From Hyperoplus lanceolatus (Eukaryota > Chordata > Actinopteri > Uranoscopiformes > Ammodytidae), in contig CM049417.1 of the NCBI GenBank assembly GCA_026929865.2, positions 20,260,001 through 20,324,000 on the forward strand: 64,000 nt of DNA, written 5' to 3'. The translations under genes and the position numbers were made by a program. The notes under the pieces were generated by a model. It saw nothing but the letters and a program-made list of their open reading frames with translations. It did no database searches and was not told where the DNA came from. Of this stretch, positions 1 through 64,000 are shown piece after piece (positions within the stretch are counted from its first letter, which is position 1; every line of letters begins with the position of its first letter).

Positions 1-714
1 AAAATGAATGACAACACATTCTAATATTAGGGTTCAAAAAAAAGGTTTGGATAAAAAATAAATAAATAAAACATTATTGAGAAAACATCAGAAATTTGCT
101 TTATGTGGTTTACTTAGTCTGTGTTTCATCCCTCATAGTTTTCCTATAAGTAGAACTGGGTCCGGGTTCTTTAAACTGTGTTGCACATGGCTGTTATCTT
201 AATTGTGAATGGTCTTACTCATAGCTTGTCAATACTACTTATAATGCCTTTATAATTGAGTTGTGTCATAGGTTCAAAGAGGCTTGAAAAATCAACTTTT
301 TAGGAAAAACATTGTTTTGAAAGTTAGAGAACGCCTGAGAGGTTGCAGACTAGATTAAAGATGGAGGATTTGAGACACCTCTGCCCCCTCTGTTCTGTCT
401 TCTTGCCTGCATGCTGCTACCATAAATTGCTACCAAATTCACTTCCACTGTTCCCTGAAACTGTTTACCCACATCTGTTGGTGTTTGATTAGTAACAATA
501 ATTAGAATTAGAATTTGATCTGACATCACATTTTAACAAGCCGTCTCATGGGCTACTGCCATCGGCCATTGTCTGTGTATTAAAATAATAAGAACGTTAA
601 TGGCTTTGTTTATGCCGGCAGGAAGCTAGTTGTCCACCTTTGCCCATCGACTAATGGTGCAATATTTTTTTTCCCTTTGCCATTTAAATGAAAAATGCCT
701 TAAGTATTAACACT
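1..714. other. AT-rich intronic sequence without recognised elements
   Basis: I see no open reading frame with a recognisable product, no terminal repeats and no RNA gene here. Given the gene downstream, this is presumably adgrl3 intron upstream of the lectin exon. Confidence 0.5.
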
Positions 715-1077
715 GCATTTTAAGATTTTTTTTTTTAGACAAAATTATATCATAAATCAGACAATTAACAACAATAAAAAATGTATATCAGGATCTTTCA
801 GAATAGGGCAACACGTGATTTTGGAAAGTTTAGTTGATGTTGAAGTGTTTTAGTTGAGATTCTTGGTTCATATTATTAAAATGAACATATGTTGAGATAA
901 TGGCTGTTAAGGATGGTTGTATAGGAGAAATGCATACGCAAACTTAAGTCAAATAAATACCTTAATGTACATTTTGGACTTTTAATTTATAGTATGCAAT
1001 AGTACATGTTATGAAGGCAACATTTTTAGAGAAACATCGCAAAATTGACCTGTAAAAGTATGTTTTTGCCTGCAGTA
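715..1077. mobile_element. Degenerate copy of the CTGCAG-ended TTAA miniature element
   Basis: This stretch aligns by eye with 35117-35460 and 29440-29590, sharing phrases such as ATCATAA-TCAGACAATTA, GTTGAGATTCTTGGTTCA and GATAATGGCTGTTAA. It ends near TTTTTGCCTGCAGTA, the inner part of the terminal repeat seen intact at 50575-50769. The left end is eroded. Confidence 0.5.
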
Positions 1078-1583
1078 AATAATCAACGCACCTTGTCATT
1101 GATAAAGATATAAAATAGATAGTGTCTTGCTATATCTTGCGAAGAGACAACATGTTATAGCCAGGGCAGAGATGGTGGCTCCATTTTCTCCCCATCGATT
1201 GGCGAGGAGGTGTTGTTTTTTTGAGGGTATTTATCTACAAGACTGGACAAAAAGAGAAATTCCTTGGAGATGTGGGTGTGAGGCATCTTAAACCATGGCA
1301 ACAGAGCTTTGGTTTGAACTTGAGACGCCTTTGTGAGAAAAACACTGAGGGTTAAGCCTAAAGTTAACTTTGCTTTCCCCCCCCCGCTAATCCTGCTCCT
1401 TCGTGAGACTTGAAGGCCGCGTGTCACGACAGATACCAGAAATGATGGAATTCAGTGAGGGAAAGCTAGACATGTTTATGTTTCGGTACAACAGCACAAT
1501 AAATAAATAATAAATCTTCTGCCGCGAAAACCGACGTCGAGATCAAATACATATAGTTGTTGGGGGGAAAACAAGCTGAAAGC

Positions 1584-3592
<2,009 letters not shown>

Positions 3593-3682
<90 letters not shown>
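3593..3682. repeat. (GT)n microsatellite
   Basis: An uninterrupted GT array of about 90 bp. Confidence 0.97.
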
Positions 3683-3685
<3 letters not shown>

Positions 3686-4617
3686 GGTAAGTGAGTGGGA
3701 GAGAGAGATGGGACAATGTGCCTACAGATTTGGGGTGTAGATTATATATTCAGCGAAACGGAATGCTATTCTTTTCTATTTTGAGTGTTGTGTCATGTTT
3801 GCATTCCTTATTCAGACAAAACCTCAGAATTTCCTCCAAAATAGACACTGAATAATGGCCCCAAGGAAAAAGGGGATTAGGAATCTTTTTTGTTGTCTCT
3901 GTGTGATGCATGTGGCCACATAAGCCTTCCCTAAAGCTCCCCTTTCCTTTTGACTCCAACCGGCAAGCAGACGCTGCTCTTTGTGCGTGACAAACAGGAC
4001 TTGATGCCTTGAAAAAATAAGAAGTCAAACCAGCGGAATTTTTCTTTTTGATTTATTCCCCAAACGTCGTGTCTGAAGGCCCGGGCACAGCAGTGACCAC
4101 CGCTGGGTATCATGCCGGGGGAATCTTGAGTCGCTCTTGAGACGGGCTTTACAATCTCAGTGGGAAACGGTTCAAAAGGCTAACCCTGGTCAGCAATTCA
4201 ATGGGGCCTGTCACTGGAATCTTTCAGGATGGATTCATTTTATGCCTGCATGAGGGGTATATATACAGTATCTCACAAAAGTGAGTACACCCCTCACATT
4301 TCTTCACATTTTTCTTTATATCTTTCCATGGGACAACACTGAAGAAATGACACTTTGATACAATGTAAAGTAGTCAGTGTACAGCTTGTATAACAGTGTA
4401 AATTTACTGTCCCCTCAAAATAACTCGACACACAGCCATTAATGTCTAAACTACTGGCAACAAAAGTGAGTACACCCCTTAGAAAAATTTTACAAATTGG
4501 GCCCAAAGTGTCAATATTTTGCTTTGCCATCATTATTTTCTAGCACTGCCTTAACCCTCTTGGGCATGTAGTTCACTAGAGCTTCACAGGTTGCAACTGG
4601 AACCCTCTTCCACCCAT

Positions 4618-4818
4618 TTATGACACCATCACAGAGCTGGTGGATATTAAAGACCTGCGCTCCTCCACCTTCTGTTTGAGGATGCCCCAAAGATGCTCAA
4701 TAGGGTTTAGGTCTGGAGACATGCTTGGCCAGGCCATAACATTTACCCTCAGCTTTTTTAGCAAGCCACTGGTCGTCTTGGAGGTGTGTTTGGGGTCGTT
4801 ATCATGTTGCAATACCAC
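4618..4818 (-). pseudogene. Inverted second copy of the Tc1 transposase C-terminus
   Basis: Read on the minus strand, the left arm of element A encodes [15 protein letters not shown] and [17 protein letters not shown], the same catalytic segment as the right arm. In this copy the SPDLNPIEH aspartate and glutamate are intact. It is a partial gene created by the arm duplication, not a separate transposase. Confidence 0.88.
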
Positions 4819-4889
4819 CCTATGGCCCAGTTTACGAAGGTTGAGTGCACGTGGTCAGCGTCGTACACAGAGGTTGGCTTTGGAAAATA

Positions 4890-5560
4890 GACGTATGAGT
4901 GCTGCCAGCATTGCTGAAGGGCTTGAAGGGGGTGGGGTCAACCTGTCAGTGCTCAGACCATATGCCGCACTCTGCATCATACTGGTCTACATGGCTGTCA
5001 TCCCAGAAGGAAGCCCATTCTAAAGATGATGCACAAGAAACCCCACAAAAAGTTTGCTGAAGACAAACAGACTACGGACATGGATTACTGCAACCATGTC
5101 CTGTGGTCTGATGAGACCAAGATACATTTATTTGGTTCAGATGGTGTTAAGAGTGTGGAGCGGCAACCAGGTGAGGAGTACAAAGACAAGTGTGTCTTGC
5201 CTATAGTCAAGCATGGTGGTTGGAGTGTCATGGTCTGGGGCTGCATGAGTGCTGCCAGCACTGGGGATCTACAGTTCATTGAATTCTAACATGTACTGTG
5301 ACATACTGAAGCAGAGCATGATCCCCTCCCTTCATAAACTGGGCCGCAGGGCAGTACTGCAACATGATAACGACCCCAAACACACCTCCGAACGACCACT
5401 GGCTTGCTAAAGAAGCTGAGGGTAAAGGTTATGGACTGGCCAAGCATGTCTCCAGTCTTAAACCCTATTGAGCATCTTTGGGGCATCCTCAAACGGGAGA
5501 TGGAGGAGCGCAAGGACTCTAATATCCACCAGCTCCTTGATGTCGTCATGAATGGGTAGA
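4890..5560 (+). pseudogene. Tc1 transposase remnant (DDE domain)
   Basis: On the + strand the middle of element A encodes a Tc1-type DD34E transposase fragment. Around 5026-5289 it reads KKPHKKFAEDKQTT and VLWSDETKIHLFG, the latter holding the first catalytic aspartate. The frame then breaks at a stop after LQFIEF (about 5287). Further on, [11 protein letters not shown] (second aspartate) and [11 protein letters not shown] (final glutamate) appear in different frames. The usual SPDLNPIEH is SPVLNPIEH here. The N-terminal helix-turn-helix domains are missing. The copy is non-functional. Confidence 0.88.
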
Positions 5561-5958
5561 AGAGGGTTCCAGTGGCAACCTGTGAAGCTCTAGTGAACTA
5601 CATGCCCAAGAGGGTTAAGGCAGTGCTAGAAAATAATGATGGCAAAACAAAATATTGACACTTTGGGCCCAATTTGGACATCTTTTCTAAGGGGTGTACT
5701 CACTTTTGTTGCCAGCAGTTTAGACATTAATGGCTGTGTGTCGAGTTATTTTGAGGGGACAGTAAATTTACACTGTTATACAAGCTGTACACTGACTACT
5801 TTACATTGTATCAAAGTGTCATTTATTCAGTGTTGTCGCATGGAAAGATATAAAGAAAAATGTGAAGAAATGTGAGGGGTGTACTCACTTTTGTGAGAAA
5901 CTGTATATAGATATATAGACGGTGCACACAGACACAAACCCATCTGAAATTGTACTTC

Positions 5959-6480
5959 ACTTACTTGCACGTAAAATTATATATTTGCTTTCTAATATGT
6001 GCCACGTTCAAATGTATAATGACTGTGCTTGTAAAAAACATTATGACCCAATCCTCCCCATCGTATAGAATGGCCTAAGGGCTGCCACACCCAAGGGCCT
6101 TGGCTGGAAGATAACCTTGTTTTTTTCAAGCACTAGGTCGATTAGTTTTTCAGTCTGAGTGTGTGTGTTAATTGTCGGATGTATGATGTTCTTAGAAATA
6201 TGCAGAAAATGCATGTTTAAAACATGTACATAGTTACTTCAATGTGTAAAATGAAAACAGAAAGCTGTATATTCACACAGCTGAAATCTCCCTTTACACC
6301 TTGCACGTGAAAAGATCTTTCGCTGTCTAATATGTGACACATTAATATTCATACGACGTGCTTGTGAATGCATATATGACCCAATACTCCCCCTTACTCA
6401 TTCGCCTTGGAACAAGGCTTAGCCTAGAACTGGGGGCCTGCGGGGCTTGCTAAGTCCCAAGGGCCTAGCTGGAAGATAAA
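5959..6480. repeat. Divergent direct duplication, two units about 335 bp apart
   Basis: Two stretches, about 5959-6118 and 6294-6478, share the ordered phrases TTGCACGT, TCTAATATGTG, GTGCTTGT, ATGACCCAAT, CCAAGGGCCT and GCTGGAAGATAA. They are clearly related but diverged. I do not recognise them as a known mobile element. Confidence 0.6.
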
Positions 6481-6712
6481 TCAGGCGTCACAGAGGAAGA
6501 TATGGGAGCAGTCGTCATTTGTTGGCAAGAATAGAAAGGAGAAAATTCATCCCTGAAAATGGTAAATCATTAGACGGGCAGGCCCCCTAGTGAATAAGCC
6601 CTCACCCACCAAACAAATCGATTGGCGGAAGTTATTGCACATTTCAATCCTCCCCTTTAGGCTCCTTACATGGCTACCTGGAGAGACCAATGTGGGCGGC
6701 GCTGAGATTTAC

Positions 6713-6736
6713 ACACACACAACACACACACACGAC

Positions 6737-6782
<46 letters not shown>

Positions 6783-6824
6783 CATGATTAGTAGACACTT
6801 CTTGTTTTTCGACAGCTATTCAAA

Positions 6825-6909
<85 letters not shown>
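6713..6909. repeat. Two adjacent (AC)n arrays
   Basis: AC arrays at about 6731-6780 and 6825-6909, separated by about 45 bp of ordinary sequence. Confidence 0.95.
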
Positions 6910-6912
<3 letters not shown>

Positions 6913-7498
6913 CTTTATTTATTTGCTTTTACTTTTAGTGGAAGCAGTGTATCAAAAATATTATGTTGTGTTCGGGCTTGTGTTACCAATATACATGTCA
7001 AAAAACCGGGTTAGTTTCATGGTGTGGGTGCCTGGGAGTGGAGTGGGAGCGCGAGCGCAATTCCAATCAATGCCTATTCTTCCCTAATAAAACGGTTTTC
7101 AAAACATCATTAGCTATTGTCCCGAAGCCCAAGGAAATAATGTGTCTTTTTGTACCCACTTTGACTTATTAATAATCTAAATACCTGCTGCTTCTCATTA
7201 CTTAATGCATACAAATTACGTTCCGTTTCCTTTTTTTATGCTTTAACAAACGCCTGCCATGCAATGCAGTGCAATACAACGCAATGCAAAAGCCTCAGGG
7301 ACAAAATGACATGCTACGCAACCGATCATAAATGAGGGGGAACAGTTGCCCCCTGGGAAATGCAGTACATTGTGTCTTATGAAACTGTCACATGCTGTAT
7401 GTTGGGTTGTCAGTCCTCCGTCGCGGCATACATCTGGGTTTTCTTTGTTTTGAAGGAGAGCGGTATTACATTGAGGATTGTCATAGCTACTGCATCAT

Positions 7499-8454
7499 TT
7501 CAGTGATTCTTGAGAACCGGGACAAAAGGCCGTCTTTCATACGTAACTGCTGTTATGTTTAAAACTAAAAATATTTAAAATTGTAGATGTTATTAGGGAT
7601 TAAGAATATAATGTCTGGAGCACAATTATCCCCTTCAATTTAATTTTATAATTATTATGTCAAATATATGACACTTGTTATCTTCTCACGACGTCCAAAA
7701 CAGTGTGTCCTCAGAGAAGGTTTCAATCATTCATATTCAATAAAACCTATTAAAAATGTACTTTAATGATTAAAAAGAGCTTTATTCATCAAAAGCAACA
7801 CTAAATAATCTCTCATATCAATTAAAACATTTTTTCTAAAACACATTCATGTTTTATAAGGATTCTAAGTGGTGGGACCACTTAACTGTAAGTTAACGCC
7901 GTCAGACATTTCAATGTGTAAAATGTAATACAATCAGGCGAAATAAGGGGCAGCTGTCACTTTGAAGGACCTCTTGTCAAATTCTACCTCTGCAGAGTAC
8001 ATTAGAGTCAGACAGGCTCTGATAAGTGATGTAATTTTAGAATATTTTACATTAGGCATCTTGAAAGTCCTGTGTCACAACCATATGTCAACACCGACTT
8101 ACAATTTCTGAAGAAGTTATTTGAAATGTTTTGATCATTTTATTTTCCTGAAGTAGTTCATACTAGCTCCTAACATCAACAGAAAAACCAAACTGCTACT
8201 AGAAAAACTCTATTTGTTCTGTTTAAGAAACGTTTAATATGTCAACACCGTCAGACAGGAAATCTGACGGATCTGACTGTGGTGATAGGCCAATGACGGT
8301 AAAAAAAAACAAAAGCTGGGAGGTTGTGTCAAAGCTTAGCTCAGTAGCTTAGTACATGTTGGATACATATATGTACTTTAATTTGCCTAAACATAGGGTT
8401 TGTATTTTTTCAACATTGCACCCTGTTTTGTCCCACTTCTCAAGAATCACTGAA
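7499..8454. mobile_element. Unclassified DNA transposon with about 30-bp inverted ends
   Basis: The left end reads TTCAGTGATTCTTGAGAA followed by GGGACAAAA after two bases. The inverse of this (TTTTGTCCCACTTCTCAAG, then AATCACTGAA) closes the element at 8454. The 956-bp interior has no coding potential but repeats short GTCAGACA-type words. No clear target duplication is visible, so I do not assign a superfamily. Confidence 0.6.
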
Positions 8455-8571
8455 GTACAGTACATCATCTTTCTCTTTGTGTATGATGAAATAATGTGTC
8501 ACCAAAACACACAAGTTAAATGGGAAATCATGTGATACAACGTATGTTCGTGAAGAAACAATTCATTTTTC

Positions 8572-8795
8572 AAATTTTTATTTAACCTTTATTTAACCAG
8601 GAAAGTCCCATTGAGATTAAAAACTATTTTTGGAGGGAGTCCTGGCCAAGAGGCAGCAACAAGTTACATGCATACACATACACTCACAACATAGAACAAT
8701 AAATTAAAATGATAAAAAAAACAATTAGCAATTAAAATAATAAAAACAGTTACAAGTCAATTAAAATGTAGAAGAAACATCTACAAGTAAAGAGG
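8572..8795 (-). mobile_element. LINE-like 3' end fragment
   Basis: The sequence contains TTTATTTAACCAGGAAAGTC followed by a degenerate AT-rich segment, a phrase common in fish L2/CR1-type retrotransposon tails, read on the minus strand. No coding sequence is attached. The family name is uncertain. Confidence 0.45.
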
Positions 8796-8989
8796 TGGTC
8801 TCAAGTGCTCTCATTTCTGTGCTTCTTTGCAACGAGAAAAAGGATTGGTTAACGCAGGCAGCAAGGAGTGTCTGTTAAGACATATTGAAAACGTGTGTGC
8901 TTTGTTTTTGTTAAAAGTAAAGAAAACCTTCTGTGTATGCCATGTAATATACAAGGTATTGTAGTAGGCTATTATTGTGTCCCCTGCCC

Positions 8990-9275
8990 TGCGTTCCAAT
9001 ACCCATACTTCCCTACTATTTAGTATGCCAGAAAAAGATTTAGGATGTCTCAATACATGCACGTCAATAGTATGCTGGAAAAATACATAAAAGCATTACT
9101 AACTCCAATAGCATTTTGGATTATTCGTCTTTTTTCATGTCATTTCTCGACATAATGAGACAAAATCTTCCTTATCTGCTTTTTTTTCTCTCCCTTGGCC
9201 CTAAAACTCTTCTGTTCTTTAGTATGTAGTGCAGTAAAAAGAAAAAGTATGTGATTTGTGGTGTGAACTAGGCGT
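8990..9275. mobile_element. Miniature element with CTGCGTTCC end, copy 1
   Basis: It begins CCTGCGTTCCAATACCCATA and shares its full length with the copy at 52464-52751 (phrases ACTTCCCTACTATTTAGTAT, CTAACTCCAATAG, AAACTCTTCTG, TTTAGTATGTAGTG). The right end is eroded. Confidence 0.7.
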
Positions 9276-9910
9276 AGAAAAGGAGCGATGACGATACTGT
9301 GCGCAAATAATGCATTATTTGCTGGTAATTTTCCACTCAGGCTAAAAGGCTGACTGTGTGTAAATGTGACTGTATGAGAAAGAACTTTAAACTAATATTG
9401 GCCACAAGTTTGGAAATCGCTATCAAGTTCACACAAAACATTGGCCTCCGCTCATTTTTTTCCTTTTTTTCTTCTTCTTTTGAGCTGTGCAATCTCCACC
9501 AAGATGTGTATCTCCTGACATCCAAGGAAAATGGCTGAGGATTATTCTGCGGAGTTTATCTTCTGCCCTTTTGAGATAGAACCCGAGACACTTGTCTGCT
9601 CTCCAAAATAAAAAAAAAGTTGTGAAAAGCACAGATAAGCCAGTACATGTGAACACATATATAAGAAAGGAAAGGGGGCCTAGCTTTTGACGTCAAAGAT
9701 GATTCAGTACGCTAGCTCTCTTGTCTTCTAAGAATATTACAAGTGTATGTGTGTGGGAGAATACAATTGGACTGGGATTGGTTATCATGCAGGGCCAGGC
9801 TTCCATTGAGTCATTCAAAACGATACGCTTGCAGAAGGAACTCTAACTTGCCCTACGAATGCATTTTTCCTGAATTTATTTGTGATCAGTGTTTTATATA
9901 TATATATATA

Positions 9911-11487
9911 CAGCTCCTTCTCATATAATTAGCATATTGTGATAAAGTTCAATATTTTCTGTAATGTACTGATAAACATTAGACTTTCATATATTTTAGA
10001 TTCATTACACACAACTGAAGTAGTTCAAGCCTTTTATTGTTTTAATATTGATGATTTGGGCAAAAAAGTAAAGAAAAACCAAAAATCCCTATCTCCAAAA
10101 AATTAGCATATTGCATCCGACCAATAAAAGAAAAGTGTTTTTAATACAAAAAAGTCAACCTTCAAATAATTGTGTTCAGTTATGCACTCAATATTTGGTC
10201 GGGAATCCTTTCGCAGAAATGACTGCTTCAATGCGGCGTGGCATGGAGGCAATTAGCCTGTGGCACTGCTAAGGTGTTATGGAGGCCCAAGATGCTTCGA
10301 TAGCGGCCTTAAGCTCATCCACAGTGTTGGGTCTGGTATCCCACAGATTCTATATGGGGTTCAGGTCAGGAGAGTTGGCAGGCCAATTGAGCACAGTAAT
10401 ACCATGGTCAGTAAACCATTTACCAGTGGTTTTGGCACTGTGAGCAGGTGCCAGGTCTTGTTGAAAAATGAAATCTTCATCTCCATAAAGCTTTTCAGCA
10501 GATGGAAGCATGAAGTGCTCCAAAATCTCCTGATAGCTTGCTGCATTGACCCTGCCTTTGATAAAACACAGTGGACCAACACCAGCAGCTGACATGGCAC
10601 CCCAGACCACCACTGACTGTGGGTACTTGACACTGGACTTCAGGCATTTTGGCATTTCCTTCTCCCCAGCCTTCCTCCAGACTCTGGCACCTTGATTTCC
10701 GAATGACATGCAAAATTTGCTTTCATCCGAAAAAAGTACTTTGGACCACTGAGCAACAGTCCAGTGCTGCTTCTCTGTAGCCCAGGTCAGGCGCTTCTGC
10801 CGCTGATTCTGGTTCAAAAGTGGCTTGACCTCGGGAATGCGGCACCTGTAGCCCATTTCCTGCACATGTCTGTGCACGGTGGCTCTACTCCAGACTCAGT
10901 CCACTGCTTCCGCAGGTCCCCCAAGGTCTGGAATCGGCCCTTCTCCACAATCCTCCTCAGGGTACTGTCACCTCTTCTGGTTGTGCAGCGTTTTCTGCCA
11001 CACTTTTTCCTTCCCACAGACTTCCCACTGAGGTGCCTTGATACAGCACTCTGGGAACAGCCTATTCGCTCAGAAATTTCTTTCTGTGTCTTACCCTCTT
11101 GCTTGAGGGTGTCAATGATGGCCTTCTGGACAGCAGTCAGGTCGGCAGTCTTACCCATGATTGCGGTTTTCAGTAATGAACCAGGCTGGGAGTTTTTAAA
11201 AGCCTCAGGAATCTTTTGCAGGTGTTTAGAGTTAATTAGTTGATTCAGATGATTAGGTTAAGAGCTCGTTTAGAGTACCTTTTCATGATATGCTAATTTT
11301 ATGAGATAGGAATTTGGGGTTTTCATGAGCTGTATGCCAAAATCATCAGTATTAAAACAACAAAAGACCTGAAATATTTCAGTTGGTGTGCAATGAATCT
11401 AAAATATATGAAAGTTCAATTATTATCATTACATTATGGAAAATAATCAACTTTATCACAATATGCTAATTATATGAGAAGGACCTG
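9911..11487. mobile_element. Tc1-like element with TA duplication (element B)
   Basis: The ends read CAGCTCCTTCTCATATAATT on the left and the inverse of CAGGTCCTTCTCATATAATT on the right. A TA flanks each side (9909-9910, 11488-11489). The inverted ends extend well inwards with short differences. The 1577-bp length and a nearly complete minus-strand transposase make this an ordinary, full-length but dead Tc1 copy. Confidence 0.95.
10188..11158 (-). pseudogene. Tc1 transposase, frameshifted and interrupted
   Basis: The minus-strand gene starts at the ATG at 11158 with MGKTADLTAVQKAIIDTLKQ. It continues through a first helix-turn-helix (EISERIGCSQSAVSRHLSG) and a basic GRKKCGRKR stretch, as in Tc1 transposases of about 340 residues. 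A small deletion near 10880 shifts the frame after TESGVE. The catalytic domain then follows with VLFSDESKF (first Asp) and FIFQQDLAPAH (second Asp). In [11 protein letters not shown] the final glutamate codon is an amber stop (10350-10352), and a second amber lies at 10269-10271. The frame ends with TKY and TGA at 10188. Breaks at a catalytic codon and elsewhere mean no active enzyme. Confidence 0.95.
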
Positions 11488-11489
11488 TA

Positions 11490-13570
11490 TATATATATAT
11501 ATTTGTGTATTTCTTACTAATGTCGAATTTGGAATCGCCCTGACTCCCCACAGCACTCCCTGTAGTGTGTGCCACATTCAAGCTTTAATAGCATGTTTTT
11601 GGTGCACAGCCAGGATAGATGTCGACAACATGTGCTGACTCATGGATTTGACCTTTGAGGTGGGGAGAGAAATTGCATCACCTAATACCTGTTGTGGCAC
11701 AGAGCTGCAATGGATTCACTTCAGAGAGGCTACAGCAACAGAGCAAGTTTGATCTGTGTGCACGGCTGGATTACCTCTCCTTCAAAATAAAAGGAGGAAA
11801 AGCCGTCTTCAAAATCCGCCTAGGCCTTTAATAAATAGCTGTTATTTTCCTTTAAACAAAAAATATATAAGATATATATTTTGTCCTTTATTAAGGCTTT
11901 CCAATGCTGACTCCAGAACATGTTTTTTTCATGCACCAGTACACAGCAAACACAAGTTTGATTTTCCTTTTGTATTAGCTCTCCACTGGCACTAGCAGAG
12001 CGGGTTTGGAGCAAGCTGTTAGGTTTGACCTCGAGGTGAAGTTAACATTTACTCTGGAGCACAGAGGGTTTTTCTTCCTTTATCGAACCATTCAAACTCA
12101 CAAAGAGTCACAATCAAACACCTTCATGTGGACCTTTACATTAAATACTAGTATGTCATTGAAGCAAAAATAGACCTCAATCTCAAAATTAACCAGAGCT
12201 TGAAAAAAAAACTAGGTGTTTGGCTGCCTTGTCTCACATTTAGGAGTTAAGTTAGATTAAGTATATGGTGCCACAAGTGGTGCAAAAAAAATGTATCAGT
12301 AAACATTGTTCTCAGGTTAAAAATAAATAAAATGTGATGTTATTCGTCAGGTAAATACCCCAAAAAACAAGTTGAGACAACTTAAATTACGACATATCTT
12401 GCACTCTTTTTTTATCCATACGTGTGTTACAAGTGCTAACACATTTCCTCTTCCAAAGCATTTGTTGACAGACTGTTTACCACACCAGCCAGCCATCATG
12501 GTGTCATGGTTTAAATGCATCCTGTTAAAAACATCATGCAACCATCCCAAGGTTTAGCCCACACTGTGAATAGCAGTCAACTTGAGCTTAAATACATTCC
12601 TCCTCAGACGCTCCACTCTGCTCATCAGGAGAGCAGTGCAATCCCCCGGGGAGATAACCTTTTGTCTGGCCCTAACCTCTAATCCACGGGCTGCCTGACA
12701 AAAAGCAACAGCCCAGAAAAGTCAACACACTCTGGGGTTTATTTTTCTCTCATTGCTCCCAAAAATAAAACACAACATGATCCCATCTCTTTGATTTACA
12801 TGTTTTTTTTAGCTTAGTTCATTCTTTTTCCCCAATGCTCAAAGTTGCTTCAAAATAGCAGCTTAATAATACAAATACTAATATAATAAAAATGGTTACT
12901 AAGGTTAAAACAAAGGAAGAAGGTAAAATAGCAAATAAAAAACAATAAAAAAAAGGGTTAAAATGTAAAATAAAAGAGGGCTGTTTTGAAGGATGAAAGC
13001 GGTTGGCATTGCGGTTGCCTTCTATAAAGTAACAGTAAGCGTACCTGCTTGCACCTGTGTGTCTCACCTTGTGTTTTCAAGCACTGGTCAATTTAGAGTG
13101 TTCTTGTCAATGTTGTCTCCATAACATGTCTTTGTTCATACTAGTATACAATTTAAACCAAAATGTACATTTAGGTGTTGATTAAAAAAAATGTATGCTA
13201 CTCACCCGCAGTGTCTCACCTTAAGAAAATGGCGTTAAAAATGTTTGTAAATTGCATACAAATGATACAAAGTAACCCAGAGTATGTCTTTAGCTACCAT
13301 GCTGCATTCAGGCTCTGGAATTTGCTGGAGGAATAACCATCGCCAGCTTGAACTTTTTGTGACTGCTGCTGTAGACATTAGTGCTTTTCCCTACGGACTG
13401 TTTGCATGCGTCTGACGTTGTACAATATATCTTATTGAAAACACAACTACAAGTTCAGATGGGTTAAAAAAAAAATCCATTCATATATAAACCTAAGTAG
13501 TGATAAAAAATACATGAGCTGTAAAGAAAAACAAATTATGGGGGGCTGGATTGCTTCTCGGTTTTGGCTA
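11490..13570. other. Intron without recognised gene
   Basis: AT-rich sequence. Around 13186-13225 lies CCCGCAGTGTCTCACCTTAA, which resembles a lone end of the CTGCAG-type TTAA element. The stretch near 12600-12720 is non-repetitive and GC-richer but otherwise unremarkable. Confidence 0.4.
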
Positions 13571-13599
13571 CGGTGTGTGTGTGTGTGTGTGTGTAATGT

Positions 13600-16100
13600 G
13601 CAAATAGAATGAATGAGACGGAAAATGTTCTGACCGTTAGTTTATATATTTGTCTCATCCGTCATTGTAAGCCATAAATATAAAGAGCCCTAATCTCTTT
13701 TCCAGGTAGGAAACATTGTGTTCAGTTATCCCTACAGTGGAAGTGTCCTGTCATTTAAACACAGTACCGGACTCGGAAAAAGCATGTGTTTTGTCAGAGA
13801 GTGCTTGTGTTATATACACTTTGGGCTGTAGCCAAGCAAAAGACCTTGCAGATGAATCCATATACAGTATCCCGTCTATAAATTCTCAGCGATGTCTCCC
13901 ATTTTAAAAAACAATCAAGAAGTTTGTATCCTAGTCGATTATCTCTCCTGGTCCAATCACAGCAGTGATTTAGCGCCACTGTATTTTTTCTCCCCAATTG
14001 TCGTCGGGATGAGTTGAAGTGTGGCTTATCTCCCCCAAAATACAATATTAGACTGAGGCAAAAATAACTGAGATGTAACACAACATCTTATGAAAGCTAC
14101 TAATCTGTGTGAATGGCTAAGGAGGATTATGCTTGTCAGAAAGAAAAAAAAAATCTCAGGATGCTTTTTTTTTTTTTTTCTTTTGAGAAATAGCATTGGC
14201 TTCATGTAAGCAAGTGGAGGTTAGCTGATGAGAGATGATCAATGGTGACCTTTATTTGACCATCCCTATGCAAACTCTTTATTCCATGCTTAACAGAGCC
14301 TGATAAAAGGTCATTCATATAGCTCTCACGCACATAAACACTCCACCTTACAGCCACTTGGCACTTTATTCATTTCTGCTTAGTTCCACATAGTTAATCC
14401 TATATGAAATAAAGGAATATGGCTGAGGTGTTGTCATCCATACTGTGTGTACTAAACAGCATGTCATGGCTTGATGTCGTTTCTCTTCCATTTTTTTCCA
14501 GTACATTGCTAATGCCACCCACAGGCAGTGCCTTAGCAATGTGCTAATCTTAAACGCAGTCGTGTCTTGTCATCTGTGACTACTCACATTGACACAGACA
14601 TGTACGTGTAGGTTGGCGTGCGGAGATGTTCATTTGTGTACACTCGACATGAGTGAGCTCCCTCTGCAATGCACTTTTAATACTCTACACCCACGCTGCT
14701 GTTTACATTGTATGCTCACCTTCTCTCCCTATCTTCTGCTTTTGAATTTGCTTTCACTTGTGTCAAATATTGTCAGTATAAATATTTTTTGTGTGGATGT
14801 CTGTGTAGGTTGTTTGAATATGTATGCGTGCACCTTTCCGACTCACGCACAACCCGTGGCTATGAAAGGTTACTGAAGCGATAGCCGTTTGAATCTTGAA
14901 ACCGGAGATTTCAAATCTTTAGGGCAAAGTGAATGAGGACTTCTACATATAGTGTACTTTCCAAGTTGCCCTCAACCTTTTCACCCCATGACTGCTGTGA
15001 TAGAGCTGGTCAGCAGCCAGCAAAACAAACCTAGACAATTCTAATTAAAAAGAGATCAGAATGAATGCAGCAGAACCAACAATAGACATAGTTTTTTTTT
15101 AATTTATTCCATGCATTCTACTTAATGTATCTTAACCTGGTGCCTAAACTGTACCCACAATGCAACTGTGTATTGCTAGAAGCGGCTATTGCAGTGTTGA
15201 GCCACTTGCCCCCGGAAGAGATAAGGCGGTTACAGCGGTCTGATAAACTCAGTCCTTTCTCACTCCACACCCCGTTTTTTTCAAGTTACACTTGAGGCAA
15301 CCTATTAGAGTACACATTGCTTCTGTCTTGAGGCCCACAGGGCTGTATAAATAGTACACACCAAGACGATGTTTTGAGCTCCAATGTAAAGATTGGTCAC
15401 TCCATCATTTATTTATGTATATAATGTAATTGTATAAAGGGAAGTTGAAAGGATCAATAGTTTCAACCATGGATGTATGGTAACCACTATCACATTTTTA
15501 CAATAACACATTTCTTTCGTACCACCAATAGCGCTTTCCTGTCCTTACCAATTTATCACCAATTTAAAACAAGCCACGACGAAATGTAGCAATTGGTCAC
15601 TTGCACAGGACAATTGATTGTAGTTGTGGTGCTTGGCCTGGTGTGGAGTGGATTGTGTATCTGATACTATAGTAGATAGTGGTCACACCGCCCAATGGAT
15701 AGCTTTGACAATCTCCAGCTGTAAAAAAAAAAGAAAAAAAACATGAATAAAATGTATTTTGTGAAACAGCCCTTTGTACTGAAGCGGCTATAGCTAATGA
15801 AATCAGTGATAGTTTTGACTGAGCTCAGCAACACGCTCCCAACTCCTCCCATAGCAGAATCACAAGCAGCATTTAGAAGAGCATTAAGCGTGGCTGTTAC
15901 AGTGCCTTTGATAATCCACCGGCTTGGGATATCTCTTTTGAAGTAACTCCAAATAATTGGAAACATATAAAAGATACATTAGTCTATAGCTGGCTGCACA
16001 GCATGCGACTTAATACATATGCTTCCCTAACAAGCTTCTCTCTGTGAACTATGGGGCCGCTGCTGATTATTCCTTCTATTGTGAAAGAGCTGCTATAATC
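13600..16100. other. Intron without recognised gene
   Basis: No terminal repeats, coding motif or RNA gene recognised; homopolymer T runs occur near 14168 and 15095. Confidence 0.4.
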
Positions 16101-16110
16101 CACACAAGGC

Positions 16111-16200
16111 AGCAGGGATGCACCATTCCCAACACTTTTCATCTCCAATACCGAGTACCAATCCGATACAAGTGTATCAACACAACTAATAACTTTGTAC
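16111..16200. mobile_element. Possible hAT miniature element fragment
   Basis: GCAGGGATGCACCATTCCC followed by CCGAGTACCAATCCGATAC resembles the left end of a common fish hAT-type miniature family. No matching right end or target duplication was found. Confidence 0.3.
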
Positions 16201-16297
16201 AACTATTAACTTGTATGCTCCACTCTGAGAAATAGACTGGGATAAATTCCTTTGCACACAACAGCATCTGCGTTGACGTAAGCATTATTTCTTTTAT

Positions 16298-16600
16298 GGT
16301 AAATGGTAAATGGACTTGTATAGCGCTATATCTCCGTTTATCACAGACTCAAAGCGCTTTACATTGTTTTTGTACACATTCACCCAGTCACACACACATT
16401 CATACACCGATAGCAGCAGCTACCACGCAGGGTAGGCTTAGCACTAGGGTGCTAAGCTAACTAAGCTAACTATCGGGAGCAATTCGGGGTTCAGTGTCTT
16501 GCCCCGGGACACTTCGACATGTGGCGGGGAGACGGGGGTTCGAACCTCAGACCCTGCACTCCAGAGGCGAACTCCCTACCCATTTCGCCACTGCCGCCCC
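16298..16600 (-). mobile_element. tRNA-derived SINE, family 1, copy 1
   Basis: Read on the minus strand it begins GGGGCGGCAGTGGCGAAATG, has a Pol III B box of the type GGTTCGAACC, a middle segment with TAGCTTAGTTAGCTTAGCAC, and an L2-like tail (AAAGCGCTTTGAGTCTGTG). Two further copies lie at 23387-23689 and 56204-56489. The B box here is GGTTCGAACC, so it is less perfect than in copy 2. Confidence 0.88.
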
Positions 16601-16954
16601 AATTTTTATCCAGATATTTTGTAACACTGGAAACATTAATTAATATGAATGATCATGGATTTTATCAATTTCAACATGAAAGCATCTAAAAGCACGCACT
16701 AGACTTGTACTGTTTTGAAGTTGTTTTCACCGCGTGCTCCCATAGGGGAGGTCTTATATTCATTCATCTCTGAAGGGAGTGTTGTACTGGGATTTAATGT
16801 AATATAAACTGTGACTCCGCCGTCTGTAGTTAACATCTCAGTAGAAACACGCAAGAATTGCTAAAAGCCGTCAAAAAGCTGATCCCGTATGAATATAAGT
16901 GAATAAAATCAGTTCACTGGATTGGCCCCTTCTGTCACCGATACTCAATCTAAC

Positions 16955-17295
16955 AAGCCTGGCACCGCCCGCCTACCTACTTCCGCTCAATTTTCATTTC
17001 CCTTCAGTAATCAGTCTGGGTCTGCGGTATATTCTTTGTTTTTTTCTCCGGCCAGATTTTTGGCGGTCCAATCAACGAACAGAGGGAGTAGCTCAGAAGC
17101 CGGCGCATGACATACGATACGTCACAACCAAACATTATGCGATTGGTTGGCAGATCCAGAGTGGCACTGGGCAGATCCAATAGTTTTAAACTTCAACAGA
17201 CACCCGCCTTCAAGTGAGTTACGTTTGTCAATTGAGTGATTCCAGACCTTCTGCACAAATGAAATGAAGTACAATGGTCTGGTAGGACCAGGCTA
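16955..17295. mobile_element. 9-bp-duplication element (TAGCCTGG ends), copy 1
   Basis: The element runs from AAGCCTGG to CCAGGCTA and is flanked by perfect 9-bp duplications CAATCTAAC (16946-16954 and 17296-17304). Its interior matches 28236-28609 almost throughout. The 9-bp duplication is typical of Mutator-like elements; there is no transposase. Confidence 0.88.
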
Positions 17296-17304
17296 CAATC
17301 TAAC

Positions 17305-17438
17305 TACATTAACTTGTTAATATCTGGGCCATTACCCGGTACCAATATGGGATATGTGCTTGCATTCCTTCTCAACGGTTACCTTGTAATACCCTGCCTA
17401 ACATTTTCTGGTGGTTTTCATTGGATATTTAAAGGTTG

Positions 17439-17473
<35 letters not shown>

Positions 17474-19259
17474 CGTGGCAAGGAGACAGGCAGAATTAGA
17501 AAAGCTGGATGCTGCAGCGCGCTGCTGGCAGAGATAATGAATGAAGTGGAGCGCGGGTGGCGAAGACCATCACTAAAGCGTAATGGGTCCCAACAGAGGG
17601 ATCAGGATATTGACCCGTCCGTCACTTTCTCTCTCGCTTTCCTGCCTCCCTCTCTCTCTGTCTCACAAATACAAACTCTCACAAAGTGTGTACACAGCCT
17701 GACACACACACACACACACACACATACACACACTGCAGTGTTCACAATAATGACACAATGCCAACTTGCGCTTTCTTAGCAAGCACACACTCCTAAGTCC
17801 CTACAGCACCTTGTGGATCTTTTTTCCCGTTCTTGACACCTAGAAACTAGTACCAATATTGATTTCTTCTGAAGGTTTGGGCACTTTGGACATGTTTGCT
17901 CTTTTTAACGGAAAGCAGATTGGAGAGTTTGCCCCCCCCCCAGCAAGGGACTGTTCCGTCAAACATAGACGAACTGTTGAGTATAGAGAAGTCCCTTTAA
18001 ATGCAGAATGCCAGCTGAACTGTCTCCACTCTTATTTCCATTTACTTCAGGCAAACTTAAAAAAAGGTTTGGATAGAAAATCACTGAAAGGTACAGTTGG
18101 TGTGTTGGAGGGAGATTCAGCATTGACCCATAGACTGGTATATACTCCGAATGGCCTATCACCGCCCCGGTAAAGGGTTACTGTATGGCAGTGAAAACGC
18201 AAGCCAGATCTACTGTTCCCTGCTGAACGGTACCAAACTGAACCGAACTGTGCTGCTCTGTAGAAATGAGGCATTGTTATTATTACTCCAATTGTGGACG
18301 AATGTCTAAATGTTTGACATCAGCTGCACCATCCCTGTATTATGATATTGGTTGTTTACTTTAGGTTTTCCTTTCTTGTTTTCTGTCATTGATTTATTTA
18401 TCGCCCCATTCATTATTAATTCATTCATTCATCTTTTAGTCCTGTGTCAGTGGTCAATAATAGACCAATAGTGGTCTCGCATCAGAGGCAGCATGCGGGA
18501 TCAGCCTGGCGATTACAGTCATTCCAGTTTGTGCTTACATAGGGCTCTGCATCTCCCCTCGTCAGCTGGCAGCCTGTGTGCTCTAATCTGCTGGTTAGAA
18601 CAAACAGCAAGCCAGAGAACAGGAGGGGAAAAAAGCCTTTAGCCTGGTGGAAATAGCATAAAAGATGCTGATACAAATTTGCATTCTGTGGCAAAAATTG
18701 CAAAATGGAGATCTGTGTCCTCTCCAGGTTTGAGTTTTATTGTTTAATTTGCTTTGCCTTTGTTTTGTTATTTAGTGGAGAGTTGATAACACCTAGACAT
18801 GGTGTTTGATTGTGTTTCAAAGAAGAAGAATTTCCAACATGTTGTGTGTGTTTACTGCCAACAAAAGACAAAAGCCAGCAAGATGCCAATTACAGCATTC
18901 AGCCTGCAAACCACCTGCTGTCTCCTTCCTCCTATGGTGCATGTGTAAAAAGCACGTATCGCCCACCGTACGCATTTGAATGCATCGCTCAAAGTGGATA
19001 CATCTCCCTCTCCCCCTGCCAGTTCAAAAGGCTACGTCAGAGCCACGTGTCTGATGAAATCCAAATTACCCCCACTAATTGGTAATTGTGAGGTTGTCGT
19101 GGTGTGTGTGTGTGTGTGTGTGTGCTTCTCCCCTGCTATCGATCTCCCCTTCCTCGTCCACCATTGATTTGCACTTGATCCTTTTAATTGTAATTTTTTT
19201 ATTCCTCCACATTATTTTATTCCGCCTGCAAATGATGGAAATCTGATCGAGAAAATATT

Positions 19260-19314
<55 letters not shown>

Positions 19315-19483
19315 ATAAGGTAAAGTGCACAGCAGCCATAAAAGGGATTTTGAATCTGGGTCAAGATCGATGTAGAGGCTAGGATTAAGTTTTTACAATC
19401 CACATTAAATACACAGTATGACGTTTAATCCCTCAAGAGGAAGTTCTTACATACCATGATTGAAATTCTAGATTTGGTTCAAA
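17305..19483. other. Intron with short CA/GT arrays and one candidate conserved block
   Basis: GT and CA arrays occur at about 17444-17472, 17702-17732, 19101-19123 and 19261-19312. From about 18880 to 19102 the sequence is non-repetitive and ends in a homeodomain-type motif that recurs at 41444. No gene seen. Confidence 0.45.
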
Positions 19484-19487
19484 TTAA

Positions 19488-19819
19488 AGGTTCAGTCAGT
19501 GATTCTGTGGAAAGCTTGTTGTTAAAATAACTTTCTGTCAAAGTCAGTGAATATCTCCTCATCACGATCCGCTACCTGTCCGTATTGTGTGTGTGTGTGC
19601 GCGCTGAAAAAAAAATGCTCTTTAAATAAACAGCTTAGCCTGTGTACACAGGCATGTTGCAAGCTACCCCCTTTGTAAACATACCATTTGTTTTAGCATA
19701 ACAGTTTACAAAGCCTAGAATGTGCATTAACACTGGCAGTTTTTGACAGGTTGCGGATCGCGAGGAGATATTCACTAACTTTCAACAATCCTCCACCCAG
19801 AATCTCTGATGTCCACCGT
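19488..19819. mobile_element. TTAA miniature element (AGGTGGAGTCAG family), copy 1
   Basis: TTAA precedes AGGTTCAGTCAGTGATTC and follows the inverse end. The interior includes GTGAATATCTCCTCA and CTGTGTACACAGG, shared with copies at 24771, 33472 and 40717. The right end (TCCACCG) is mutated. Confidence 0.75.
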
Positions 19820-19823
19820 TTAA

Positions 19824-21029
19824 CCTGTATGACAGCACTATGGAATGATAATAAAACAACAACCCTATAGTCATGTTGTCCATGCACAAACCAAGCCAAC
19901 AGCCATGTCTATGTTAGTAAGAACTGTGTGTCCATTGGTGCATGTGTGTGCTTGTTTGTGTTCCTGTTTCAGCCCTCCTCTGTCCAACTCACTTCTTCTA
20001 ATATACCGTGACAGTTAATCTTAACTGTGTGGTTTTGCCCGCTGATTACAAAGCAACCCTTGGTTCTAAATGGAAATAAAGCAGTGATGCTAGTAAAGAG
20101 GTGTAGAGGTGTGGAGATGTGAGAAGGCCACCTCTATAATTGCTCCTTTCATTTCATATGCTTGACCCCTTATTTATTTGTCTGACATTTTACTGCCTGA
20201 CGAATGAACTCTTCATAGGCAGGGACAGGCCAGTTGCAGACAGCTGACGGGAGTGAGTGTATATCGAGGTGTATTGAGTGACTGAGTGAGTGGCAGAGGG
20301 GGATTGTGGGTAGTAGGGGAGGGGGAGGGTGGGGGGTGTCAAGCTCACGCGGCAGAGACTAGGCAGACCATATCTTATTAGTGGACATGGCTCGAGATGA
20401 GATGGGGTGCCGTTTTTTTGCTTGTCCCTCACCGGTTTCGATTGATTGGTCGTCAGCCGATCAATGTTAATTAAGGTGTAGAGAATCCTTTAATTGTGGC
20501 GTATGAATCATTGTGTCAGACCCCGCCTTGACCTTCACAAGACGCATGCTGTGAACGAGCCTTGCCGGGCGAATAAAAACCTTTAATATATGGCGAGATA
20601 ATGGTGGTCGGTAAATTAGTATAGATTTGACGGACAGCGATGGTGCAATGTTTACTATACACTGTAGCTTGCAGCGCTGCAGCTCGTGGAGATAACACTC
20701 ACTCACTCACTCACTCACTCACACACACACACAGAATGGACTTTTAATAAAGAGACTGACCCAACCTTCGTATTCAGCATGTCACTTTGCGGAGCAGATG
20801 CAGAGCCCCGACAGATCAATACTTGTCAAAATATTTAAGAGGTAATGTTGTGAGATAAGCGTTGCCATTATGTGTGGCGAGAGGCTCTCTCTCTCTGTGT
20901 GCATATGAAGTGGGGCCTTTGATTGATGACTGGCAAAAACCAGAACACCATCGGCACTGTAATTGATTGTGTGTTTTTTTTAATGAAGACCTACATTTTA
21001 TGTTGAAGCCGATTTCGCACTCAGTTGAA
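19824..21029. other. Intron with candidate conserved block
   Basis: No gene seen. The region 20440-20695 is non-repetitive, with TAATTAAGG and TTTAATTG homeodomain-type words, and ends in an (ACTC)n run at about 20697-20721. It could be regulatory, but this rests only on composition. Confidence 0.3.

Positions 21030-21103
<74 letters not shown>
21030..21103. repeat. (CA)n microsatellite
   Basis: An uninterrupted CA array of about 72 bp. Confidence 0.97.
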
Positions 21104-21106
<3 letters not shown>

Positions 21107-21934
21107 GCCATCCATCATGCAGTAATAACAATTAAACCCGTAGATGGTTTTAGACACCGTCTCCCTAACGTAAATGAAAGGGTCAATGTCATTGTGTCAC
21201 ACATCCCTTCTCCAATAAACCATTATTCCCAGTAGTCCCTTAGTACTTTCAATGCTCTTGTCTAAATCAAGCTGGTTCATGAGACTGTTTCCTTGTACCG
21301 TATGACGTCCATTGATAAGCCGTGTGACTTATTAGTCAACATGAATAAATGTATCTAAAGCAATATTACAGCCAAGTTTCCACAACAAATTATACAAAAT
21401 AAAAATCCTATGAAACACAGTACCTATGTTAAACATTTGTTTTCTAATGCATTAGGTATGCTATTGAATTCCAATTCTTCCATTTAAAATAGCAAAACAA
21501 ATATATCTCCTTTTTCGGCCTAATTTTTCAAAAGACTGATTGACTTAATGATGAGATCATCAGGTTTTTTTTCAAACTTAATTGACGGGGGAAAAACATC
21601 ATACATCTATTTGGAGAACTTAAGTAGCATTTCACATGTCAATTTAAGTGAACCCGCTGTGTACAAAATGGTTTAGTGTCCAAATATGGAGTTCCTATTT
21701 GTTTCCCTATGTATTTTTAATGGATGAGACTTGATGGATCATTTCCATAGCCAGTGGAGCTTTATAATCGGCGTAATCTCTGCTACAGAATTAAATACTT
21801 TCAACTTCATTAACCACACACTAAACATCACACTTAATGTGCTGCTGTCTATTGTGGCCAGTCAAGAACAAGCTTGACTTTTGTTGCCATACTGTTGATG
21901 TTTTTGCTTTAAAAAAGTCTGAAGACATTTCTGT

Positions 21935-22117
21935 TTCCATTTTAACCTGCAGTTTTATTGTATTTAAATGTTCTATTTCTATTCATTAGCTTTTAAATGT
22001 TTTATTTCTATTCATTTGCTTTTCTAATGTGTATTATGCATTTTAATCTTGCCCCTGTAAAGCTCTTTGAATGGCCTTGTGTCTGAATTGTGCTATAGAA
22101 ATAAGCTTGCCTTGCCT
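21935..22117 (+). mobile_element. L2-like retroelement tail next to the lectin exon
   Basis: The sequence ends AAAGCTCTTTGAATGGCC followed by an A-rich segment and CTTGCCTTGCCTT, a typical fish L2/SINE 3' tail. An inverted copy lies at about 59285-60065, itself split by the 9-bp-duplication element. The repeat stops about 32 bp before the splice acceptor of the 22150 exon. Confidence 0.7.
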
Positions 22118-22149
22118 TAAAAAATGACCTCTTTCTCTTATTTTTCCAG

Positions 22150-22259
22150 ATGTAATAACCGGACCCAGTGTGCTGTCGTGGCTGGCCCAGATGTGTTTCC
22201 TGACCCCTGCCCGGGAACCTACAAATATCTGGAAGTCCAATATGAATGTGTACCTTACA
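22150..22259 (+). CDS. adgrl3: adgrl3 exon: end of the lectin (SUEL) domain
   Basis: This internal exon encodes the last 36 whole residues of the rhamnose-binding-lectin (SUEL/RBL) domain of a latrophilin, an adhesion GPCR at neuronal synapses that binds teneurins and FLRTs. The translation starts [18 protein letters not shown] and ends [13 protein letters not shown], with three or four cysteines of the type that pair inside this domain. The acceptor is a T-rich tract ending TTTTTCCAG, and the donor is GTATGT at 22260. The exon is 110 bp: one base finishing an incoming codon, 36 codons, then one base (A) that begins the next codon, so it ends in phase 1. That base joins perfectly to the microexon at 47707 or directly to the exon at 50977. 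An L2-like repeat ends only about 32 bp upstream of the exon. Assignment to paralogue 3 rests mainly on the olfactomedin exon; a teleost duplicate cannot be told apart here. Confidence 0.95.
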
Positions 22260-23137
22260 GTATGTACTCCTTTATTCTCTCACACTGCAATGCACCGCAG
22301 GCTTTCCCCCCATTTCTCATTTCCTCTGAATGCCTCTGGAAACCCAGTCTAAAATAGTTTAAAAACATATATATATTATATACTGTATACACACAGTATA
22401 TATAATATACATGTGGGAGTCTTAATTTGCTTTAAAAAAAATTTAATTGAAAATTAATGTTCATGAATATTATACAACGTAATAATACAGCATGTTTACT
22501 GTCCAGACCTCTTGACAGGACTGTGTGGTTATGGCTGTTTTCAAATGGTCTCCATGGCAACAGTCATGTTTTGTTCGGGAAGAGAACTGTCGTGATTGGT
22601 TCAGAATACTTATTGTGTAATAAGAAAAAGGAGCATAGCCCATAGCCTCATCTAAACCGAATTTCTGTAAAGTGTATCAAACTAAAATGATAATATATTT
22701 TTATTTGTATTGATAAGTATGCCTAACTTTTTTCAGATACTTACTATCATGCAACTAACTCCCGAATTACATAATAAGAAGGATTGCATGGGCTTTAAGA
22801 GAACATGCACACACAAGTAATCATCCATGTGTATCCAAAAATATCTCGGCTGTGTCATTCCGGTTTTAGAACAGATTAAGAAGCAGCAGTGGATGCGAAG
22901 ACAAGTGATGATTCCCTGAGATCTGAGAAACATACCACCCTGCGTGAAGACAGCAAAATACTATTGACAGTGTTGTTTGCCTGTGAAAAAATGATATAAT
23001 GTATCAGTGTGGAGGAATGATTACCCATTGACGTGATACTGTTATTTATCAACCGTTAATGTCTTTGTTGTAGCTGACAGGAGAGTAACACTTTCTTCAT
23101 TTGCTTCTTCCTGCATGGCATCAATTTATGTCAACAG

Positions 23138-24639
23138 CAAGGGCGTAGGAACCGGGGGGGACGTGCCCCCTCCAATATTGGAGACAGGCGCATTTGTCCC
23201 CCCCAAAAATGATACCGCGAGGAGAAAAATATTTGATTTTGAAAATGCTTTTATTTTGAAAACGCAACACAGCTTCTTGTCACCGGCCTCCTAAATGTGT
23301 TTGTTTTGCCCCAAACCGAGCCTTTAAGGTAGCGCGCAGGGTTGGGAGTTTAGGCATTCAGGCGGGAGAGCCCATTGGAGTGCTTTGGGGCGGCAGTGGC
23401 GAAGTGGGTAGGAAGTTCGCCTCTGGTGTGCAGGGTCGGAGGTTCGATCCCCGTCTCCCCGCCACATGTCGAAGTGTCCCTGGGCAAGACACTGAACCCC
23501 GAATTGCTCCCGATAGTTAGCTTAGTTAGCTTAGCACCCTAGTGCTAAGCCTACCCTGCGTGGTAACTGCTGCTATCGGTGTATGAATGGGTGTGTGACT
23601 GGGTGAATGTGTACAAAAAACAATGTAAAGCGCTTTGAGTCTGTGATAAACGGAGATATAGCGCTATACAAGTCCATTTACCATTTACCAGTGCTTTAAC
23701 GCAGCGCTGCCTAGAAGGCTGTGTTGAGGGTACACAACACCATCGAGCCACCTGCTCTGAGGCTCAGACTGTTCGGGAAGTCTTTCCTTTGCAAAGGCAA
23801 TTAGAACGCTACTCGGTGACTTTTTTCACACGTTAACCTGTTCTTTCTGATAGTAAATGCTCTGCGCAAAAGCTCATTCACTTCCTACTTCATCCAAACC
23901 AACTTAAACAGCTGTCTGTGTATCGTATCGCTAATTTAAGCCTGTAAACAAACCTCGTGCTGAGTCCGCCTCTCTCATGCTGCTGCTGCTGGCACATCAG
24001 AGGTTCACTGCTTCTGAATGTTACCGTCCAGCATGCACTCTCTAAAAGCCTTCTGTTCTATGGGCTCGGGCTGCCTACTGTAAATATGGGTTTTCATGTC
24101 GATGCAAGGTGCGATTTTTAAAAAAAGAAAAGAAAAAAGGGTGACGTTTTTATTCATGAAACATTTGGAAACTAAACTCCCACACAGTAACATTCAAAGT
24201 ATGATTGCATATCATATATATATTTATTTGTATCTTGTTATTTTACTACTTTTGTCTGGAAAATTCCTTAATATCAGTGTTTCTGCACAAGTGGATTTTC
24301 AATTAATAGATATGGTGATATTTCATCAAGTTCTGAGGTGTCTTTGTGAAGGGATTCAACAGGTGTTATGCAAATTATTCTGTATATTTGATCTATTTAT
24401 TATTTTCAAAGCAAATTTGAAAATGTCATATTTTTGCTTTCCATGGAAGGTGGCAGATGGTTGTTATACTGATGTGGAAAGCTTCTGGTAGTAGTGCTAT
24501 CATGGTAACCCCCCCCCCCCCCTAGCTGTGCCAAAAAGCAGGCGCAGAGATCTTGCAAAGGCAAAAAATGTCCGCTCAGCGCGCTCAGTGCGCGCTCGCT
24601 TGTGTCCCCCCCAATGTTAAACTCGTTCCTACGCCCCTG
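23138..24639. mobile_element. hAT-like element, 8-bp duplication GTCAACAG
   Basis: Ends CAAGGGCGTAGGAACC and the inverse of CAGGGGCGTAGGAACG are flanked by perfect GTCAACAG duplications (23130-23137, 24640-24647). The 1502-bp interior holds no transposase. A SINE sits inside at 23387-23689, so the SINE arrived after this element or travelled with it. Confidence 0.92.
23387..23689 (+). mobile_element. tRNA-derived SINE, family 1, copy 2
   Basis: It begins GGGGCGGCAGTGGCGAAGTG (A-box region near 23397-23409), has a B box GGTTCGATCC at 23441-23450, and ends in the L2-like tail and CATTTACC. A perfect duplication AGTGCTTT flanks it (23379-23386, 23690-23697). Of the three copies this has the best Pol III boxes. 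Confidence 0.93.
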
Positions 24640-25644
24640 GTCAACAGTGTGCCAGCAAACACTCAATTGTTCTTTAGTAAAATCCTCTACAAGATATTGG
24701 TTGTGTAATGTAATGGTGATAAAGCAAGCAGATCCTAGGTATACAGTGCATTGTTGATGCAACATTTTAAAGGTGGAGTCAGCCATTTTGGGGAATTCTT
24801 GTGGTCAAATTCACTTTTTGTCAAAATCAGTGAATATCCCCTCGAGATCTGCTATCTGTCTGTGTGTGCACAAAGCCTATAGGCTCTGTAAACTGGTTTG
24901 TAAAAAATGCAACATGGCCATTTACAGACCCTAGGCTGTGTATTTACAACAGATTTTTTTTCAGTCGAGAAAGGTATATGGATCGTGAGGAGATATTCGC
25001 TGAATTGGATAAAAAGTGATTTTGACAACAAGCATTCTCCAGAATCGCTGTCTCCAGAGGTGGAAAGAGTACAAACATATTCTACTCAAGTAAAAGTATG
25101 ATTACTTGGATGAAATTTTACTTCAGTAAAAGTAAAAGTACTGGTCTAAAAATCTACTTAAGTAAAAGTGGAAAAGTAGCTGATTTAAAATGTACTTAAA
25201 GTACAAGTTACTAGTTACTTTTTAACAGCGGGAGGGGGCGGGGGTCTCTTCAGTGTAGGGCATTATATATATGGACAAGGGGATATAAATCTCAAACTAG
25301 TTTTGTTTAATTAATGCAACACTTTTACAAATTAAAGTGCACAAATTAAACAAATCATGTCACCACACATGTATGGATGTACACTGTGTCATTATACTGT
25401 AGATAAGCAAATATGGAGCAAATAGTCTGTTAATGTGGGAATGTAACCGGTCTACAGACCTAAACAGACTGCAGCTGCAGTTCTAATAATGTAATTGTGT
25501 ATAATTGATCTAAACCATGGACATTGCAAGGTTAGGCTGCTCGATTTTGACAAAAATCATAAGCATGATTATTTTGATTGACATTGTGTAATCACAATTA
25601 TTATAGACAAGTATTCATTGATTTAAGAACTGCAACATGCACTT

Positions 25645-25645
<1 letters not shown>

Positions 25646-25676
<31 letters not shown>

Positions 25677-25778
25677 TTATTCTTTCGGACAATTCCACAC
25701 AATACACAATTTTCTCTTGAAAATATTCATACATCATACTTTGTGTTGTCCGAAGGGAGACGGAAGAAGCCAACCATG
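25646..25778 (-). mobile_element. L2-like LINE 3' tail
   Basis: This minus-strand fragment ends in an (AATA)n tail (seen here as TTTA repeats) and contains TGTGTTGTCCGAAGGGAG. It matches the 3' end of the LINE at 56722-57689, including GGACAACACAAAGTATGATG. Only the tail was copied, as in 5'-truncated retrotransposition. Confidence 0.85.
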
Positions 25779-26435
25779 ACTTTGGATTTGAAACATATCC
25801 TAATTGAACTGAAAACAAGGAAAATGCAAATAAGTAAAACATATTTTTAATAATTAAATTAAATAAGTGTCCAAATCAAAATAAACCATTGCAAATGTTG
25901 TTGATAGGGCACGTCTTTTGCTAGCAGGAATGAGAGGGCATATTTTATTTGTATCTCATGGAGCTGGCTGGATAAGCAAGTTGCATTGTAGGCTACAGTG
26001 TTCTTAATTGAAGACTGTTGTGGTGACAAGAGTCAAGGAGCTTTAAACTTCCTGTGTTTTTTATTCCTTTATTGCTTGGTCATAGACCACTTGGATTCGA
26101 CTTAAAGTGAGTAAACTAATTGGTCGTGATGTTTTGAGGTGCAGCAGGTTCGCATATGCCGTTTTTTCTCTCTCTCACGGTTGCGCTGCGCATGTCATCT
26201 GACTCGCGTGTCCGCGCGTAACATATCTTGCACATTATTTCAGTCTATTAGTTTTACCTTTCTTCTCGACCAAAGGCTGACTTTCTGCCGTCTTCTGGAA
26301 GTTTTTCAAAGCTCCCGGCAACACGCACCGGCTCTCCATTCTACTCTGGACTGTTAAACTGAAAGCTAAACTATCAGGTGAGGGAGGGGCCGATCGCACG
26401 GCTGGATGAACGGTTCGCTGCATTTAAACAAGAGT

Positions 26436-27613
26436 ACCTATTTGCAGACCCATGGGGGAAACCATTGAAAGTGGAGCTCCACCAGAAGCCACGCCCCAAA
26501 CTCATTTCATTGGTCAGAATTGTAACCTACTCTGAATTTGTTGTCTTATTTTTGTTTTACTGCCGGAGTTCACCTAGCGGTGAATAATAATACACAGTTT
26601 CCACCGGTTATGGTGCTAGTAGACAGTAAAATACGTCAGTTTGTTAAGGGTCCCACGTGGCCAGGACGGTGGTAAAATGTTAAGGTAGAAGATGAATGAA
26701 GCAACGAAGCTTTGTGTAAATCTTCTAAAATCTGTCTCTTTAATTCACAATTATCACACTAGGTCAATCACATACAAATATAAACTCTTATAAATGAAAC
26801 ACAAAAAGTGCCACCACATTAAAATAAACAGCTCATTTTAAAAAGCGGGGTGAAAGGCATTAACGTCTGACACAAGGTGACAGTTTCCATTCTAGATCCT
26901 GATTGATTTATTACCAGATCCCTTGTCCTCTAGTGATCACAGTTTTAATTATTATATAATTTCTATATTCATATTAGGCTATTGAACGATCGATGCTCGT
27001 CTGTGACTTTGTGATCACGCAAGTGAACAGTAACAATCGTGTGCAGCCGCAGAATTACATTTCAACCAGACATAAATAGCCTATGTTCATATTAGGCTAT
27101 TTAACGAGGCTCGTCTGTGACTTTGTGATCACGCAAGTGAACAGTAACGATTGCGTGCAGCCGCAGAATGAGAGGCTACAATACAATAGGTTTATTAATC
27201 GGAACACAGTTAGCATTAGCCTGCACTGCTGCAACAAGGCTCCAACTGACACTACGTAAAGGCTATTTACAGCTTTGTTTAAGAGGAAAAGACAAGCATT
27301 TGTTTCCAGGACTTCTAAGATAAAAGTTCAACTTTTTGTGTCTTCATTCATCTTCTACCTCAACATCTACTTTTTACCACCGTCCTGGCCACGTGGGACC
27401 CTTAACAAACTGACGTATTTTACTGTGTACTAGCATCATAACCGGTGGAAACTGTGTATTATTATTCACCGCTAGGTGAACTCCGGCAGTAAAACAAAAA
27501 GAAGACAACAAATTCAGAGTAGGTTACAATTCTGACCAATGAAATGAGTTTGGGGCGTGGCTTCCGGTGGAGCTCCACTTTCAATGGTTTCCCCCATGGG
27601 TCTGCAAATAGGT
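26436..27613. repeat. Large inverted repeat inside the hAT element
   Basis: Arms 26436-26700 and 27342-27613 are reverse complements of each other and differ at only a handful of positions by eye. Between them lie two direct copies of a roughly 90-bp unit (26966-27058 and 27081-27171, both with TTCATATTAGGCTATT and GTGATCACGCAAGTGAACAG). The transcript of this region would fold into a long hairpin. Confidence 0.9.
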
Positions 27614-28235
27614 GCCTCTCCATTTAAAAGCCTTCACGTCTTCACGTGCGGTACAATGAGAGTTTAACTATGATTATTTTGTTTTAATGATAGAGGGAAG
27701 CAATGTTTGTTGTTATCATGTAGTCGCAATGTGTTCTTTATATGTCCATGGTTCTCTCCTCTTGTCGATCATTCTCTGTGTTAGTTTCCGGTATTGTGCC
27801 GTAAAAATAAAAGCCCCCCGCGATATTTCTTTTCTTTTCTCTCCTTTAGCCTATCTATTTTTTTACTCCGTGACGCAGGTGATATAAAATGTAGCGAAGT
27901 ACAATACCTCACAATAAACATACTCAAAGTAAAAGTATAGGTTTTAAAAAGCACTTAAAAAATTACAAGTACACGAAAAAACTACTCAATTACAGGAACG
28001 CGAGTAAATGTATTTCGCTACTTTACACCCCTAGCTGTCTCCACCTTTTAAGGGACATATCAGTTGAAACCAATGTAGATGTATCATCAAGAAGAATACC
28101 GCAGTGTGGGAATGATGTCAACAACATGCTCAAAGGAATGAAACTGCTAAGGTGTTCAGTCAGAGATAGTGTTAACTACTTTGCCATTGTGAGATGGTGC
28201 TTGTCAGTGCTTTCCCATCAGCTACCCCAGTTCAC

Positions 28236-28609
28236 TAGCCTGGCTCCGCCCGCCCGCCTACTTCCGGCCAAATTTTATTTTCCCTTCAGTAGTCAGTCTG
28301 GGTGTACAGCCCATTTCCCAGTTTTGCTGGAGATTCGACAGCCGGTCCAATCAGCGAACAGAGCGAGTGGCTGAGAACGATGACGTCGAAGTCGCGCTCC
28401 AGTTTCAGTTGCCAGAAGCCGGCTCATGACACACGTGACGACCAAACGTTATGCGATTGGTTGGCTAATCCAGAGTGGCACTGGGCAGATCCAATAGTTT
28501 TAAACTTTAACAGACACCCGCCTCCATGAGTTAACGTTTGCCAATTAAAGCACTGCCAGACCTTCTGTACAAATGAAATGAAGTACGATGGTCTGGTAGC
28601 ACCAGGCTA
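28236..28609. mobile_element. 9-bp-duplication element (TAGCCTGG ends), copy 2
   Basis: Ends TAGCCTGG and CCAGGCTA are exact inverse repeats. The flanks are perfect 9-bp duplications CCAGTTCAC (28227-28235, 28610-28618). The interior shares CCAATCAGCGAACAGAG-type and GCGATTGGTTGGC words with copy 1. Confidence 0.92.
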
Positions 28610-28846
28610 CCAGTTCACAGCACTTTAATACCTTTGAGGAATCATGTCTGATCATGCCATGTCTTTGTTAGTGAGAAAAACAGGCTGTTTGACTTTCATC
28701 ATATTGAAACATACTTGCTGTTTTCAGTTCAGTTCAGCTCAATGGCCGCCATAGTGGTAAGACATGATCTCCAAAGGGAATAGGGGGAAAGGGATTTGAG
28801 GCGAGTCACTGCAGGTGAATTATACATTTAGAAATTAATTTATATA

Positions 28847-29062
28847 CAGCCCTGGAAAAAAATAAGAGACAGTCTGGATTTTTCTTAAATCTTTATCTCC
28901 AGATTACTTATTGAAAATGCTCTAAATGACAATATTTTTGTAGAAATTTGTCAGTTATATTCTAAAATCAAAATGTTCATTTTACTCAAACATAAGCCTC
29001 TAAAGAGTAAAACAAGAGACGCTGAACATTTGAAGTGGTCTCTTCATTGTTTTCCGGGGCTG
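28847..29062. mobile_element. Miniature Tc1 derivative
   Basis: The ends CAGCCCTGGAAAAAAATAAG and the inverse of CAGCCCCGGAAAACAATGAA, with TA on each side (28845-28846, 29063-29064), mark an internally deleted Tc1 of 216 bp. It has inserted inside a degenerate CTGCAG-type element beginning near 28797. Confidence 0.88.
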
Positions 29063-29599
29063 TATATCATGAAGCTTTGCCAGTTGATTACTTAAATTAA
29101 AACAGTTTTTTTTTCTTTGACATTTTATTCAGAAATATTTGTATAAATGATGCAAATATTATATAAGTATACGTACATGTGCTTCTCTTTAAAAAAAAGC
29201 TAAACTAGATGTTGGATAAACCCAGTTATTGAAAGCCATAGTTAAAATCTTTATTTAAATGTTATAACATATTAGAGTCAAACGTTTTACAGAACAGATT
29301 TTGGATAGGCCTTTTAAAAAAAAAATACTATGTACAGCTTTTAAAATAAGCATTTCCAGCATGTTTTTAGGAACAAAACATATAATAAATCGATTATTAA
29401 GAAATCTATGAACAAATTGTTCTGTAAATAACATTTGAAATAGAGCTCATAATGATTTTGGAAAGTGAGGTTGATGTGAATGCTTTAGAAGTTGAGATTC
29501 TTGTTTCAAAGTATTGAAAAAAAAAATATGTTAAGAAAATGGCTGTAGCAAAATAGACAAAAAAATCTCAAAATTGACCAATGCTTGATAAAAACAAAC

Positions 29600-29985
29600 G
29601 TTCCGAATTGCATACTTTCTACTATTTAGGATGGTAGAAAAAAGATTTAGGATTTCTTGTGGCCAGATTTAGGATGGTTGGAAGTTCCCTGATGTTCTAC
29701 TACATCCGGCCAACATTTTTAGTGTTGAAAACAGCATCCTATTTGGGCGATTCTGACCCATAATCCAGTGCGCACGTGAAGTGACGTCACATCGACGGAG
29801 CCTCCATATGAAAACAAACGGGGATGTGACGGGTATGAAAGCAAGAGGCAAGATCAAGGCGTGATATGATGAAATAAATAAGTAAAAGTATGTCCCAATT
29901 GTGGCATACTGCATCCTAACTAGATTATTTCTCGTCAGATTTAGTATGTAGAATAGAAAAAAAGTATGCGATTTGGAACGCAGGG
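29600..29985. mobile_element. Miniature element with CTGCGTTCC end, longer copy
   Basis: It runs from ACGTTCCGAATTGCATAC to TATGCGATTTGGAACGCAGG. It is longer than the 9.0-kb and 52.5-kb copies and carries a GC-rich middle with CGCACGTGAAGTGACGTCAC. The fragment 37121-37252 is a partial copy of the same variant. Confidence 0.65.
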
Positions 29986-30547
29986 AAAGTCTGGCTGCAC
30001 ATAACTTGAGTGGAAACATTTGGGGAGGGAATGGAAGTATCAGCTTGGGGTGACGGGATAGACAGACGGTCAGGAAGTTGAGGCTGGGCTAGAGGAAGTG
30101 GCCTGTATGACCACATGTATTGTGTTATAATGACCTCCTAAGTGGAACACCAAAGTCACCATAACTGTGCCTGCCAAAAAAAAAAACCTCACGTGTTGTG
30201 AGGCTCGCTCGGAAATGATCTAAAGCTTATAAAAAAAAATGTAGTCATTGGCATTTATCCCCGAGTCAGCAGCTGATGGGTTCAAGTGAACTCCAATAAT
30301 TCAAATGCAAACCATATTTTCATCTCTCCATGTATTGTTCACATTTGTAGGCTACCTGTGTTCCAGAGCTGTCAGATGTCTCTTTAATACCACACTCTTT
30401 GCAATATGCCGATTTACATTTCATACCATAGCAAACCCATCGCCAGTGGCTTTCCAAGCTTACCTAGAACACTGGCCCAACTGAAGCTATTGCAAGGTAC
30501 AGTTACACAACTTATACAAAATATATCCAGCGTTCTACGATCATTAA

Positions 30548-31675
30548 AGGTGCTCCGATGAACTTTCAGTTTGTGTTTATCCTTGCAACCCCTTTGGACA
30601 AAAACTTTGAATGAGCCACAAGTGCTTTCCACTTTTGTGTCTTGAAGCCCCCATTGAATGGACATCTTTAGAAACATAGCAAAATAGTTTGAGCTTCTGT
30701 GATAAATAATTAGGTATCACTGGGGCTTGGAATTTGAAAAAAAAATGAAAAAAAAATGAAAAAAAAATGTAGCTGTTCAATTGTGGATGGGATTTTAACA
30801 GAAGCCTCCTTACAAAGTTCCCTGAGACAGACTGAGACAAGCATTGGAGTATCTAATAAGAGAAGCAGCCAGCCGTGACTCCAACTCTCCTTCACTTGTG
30901 AAAGTCTTGACTCTGTATTCCACTGACAAGCTCACCCTCTCAGACTTAATACACCCTTTTCTTCCAAGTCTGCCTCACTTTCACTTAGATTTTTGGCCAT
31001 TAAATGCTCTCACTACTTATTCCTTTCTACTTCCCTTCATTGGCTCTCTCTATTCTCTTTCTCTTTCACAATCTCATCTGCCCCTACTTCGTTTCTGCTA
31101 TAGCTTTCATCTGTATTTCTCTCTGGGTAGGGGGGCGCTTCTTTTCTCTACCTCTCCTCCTACGTATCTTAATAAGCCGGAGAGATTGTACTATCAGACG
31201 CTCGCTAGACGCTAGTAATGGCATACGAGCGTGCTAAATTAACGGACGTATCCTGTAGATACAATATTGATTTGTATTAATTTGCAATTTGATGCGCTCT
31301 ATCAGTTGTAATGGGAAAATGAATATTACCAAAACTTACTGCTAAGAGTGCTGGTGTTTGCCTGAGCCATTTAACAGTGTCAAAGCACGATGCAATGCGA
31401 CTGTCTATATCTCCTATACAACTATCTTTAAAGATGCCACAAGGAACTTTTAAATATTTCTGAAACAGTCTTATTATTCCTCTGATGATCATAAATGACA
31501 TATAACGGCAAACAAGACCATCAGTGCAAATAATGCTATTTTTATATAGTTTTTCTCAATGCCTTTTGTCATGGGTACGTTCACCCAGGAACTACAGCTG
31601 GCATAGTAAACACTACTGCTTTTGTCCAAAGGGGGTGCAATAATTAACACAAACTGAAAGTTCCTTGGAGTACCT
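30548..31675. mobile_element. TTAA element with about 60-bp inverted ends (AGGTGCTCC family)
   Basis: TTAA then AGGTGCTCCGATGAACTTTC opens the element, and the inverse, AGGTACTCCAAGGAACTTTC, closes it before TTAA. The match extends inward through CAGTTTGTGTT and CCCTTTGGACAAAA, about 60 bp in all. The 1.1-kb interior has no transposase. Confidence 0.82.
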
Positions 31676-32244
31676 TTAACGGCCATTATCTCAACATTAT
31701 TATTATTTTTTTTCCTATTCACCTACAGCATCTCACCTTAAAGCAGAAAAGTGACTAGATGTAGCCCTTTGTATTTAACACTGCAGGTTATTATAGAGTC
31801 CTGTGAACAAGAGGTTACACTCATTTCTCATCTGGCACTAGTGCGGTTAGTGCATGCTCCCCAATGCTCTTTGCAGATTAGTGAGGCTATACCCTTCTGG
31901 CAGAAGTGATGTGCTGACCCCTTTATGATGACTCATAAACATGACCGTTCTGCCAATGGCCGACATCTGTCTCCGTCCCCGCCCTCTCACCTTGAGCTTC
32001 ATGCCCAGAGGGACATGCACATCCATTCTCATAGTGCCTTATTAAAACCTTTTCCCTTTCCTTATCCGTGTAACTTTCACTTTAACAGCTTCTCCCAAAG
32101 GTTGAGCAGATGAGGTGGACACCACAGTCTCTCCCTCCTATACCTACCCACTGTTCATCTTCTTCTGGAGTAATGAAGCGCTTCCATAACCTCGGTAGAT
32201 AGAGAACAATGTGGCGGCCATGTCCATATCGTCTTTCCCTGTGT

Positions 32245-32505
32245 TACAGTCCCCACTTCCCTACTATTTAGCATGTCAGAAAAAGATTGAGAATACATGC
32301 ACGTCAATTGTAGTATGCTGAAAAATACATAAATGCCCCACCAACTCCAATAGCATTTTGCAGTATTCGTCTTTATTCTTGACATTTATGGACATAATGA
32401 AAAAAAAAACTTCCTTATGTGATTTTTGTCTCTCTCCTCTGGCTCTAAAAATCTACTGTACTTTACTATGTAGTGTAGTAAGAAGAAAAAGGGTGTCATT
32501 TGGAA
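32245..32505. mobile_element. Miniature element with CTGCGTTCC end, copy 2
   Basis: It lacks clean ends but matches copies at 8990 and 52464 over most of their length (ACTTCCCTACTATTTAGCAT, AACTCCAATAGCATTTTG, ACTATGTAGTGTAGTAAGAA). Confidence 0.65.
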
Positions 32506-33149
32506 ATTACAAAAATGACACTTCCATTACCCCGAAAAAATCATCATCTCTGCTTTCAATAAACTCTCAGTCCAACCTCTTTTCAACTGTCGAAGGCTTG
32601 CTTTTACTTTTTTTTCTTCCTTATCCCACGCCATCAACCATCTCCTTTGGTGATTAAGTGGTCCTTTTCTGATTTGGCACCAGGCGAATGGTAAAAAAAA
32701 AACTTGTACCCCTCTAAGAAAACATAATTAGGTAGGGGATAATTACCACACGCTTTTATTCTTTACACTTCAGTTCAGATGAGGTGGTGGAGGTATAAGT
32801 GAGAAAAGGCGAAGACAAGGAGAAGGAGCGAGAGAGAAGTACAAAGGAGGAGAAAACCTGCTGGCAGTCTTTTCTTATGCATAAGCCACTCGTTCCCCCC
32901 ACTGTTTGTAGCTAATAAGGACAATGTAAAACCCTGTCTCGCACAGTGGGATCCAGCTCAGCCCTGTTACATATTGCTCGCACTTCGAAAGCAAAAGCCA
33001 GGACATATAGTATAATCAGGCAATCAATTCTACCCATTTCAAAGGAGCAGTGTCACCCCAATAGCTCCTACCACAGTCCATAGAAAATTGCCATATCATA
33101 TGTGTCTACTTCCTTTCATTCCCAACTTACAGCAACAAATTAAACTAAA

Positions 33150-33467
33150 TACATTCATATCCTTTGGCCAATTTAAACAGATTATCTTGGATCTGCCAAA
33201 CTCTACTTGTAACTGTTTTAATTAGGCTATATTGTACTTTATTCCTTTTAATTGCTGCCACTCTTCACCACTTTGTAAATGTTTCAATTGTTTTTTTGTT
33301 TTTTTCTCTTCTCTTCACTTGTTGTGTATTTGATGTATTTTCATTGAATATTTTGTATGTATTGTTGTTTTGAATTTGTTTTGACTCGACATCATTGGAA
33401 ATGAGGGTCACCCCTCAATTGGTCTCTCGAGGATAAATAAAAGTTAAATGAAATTAAATGAAATAAT
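33150..33467 (+). mobile_element. Possible LINE 3' end with AAATG-type tail
   Basis: TTGGTCTCTCGAGGATAAAT then AAAAGTTAAATGAAATTAAATG resembles the tail of fish non-LTR elements. No coding part is recognised upstream, so this is tentative. Confidence 0.4.
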
Positions 33468-33684
33468 TTAAAGGTGGAGTCAGCTATTCCTCCACAAATG
33501 CTTGTTTACAAAGTCTCGTTGTCAAAGTCAGTAAATATCTCCTCATAATCCACTATTGTGTTTGTGCTGGACAAAAAAAAATGGCTGTTAATACACAGCC
33601 TAGGCTATGCCAACTGGTATGTAAACAAAGTGGGCCCACCGTAGCTCAGTAGATCAGTTTACAGTGCCTAGGCTGTATATTAAC

Positions 33685-34641
<957 letters not shown>

Positions 34642-35112
34642 ATATTAACACCTTTTTTTCCCCAGTGTACACACAACGGAAAGGTAGCGGATCGTGGGGA
34701 TATTTTCACTGTTTTAACCAAAATAATTAAACGTTCTCCGAAATTGTTGACTCCACCTTTTAATTGGTTTATAATTCATTTTGCTGATAATAACGGCTCT
34801 ACCAGGTTCAAGGGGGGGGGGGGGGGCACCTCAACCAATAATGGAGTAGATTGTTTTGGCGTGTTTCACTCAAACACCTGCTACCAACGGCCCCTGTCCT
34901 TCTGTGTTGGCAGGTGCAGACCTTGAAATTGATGCTGTACACATGGCTATCACTAACAATGCAGTTTTGGGGCAGAATGTGTTGTGATTACAGGAACCAT
35001 TATGCAGTGGTCACGCCGTAGGTAAACACCACCTGTGTGACCGGGACACACACTTTATGGCGGTAATGCGGACGCTGGCATTGGCTATGCGTCTGGTCAG
35101 GGTAGCTCATTG

Positions 35113-35460
35113 TTTAAAGGCAAGACACTGCAGGTGAATAGGGTTAGTTTTTAAAAAGAAAATATATCATAACTCAGACAATAACCAACAAATCTTTATG
35201 GAATAACCTTCAGAAAAGATCGAAGAAAGATAATGGAAATACTTGTTAATATTTTATATAAGTGCTTTGGAAGTTGAGATTTATGGTTCAAAGTATTGAA
35301 AAATAATAATGGCTGTTAAAGACGGTCGTATAGAAGACGCAAACCAACAGGTTTATGTCAAAAAAACACCTAAATGTTCATTTTGGACCTTAGCTTTATA
35401 CTATTATGAAAGCAGATATGATATGGAAGCAAAATAGCCACACATCTCAAAATAGTGTCT
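35113..35460. mobile_element. CTGCAG-ended TTAA element, partial copy
   Basis: Begins TTTAAAGGCAAGACACTGCA and continues with the family's interior words (ATAATGGCTGTTAAAGA, CATTTTGGACCTTA). The right end is not clear. Confidence 0.65.
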
Positions 35461-35936
35461 GTCTGGCATTAATGTAGCTACACAACCAAGAAGCGATAGA
35501 GATTCATTGAAATAAGGTCTCAGCTGATGTTGAATTGGAGATGGGCTTGGATCATTTTCTCATGCTCACTCTCAAACATGTTAAGCGGCCCCCAAGCAGC
35601 CAGCCAAGGCAGTTCTCTTCACCTCGGATAATGCCGCGGCTACTTTTTAAGCTTCTCGAAGGGGTAGATCACTCTATTTGATGCTATCGGTAAATCTAAC
35701 TGAGCAGATTGTGAAGTTCGATGGCGTTTTGCCCTTGAGCTCTCCGGCCCCGCGTTCATCAGGTTCTAGTGCAGCGAGTCAACACCGTGACAGCAAATAC
35801 ATCACACTGCCACACCCACCTGGCTCCCCACGCAACATGCCAGCATCAGCCCTCTTGCTCAGACGGATGCCTTTTTTCTTTTCTTTTTTTTCTTTTTTTC
35901 TTTGCATCTTCCCCACCTGAGCTACCATCAACTTCT

Positions 35937-35937
<1 letters not shown>

Positions 35938-35982
<45 letters not shown>

Positions 35983-36225
35983 TGGGTACAACAATTTTTT
36001 GTGAGGACAAATTTCAGTTTTAGACCTTAAAAGTGAGGACAGTTTGGCCGGTTCTCAGTTTGGGACAGGCCTTTTATAGGGCTCTTTGAGGGTTAACACT
36101 ATTTTTCAGGTATGAATTAAGTTTAAGTTAGGGTTAGTGTAAGGGTTGGGGTTAGGCATTTAGTTTGGATGGCTAGGGTAAGGGGCTAGGGAATGCATTA
36201 TGTCAATGAATGTCCTCACAAGTAT

Positions 36226-36265
<40 letters not shown>

Positions 36266-36272
36266 TGTGTGT
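35938..36272. repeat. Fish repeat with GTGAGGAC ends between two (GT)n arrays
   Basis: A GT array (35938-35975) is followed by TTTGTGAGGACAAATTTCAG, a block of GGTTAGGGTTAG-like words at about 36125-36160, AATGCATTATGTCAATGAAT, then GTCCTCACAAG and a second GT array (36229-36272). This arrangement is a common dispersed repeat in fish; its class is unknown to me. Confidence 0.6.
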
Positions 36273-36546
36273 GCTGTAATGCCATCTCATCACTCGGTGA
36301 CAGCTGACCACTCCCTAACCCACACAGCAAGCTCCGATGACTACTGCCTGTCACATATCTCACGCCACATTCACACTAGGGTTAGTCGCCTACTCGGATA
36401 TCACAACACATTGGTTTTACAGTATGCTTGGCATGAAAGCTCTTGTTCTTACAGGGTTGAACCGTTTCTGCCCTTCATATCCAATTAGCCATCCTTTTTT
36501 GCATTCAGAAAAATAGTGCAAAAGTAGTTTCAAAATGTACTATCAA

Positions 36547-36679
36547 CAGTGGTGGAGGAATTATTCTGATCCTTTGTGTACGTAGAGTGAAAAGTTGAAT
36601 AGTTGCCACTGAATTTAGTACTGCACTTTTTTACAGTAGGCCTACTTGAATAAATATACTTAGTAACATTCCACCCCTG
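36547..36679. mobile_element. Short hAT-type miniature element
   Basis: CAGTGGTGGAGGAATTATTC at the left and the inverse of CAGGGGTGGAATGTTACTAA at the right fit a common fish miniature hAT. No matching 8-bp duplication is visible, so the boundaries or the class may be wrong. Confidence 0.5.
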
Positions 36680-38008
36680 ATTATACTTGATGTACAGTTT
36701 AGGTAGCAGGCTAAGTTTCTGCAGCATACAGAGAGACAGTGAACAAAAGTGGGCTGCAAGCAGATTACCTGCAACATTGTGTAAACTGTGATACTCTGGA
36801 GGATGGACCCACACAAGCATCCCCACCCCACATATCTTCAGTGGTTAGCAAGGCTTTAAGCAGTTAAAGGTGCTTATGTTACACCTGACTAGCTAATTGG
36901 CTATATAGCCTGCCAACTGATGTCGGCAGTGCTGTGGATGTTGGTTTTGTAGATCATTCAATAAGCTAATGTGCAGGATGAGACTGTCTTTGTTTGTAGA
37001 TACGTGTTAACCAGAAAGCTAATGTGGAGCTGCAGTTCAAAGTGTGATGCCTTTGTTGTTGTGTAGCAGGCTGCGAGTCAATGACCATCCATCTATGATT
37101 GAATGGTGATGTTGGTGATTCATGCAAACACATCCTGCGTTGGATGCTGTTTTCAACACTAAAAATCTTGGCCGGATGTAGTAGACATCCGGGTCTTTCT
37201 ATCCATCCTAAATCTGGCCACAATAGTACAAAGGATGCGATTCGGAACGCAGGGTCAGTGTAGGTGTCAGTGTTTTATCTTAACTTCCCAATGATTTCCA
37301 TATCATAGTCGTTTTTGGTAGTTGGGCAAAGCTTGGACTTGTCTTATACATTTTTCCAGTAATAACCCAACTTTTTGATTAAAATGCAGCGGCTCATTTT
37401 GGTAGATGTAATTATTATTTTCTTAACTACTTTATTTTTGGATAAAAAAAGAACACAAACACACAAGTGAAAAAGTGAACACACAAACACGTACTCTACT
37501 TAACATGTTTCTAAGGACATTGTTTAAATGAAAGGGTAAATGTTAAGCACAAAATAAAAAGTCAAAAAGTTGTCATGAAGATGATGATGATGTATATCCA
37601 GGAAAGGCTGCCATATCTGTTTAAATATGTCTGCTTTCCCTGAGATCTCATAATGGATTTTCTCCATATACATATAGAGTGCTAGAGAACTCCATGAGTC
37701 ACATATCGAAGCAGGCGGCTATCTCTTTATTCCAAACCTTAAGAATCATTTTAGCGATAACCATCCCATACTGGACAGACAAAGCTTTTGTACGACCTAA
37801 AGTCTATAGTTGTTGTGACGACCCTAACAACATGATAATGACTAACAAACAAGCTGTATATCTACCGTTACACAATGTGTATCATTTCATAATACAAAGT
37901 GTGGTGTAGCGTGGGTGCTGTATGCTGATCAAGCTTCTTGTAATGTCCATAAAGACTTCGATTTATACAACAAAAGTAAGGCTTTTATCTCAGTGTTTCC
38001 TCCCAAGC

Positions 38009-38356
<348 letters not shown>

Positions 38357-38671
38357 AGTCCAAGCACACTCTTTACTTTCTCTTTTCCCCACCCACAATC
38401 CCCCCACAGCTTCCCCTCTGTTCTCCTCCATAATTTCAAGGTCCTTGAAAAATCAAGACATATTTTTGGAGGTGCAATTAGGTTATTTCTGCTCCAGTTA
38501 TCTGCTACGTACGTTCTACAACAAAAAAAAGAAAAGAAAAAGGATTTAATTTTGTTTTTCCTAGGCTCCACTCATCTTTTTCTCCCCCCTTATGTTGGTC
38601 GGTCCCACGTGGTAGCAGGTTGGATGGGTGCCAAGTCCTTGCACCTGTCCCTCAAATAGAGACACAAACAC

Positions 38672-38710
<39 letters not shown>

Positions 38711-38819
38711 GCAGAAGAACAGAAGTGCACACACGCACAGCATCCTGCATTGTCAAGGTTATGAGATAGCATAGCAGCTTCCCAGTAGGTGGGAGTGAGA
38801 AATGCGATGTAGACACAGG

Positions 38820-39747
38820 GCCCACACTAGCGGAGGGGATTGAATAAGTACGGTTCTAGAGCAATTTTTTTCCTGGGCCCAGACTGGGGGCCATTTTAAA
38901 ACATGTTTAGTATATTATATTAAGTAAAGGTAATCAAAAACACAAACTATGATAATTGGCTTTTTCTCATTCATAAATTATGCCAAATTATAGATTTAAG
39001 GGAGACATTGATGTAATTTGTGTTTTTTGTCTTCTGTTCTAGATACCCATAAACTGCTGAACATTTATGTTGGCATTGCTCTATTGTTTCTGTCTGAAAA
39101 TTTTGAACAGAAAAACACTTATTGGTACTTGATAAATCTGATTAATATATAGTGGCCGATTCCATATTCACAAATGTAAATGTACATGGATACAGTCCTT
39201 GTTTTATTTCCTTCAACAGGTAGTTCAAACATTACATCCCCTCAGTTCAAAAAAATATCCAAAACAATAATAATAAAACCGTAACCGATTATTCTGTTTT
39301 AAATGTCTTTACGTCTTTAGTTCCACCCTATAGCATCCATTCTGTGTTATATATATTTTTTTAAATATTATTTCTTTAAATTATTCCCAGTAAGATTTAT
39401 TCTGTAAATGATTTGTACACAGGGGGGGGGAGGGGTCCACAGCTGACAAGTGGTTGAACAAAAAAATGGGGTGTTGAGAAATGGAACCTGTAAAGATGTG
39501 GCATGGGGAGAAGTCATGGGCGCCAACCCAGGGAAATGATAGGAGGAAGAAAGAAATGAGGGATAAGACCAGAGAGAAAATCCAGAGAAAGAGAGATGGT
39601 GGGCCTGCGAGTCCTCCCCCGTCCTTAGGCACATGCTATTCAAAGCCTGGTAATTTGTGTCATTAATTAAGAGGCTGATGGGATGGCGTTAAGGGGGGTT
39701 TGTGCGCTCTACAACTTCTTGGTTGAGAGAAAGAGAGAAGAGAGAGG

Positions 39748-39778
<31 letters not shown>

Positions 39779-40710
39779 AGGGAGGGAGGGGGTATTGTAA
39801 AAGAGATTGCAGCCCTTCCGCCATGAATCTCTATTAGCGGCTAATGATACCATTCTGATACCTCTCGACCATTAGTGTGAAATTGGGAAGCGTTAATTAT
39901 TCAAATTAAAATCCATACAGCTGCCTCTCACATGACAGGGCCGGGCGCTGACAGGGACTCAGCTAAAGGTCCCCCACCATTGTTAGCTGCTTTGGCACGT
40001 GTCTCAAGCAGGGAGGTATATAGACTACAATAGCTATGCAGAGCCACTTCTCATGTGGAAATTATATTTGAAATGAATGTGCATGTTCCCAACACACACG
40101 GTATATGGACTGCATTATGCAGTGGCAATACAATGGTATTGTATTGGGTGTGATGTTAGGTGCTTAAGGATTGTCTAAAGCTGAACAACGAGCACACACA
40201 CAAACAAAATACTCTTTCATTCACTAAGTTTTTGATTGTAGCCTATTGGCCATTTTACAACCGTTAAAATAACATTGTTGTGAATGTAATATACTAGGTT
40301 GCATGCTCAGCTTATTGAATTTGGTTAGACAGTTTGACCAATCAGGGTAAGCTGCAGAATCAGCCGTGTTGCCTCTTCCAGCTTTATGCGTTTGGCAGGG
40401 TGAACCATACTGCAGCCAAACCGCTTCAAGCGCTTCAGTGAGTTATTGTATTGTCCAACCCCCCCCCCCCCCCCCCCCCCTCCCCCCTCCCCCACCCCAC
40501 AACATGGCCAAGTAATATTTTTCCCCTAAACTACGGCTTGGTAAATCACTTAGCTGATTAGTTGTTTTCATAATAACCATAAAATAAGACTGACCCAAAA
40601 TATATATTTTTCTAATACTGTCATTTAATCATGACATGATCTACTTAATTTATAGGCATTGGATGGGCCTAGATATGTGTGGTTTCGTATCCCTGTAGAT
40701 ACATTTATGT
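38820..40710. other. Intron with simple repeats and one candidate conserved block
   Basis: A GA/GGGA array lies at about 39738-39790 and a poly-C run at about 40459-40490. The stretch 39795-39965 is non-repetitive, with TTAATTATTCAAATTAA, and looks like typical conserved intronic regulatory DNA. No gene seen. Confidence 0.4.
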
Positions 40711-40716
40711 TGTTAA

Positions 40717-41068
40717 AGGTGGAGACAGTGATTCTGAAGAATGCTTGTTGTCCGATTTACTTTTTGGTCAAAATATGTGAATATCTCCTCACGATCCACT
40801 ACTGTTTGTACGCTGGAAAAAAACAACCAGTGTTAATAGACACCCTAGGCTCTGTAAATGAGTTTGTTGCTAGCTACAGTGGGTCCCCCTTTGTTAACAT
40901 ACCGTTTGTTGACATACACATTTACATAGCCTAGGCTGTGTATTAACACCAGAATTATTTCAGCCCACACACAGTTTGGGAAGGAAGCGGATCGTTGAGA
41001 GATTTTCACTGATTATTACAAAAAGTGATTCTGACAACAAACGTTCTCCAGAATCGCTGACTCCACCT
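40717..41068. mobile_element. TTAA miniature element, copy 4 (intact)
   Basis: TTAA-AGGTGGAGACAGTGATTC at the left and the inverse, AGGTGGAGTCAGCGATTC, at the right. This is the cleanest uninterrupted copy of the family, 352 bp. Confidence 0.92.
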
Positions 41069-41239
41069 TTAACAAAAATGAGTAGCATTGATGTGTTTTT
41101 AAAGCAAGCCACCCTCAAGCTGCTTCTCAGTGTCCAGAAGATAAAGAGCCCTCGCTGTGGTCTGCGTCCAGGCGTGCCTATGTGCAACTGTCTGAAACCG
41201 TGCGGAAAAAAGAGCATCGGTCTTTGGCAGATCCCTCCT

Positions 41240-41490
41240 AGATAAATGAAATGTTAAGGGGAATTGTTTTGCCAGTGCATGGCATTTCCTCCATCTGGTT
41301 TTGTTTGGCCTCCAAGTAAGGGAGATTACAGCTGGTCTATATTTGCTAGACCCTTCCAATTCCCAATGAGACATTCAACCGTTCTCACCGTTACTGCGAA
41401 AAGGCTGAATGATAAAGTGGGTTTTCTAATGCTGTTTAATCCATCAAAATTGCCGCCATTAATTGGCAAATTTTAAGTTGAAGTGGCAGT
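41240..41490. promoter_or_regulatory. Candidate conserved non-coding element
   Basis: A non-repetitive stretch ending in CCGCCATTAATTGGCAAATT (within 41452-41471). The 43-bp core 41444-41486 resembles 19060-19102. TAATTGG is a homeodomain-type site. No coding potential; assignment as regulatory is inference. Confidence 0.4.
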
Positions 41491-41612
41491 GGCAGAAGCC
41501 CTCGAATGCCCCCCCCTCCCCTTAAGTTGCTGAAATATCAAGAGCTCCCATGGCCTGGGTGATTAAAAACTGCTGATTCAAAATTGCTCAATCCCATATC
41601 TGTGCTTTTTAA

Positions 41613-42560
41613 GTGTTGGGAAAGTTCTTTTTCTATGTGAACTAGTTCAAAGTTCAGTTCACACTCTTTAAAATGAACTAGTTCAGTTCATAGTTCATAA
41701 TTCAAAATTCTGAACTAAGTTCACAGTTCAAAAATGAACTAGTTCATAGTTCTTTTTTTTAATATGTTGCTGCAGGCTGCTATTTTTCTAAATAATTGCC
41801 ACATACCATATAGAACCACAGACAGAAATGATTTCAATAACATTCAGTCCACACTAGAATCCAGCTGCAACTTTTACCCCTACAGTATATTCTCAAAAAC
41901 ATGAGGAAAAAGTTGCTGTTTGGTCTTTTTAATGAAGAATTATTCAAACAAAAACGGTTGAGGTGCAAAAGTTTTTCCATTTTTATAATTTTCCAAACCT
42001 GGAAACAATTCACATGAAATTTCATTCAAAGAAAGCAATACTGAAAAATATACCAGGCAGGTTCTACTGTATAAACAAATTAGCCTACAACTTAAAATAG
42101 TAAAACCCTCAAGGAGACCATTCTAAACTGCAGTGTAGGGCCTACTGTTAACAACAAAGTCCAGAAGATGTGTTGACATACTTATTAACACAAACACAAT
42201 CTGAGATAGGTAACAATCATACGAAGAAGAGGTAGAACCTGAGGCTAGGTCCATGGTCTGAGTCATGGGTCTGAGTAAGCGCTGCTGCATTCATTTGTTT
42301 TTGTTTTTTTCCCACGGTGTTTCGCATTTTGATGACGCAGCGGCGGTGCGACGCTGTGGTGGCATGTGTTTTTCAGCTACATATTAAGGGCTGTTTACGC
42401 TGTCTTTTAGCGGGGGTTTCTATGGAAATCTGGCACTCGGTACGTAAGAGCGCCGTTCACAAATGCCAGAATGAGCGCGTTCGCAAAAACGTTCATGAGG
42501 CAGAAATACATACGTTCAGTTCACGTTCGCCCCCAATATGAACGCGTTCAGGCACAACAC
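41613..42560. mobile_element. Candidate hAT-like element with palindromic subterminal words
   Basis: Left end AGTGTTGGGAAAGTTC and right end, inverted, CAGTGTTGTGCCTGAACG. Exact GAACTAGTTC palindromes occur at 41639-41648, 41675-41684 and 41736-41745; GTTCACGTTC and AACGCGTTC words lie near the right end. No clear target duplication. Confidence 0.55.
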
Positions 42561-42925
42561 TGGGTTTAATGGCCACTCCATGATCATCACCTCTTATTCA
42601 AATAATTATCTCGGTGCCTCCATTTGGTGTTTTGAAGTTGGTTACATTGAAAACAGTGTGTTGGAGAGTGGAGAGCTTACCATTACCATCGTCATTACAC
42701 AGTTCACTGTGTCTCCATTAGTTGTGTTCCTTTGTACTTTCCAATGATATCTAAACGAGTGGTAGACCATAGGTAAAAAAAATAAATCTGTTGTTTTTGT
42801 CCTGGGCCTTATCAAAACCAGATACCGCACAGTACATGGAGAACTCAGTGCGGTTACATGCAGACTCATAATCGGGTAAATACACGAATAAGACTTCAAC
42901 AGGACTTTTAAAATGCATGTTAACA

Positions 42926-44305
42926 CATGGGCGTAAAATTGCGTATGGACGGTATGGACGTGTCCATACCAATATTCAAATGTGCTGAAATTGTCCACAC
43001 CAATATGAGAAGGATATGACAACGACGAGAAAGGGTTAATGCGTTGTCTCTTTATAGTCCCACTTTATGTATTTTGTGATTGGCTTTGCCTCCTGTCGGT
43101 TGTCGTGGGTTGTGTTTCGGTTAGCGGTGATTGGTTGCTTAATTTGAGAGCGGTAAAACAGCTTCTGCTGTCATTTCGGAAGTGTGCTAACGGCTACATT
43201 AGCATTTGGTTAAATTATATGCAGTTTGTTCATTATGAGCCACCGTACTGTGTCGCCTCATCCAATCAGAATGCCCGGTGGGCTAGTTCACTTTTACCTC
43301 CTGTTTGTTACTGTATCGGAGCCATGATTGGAGCTCAGTTTTTGTGATCCTTGACTCATACAAACATATAAGAACTTTCTACAAGGAGGGCATAACAATA
43401 AGTAGCAGCTATGTCAACTTTGCGCAGACATGTAGTCACTGGGACTGTTCAGGAGAAAAGCCCAGTCGGACCTCAGCAGCTGATCACGGGTGTAAAGCCG
43501 AAAGAGTGTCCCTCAGTACCCGATGCGATCGCTGATTAATGAATGAACACTAAACAAATATTTAAAATAATTGTATTGATTATGGGGCCCATTGTAGTCC
43601 AGAAACTAAGGCAATTGCCTACGTTTGCCCTAGCCTAGGTTCACCTCGTCTGCACACAAACACACACATAGCCTACATCGTTATTGATGAATGAGAGGGT
43701 GATCCTTATCTCATAATTACGAGATCTTTATCCTGAGTGTGCTAACGGCTACATTAGCTGTGACACTTTTTTTTTTGTTGGTGAATGCAGCGTTTGCGCT
43801 GTGCAAATTGCGCACTATATATGCCCATATTGATTTTGCTCTGCTATGTGCTGTAGTAAAGATAGGTCGCCTTGGAAACAATTAAGCCCCCGAAGACCAC
43901 GCATCTTGTCTTTTTTCCTCGCGCAAATCACCATTCTCTGCAGCCGTCACCGGCTCTGTGTTGTTTCTCTCTCATCGGCTCACCAAGGCTCGGGCACGCT
44001 CGCGCGTCAGCTGCCCTCCAACTCCCCGGTTCACTTGTGAACTGAAATTCCGAGTCGGGGACAGCCCTACTGTGAAACATAAGCAGCCAACGATGTATGA
44101 ATATAATAAGTGTTTTAGTGCAAAACGATTGATAGCCGCTCAACTCTTGACTAAACAGGCTACATAGATACATGATACAACTGGTTTGGTTAATAAACTA
44201 GTGAGCGGTTGGATGCTGGGTCTGGGGCGAGGGCGTTTCGCCAAATTGTGTGACGTTTCGCCAAAATGTGTCCCCACCAATATGAACATCAACGTTACGC
44301 CACTG
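42926..44305. mobile_element. hAT-like element, 8-bp duplication TGTTAACA
   Basis: Ends CATGGGCGTAAAATTGCG and the inverse of CAGTGGCGTAACGTTGAT are flanked by perfect TGTTAACA duplications (42918-42925, 44306-44313). Both ends carry a further CCACACCAATATGA/CCCCACCAATATGA word. The 1380-bp interior has no transposase. Confidence 0.9.
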
Positions 44306-44313
44306 TGTTAACA

Positions 44314-46875
44314 CCTTTATCTGATCTACTTTGCTCACAAATCGGCACATTAACGGACAAGCAAAGTCGGATAAGAACAACTAGATAACTCGTTCATAGT
44401 CGGCATTATATCTGTGTAAACAGGATCGCATATCGCACATCGAAGTTTACGTTCTGCGCTTGCTCGGAATCCCTGCCGGGGTGACAACATAATAAATAGT
44501 AGGGTTATTGCCGGAAGGGAACCGGACGTGACTCTATAGCCACTTGTTAAAAGGGCTACGGCACCAACTAGCATAGCGTAGTCAGCCATGCTCCGGCCAA
44601 GACTGTTGGACATGGTGGACTGTATGCAGTAAAAACCCATTATGCTGTGTCCTTGGATATCAGGATGAGGCTTTTTTGAAGTGTTTTGATTCAGAATTGC
44701 AGGACAGGCATGGGATATGTTATATCATGAAGAGCCTGTTGACTCAAAGGCTTATTTTGAGTGATGGCCCATGGATGTAACTCTTAAGAGGTAAGAGTAT
44801 AGCTTAGAAAGGACTCCCCTTTTTTTCCTTTCTTATTTGTATTTCCGCGCATATTTTGGAGTCGGCTACAGTTTTCTCAGACATCAGAGAAGGAGGAACC
44901 GAGAGGAAGACGAGGAAAAGGATGAGATGTGAGGATGAGAGAGAGAGAGAGAGCTAAGTGCTTTTTAGTGACTCAGTGACAGCCGTGACCAAAATCGTAT
45001 TAAGGTCACAATGGTTGGAGACTAGAAGACGCTTTTTGAAATGAATCAATTCTCCCTTTTTTCAGCTTGCTTTTCCCCCCACTACTCCGCTTGTATCCGG
45101 CTGCATGCCGTATCACAGGTATACCTCAGACTCTAATGCATTGGTAGTACAACACGAGTGGACTGACGTGACACATACAAATTGGTTTGAGTGATCTGAG
45201 GAGTAGATCTTTTTTTGGCATCCATCGGGCATCTCTCTGGGTCCATAAATAAGGTCCATATTCTGGGCATGAAGCTAAAAACACTCCTTATTTGATCTTG
45301 GTTATATCGCATTGTTTTTGCCAAACATGACACCGCCTACTTTAAGGAAGTGTCCACACCATGTTTTACACAGGCTGGTTTAGCAGCCATAAACCAGGGC
45401 ATGTGTCGCAAACTGACAAACACTTTGGTGGAAATATTTAGTGTGATAGGGTGTATACATGTCTGTATACACGACTAAGGTCAAAATACTCTGTAGCTGT
45501 CTTAATGTGAGTATTACTTACTTTGATTGGGACCTTATTCATATTAAGGTGAGCAGAAACTGACATGGCAAGGGCTTAGTCTGAATATGAACCGTGTTAA
45601 TATCGTAAAATATGGCTGTGTGTGTAAACATGGTCAATGCCATCCACACTGAACACAGGATCCCTGGCAGTGGAGCATTTGCTTGTCAGTCTTTTCATCC
45701 ATATCCTTTAACTCCCCTTTTCTTCAACACCACCTCCCCCGGCGATGGCGTCATATCCCACTTCTCACATCCCCAGTTGCTAATGCCTTTCTCTATACAT
45801 CATTACCCTGCTCTCCTCCCTCGCCACTGTTAGCCATCGCTCAATCAGAAATGTCCCCGCCCCCCCTGGGTCCCTGGTGTGTGGCCCTGCTGCTCATGGA
45901 AGGGGGAGAGGAAGGCCTTTTTTTCGATCGGCGATGTGTGGCTATTTACTTTGATTTGATCTATCGGGTTCTGTGTGCAGCTCCCAGTTATTGGTAGATT
46001 TGAGTTGCCAGTAATGATGATTCAGACGTCAGCCTCGGGGACTATTGTTGCACCAGGCCTCGGCCTTACTGGACTTATTGTGTTTCAATGACGTATGGAG
46101 TGTTTGCTGTTGATGAGGTGTTCGTGCTTGTACCAGTGTACAAATTAATGATCTGACAAACACAGAAGACTTGTTGAAGGAAGCCCCCCCTCCCCCCATC
46201 CTTTCCCTTTCCCCCTTGCCTTGACACAGCCCCCACCTCACTCATTGGTTTTCCCATTGGCTCAGCACCTCACATTAATATTGTTCTCCTCTAATAACTT
46301 TCCCATCTCTCAAACTTTCCCCCCCGCCCGCCCCTGCCCACTGCTGACCTCCATAGCTCACTCTGGTGCACTCTCCATTTGGAGGAGAGAGCCCTTGTAA
46401 GCCCTGGTAACAGAGGTTAATCCTCTCTTATTAGAAGCAGGATTACTGGAGGGGAAGGGACGGCGGGGGAAAAAAAGCGAAATGCCATGACTGACATGAA
46501 AAGCTTGTCCACAAGAGGAACCAATACATGTTGGTGTGCAGAGAGTTCAGATGTAGTGGCCCTAGACATTTTTCAACAGGCTTTCACTATAGTTGTTGAG
46601 CGGTACAATCAAAGACGGCTTTTACATTTGACTCAGTCCAGAAGGCATTCCGGTTTAATAATATAGGCCATGCAAAAGATAGGGCTTTCTTGCCAGTTAT
46701 CAATGTGCATGCTATGTTATCTTTGAAAAAGAAATCAAATGACTACGTGGAATGTTGACTTGAATTACATAATGCATAATACATGAGTGAAAACGGCAGT
46801 AAATGGCATGTCTATAACTGCCTTTTGCAATTAGCACTGGTGTTGTGGATTAGGTATTAACATGGACTTGATTTA

Positions 46876-46909
<34 letters not shown>

Positions 46910-47540
46910 TTCAACAAGGTTTATTTGCATTGGAGGGTGCCAATTATGCACCGATGAATATGAATATTTCCCAATTTACATACATGCAAATGGCACAGGC
47001 GCACTCGGCCGTGCAGCATGCATTTCCCCTATTTGCGCGTGCTCTGTGAAATGGACACTTATCTTTTTCTCTCATTTGAACTGGTTTGGCGGCCGCAAAA
47101 GCAGCTCAGTCCTTAGTCAATATCAATACATTTAAACTACTTTTCTCTGATAGTATCCCATAATGTCGGTATGCAGGTGTATGGTAGCTTCATCACTCTG
47201 TTTAGGTCATAAATGAAGAATTATCAGCTTGAGGCCATTGCAGCGTGTTGTGAAATGTAGCCAATTTGCACGGGAGGCGTTTTTCTCTCTCCAAGTTTTA
47301 ACCTACTCTCAAAAGATTGCCTGTAAGCGCCGCAGGCCATATGGTTGAGTGCTTTTAATGGCTGTAGAAAAAGTCATGTACTGTACATCTGTTTTACACA
47401 TACTATCACACAATCATTCCTGCAAGAAAAAAGAAATATTGTGTATAATTTCAGACCTGATTAATCGTATCTTTTACCCGCAGGCTGTACGTCACTGTAC
47501 GTGATGCAGCACTTTTTTTTCTCCTTCCTTGACTTCCAAG
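44314..47540. other. adgrl3: Intron relatively free of mobile elements
   Basis: Apart from GA (about 44936-44953) and TAG (about 46878-46905) runs I recognise no repeat. Stretches 45940-46165 and 47040-47345 are non-repetitive and compositionally unlike the AT-rich background. The second ends about 360 bp before the microexon and could be conserved regulatory sequence. No gene seen. Confidence 0.4.
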
Positions 47541-47706
47541 ATTATATAATATGATTAAATGCTTTGCGTGTCTCTTCCACTAACCCCATGCTCTTCCTCC
47601 ACTTTTTTGTGTGACTGCTGTAATAAAATATCTTGTCAATAATCTGTTCTTTCTTTTTGTTCTTTCTTTCTTTCTCTCTCTCTCTCCCCTTCATGCCTAA
47701 AAATAG
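47541..47706 (+). promoter_or_regulatory. adgrl3: Regulated 3' splice site of the KVEQK microexon
   Basis: After the AG at 47539-47540 there is no further AG until the acceptor at 47705-47706, an AG exclusion zone of about 164 nt. Such zones mark distant branch points; TGTGACTG near 47610 is a plausible one. From about 47645 to 47690 runs a CU-rich tract with repeated CTTTCTTTC and TCTCTCT blocks, the kind of element bound by PTBP repressors. A TGC at 47694-47696, 11 nt before the exon, fits the UGC motif used by the neural activator SRRM4. The motifs are seen; the binding proteins are inferred from known microexon biology. Confidence 0.7.
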
Positions 47707-47721
47707 AAGTGGAACAAAAAG
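47707..47721 (+). CDS. adgrl3: adgrl3 15-bp microexon encoding the KVEQK linker
   Basis: The 15 bases AAGTGGAACAAAAAG lie between an AG acceptor (47705-47706) and a GTAACT donor (47722). Spliced between the flanking exons they give VPY-KVEQK-VFLCPG, while skipping gives VPY-IFLCPG; both joins keep the frame because the exon is 5 codons long and the flanks are phase 1. KVEQK is the known optional insert (splice site A) of vertebrate latrophilins between the lectin and olfactomedin domains, and in latrophilin-1 it weakens teneurin binding. Upstream is a long CU-rich tract, an AG-free zone and a UGC motif, as expected of a neural-regulated microexon. The exon is far below the size that ORF callers or most annotation pipelines detect. 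What is seen is the sequence, splice sites and frame; neural regulation is inferred. Confidence 0.93.
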
Positions 47722-49059
47722 GTAACTAAATGCCAACAACTTTTCTTTTCATCTGCATTTTCAATTGAGGTGACATGCTTGCAATTTTAATTTTTTAATT
47801 TTGGTGATGGGTTGCCGAAGCACATTTTATGTATGTTTTAAACTTGTGCTCACTGTATGATTCATTGGGTAAAATACTGGAGCATCCAACATAGTGAATA
47901 TTGCAATGAAATACCTCCATCTGCATTATGTATTCATCCACAGTATCACTGATCAACAGGCCACATACATGATGAGTCTTAAGGGAGTAAAGTCATTACA
48001 GGACTGGCCTCTGGTAAAGCCTTGTCACACCTGGATGTTTTTTATTCCCTGCAATAACCCAAGATTATTCAGCTGCATATACTATTAAAGGAGAAGGCTG
48101 TACACTGGGCTGATCAATAGCTTGTCCAATAAACTGTCAGGATTTTTGATTATAGCTCTAACTTGATGATGGCTATAACCTTGAAGGGACTCTTGCCAGT
48201 CAATACTGGAGACAGATCATAGCATAGTCATATTCTTACCTTATCAGCACTGCACTGATTTTTTTGCAGAACATGCTAAATTCCCATTGACTACTTCACC
48301 CTTTGGAGCATTGTGTTTTGCAGTGTATAGCCTTTTGCACTGGAAACACGACAGTTTAGACCTATACAGTTTAGACCTGGATTCAAGTCAAAGATGGAAT
48401 CGTTAAGAGTCAAGAGCTCTCCTTTTAATAGCCGTGCCATTACATTTTCAAGTTTCATTGTAGTCATTAATTAACGGCACATCAGTGAACTCTATGGCAA
48501 AGAGAATGGCCAATGAAGGTGAAGGGGGCAGTTTGAAAATACTTTATAAAAATTGCTTCATAGAGATGACTGTGGTAAACCTTTTTTATGTGGTAATGCC
48601 CTGATTGCTTTTGTATTACTGCTCTAATATCTTTCATTCACTCCTCCAATCTTTTGTGCTTACGTGCCTTAAAACAAGTATATTTTACAACCACCGCAAA
48701 GCCAAGTGCGCTGTCAGTACAAAGCTTTGCTACTTTTTGACCTTGTATACCGAGCAACACCTCATCTTTGTCAGCCAAAGACAGGCCCCTCTTGGCTTTT
48801 TAGCAACCCGCTGAGATGTGTGCAAAAGGCCCCTGTGTCAACGGGACGCATCTTGGCACATTTTTTCCCGCCACACCTGCATGGTAGACTAGATGTTTAA
48901 TCTACAGAGATTACAAGGGAAAGAAAGCGCTGTTTTCTGGCTGTCTATGTCTCCTCTTCCTCGAGGAGCACACACAGCTTTTACCTCTCGACAGATCTGT
49001 GGCTAGAAGCTGTCAGCGCCATGTCAGACTCCGGGCCCATTACTGTGAAAGGAGCACTC

Positions 49060-49067
49060 ACACACAA

Positions 49068-49100
<33 letters not shown>

Positions 49101-49134
49101 CATACGCACGCACACATACACGCACACGCACACA
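49060..49134. repeat. Imperfect (CA)n microsatellite
   Basis: CA dinucleotides interrupted by CG and TA steps. Confidence 0.9.
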
Positions 49135-49362
49135 CTCATTATGTTTTTATATGTGCTGTACTCTGGGCCCAAACAGGTAGGGAAAAGGGAATACTGTCTT
49201 AATTCTGCATGTTTCTTTTCTATCAGACTTACACTTCTGCGGGCATTACTTTTCTTCTCCAAACTATTTGCTATTTCAATGATTCTGATTATGTTGATTA
49301 TATTAGTGAATAATATATAGTGATTCAATTTCTATGATTTTGTTATACATTGCAGACATTAA

Positions 49363-49696
49363 AGATACAGTGTGTAACTTTTTCATATGAATGAATGTGT
49401 GTTCCATTCAAGCCAATTGCCAAATGAGTTGACATGCATCTGATTAAGCCAGTCAGCTCCACAAAACTCTCTCTGTGTATTTCAGTATGGCAGCGTTTAC
49501 AAACTAGTGCCCCCCCCCCCAACCCTGGCACAGGAGCTCAAGAAGAGCCCAATATTTGTTTCAGTAGTACAGCATGAAATTTAAAAAATGTTGTGCTGTC
49601 ACCGAAAGGCTATCTCCGACAAGGCGATGCACCGACAATGTTGTTGTAATTCCTCAGAATTACTCATGGAGGAGACATAAGTTACGCACTATAGCT
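49363..49696. mobile_element. TTAA miniature element (AGATACAGTGTGTAACTT family)
   Basis: TTAA-AGATACAGTGTGTAACTT at the left and the inverse, AGCTATAGTGCGTAACTT, before TTAA at the right. 334 bp, non-coding. Confidence 0.88.
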
Positions 49697-50574
49697 TTAA
49701 AGGAATAAATAAGTACAGTACGTTTTTAGCTGATGGAATTCCTAGTCACTGCTATCTTTAATTTGATCTTTTTCCTTCTTTTTTTTCCCGAGACAAAACA
49801 TTTTAATTGCCTCAATCAAACATTATCTGGAATGAGCCGAGATGAACTCTCGCTAACAGTGCCCACTATAGACCTGCTCCAGCTGTATCGCATTGGCCTT
49901 ATCAGATTTGAGAGCGGACCAGTTCACAATATAATTGGTTTACTGTGTGTGGTGTTGTAAATCATGCCGCATGTGGATGAAGTAATGGACAGGCCGTCAT
50001 TATATGGATGATGTCATTACTGTATTTTTTTTCTGCCTCAGCCAACAATTATAGCTGTGTTATTCGTTAAAACAATGTTTTACTTGTAGTTTAGTTTTGT
50101 GTAATGCTATTTTTTGGAGAACTGCTGCCAGGATGTTTTAATGAAAGAAAATAATTCAACCCGTTTTTTAACCCGTGCATTTATATTTAGATAAATAGAT
50201 TGGGGCCATTATTCAATAACGGGAAACAAACTAACATGGCAACACATGTGTAAGTGCATGTGGGTGAGTCTGTGTTTTTATAGCAGCATCTTCTGACCTA
50301 ATTCTGCTCTACATTAAGTCAGAAGTGATAACCCCTAATCAATTCACCCTTCCCTACACACTGTTCATTCTGTGACATTGTAAAATAACTGCCCTCAGTT
50401 TCCCAGACATAGTAGAGATATCCTATTTAGAGTTATTTAGATCAAAACAGAACCTATTGAATGAAGGCAGTTTGAAATCGTCAAAACACTGGTTGTGTTT
50501 GTATAAACCTGTTATCCAATCGAATTAATAATTATATTGTTTGTCTGACAATAGGTCATCGATCCTGCATTTAA

Positions 50575-50769
50575 GGCGGCACACTGCAGGTGAATAGGGG
50601 CTTTAACCTTTAGTATTAAGAATAAATTGTATAATAAAAAAAGACTCACGTTGAGATAATGGCCATTAAACATTGTAGAGGAATTACAAGAACAAGTTTA
50701 TAACAGTCAAAAGTTTCAAATGTGACTAGTGCTTGAAAAAAAACATGTTGTTGCCTGCAGTGTCTCGCC
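50575..50769. mobile_element. CTGCAG-ended TTAA element, intact copy
   Basis: TTAA-GGCGGCACACTGCAGGTGAA and the inverse GGCGAGACACTGCAGGCAAC-TTAA. At 195 bp it is shorter than the other copies but has both ends. It lies about 200 bp upstream of the olfactomedin exon. Confidence 0.88.
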
Positions 50770-50976
50770 TTAATCTACAGTAAATCTGATCACTCCAACT
50801 CTGACGAAGATACCGTTAATACCTTAATACCGTGGTCCTTCACAGTGGAGACGTTTGAGAGATTTGAACCTCCAACGTAAATTGCATCCCCACTTGCCAT
50901 TCTCATTTTCATAGACATATATAATACCTGCCAATGTAACTCTGTACTTGTCTTTTCCCCTATTTTGGCTCCTCAG

Positions 50977-51777
50977 TATTCCTGTGCCCAGGGCTTCTGC
51001 GAAGGGTGTACCAGAGTGAACACCTCTTTGAATCGGACCACCAGTCGGGAGCGTGGTGCAAAGACCCCCTCCAGGCCTCCGATAAGATCTACTACATGCC
51101 CTGGACTCCTTACCGCACCGACACCTTGACCGAATATTCCTCCAAAGAAGACTTTATCGCCGGAAGGCCTACGACCACGTACAAACTACCGCATCGCGTG
51201 GACGGAACGGGCTTCGTGGTTTACGACGGGGCGCTCTTTTTCAACAAAGAGCGTACCCGCAACATCGTCAAGTTTGACCTGCGGACGCGCATCAAGAGCG
51301 GCGAGGCCATCATCGCCAATGCCAACTACCACGACACGTCTCCGTACCGCTGGGGAGGGAAGTCGGACATCGACCTGGCCGTGGATGAAAACGGCCTCTG
51401 GGTGATCTACGCCACGGAGCAGAACAACGGGCGCATCGTCATCAGCCAGCTCAACCCTTACACGTTGCGCGTGGAGGGCACCTGGGACACGGCCTACGAC
51501 AAGCGCTCGGCCTCCAACGCCTTCATGATCTGTGGGATACTCTACGTGGTCAAGACGGTGTACGAGGACGACGACAACGAAGCCACGGGGAACAAGATCG
51601 ACTACATCTACAACACGGAGCTCAGTAAAGACGGCTTCCTGGACATCCCTTTCCCCAACTCCTATCAGTACATCGCCGCAGTGGATTACAATCCCCGGGA
51701 CAACCTGCTGTACGTTTGGAACAATTACCACGTCGTCAAGTACACGCTGGACTTTGGAGCACTGGACAACCGACTAG
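50977..51777 (+). CDS. adgrl3: adgrl3 exon: olfactomedin domain
   Basis: A single 801-bp exon encodes 266 whole or completed codons, from [18 protein letters not shown] to [10 protein letters not shown] plus one base of the next codon. It contains essentially the entire olfactomedin beta-propeller of latrophilin-3, the extracellular module that binds FLRT proteins in trans-synaptic adhesion. Two conserved cysteines, in GAWCKDP (about residue 28) and FMICGIL (about residue 186), form the family's disulfide. The segments [19 protein letters not shown] and [19 protein letters not shown] are hallmark propeller strands; their aspartates belong to the known metal-binding centre. The text matches paralogue 3 ([26 protein letters not shown]) rather than paralogues 1 or 2. 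The acceptor is CTCCTCAG and the donor is GTAAGA at 51778, phase 1. The exon is visibly GC-richer than the introns and open throughout. The next exon (the linker after olfactomedin) was not found before the window ends. Confidence 0.97.
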
Positions 51778-51811
51778 GTAAGACAAGCTTATTGTAATAT
51801 ACATGATTTAA

Positions 51812-52068
51812 AGCTGGGGTGGATGATTTGGGGAGAAAATGGCAGTTGGGATATAGATTTGAATCCAAATACCTCAACCGATTCCTTTATTCTCTTTGGT
51901 CCCTCCCCTATGGTTCCTTCCTGACATGCTCTAGACCAACAAAGTTGTGCCAAAGTGAATGGACAGTCCCAACAGCCAATAAGAACAGAGAATCGGAGTC
52001 TCGCTCTGATTGGTCAAAGTGTACAGCCCATGTTAATTTTGACCAATCAGAAATCACATACCCCAGCT
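51812..52068. mobile_element. TTAA miniature element (AGCTGGGGT family), copy 1
   Basis: TTAA-AGCTGGGGTGGATGATT opens only 34 bp after the olfactomedin exon's donor, and ACCCCAGCT-TTAA closes it. The interior (TGGACAGTCCCAACAGCCAA, CTCTGATTGGTCAAAGTG) is the inverse of 62095-62364. Confidence 0.9.
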
Positions 52069-52463
52069 TTAATGCCATTTGCAATGCTTTGGATCGGTGA
52101 AATAAAGTGTTTTAAGGGGTTTGGTGTGCTAACAATGTGTTGAACGCTATATGGAAAATGGTGTGCAAATATTGATGACAGAAGTTCAGACATGGATGTG
52201 AAAGTCAACCTGGATGGTAATGCTGTGATAAGATGGCGCGGGCTGGTGAAAATTGTCTCTATGGAATGTATCTCAATGTACAATTTTTTTTGTTAAATTA
52301 TTTTATGTTTAACAACCAAATGGACACTGTAGATAGTATACATTAAAAAAATATAGCCATATACTGTAAGTAAGTAAGTAAGTAAAAGCAATACAGCCAC
52401 ACTAAAATCTTAGATAGCATTCACTAAATTTGAATTATTCCATAACACATGGCTGTTTAACTC

Positions 52464-52751
52464 ACCCTGCGTTCCAATCCCCATACTTCCCTACTATTTA
52501 GTATGCCAGAAAAAAGATTTAAGATGTCCCGATACATGCAAGTTAATTGTAGTATGCTGAAAGTACATAAATGCCCCACTAACTCCAATAGTATTTTCAG
52601 AGTATTAGTCTTTATTCTTGACATTTCTCAACATAATGATAAAGAAATCTTCCGTATTAGATCATTTTTTTCTCTCCTGTGGCCCCAAAACTCTTCTGCA
52701 CTTTAGTATGTAGTGTAGTAAAAAGAAGAGTATGTGATTTGGAACGCAGGG
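52464..52751. mobile_element. Miniature element with CTGCGTTCC ends, intact copy
   Basis: CCCTGCGTTCCAATCCCCAT and the inverse CCCTGCGTTCCAAATCACAT form exact terminal inverted repeats of about 15 bp. This is the best-preserved copy. The target duplication is unclear, so no superfamily is given. Confidence 0.85.
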
Positions 52752-52759
52752 ACTGTATT

Positions 52760-53243
52760 TACCTCCAGCGACAAGCTAATTAGTTTACCCACCGTAGCTG
52801 TTGCCTCTGTGAAGGAGCAAGTGAAGGCTCGCGTTGAACTCCTTAAAAACTCTTTTGAAAAGTCTCATTTCTCTAGTCCATTGTTCTTTTTATAAATTGC
52901 CGCTTGCTGGGAACCGATTTTGACACACCAAGGTACATTATTTGCACTATCTCATCAACAGCTCTAGACACATTTGTCACACGTTATGTGACTGTGAAGT
53001 ATTTACCTTTGGCTTTCACCTCTGTACGCTACCTCAAATCTTTTTTTATACTGAGTCCTGTTCCTACAAAACCCAGAAACATATGAATTATTTCCTAAAC
53101 TATGCTTACAGTGTTTTAGTTTTGATGATTTGCTGCTACTCGTTATCTAATAGAGAGTGAGGAGAGGGAAACAGTGTTGTGTGCTTTCTGTATCACATAA
53201 TACTCCATTATTTTTAATAGTTTTGACACAATACAAGCACATA

Positions 53244-53276
<33 letters not shown>

Positions 53277-55470
53277 CAATATAAAATTCTCAGTTTTAGT
53301 CTTTTGATGAGATTGTGTGTGTGTGTTGGCTGCTTTTGTCTGGACAACAGCAGCCAAAACACTCTTTGGAGGGCAGCCTGCTCTGGAGCAGAGCAAGAGT
53401 CTGATGCATAAATACAGATGGTAAAATGTTAAGAGGATGAATGAAGTCATAGTAACAAATATAAATGTCAGATAAACAGACTGATAAGAAATGAAAGAGT
53501 GATGGAATGGACTGTGGACTAATAAACACATTTCATTGGATCAACTCCCATGCAGAGGATGCCCACTTATCCAGGCCCAAGAAAGTGTTGTCATATGAAA
53601 GAGCTCTCCACCCACAAGGAGCCTAAAGTTGAGATTGTAGGATAGTAAAATGAGTTGGAATCAGCATCAGGCTAGACCACTTAATTGCACCCAAAGTCTG
53701 TATTTATCATGTTGTTTTGAACTATTTGCATGCTATCCACATGCTACAGCTGATGTAGGTATAGGTCAAATATTGATTTAAGAAGAAAAAGTGGTTGAGG
53801 AAACAGTAACTATGGCTGATGGGAAAGAGCCACAAAGGTGTGGAATATGTGGGTTTTCAAACCATTTGAAGCCAATATTCCTTCCCCAAAAATAAAAAGT
53901 ATTACTCTCACCAAGAAACAGTATTTAATGTAAGAAGGACACAATCAGTGCTATGCATTAGGAGCTTCTGTAGTCATTCAGTGAGCCCCTTTAGAGTCAA
54001 AGTCAAAGCCCTTTCTTTTTCTTGTGCTACAAACACAGGCTTTATAAATATTTAATCTGCTGTGTGATTATCATCGTGCCGTGGTAACACTTCCAGAAAA
54101 GGTGTCATTCCGTGATCGCTCTGACAAAAAGCTCATTTTCACTTTGTGCTTCCGCCCACCATCAGCATGCATGAGCTGCCATACCAGTGAAGCATGGTAT
54201 ATGGCCATCAGAGCAGGAGAGACATTGGCCAGGCCCCACACAGCTGGGGCCCTGCGCCGTATGCCCAGCCACATGGGCCATGGCACAACACATGTTACAG
54301 GGCGAAGGCAGGCAAAAGGGTGATAGTATCTGGAATATCAAATCAAGCTGTATATGTATTAACTTTTCCAATTTTTCTAATTAGTAGTTATTATTGTTTT
54401 TTTTGTGCAAAGTATTCCTTCAGCCTTTTGGTAGAAAGTATATGTATTTTGTTCCTTTACCTAGTCCCCCCAAAACATTTTATTTATATGATATTCATGG
54501 AAATAACCCTTTGTTTTCCCATAGATAGTATATAAAATTCCAGAATGTGGAATACTCCCTGCAACGGACAGAGAACTATTTTTTTTCTCCCAAGGACATG
54601 TGATCTATGCCCAAAAGCGCTTCCATTACAACACCATTGAGAATTAAATTCACTGAATTGGTGATACAAATGTGCTTGCACAGACTGCTATTAGCACGGA
54701 GATATAAAGGCTGTTTACCATTAATCCCCCCACATGATCACATTCAAAGAGAAATATGAGAGGACAACTGGGAAATAGATTGCCCTTTGATCTACGTTTG
54801 AAATATAAAAAACACAGATAAAGATAGCCACCAAGCACTACATGCTGCAGATGTACAAAGACTTGAATAGCCAGCAACATACGGGAACATGAAGCAACTT
54901 TGAGGTGAAATTGGACTATATTAGTAAATTATGCAAACTCATTTACAATACACAACGGGCTCTGCAGAGGCTGTAGCTCTTTGGATTGGACAGTTGTGGC
55001 AATTCATTGTATCCAATCCCCCCCCATGACCCAGTTTTCCAGAACCACCATTTTTAGTGTTATCACCTCTTCTGTCACTGTGTGGTTTGTTCGGAACAAC
55101 TAAACCTGGTCCACAAAGGACAACTTGTTGTGCAAGACGCAGACGCTTTGCAAACGGCACTAAGTGGGAAATTTGCATTTGGTAAAAATAGAAAGTTGCA
55201 TATTTGCTTCTGACCAGGCTATTGGTCCATGAAAACCAGTGGGACTGTCGGAATAATTGCGTAGCGAGAGCATTTGAGTGTGTGACAAGAAATCCATCCA
55301 TCACTTATTTTGAACACGTTCCCTGTTGAGTGTCACAGGTCAAGAAGCCAGTTAAGGCAAACATAAACCACCCAAGAACAATACCAACATGTAGATTGTG
55401 TGCTTGTGGCAGGCAGCTCACTGCTATTTCAAAATTATATAAACTGATCTTAGACTGATGTTAGATGACA
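52760..55470. other. adgrl3: Intron without recognised gene
   Basis: A short CA array lies at about 53249-53275. The stretch 54060-54330 is non-repetitive and GC-richer and could be conserved regulatory sequence. No exon recognised. Confidence 0.4.
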
Positions 55471-55726
55471 TACAGTGCCCTCCAATAGTATTGGAACAGT
55501 GAGGCCAATTCCTTTATTTTTGCTGTAGACTGAAAACATTTGGGTTTGACACCAAAATATGAATATGAGACAATAGATCATCATTTCAGCTTTCATTTCC
55601 AGGTATTTACATCTGGATCTGATACACAACTGAGAAGATAGCATTTTTTGTAAAGGAACACCACATTTTTAGGTGAGCAAAAGTATTGGAACAGATAGAC
55701 TTAAAGTAAATTAAAGTGAATAAAAC

Positions 55727-56163
55727 TTAATATTTTGTTGCAAATCCTTCGCTTGCAATAACTGCATCAAGCCTGTGACCCATTGACATCACACAACTTT
55801 TGCATTCTTCTTTTGTGATGCTTTTCCAGGCTTTCACCGCAGCCTCATTCAGTTGCTGTTTGTTTTGTGGGGTTACTCTCTTCAGTGTCCTCTTTAGCAG
55901 GTAAAATGCATGCTCTATAGGGTTTAAGTCTGGAGATTGACTTGGCCAGTCTACAACTTTCCATTGCATGCCCCTGATGAACTCCTTTGTTGTTGTTGCA
56001 GTTTTTTCAGATCATTATCTTGCTGCATGATGAAGGATCTTCCAATCAGTTTGGTTGCACCATTCTTTAAATTGGCAGACAGAATGTTTCTGTAGACTTC
56101 TAAGTTAATTTTGCTGTTGCTATCATGTGTTACTGTGTTGTGGTCAAGCTGAACCTTTACCAA
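55727..56163 (-). pseudogene. Tc1 transposase C-terminus in the left arm
   Basis: The minus strand reads SKINLEVYRNILSANLKNGA and IGRSFIMQQDND (second catalytic Asp), then, after a frame change near 55960, [19 protein letters not shown] (catalytic Glu) and AVKAWKSITKEECKS. It is a partial gene without the DNA-binding domains or the first catalytic Asp. Confidence 0.88.
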
Positions 56164-56203
56164 AGTGATGGAAAGGCTAAAGTTGGAAGAAAGAAAGGAT
56201 CTT

Positions 56204-56489
56204 GGTAAATGGACTTGTATAGCGCTATATCTCCGTTTATCACAGACTCAAAGCGCTTTACATTGTTTTTGTACACATTCACCCAGTCACACACACATTC
56301 ATACACCGATAGCAGCAGCTACCACGCAGGGTAGGCTTAGCACTAGGGTGCTAAGCTAACTAAGCTAACTATCGGGAGCAATTCGGGGTTCAGTGTCTTT
56401 CCCAGGGAGGTGGCGGGGAGACGGGGGATCGAACCTCCGACCCTGCACACCAGAGGCGAACTTCCTACCCACTTCGCCACTGCCGCCCC
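56204..56489 (-). mobile_element. tRNA-derived SINE, family 1, copy 3
   Basis: Minus-strand copy with the head GGGGCGGCAGTGGCGAAGTG and B box GGTTCGATCC. It lacks about 16 bp around the phrase that reads ACACTTCGACATG in copy 1. It splits the Tc1 transposase at the GS-HDPK position. Confidence 0.92.
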
Positions 56490-56721
56490 TTCTCATGATC
56501 CCAAACATACAAGCTAGTCTGTGAAACACGGTGGAGGCAATGTCATGGCTTGGGCTTGGATGGCTTCTTCTGGGACGGGCTCATTAATCTTCATTGATGA
56601 TGTAACGCATGATGGCAACAGCTAAATGAACTCTGAGGTCTACAGAAACATTGTGTCTGCCAATTTAAAGAAAGATGCAACCAAACTGATTGGAAGGTCC
56701 TTCATCATGCAAGATACTGAC

Positions 56722-57689
56722 CCCGTTGGAGATTCTTCAAAAGAAAGCAATACGAATTATTTACCAAGCCAATTACAGGGCACACACTAATAACTTTTTT
56801 ATTGAAGGTAGAATTCTCAAATTACGTGATGTGGTAAATTACCACACAGTACAAATTATTTACAAGGCTTCAAAAAAAAGCCTTCCAAACAGTTTACAAG
56901 TAATGTTTGAAGACAGAGAAGTTTTGCATGATTTAAGAAGAAAAGATAAATTCACTGAGAAAAATATACGGACCACACTTAAATCCTTTTCGATTTCTAT
57001 AAAGGGTATTAAGCTGTGGAATGGACTTGATGAAGTTGTCACAGGGAGTTGCAGTTTGCGCAATTTCAAAGCAAATTATGTTTCAAAAATTATTGAAAAT
57101 TACAGACTAATAACCTGAGCACAATGTCAATGTCACTTACATATCAATATTGTAAAGAATAATACAGGCCAGCTGTCAGACTTGTTTTTGAATACTTTTG
57201 CAGAAGTGTTTTGACTACCAGTTAAGAATTGGAACAGGCCAAATACAAGGCCACTTCACACTTTATACACTTGGCATTGTCACAGAGAAACTGAACTGTG
57301 CTGAACTGATCTTAAAAGCTGAAGCAATTACATTAAAATTGATTGTGTATTGGACTGCAGATTCTTAAAAAAAAAAAAAAAAAATGTATGTGTATGTATG
57401 TGTATATATGTGTATATATATATATGTGTATATATGTATGTATGTATATATATATATATAGCTATATATAAAAAAAAAATGTTTTTTGTTTTATTTTTAT
57501 TTTCTGTAACAGTAACTGTGTATCTGAATTCGAATTTGATGAAAATGGGGGCGGTACCTGATAAGCCTTTGGCTTCTTCCGTCTCCCTTCGGACAACACA
57601 AAGTATGATGTATGAATATTTTCAAGAGAAAATTGTGTATTGTGTGGAATTGTCCGAAAGAATAATAAATAAATAAATAAATAAATAAA
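56722..57689 (+). mobile_element. 5'-truncated L2-like LINE
   Basis: Up to the stop at 57116-57118 the + strand encodes the C-terminal end of a non-LTR reverse transcriptase, with LQKKAIRIIYQANYRAHTNN and ILKLRDVVNYHTVQIIYKAS, typical of the thumb region of L2/CR1-like elements. A roughly 570-bp 3' part follows with A and TATG runs, ending in an (AATA)n tail at about 57664-57689. The shared 3' end at 25646-25778 shows this family was active more than once. Confidence 0.88.
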
Positions 57690-57761
57690 ACACAACAATC
57701 AGGGGCAAGAAGTGGAAGGTTTTAGACTGGCCAAGTCAATCTCCAGACTTAAACCCTAGCG

Positions 57762-58744
57762 CACATGTGTCAAACTCAAGGCCCTGGCCCGCGACACGTT
57801 TTGATGTGGCCCGCAAATCAGTTCCTCCGATTTGAATCAATTCTAAAAAAGAAAAAAAAAAGATTTTTTTTTTTCCATTCTTCGTGGAGCCTGTGCCATA
57901 TCCGCACATCGCATACGCTCCCAACTGTTAGGAAATGTACGTGGCTTACAGCTAGGAATGTCTGCTGAAAGTTCCACAGCTCAGCATTTTAAGCCATGAA
58001 TTGATGAACTTGCATCTAAGAAGAGCTGTCAGTTTTCTGAGGGTTGTAAATAGGCCAATATGTGGCTAAAGAGCATGCTAATATTGATGATTGATTGTGT
58101 CAAGTGTCTAAGGATTAATGCCAAAATTATGGTTTCTAATTTTGCTTTAAATTACAATTTAGCCAACTAGCTAATGTTAGCTAGCTGCTGATAGCCCACC
58201 CCTTTCGTTTCCAATGGTGGCTTGGCATTTCATTACCAATGTAAAGTGTCATAGCTAACACTGGTGCTGCGTCATGATTCCTAAAAAAACAAAACATGTG
58301 ATATGTTTTGAATGTGCAGAAAGTTTGGAAAAATCCAGGAGAATAAATATTGTGGCTCAATCCAGAATGCCTGAGAGCCTTACTGCATTATAGTCCTTTA
58401 TAACTGTTTCACCAGGAACCTGAATGTTGTCTTTTTCTTTACAAAAATTAAGACATTTCCAACATAAATTGATGCCGAAAAGGCACAGATCGGTGGATAA
58501 AAAATCACCAAAATGCAGGAAATTAAGTGTGTGACATTCAAAAATGTTGGGGGGAGCACCCCCATATACCCCACCTATAATTTGTCCCCCGAAAATGTTG
58601 AAGCGAAAACTAGCCATTGTACTCGTTTATATACTTACATGTTTTATATGATCCTTTTTATTTTCAATTAAAAAGAAGGTATGTCAGTGTCAGTATGGCC
58701 CTATCGTAGAGTGGCCCTTTGTGAAAATGAGTTTGACACCCCTG
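57762..58744. mobile_element. hAT-like element, 8-bp duplication CCCTAGCG
   Basis: Ends CACATGTGTCAAACTCAAGG and the inverse of CAGGGGTGTCAAACTCATTT, flanked by perfect CCCTAGCG duplications (57754-57761, 58745-58752). It interrupts the LNPIEH segment of the host Tc1 transposase. The 983-bp interior has no transposase. Confidence 0.93.
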
Positions 58745-59284
58745 CCCTAGCGCATTCATTTTACCTACCAAAGAGGAGACTTAAGAGAGTTACCCCCTAA
58801 CACAAACAGCAACTGAAAGAGGCTGCGGTGAAAGCCTGGAAAAGCATCACAAAAGAAGAATGCAAAAGGTTGGTGATGTCAATGGGTCCCAGGCTTGATG
58901 CGGTTATTGCAAGCAAAGGATTTCCGACAAAATATTACGTTTTATTCACTTTAATTTATTTTAATTCTATCTGTTCCTATACTTTTGCTCACCTAAAAAT
59001 GTGCTGTTCCTTTACAAACAATGATATTTTCTCAATTGTGTATCAGATCCAGATGTAAATACCTGGAAATGAAAGCTGAAATATTGATCTATTGTCTCAT
59101 ATTCATCTTTTGTTGTCAAACCCAAATGTTTCCAGTCTACAGCAAAAATACAGGAATTGCCCTCACCGTTCCAATACTATTGGAGGGGACTGTATGTTGG
59201 TTGGTCTGAACTGACCACTAATTATGGACAGGATGGCTTTGAAACTATAGCCATCTAGTCATGGTCTTTAGATGATAAATCTCC

Positions 59285-60065
59285 CTGACAAGGCAAGGCA
59301 ATTTTATTTCTATAGCACAATTCAAACCCAAGGCCATTCAAAGAGCTTTACAGGGGCAAGATTAAAATACATAATACACATTACAAAAGCAAATCAATAT
59401 AAATAAAACATTTAAAAGCTAATGAGTAGAAATAGTAGCCTGGCATTCCCAGACCTGCCACTAGACGCTGGCAAATTAAATTTGCTGCGCGTGTTGGTCT
59501 GGACACGCTCCGTTGAAGCTTTATCAAGAAAGCCAGAGATCTGGCGGGTGGTTTCAATTGGTTCTATCTAATATGGGCGCACCAGAGCCCTTTATATGGT
59601 ACTCTGGGGGCGGACATAACCGGGTGACGACAGTGACGTGCATGCGACGTCGAAGCCGTGATAGTAAACATCAAAGATGGCTGCGGATATGTTGTGTGAG
59701 TTTGAGACTGCTTTGGCCTCGACCCTTAACGATTTGGAAGACGGCACTCAAATCTTTCATTAGCAAGTAAGTGGAATGTTCTATTTTGCCGACTGACAAC
59801 GGCAAACGTTTAATTTAACAGTTTAACAGCTGTTCGCTAAATGAACGGGGCTTACGTCGCCTTGTGCATCGCTCTGATTGGTTGTAGTGCTATCCAAGTG
59901 CGCGCAGTGGCATTTGAAATGCACGAGTAAGAGCCGCCCCTTGAGTTGGAAATTACTATTGATCGTGGCCAGACCCTCTATCGTTCAAGATATCAGGGTC
60001 TGGATTTCCAGGCTATAGAAATAGAACATTTAAATAAAATAAAAATTGCAGGTTAAAATGGAAAA
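59285..60065 (-). mobile_element. L2-like retroelement tail, split copy
   Basis: Reverse-complement relative of 21935-22117 (AAGGCAAGGCAATTTTATTT, AAAGAGCTTTACAGGGGCAA). It is cut by the element at 59436-60015. Confidence 0.8.
59436..60015. mobile_element. 9-bp-duplication element (TAGCCTGG ends), copy 3
   Basis: TAGCCTGGCATTCCCAGACC at the left and the near inverse TAGCCTGGAAATCCAGACCC at the right, with perfect TAGAAATAG duplications (59427-59435, 60016-60024). Its interior differs from copies 1 and 2, so it is a related family with the same ends. Confidence 0.92.
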
Positions 60066-60104
60066 AAAATCCTTTGCATGTCACCGCAGGTAGAATGTTT
60101 TTTA

Positions 60105-60273
60105 TTTTATTTAAGATATTTGTTGGCCATTTGTATGCTTTGTTGATAGTGCAGAGAGACAGAGGTGAACTGGGGCAGAGAGGGGAGTGGCATGCAGAGA
60201 ACGGGTCTGTTGCTGGGACCGGCCCGGGGGACGCCCTACCAACTGAGCTAAGGGCGCCCCCCCCCCCCCCCCC
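60105..60273 (-). mobile_element. tRNA-derived SINE, family 2, damaged copy
   Basis: Minus strand: the A box region TTAGCTCAGTTGGTAGGG is intact but the B box is deleted. A duplication AATGTTTTTTA flanks it. A poly-C/G run of about 18 bp has grown at its 5' end. Confidence 0.88.
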
Positions 60274-60795
60274 AATGTTTTTTAATTTTAGCTAAATGTC
60301 TCAATATTGGATAGATTGTACTGGGTGGAGATATTCCATCATCATGTCGATGTATTCCATGATGGAAGTGCAGATCCTCTGTTGTGTTGCCTTTGTTTTG
60401 TTGTCCCATCTGATTGAGATTGCTCTATGGCTGATGTGCTGATTGCCAATTTACTGAAATGATAGTGTTCGTAACAAGCTTGTGAAAGCCAAATAAGATT
60501 ACTGTGCTTGTAGTGAACTGGTCTAGCTACATATAGTATTGTTTCCCTAAACGTAGCTGGAGAAATGAGTCCAGACCTCACCTTGTACAGCAATAACCCC
60601 TGAGCGGTGTGCCAGTGAGCATGAGGTGCTAGCTGGAATGACTCCACAGGATCGCAAAGACGAAGGCAGCCACATGAGAAAATGTGTCTCACTTGTGTGA
60701 CACTTGCTGCTGCAGCACTAATATACCTTTCTCTGATAAAACCCCATGCTGCTTACCCTACGGTATACTGTATTTATGTAAGATGTGTTTAACGT

Positions 60796-60796
<1 letters not shown>

Positions 60797-60869
<73 letters not shown>

Positions 60870-60883
60870 CATCTATCCATCTA
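60797..60883. repeat. (CTAT)n microsatellite
   Basis: About 85 bp of CTAT tetranucleotides with two CCAT variants at the right end. Confidence 0.97.
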
Positions 60884-60889
60884 TGATGT

Positions 60890-61574
60890 ACTATTAATGT
60901 ACATTAAAGCACTTTCAGTAATTTACTATCATCCAAATGAACATATTCAGAACCAATTGTGGTTACAGACTGTTTACATAATAAAGCAGTCAGCCTCTAT
61001 CAGTCTGTTGATACTTCAGTTATCTGCTGGGTTTTCTCTACATCTCACATTTCGGATAGACAGCCTCAGATGCCTGAATGTGCCGCTGTAGGACCGATCC
61101 TTCTGTCGGATGGTGATTGGTGCATATAGTCCGCGGCAACAATTGGTGTCAGAGATCCATTGACTGTCTAGCGGTTCCTGTAATCTTGCCACATGTTGCC
61201 ATCTGGCCGGGGCATTTTGCCAGCCTCCCTCTGTTAGCCTGGAGGGAGCCCTGCAGACGTGGCAGGCCCCCCGACCTTCATGCCCATACAGCCGATGTTT
61301 TTGGACGCCCAATGCCCATCCTTCTTGGCTCTGTTTTTGAAGTGTCTGACGCATACTAAATTGATTAGGGGGCTGCCTAAGCGAGAAATGCAGGCTGGCA
61401 GAGTTTGGGTGGATATAATCTGACTGTGACTCTGTGTGCTCTTAAAGGGGGAAAAAAACTGTCTTCCTTTGGGTTCCATGATCGCTTATGCACTATAGGC
61501 TTCCACTAGCTGTCATTGTGTATAATTGATGGACTGTTACTAGCATAGATCCAAGTGGCATCCCGTGTTTGTCA
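60890..61574. other. adgrl3: Non-repetitive intron, possible regulatory DNA
   Basis: No gene recognised. The interval 61020-61480 is GC-richer and free of known repeats. I see no splice-flanked open frame matching the next latrophilin exon. Confidence 0.35.
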
Positions 61575-61576
61575 TA

Positions 61577-62612
61577 CAGTATCGGTCAAAGGTTTGGCCA
61601 CATCTCTTCATTCCATTGCTTTTTGATTTTCTTGTAGATTAATATTGAAGACATTAAAACGATCAGATATCACATGTTAAACATAGTAAGCAAATACATA
61701 TTAAACAAGATACACACTGTTTTATATTTTATATCATCAACATGTTACCTCAACGATAGCGTGTCATTCTCTCAACCAGCGTCATGAGTAAGTCACCTGG
61801 AATGCTTTTACTACAGTCAGCCGTTGTTGGCTGCTCTCTCATCCCCCCCCCCCTCTGCGGTCCAACTCAGAAATCTCAAACAGATTTCCACTGGTCTAAT
61901 GTCCATTCCTTATGTCTCCTGGCACAAAGCTATTATAATTTTTCTTCTTGCTGGTCTCAATAGGGAATTGGTTTCTTGGCAGCGGTTGAACCATGAAGGC
62001 CTGATTCACTCTCCTCCAAACAGTTGATGTTAAGGTCTTCTTGCTACTTGATGTCTGAAGCACTTATATGGGTTCATATCTTAGATTCCATTAAAGCTGG
62101 GGTGGGTTACTCTTTCACTGTAATCGTTGGCAAAAATGTCATATAAGCCATTCAGCTATATGTGGGTGAAGTGGTCTGAGAATATCTACTCATCACTTTG
62201 CTCTCCCCTGCCTCTGTGTGCCAGCCCCAAAAATTGCCACCGCTCATGTACACTTTGACCAATCAGAGCGAGGCTCCAATTCCCCATTCTTATTGGCTGT
62301 TGGGACTGTCCATTCACTTTGGCACGTTGTTGGTGTAGAGCGTGTCAGGGAGGGACCATAGGCTTTAATTGTAATTTTTTTTGTTACAATTTCATCCTAG
62401 CGTTTGATGGATTCTTGAAAAGTTCTTTGTTATTTTTCGCTTTCCAGCTAAGCTAAGTGTTCATTGAAAAGCATTCCTTGTTCCTACCTCATGAAACTGG
62501 TGGTCATGTAATAGTTGGTATGCCTTAGCTATTAATGTACAGTGTGGTAAAAACACAAATAGAGAAAAAGCATTGTTTGAGTAGTCAGTGTCCAAACATT
62601 TGATTGGTACTG
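61577..62612. mobile_element. Decayed Tc1 element (element D)
   Basis: The left end CAGTATCGGTCAAAGGTTTG and the inverse of CAGTACCAATCAAATGTTTG at the right are Tc1-type ends; TA is kept at the left and mutated at the right. Interior words such as AGATTAATATTGAAGACATT fit the same family. Only fragments of transposase remain, and a TTAA element sits inside at 62095-62364. Confidence 0.78.
62095..62364. mobile_element. TTAA miniature element (AGCTGGGGT family), copy 2
   Basis: TTAA-AGCTGGGGTGGGTTACT at the left; right end degraded to AGGCT-TTAA. The interior is the inverse of the copy at 51812 (TTATTGGCTGTTGGGACTG). Confidence 0.82.
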
Positions 62613-62646
62613 TGCGCCATTGAAGGACCTTAACCTTACCTTTCTT

Positions 62647-62839
62647 TTCTTTTTTTTTTTTTTTTTAATATATTTTTTTGGCATTTTATGCTTTATTCGA
62701 TAGTCTAGAGACAGAGTTGAAATGGGGCAGAGAGGGGAGTGACATGCAGAGAACGACCGCGGGCTGGAATCGAACCCGGGTCCGCTGCTGGCCGAGGCCC
62801 ATGGGGGGACGCCCTACCAACTGAGCTAAGGGCGCCCCA
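62647..62839 (-). mobile_element. tRNA-derived SINE, family 2, young copy
   Basis: Read on the minus strand it starts GGGGCGCCCTTAGCTCAGTT, with an A box (complement of 62812-62829), a B box GGTTCGATTCC (complement of 62766-62776), and a poly-A-rich 3' end. A perfect 16-bp duplication, TAACCTTACCTTTCTT, lies at 62631-62646 and 62840-62855. Both Pol III boxes look intact. Confidence 0.95.
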
Positions 62840-62855
62840 TAACCTTACCTTTCTT

Positions 62856-63775
62856 GATTGCAAAGCTTCAACGACCACTCAGCCACCTAGTATTTCAAAC
62901 TAAACGCTACTATTCCACCAGAAACTGCCCATCGCAAGCAGCAATAAGCCCTTTTTGAGGTTGACGCTTAGAAATGCAGGCTGCTTATTTGCAGTTTAGA
63001 ACACACTTATCGCCTGGCTAGTGCACCTCTTGGAGAGGGCAATTTTCTCCGAGGGTAAGTGCCTGTTCAGGATTATAGTCTAAATGATTTTTCTAACACA
63101 TAAACTCACACACACACACACACAACCACAAAATGACATGCACAAATGCACAGCCTTTTCGGCAAAACCTTTAATGCTGCAACACAATGGGGCTCTGTTA
63201 GTAAGGCAGCTTTGGGTTTTTTCTTAGCATGGAAACAGGGAGTGCTTTGTTGTTGCGTAAGAGCTTATTTGAATGTTTTCAGAACCATATGCCCTCATGT
63301 AGGAATCATTTGCAAAATATAATCAATTCTAACCTATTAGGGGCATGTGTTTGTATTACTGATCTTAATATACGCCCAACACTTATTTTTGTATATGGAA
63401 TTTGAAGGAACCCTTTGTCGGTTTGAGCAGGCGAGTTCATGTTTCATGCGGTTTAGAATGTGGCATGTTCATCAGCTCTTTGCGATACCCCATTACATAT
63501 ACATCAGGTGATATTGTCTGGCGTCCCTCCTTCCTGATGGGGCCATCCATCATGGTGGTTTCTTGGGCGGCTCTTACCTTGATCCAGAAATCATACACAG
63601 ATCACCTGTGATGCGAGAGGGGGTGGCAGGCAATCATTCAGTTAAGGCTAACAGCCTATCCATCTCTCCCGACACTTACAGAAATGGGGGGAAAACATAC
63701 TTATAATAGAAAATCGAAGACCCCTGTCTCATGTCTAACCTGTGGGTGAATGGGGGATTATTAGGGACAGATGCA
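62856..63775. other. adgrl3: Intron without recognised gene
   Basis: A short CA array lies at about 63105-63124. The stretch 63400-63660 is non-repetitive and has short open frames on both strands, but none matches a latrophilin exon. Confidence 0.35.
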
Positions 63776-63777
63776 TA

Positions 63778-64000
63778 CACGCTCATCGGCCACTTTACAG
63801 GATTAGATACACCTGTTACATTTTTTGTAATTTGCAGATATAGCTAATCAGCCAATCACATGGCAGCAACTCTATGCATTTAGGCATGTAGACGTGGTCA
63901 AGACAACGTGCTGAAGCTCAAACCGAGCATCAGAATGGGGAAGAAAGGGGACTTAAGTGACCTATGAACGTGGCATGGTTGTTGGTGCCAGACGGGCTGG
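63778..64000 (+). mobile_element. 5' end of a Tc1-like element, cut by the window edge
   Basis: After a TA (63776-63777) the sequence begins CACGCTCATCGGCCACTTTA, the terminal repeat of a common fish Tc1 family. A transposase start ATG lies at 63935 and reads MGKKGDLSD. One extra base then produces a stop where the family continues FERGMVVGARRAG. The rest lies beyond the window. Confidence 0.88.

Follow-up and report, generated by a model that had tools for sequence, protein, structure and literature searches.

In the window, the 64-kb stretch of Hyperoplus lanceolatus DNA analysed here, we found three exons of a latrophilin gene: the exon that ends the lectin domain, a microexon, and the exon of the olfactomedin domain (Table 1). 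In the joined translation, Pfam PF02140 covers residues 1-33, the final part of the SUEL lectin domain, and PF02191 places the olfactomedin domain in the third exon. The lectin exon is identical to the listed mouse Adgrl3 exon 8 at 36 of 36 residues and at 90 of 110 bases, and the olfactomedin exon matches the listed exon 10, which also has 801 nt, at 613 of 801 bases, both base counts coming from ungapped comparisons. At the protein level, the identity of the olfactomedin exon is 94% with mouse Adgrl3 over 265 residues, 76% with Adgrl2 over 263 residues, and 74% with Adgrl1, for which a partial sequence of 118 residues was compared. Moreover, the best four matches of a PDB search with the joined translation are the ADGRL3 chains 6vhh, 5ftt, 5afb, and 7wy5, each with KVEQK at the equivalent junction. 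The sequence comparisons support the assignment of the host gene to latrophilin-3 (adgrl3), as its sequence is nearer to ADGRL3 than to either of the other two, ADGRL1 and ADGRL2. Mouse exons 5, 6, 7, 11, 12, and 13, compared with the window in three frames, gave no convincing match; a stray match to exon 11 at 37325-37375 (E 0.002), the frame of which does not continue exon 10, was dropped as chance. The search for known RNA families in the window gave no hit at the gathering score. TRF reported 40 tandem-repeat rows in the window, and many of them are CA/GT runs (for example, at 34003-34204 and 38241-38355).

Table 1. Positions in the window of the adgrl3 exons and of the splice elements around the microexon.
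Feature	Position	Strand	Description
adgrl3 exon, last part of lectin (SUEL) domain	22150..22259	+	110 nt; equivalent of mouse Adgrl3 exon 8; phase 1 end (TACA/GTATGT)
Acceptor region of microexon	47640..47706	+	UC-rich tract, UGC at -13, then CUAAAAAUAG
15-nt microexon AAGTGGAACAAAAAG	47707..47721	+	Latrophilin splice site A (SSA), KVEQK; 15/15 bases as in mouse Adgrl3 exon 9; equivalent position in other latrophilin genes of the genome
Possible 12-nt version (MEQK insert)	47710..47721	+	Putative; would start after the second AG of the tandem acceptor TAGAAG
5' splice site GTAACT	47722..47727	+	+5 is the sole difference from GTAAGT
adgrl3 olfactomedin-domain exon	50977..51777	+	801 nt; equivalent of mouse Adgrl3 exon 10; GTAAGA after

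The microexon has the makeup of the latrophilin splice site A: its length lies within 12-15 nt, it keeps the frame, it encodes KVEQK (the alternative being MEQK) in phase 1, and, within an ADGRL gene, it is flanked by the exon that ends the lectin domain and by the olfactomedin exon. The upstream sequence, ...CTAAAAATAG, ends in AG (TAG), and GTAACT follows downstream. The letters agree with the initial annotation, which had given the same 15 bases, position, preceding AG, and following GTAACT, and the distance to the olfactomedin exon, put there at 3.3 kb, amounts to 3,255 bases. In the 64-kb window, AAGTGGAACAAAAAG is present a single time on the + strand and absent from the - strand, and the 21-mer composed of AAGTGGAACAAAAAG and GTAACT has one match in the 806.7-Mb Hyperoplus lanceolatus genome. 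When the microexon is included, the junction reads ...PY-KVEQK-VF, and when it is skipped, ...PY-IF; the claimed change of the following residue from Val to Ile upon skipping is borne out by these translations (YKVEQKVF and YIF, respectively).

How does this exon compare with the splice site A exons of mammals? Mouse Adgrl3 exon 9, as given in Table 4 of PMC13108381, is AAGTGGAACAAAAAG. The fish microexon shares with it all 15 bases, the phase, the lengths of the flanking exons (110 and 801 nt), and the change from Ile to Val at the junction upon inclusion. The identification of the insert as the known KVEQK of latrophilin-3 is thus upheld, both by these 15 bases and by the olfactomedin exon, which is closest to Adgrl3. 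In the same table, mouse Adgrl1 exon 7b is AAGTGGAGCAGAAAG, which likewise has 15 nt and encodes KVEQK at the equivalent place, with two of the 15 bases different and both differences synonymous. Exon 7a of mouse Adgrl1 begins 3 nt further upstream, whereas the fish window lacks the AG needed for such a start. For mouse Adgrl2 exon 9, that table prints the other strand; the exon reads TGGAGCAAAAAG (MEQK), is listed with 12 nt, and is the counterpart of the final 12 nt of the fish microexon, from which it differs at one of 12 bases. In contrast, the two adgrl2-like genes of the fish have 15 nt coding for KVEQK, and the 12-nt form exists there only as a possible second acceptor. The splice site A of latrophilins is already known in mammals, and the fish microexon is a conserved copy of it, rather than a new kind of element.

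The genome was searched for further latrophilin genes. The olfactomedin exon gave 29 matches; the ones with at least 58% identity to the query belong to six loci, and matches at 47% identity or below were taken as other olfactomedin proteins. The lectin exon finds five of these six latrophilin-like loci. Two of them, C23 (the window) and C5:19.7 Mb, are adgrl3-like, with 94% and 93% identity to mouse Adgrl3, and C9 and C12 are adgrl2-like, with 85% and 82% identity to mouse Adgrl2. The presence of two adgrl3-type genes resembles the situation in zebrafish, with its lphn3.1 and lphn3.2 (PMC6629964). The loci C16 and C5:0.39 Mb are tentatively labelled adgrl1-like, because the Adgrl1 sequence compared is part of the exon; the middle olfactomedin piece of C5:0.39 Mb is 82, 78, and 81% identical to Adgrl1, 2, and 3, respectively. 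At the two adgrl1-like loci, the matches to the olfactomedin domain come in separate pieces, three on C16 and two on C5; the exon therefore appears to be split by introns there, whereas adgrl3 has one exon of 801 nt. In the frames of two C16 pieces, L021 and L015, stop codons were counted.

The degenerate AG-KVEQK-GT pattern AGARGTNGARCARAARGGT has four matches in the genome, all in the sense orientation within the lectin-olfactomedin introns of C23, C5:19.7, C9, and C12, and its reversed control has one. A pattern loosened at the middle codons has ten matches (reversed control, two), five in latrophilin introns and five elsewhere; all of these genome counts may be lower bounds. With a similar loosened pattern we found the C16 exon, which the strict patterns miss: at 1529941-1529959, in the readable part of the matching intron (5,000 of the 16,520 bases of this stretch are N), AAGTGGATCAAAAAG encodes KVDQK, a Glu-to-Asp variant, in similar surroundings. 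The SSA microexon is accordingly present in five of the six latrophilin-like loci (four with KVEQK and one with KVDQK), and the sixth is only partly readable. The readable sequence of this sixth locus, C5:0.39 Mb, yielded no lectin exon and no microexon; two of its four overlapping pieces contain 5,000 and 2,500 bases of N, and therefore the absence of the microexon there cannot be judged.

Could the microexon be a chance look-alike, a run of 15 bases in a long intron that is never spliced? The initial annotation had regarded this stretch as the only one in the intron that fits the phase-1 junction. Uniqueness by phase is rejected, as 88 of the 101 AG-15 nt-GT stretches in the host intron keep the frame, and this commonness speaks for a chance origin, as do the loosened-pattern matches outside the latrophilin introns. 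What stands of the claim is that just one of the 101 encodes KVEQK. From the base composition of the window, the degenerate 19-base AG-exon-GT pattern is expected about 6e-6 times on the + strand of the host intron, and AGARGTNGARCARAARGGT about 0.4 times across the genome, against the four matches observed, each in the right intron and orientation. In addition, the exon was kept while its flanks diverged: the microexons of the two adgrl3 copies (C23 and C5:19.7) are identical at 15 of 15 bases, and the flanking 98 bases on each side at 30/98 and 36/98, in an ungapped comparison that understates their likeness. The olfactomedin and lectin exons of these copies are identical at 661 of 801 and 92 of 110 bases, respectively. 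The full identity to mouse Adgrl3 exon 9, the strict genome matches, and the low expectation in the host intron lead us to reject a chance origin as highly improbable. Judged from its sequence and setting, the 15-nt microexon is almost certainly the SSA orthologue, the fish equivalent of mouse Adgrl3 exon 9, and this degree of confidence pertains to the identity of the exon. The suggestion that the exon would be missed by annotation fits methods based on open reading frames or homology, but not RNA-based ones, such as the zebrafish microexon study (PMC7821500), which reported 402 mouse-zebrafish microexon pairs, 16.1% of them without Ensembl zebrafish annotation.

The acceptor of the microexon is a tandem one, with the NAGNAG motif TAGAAG at 47704-47709. 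The same arrangement occurs in five of the five readable latrophilin genes (TAGAAG in four and CAGAAG in C5), and splicing at the second AG would shorten the exon to 12 nt, encoding MEQK in four genes and MDQK in C16. In mammalian latrophilins, MEQK is the short form of the insert (PMC7195488), and, according to the review PMC6629964, Lphn2 makes a shorter insert in addition to the common one; we infer that the mammalian short form is made through the NAGNAG tandem acceptor. If the two acceptors were used as a pair in the fish as well, three forms would result, one without an insert, one with the 12-nt MEQK, and one with the 15-nt KVEQK, and this would add to the SSA orthologue reading. The motif in every readable gene, the two insert lengths of mammalian Lphn2, and the two starts, 3 nt apart, listed for mouse Adgrl1 exon 7 (PMC13108381) argue for such paired use. 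However, the coding of Lys-Val in phase 1 nearly forces an AG at the second acceptor site, and the conservation of the motif is therefore weak evidence. An AAG is, furthermore, usually a poor acceptor beside TAG or CAG. Among the papers searched, none ties a NAGNAG to a latrophilin. On balance, paired use is doubtful. We consider still less probable the broader proposal that splice site A is a three-way switch kept across the vertebrate latrophilins, in which the NAGNAG would give none, MEQK, or KVEQK and would grade the Lec-Olf linker and thus teneurin binding; in fish, genes of the adgrl1, adgrl2, and adgrl3 types would all have access to this switch, and not adgrl2 alone.

We also examined the splice signals; the features and scores were selected post hoc, with the exon already identified. 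The pyrimidine fraction of the microexon (0.83) is the highest of the 88 frame-keeping 15-nt candidates, and its 5' site is the only one to score 6 or more (of 7). The UC run is found only at the microexon, UGC at 22 of the 88, and the two together only at the microexon. When all 774 frame-keeping candidates of 3-30 nt are considered, six have both the UC run and UGC, and four of the six reach a pyrimidine fraction of 0.75 or more: the microexon, its 12-nt version, and two 9-nt candidates whose 5' scores are 2 and 3. The UGC at -13 and the CT run upstream of the microexon constitute the Srrm4-type layout, and the combination of UGC with a UC repeat is described as the canonical layout of zebrafish microexons likely under Srrm4 (PMC12626420). 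The fish microexon thereby resembles Srrm4-type neuronal microexons, which have a UC-rich tract and UGC just 5', and its Srrm dependence is putative. Across the five SSA genes, UGC lies near the acceptor in four (C9 has CGC), and the strict UC run is present in four (not in C16). Neither "adgrl" nor "lphn" appears in the main texts of PMC12626424, PMC12626420, and PMC7821500.

The insert between Lec and Olf is reported to lower the affinity of mammalian latrophilins for teneurin (PMC7195488, PMC9902482, PMC6608557). According to the review PMC6629964, this effect was measured for Lphn1 with teneurin-2 and -4, and neurexin and FLRT binding showed no significant change. PMC10830413 lists E9 of Adgrl3 as one of five principal alternative sites and describes E6 and E9 as known regulators of teneurin binding. 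The variation of exon 9 among mouse Adgrl3 transcripts is reported in PMC13108381, together with the inclusion of the Adgrl2 counterpart, which is about 96% for glutamatergic cells, 84% for GABAergic cells, and 0% for endothelial cells. Other reports are more reserved: the SSA insert only "might modulate" function (PMC13269823), and the activation of ADGRL3 by the antibody LK30 is independent of the insert (PMC9902482). The passages of PMC11039983 do not mention the insert. The review PMC6629964, published in 2019, knew no reported latrophilin-teneurin interaction in zebrafish. It also gives the main Lphn3 isoform of the mouse brain as the one without the SSA insert, which counts against a simple switch in which the brain includes the exon.

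Is the microexon a switch in this fish? The exon could be real and yet constitutive, or nearly always skipped, in which case there would be no switch here. Steady inclusion would fit the acceptor tract and the 5' site, which are the best of the 88 candidates, and steady skipping would fit the predominance of the insert-free Lphn3 isoform in the mouse brain. In contrast, the microexon length, the UC-rich tract with UGC near the acceptor, and the variation of exon 9 among mouse Adgrl3 transcripts (PMC13108381, PMC10830413) argue against steady use of either kind, which we regard as unlikely. Regulated use of the microexon in Hyperoplus lanceolatus is probable, although less certain than the identity of the exon, and we infer that the fish brain uses it as a switch.

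Insert inclusion: Some transcripts would include the microexon, and others would skip it. Inclusion may be helped by the UC-rich tract and by the UGC near the acceptor, signals of a type associated with Srrm4.

Teneurin binding: By analogy with the mammalian work, in which Lphn1 was measured, the KVEQK insert would change the linker between Lec and Olf. The insert would then lower the affinity for teneurin and leave FLRT binding unchanged, as with mammalian Lphn1.

The exact coordinates of the microexon are hereby supplied for annotation. The five-residue Lec-Olf adhesion switch studied in mammals is retained base for base in fish adgrl3, and at least five of the six latrophilin-like loci of the genome have the microexon in the corresponding intron. 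Therefore, fish may be used for testing the role of the insert.
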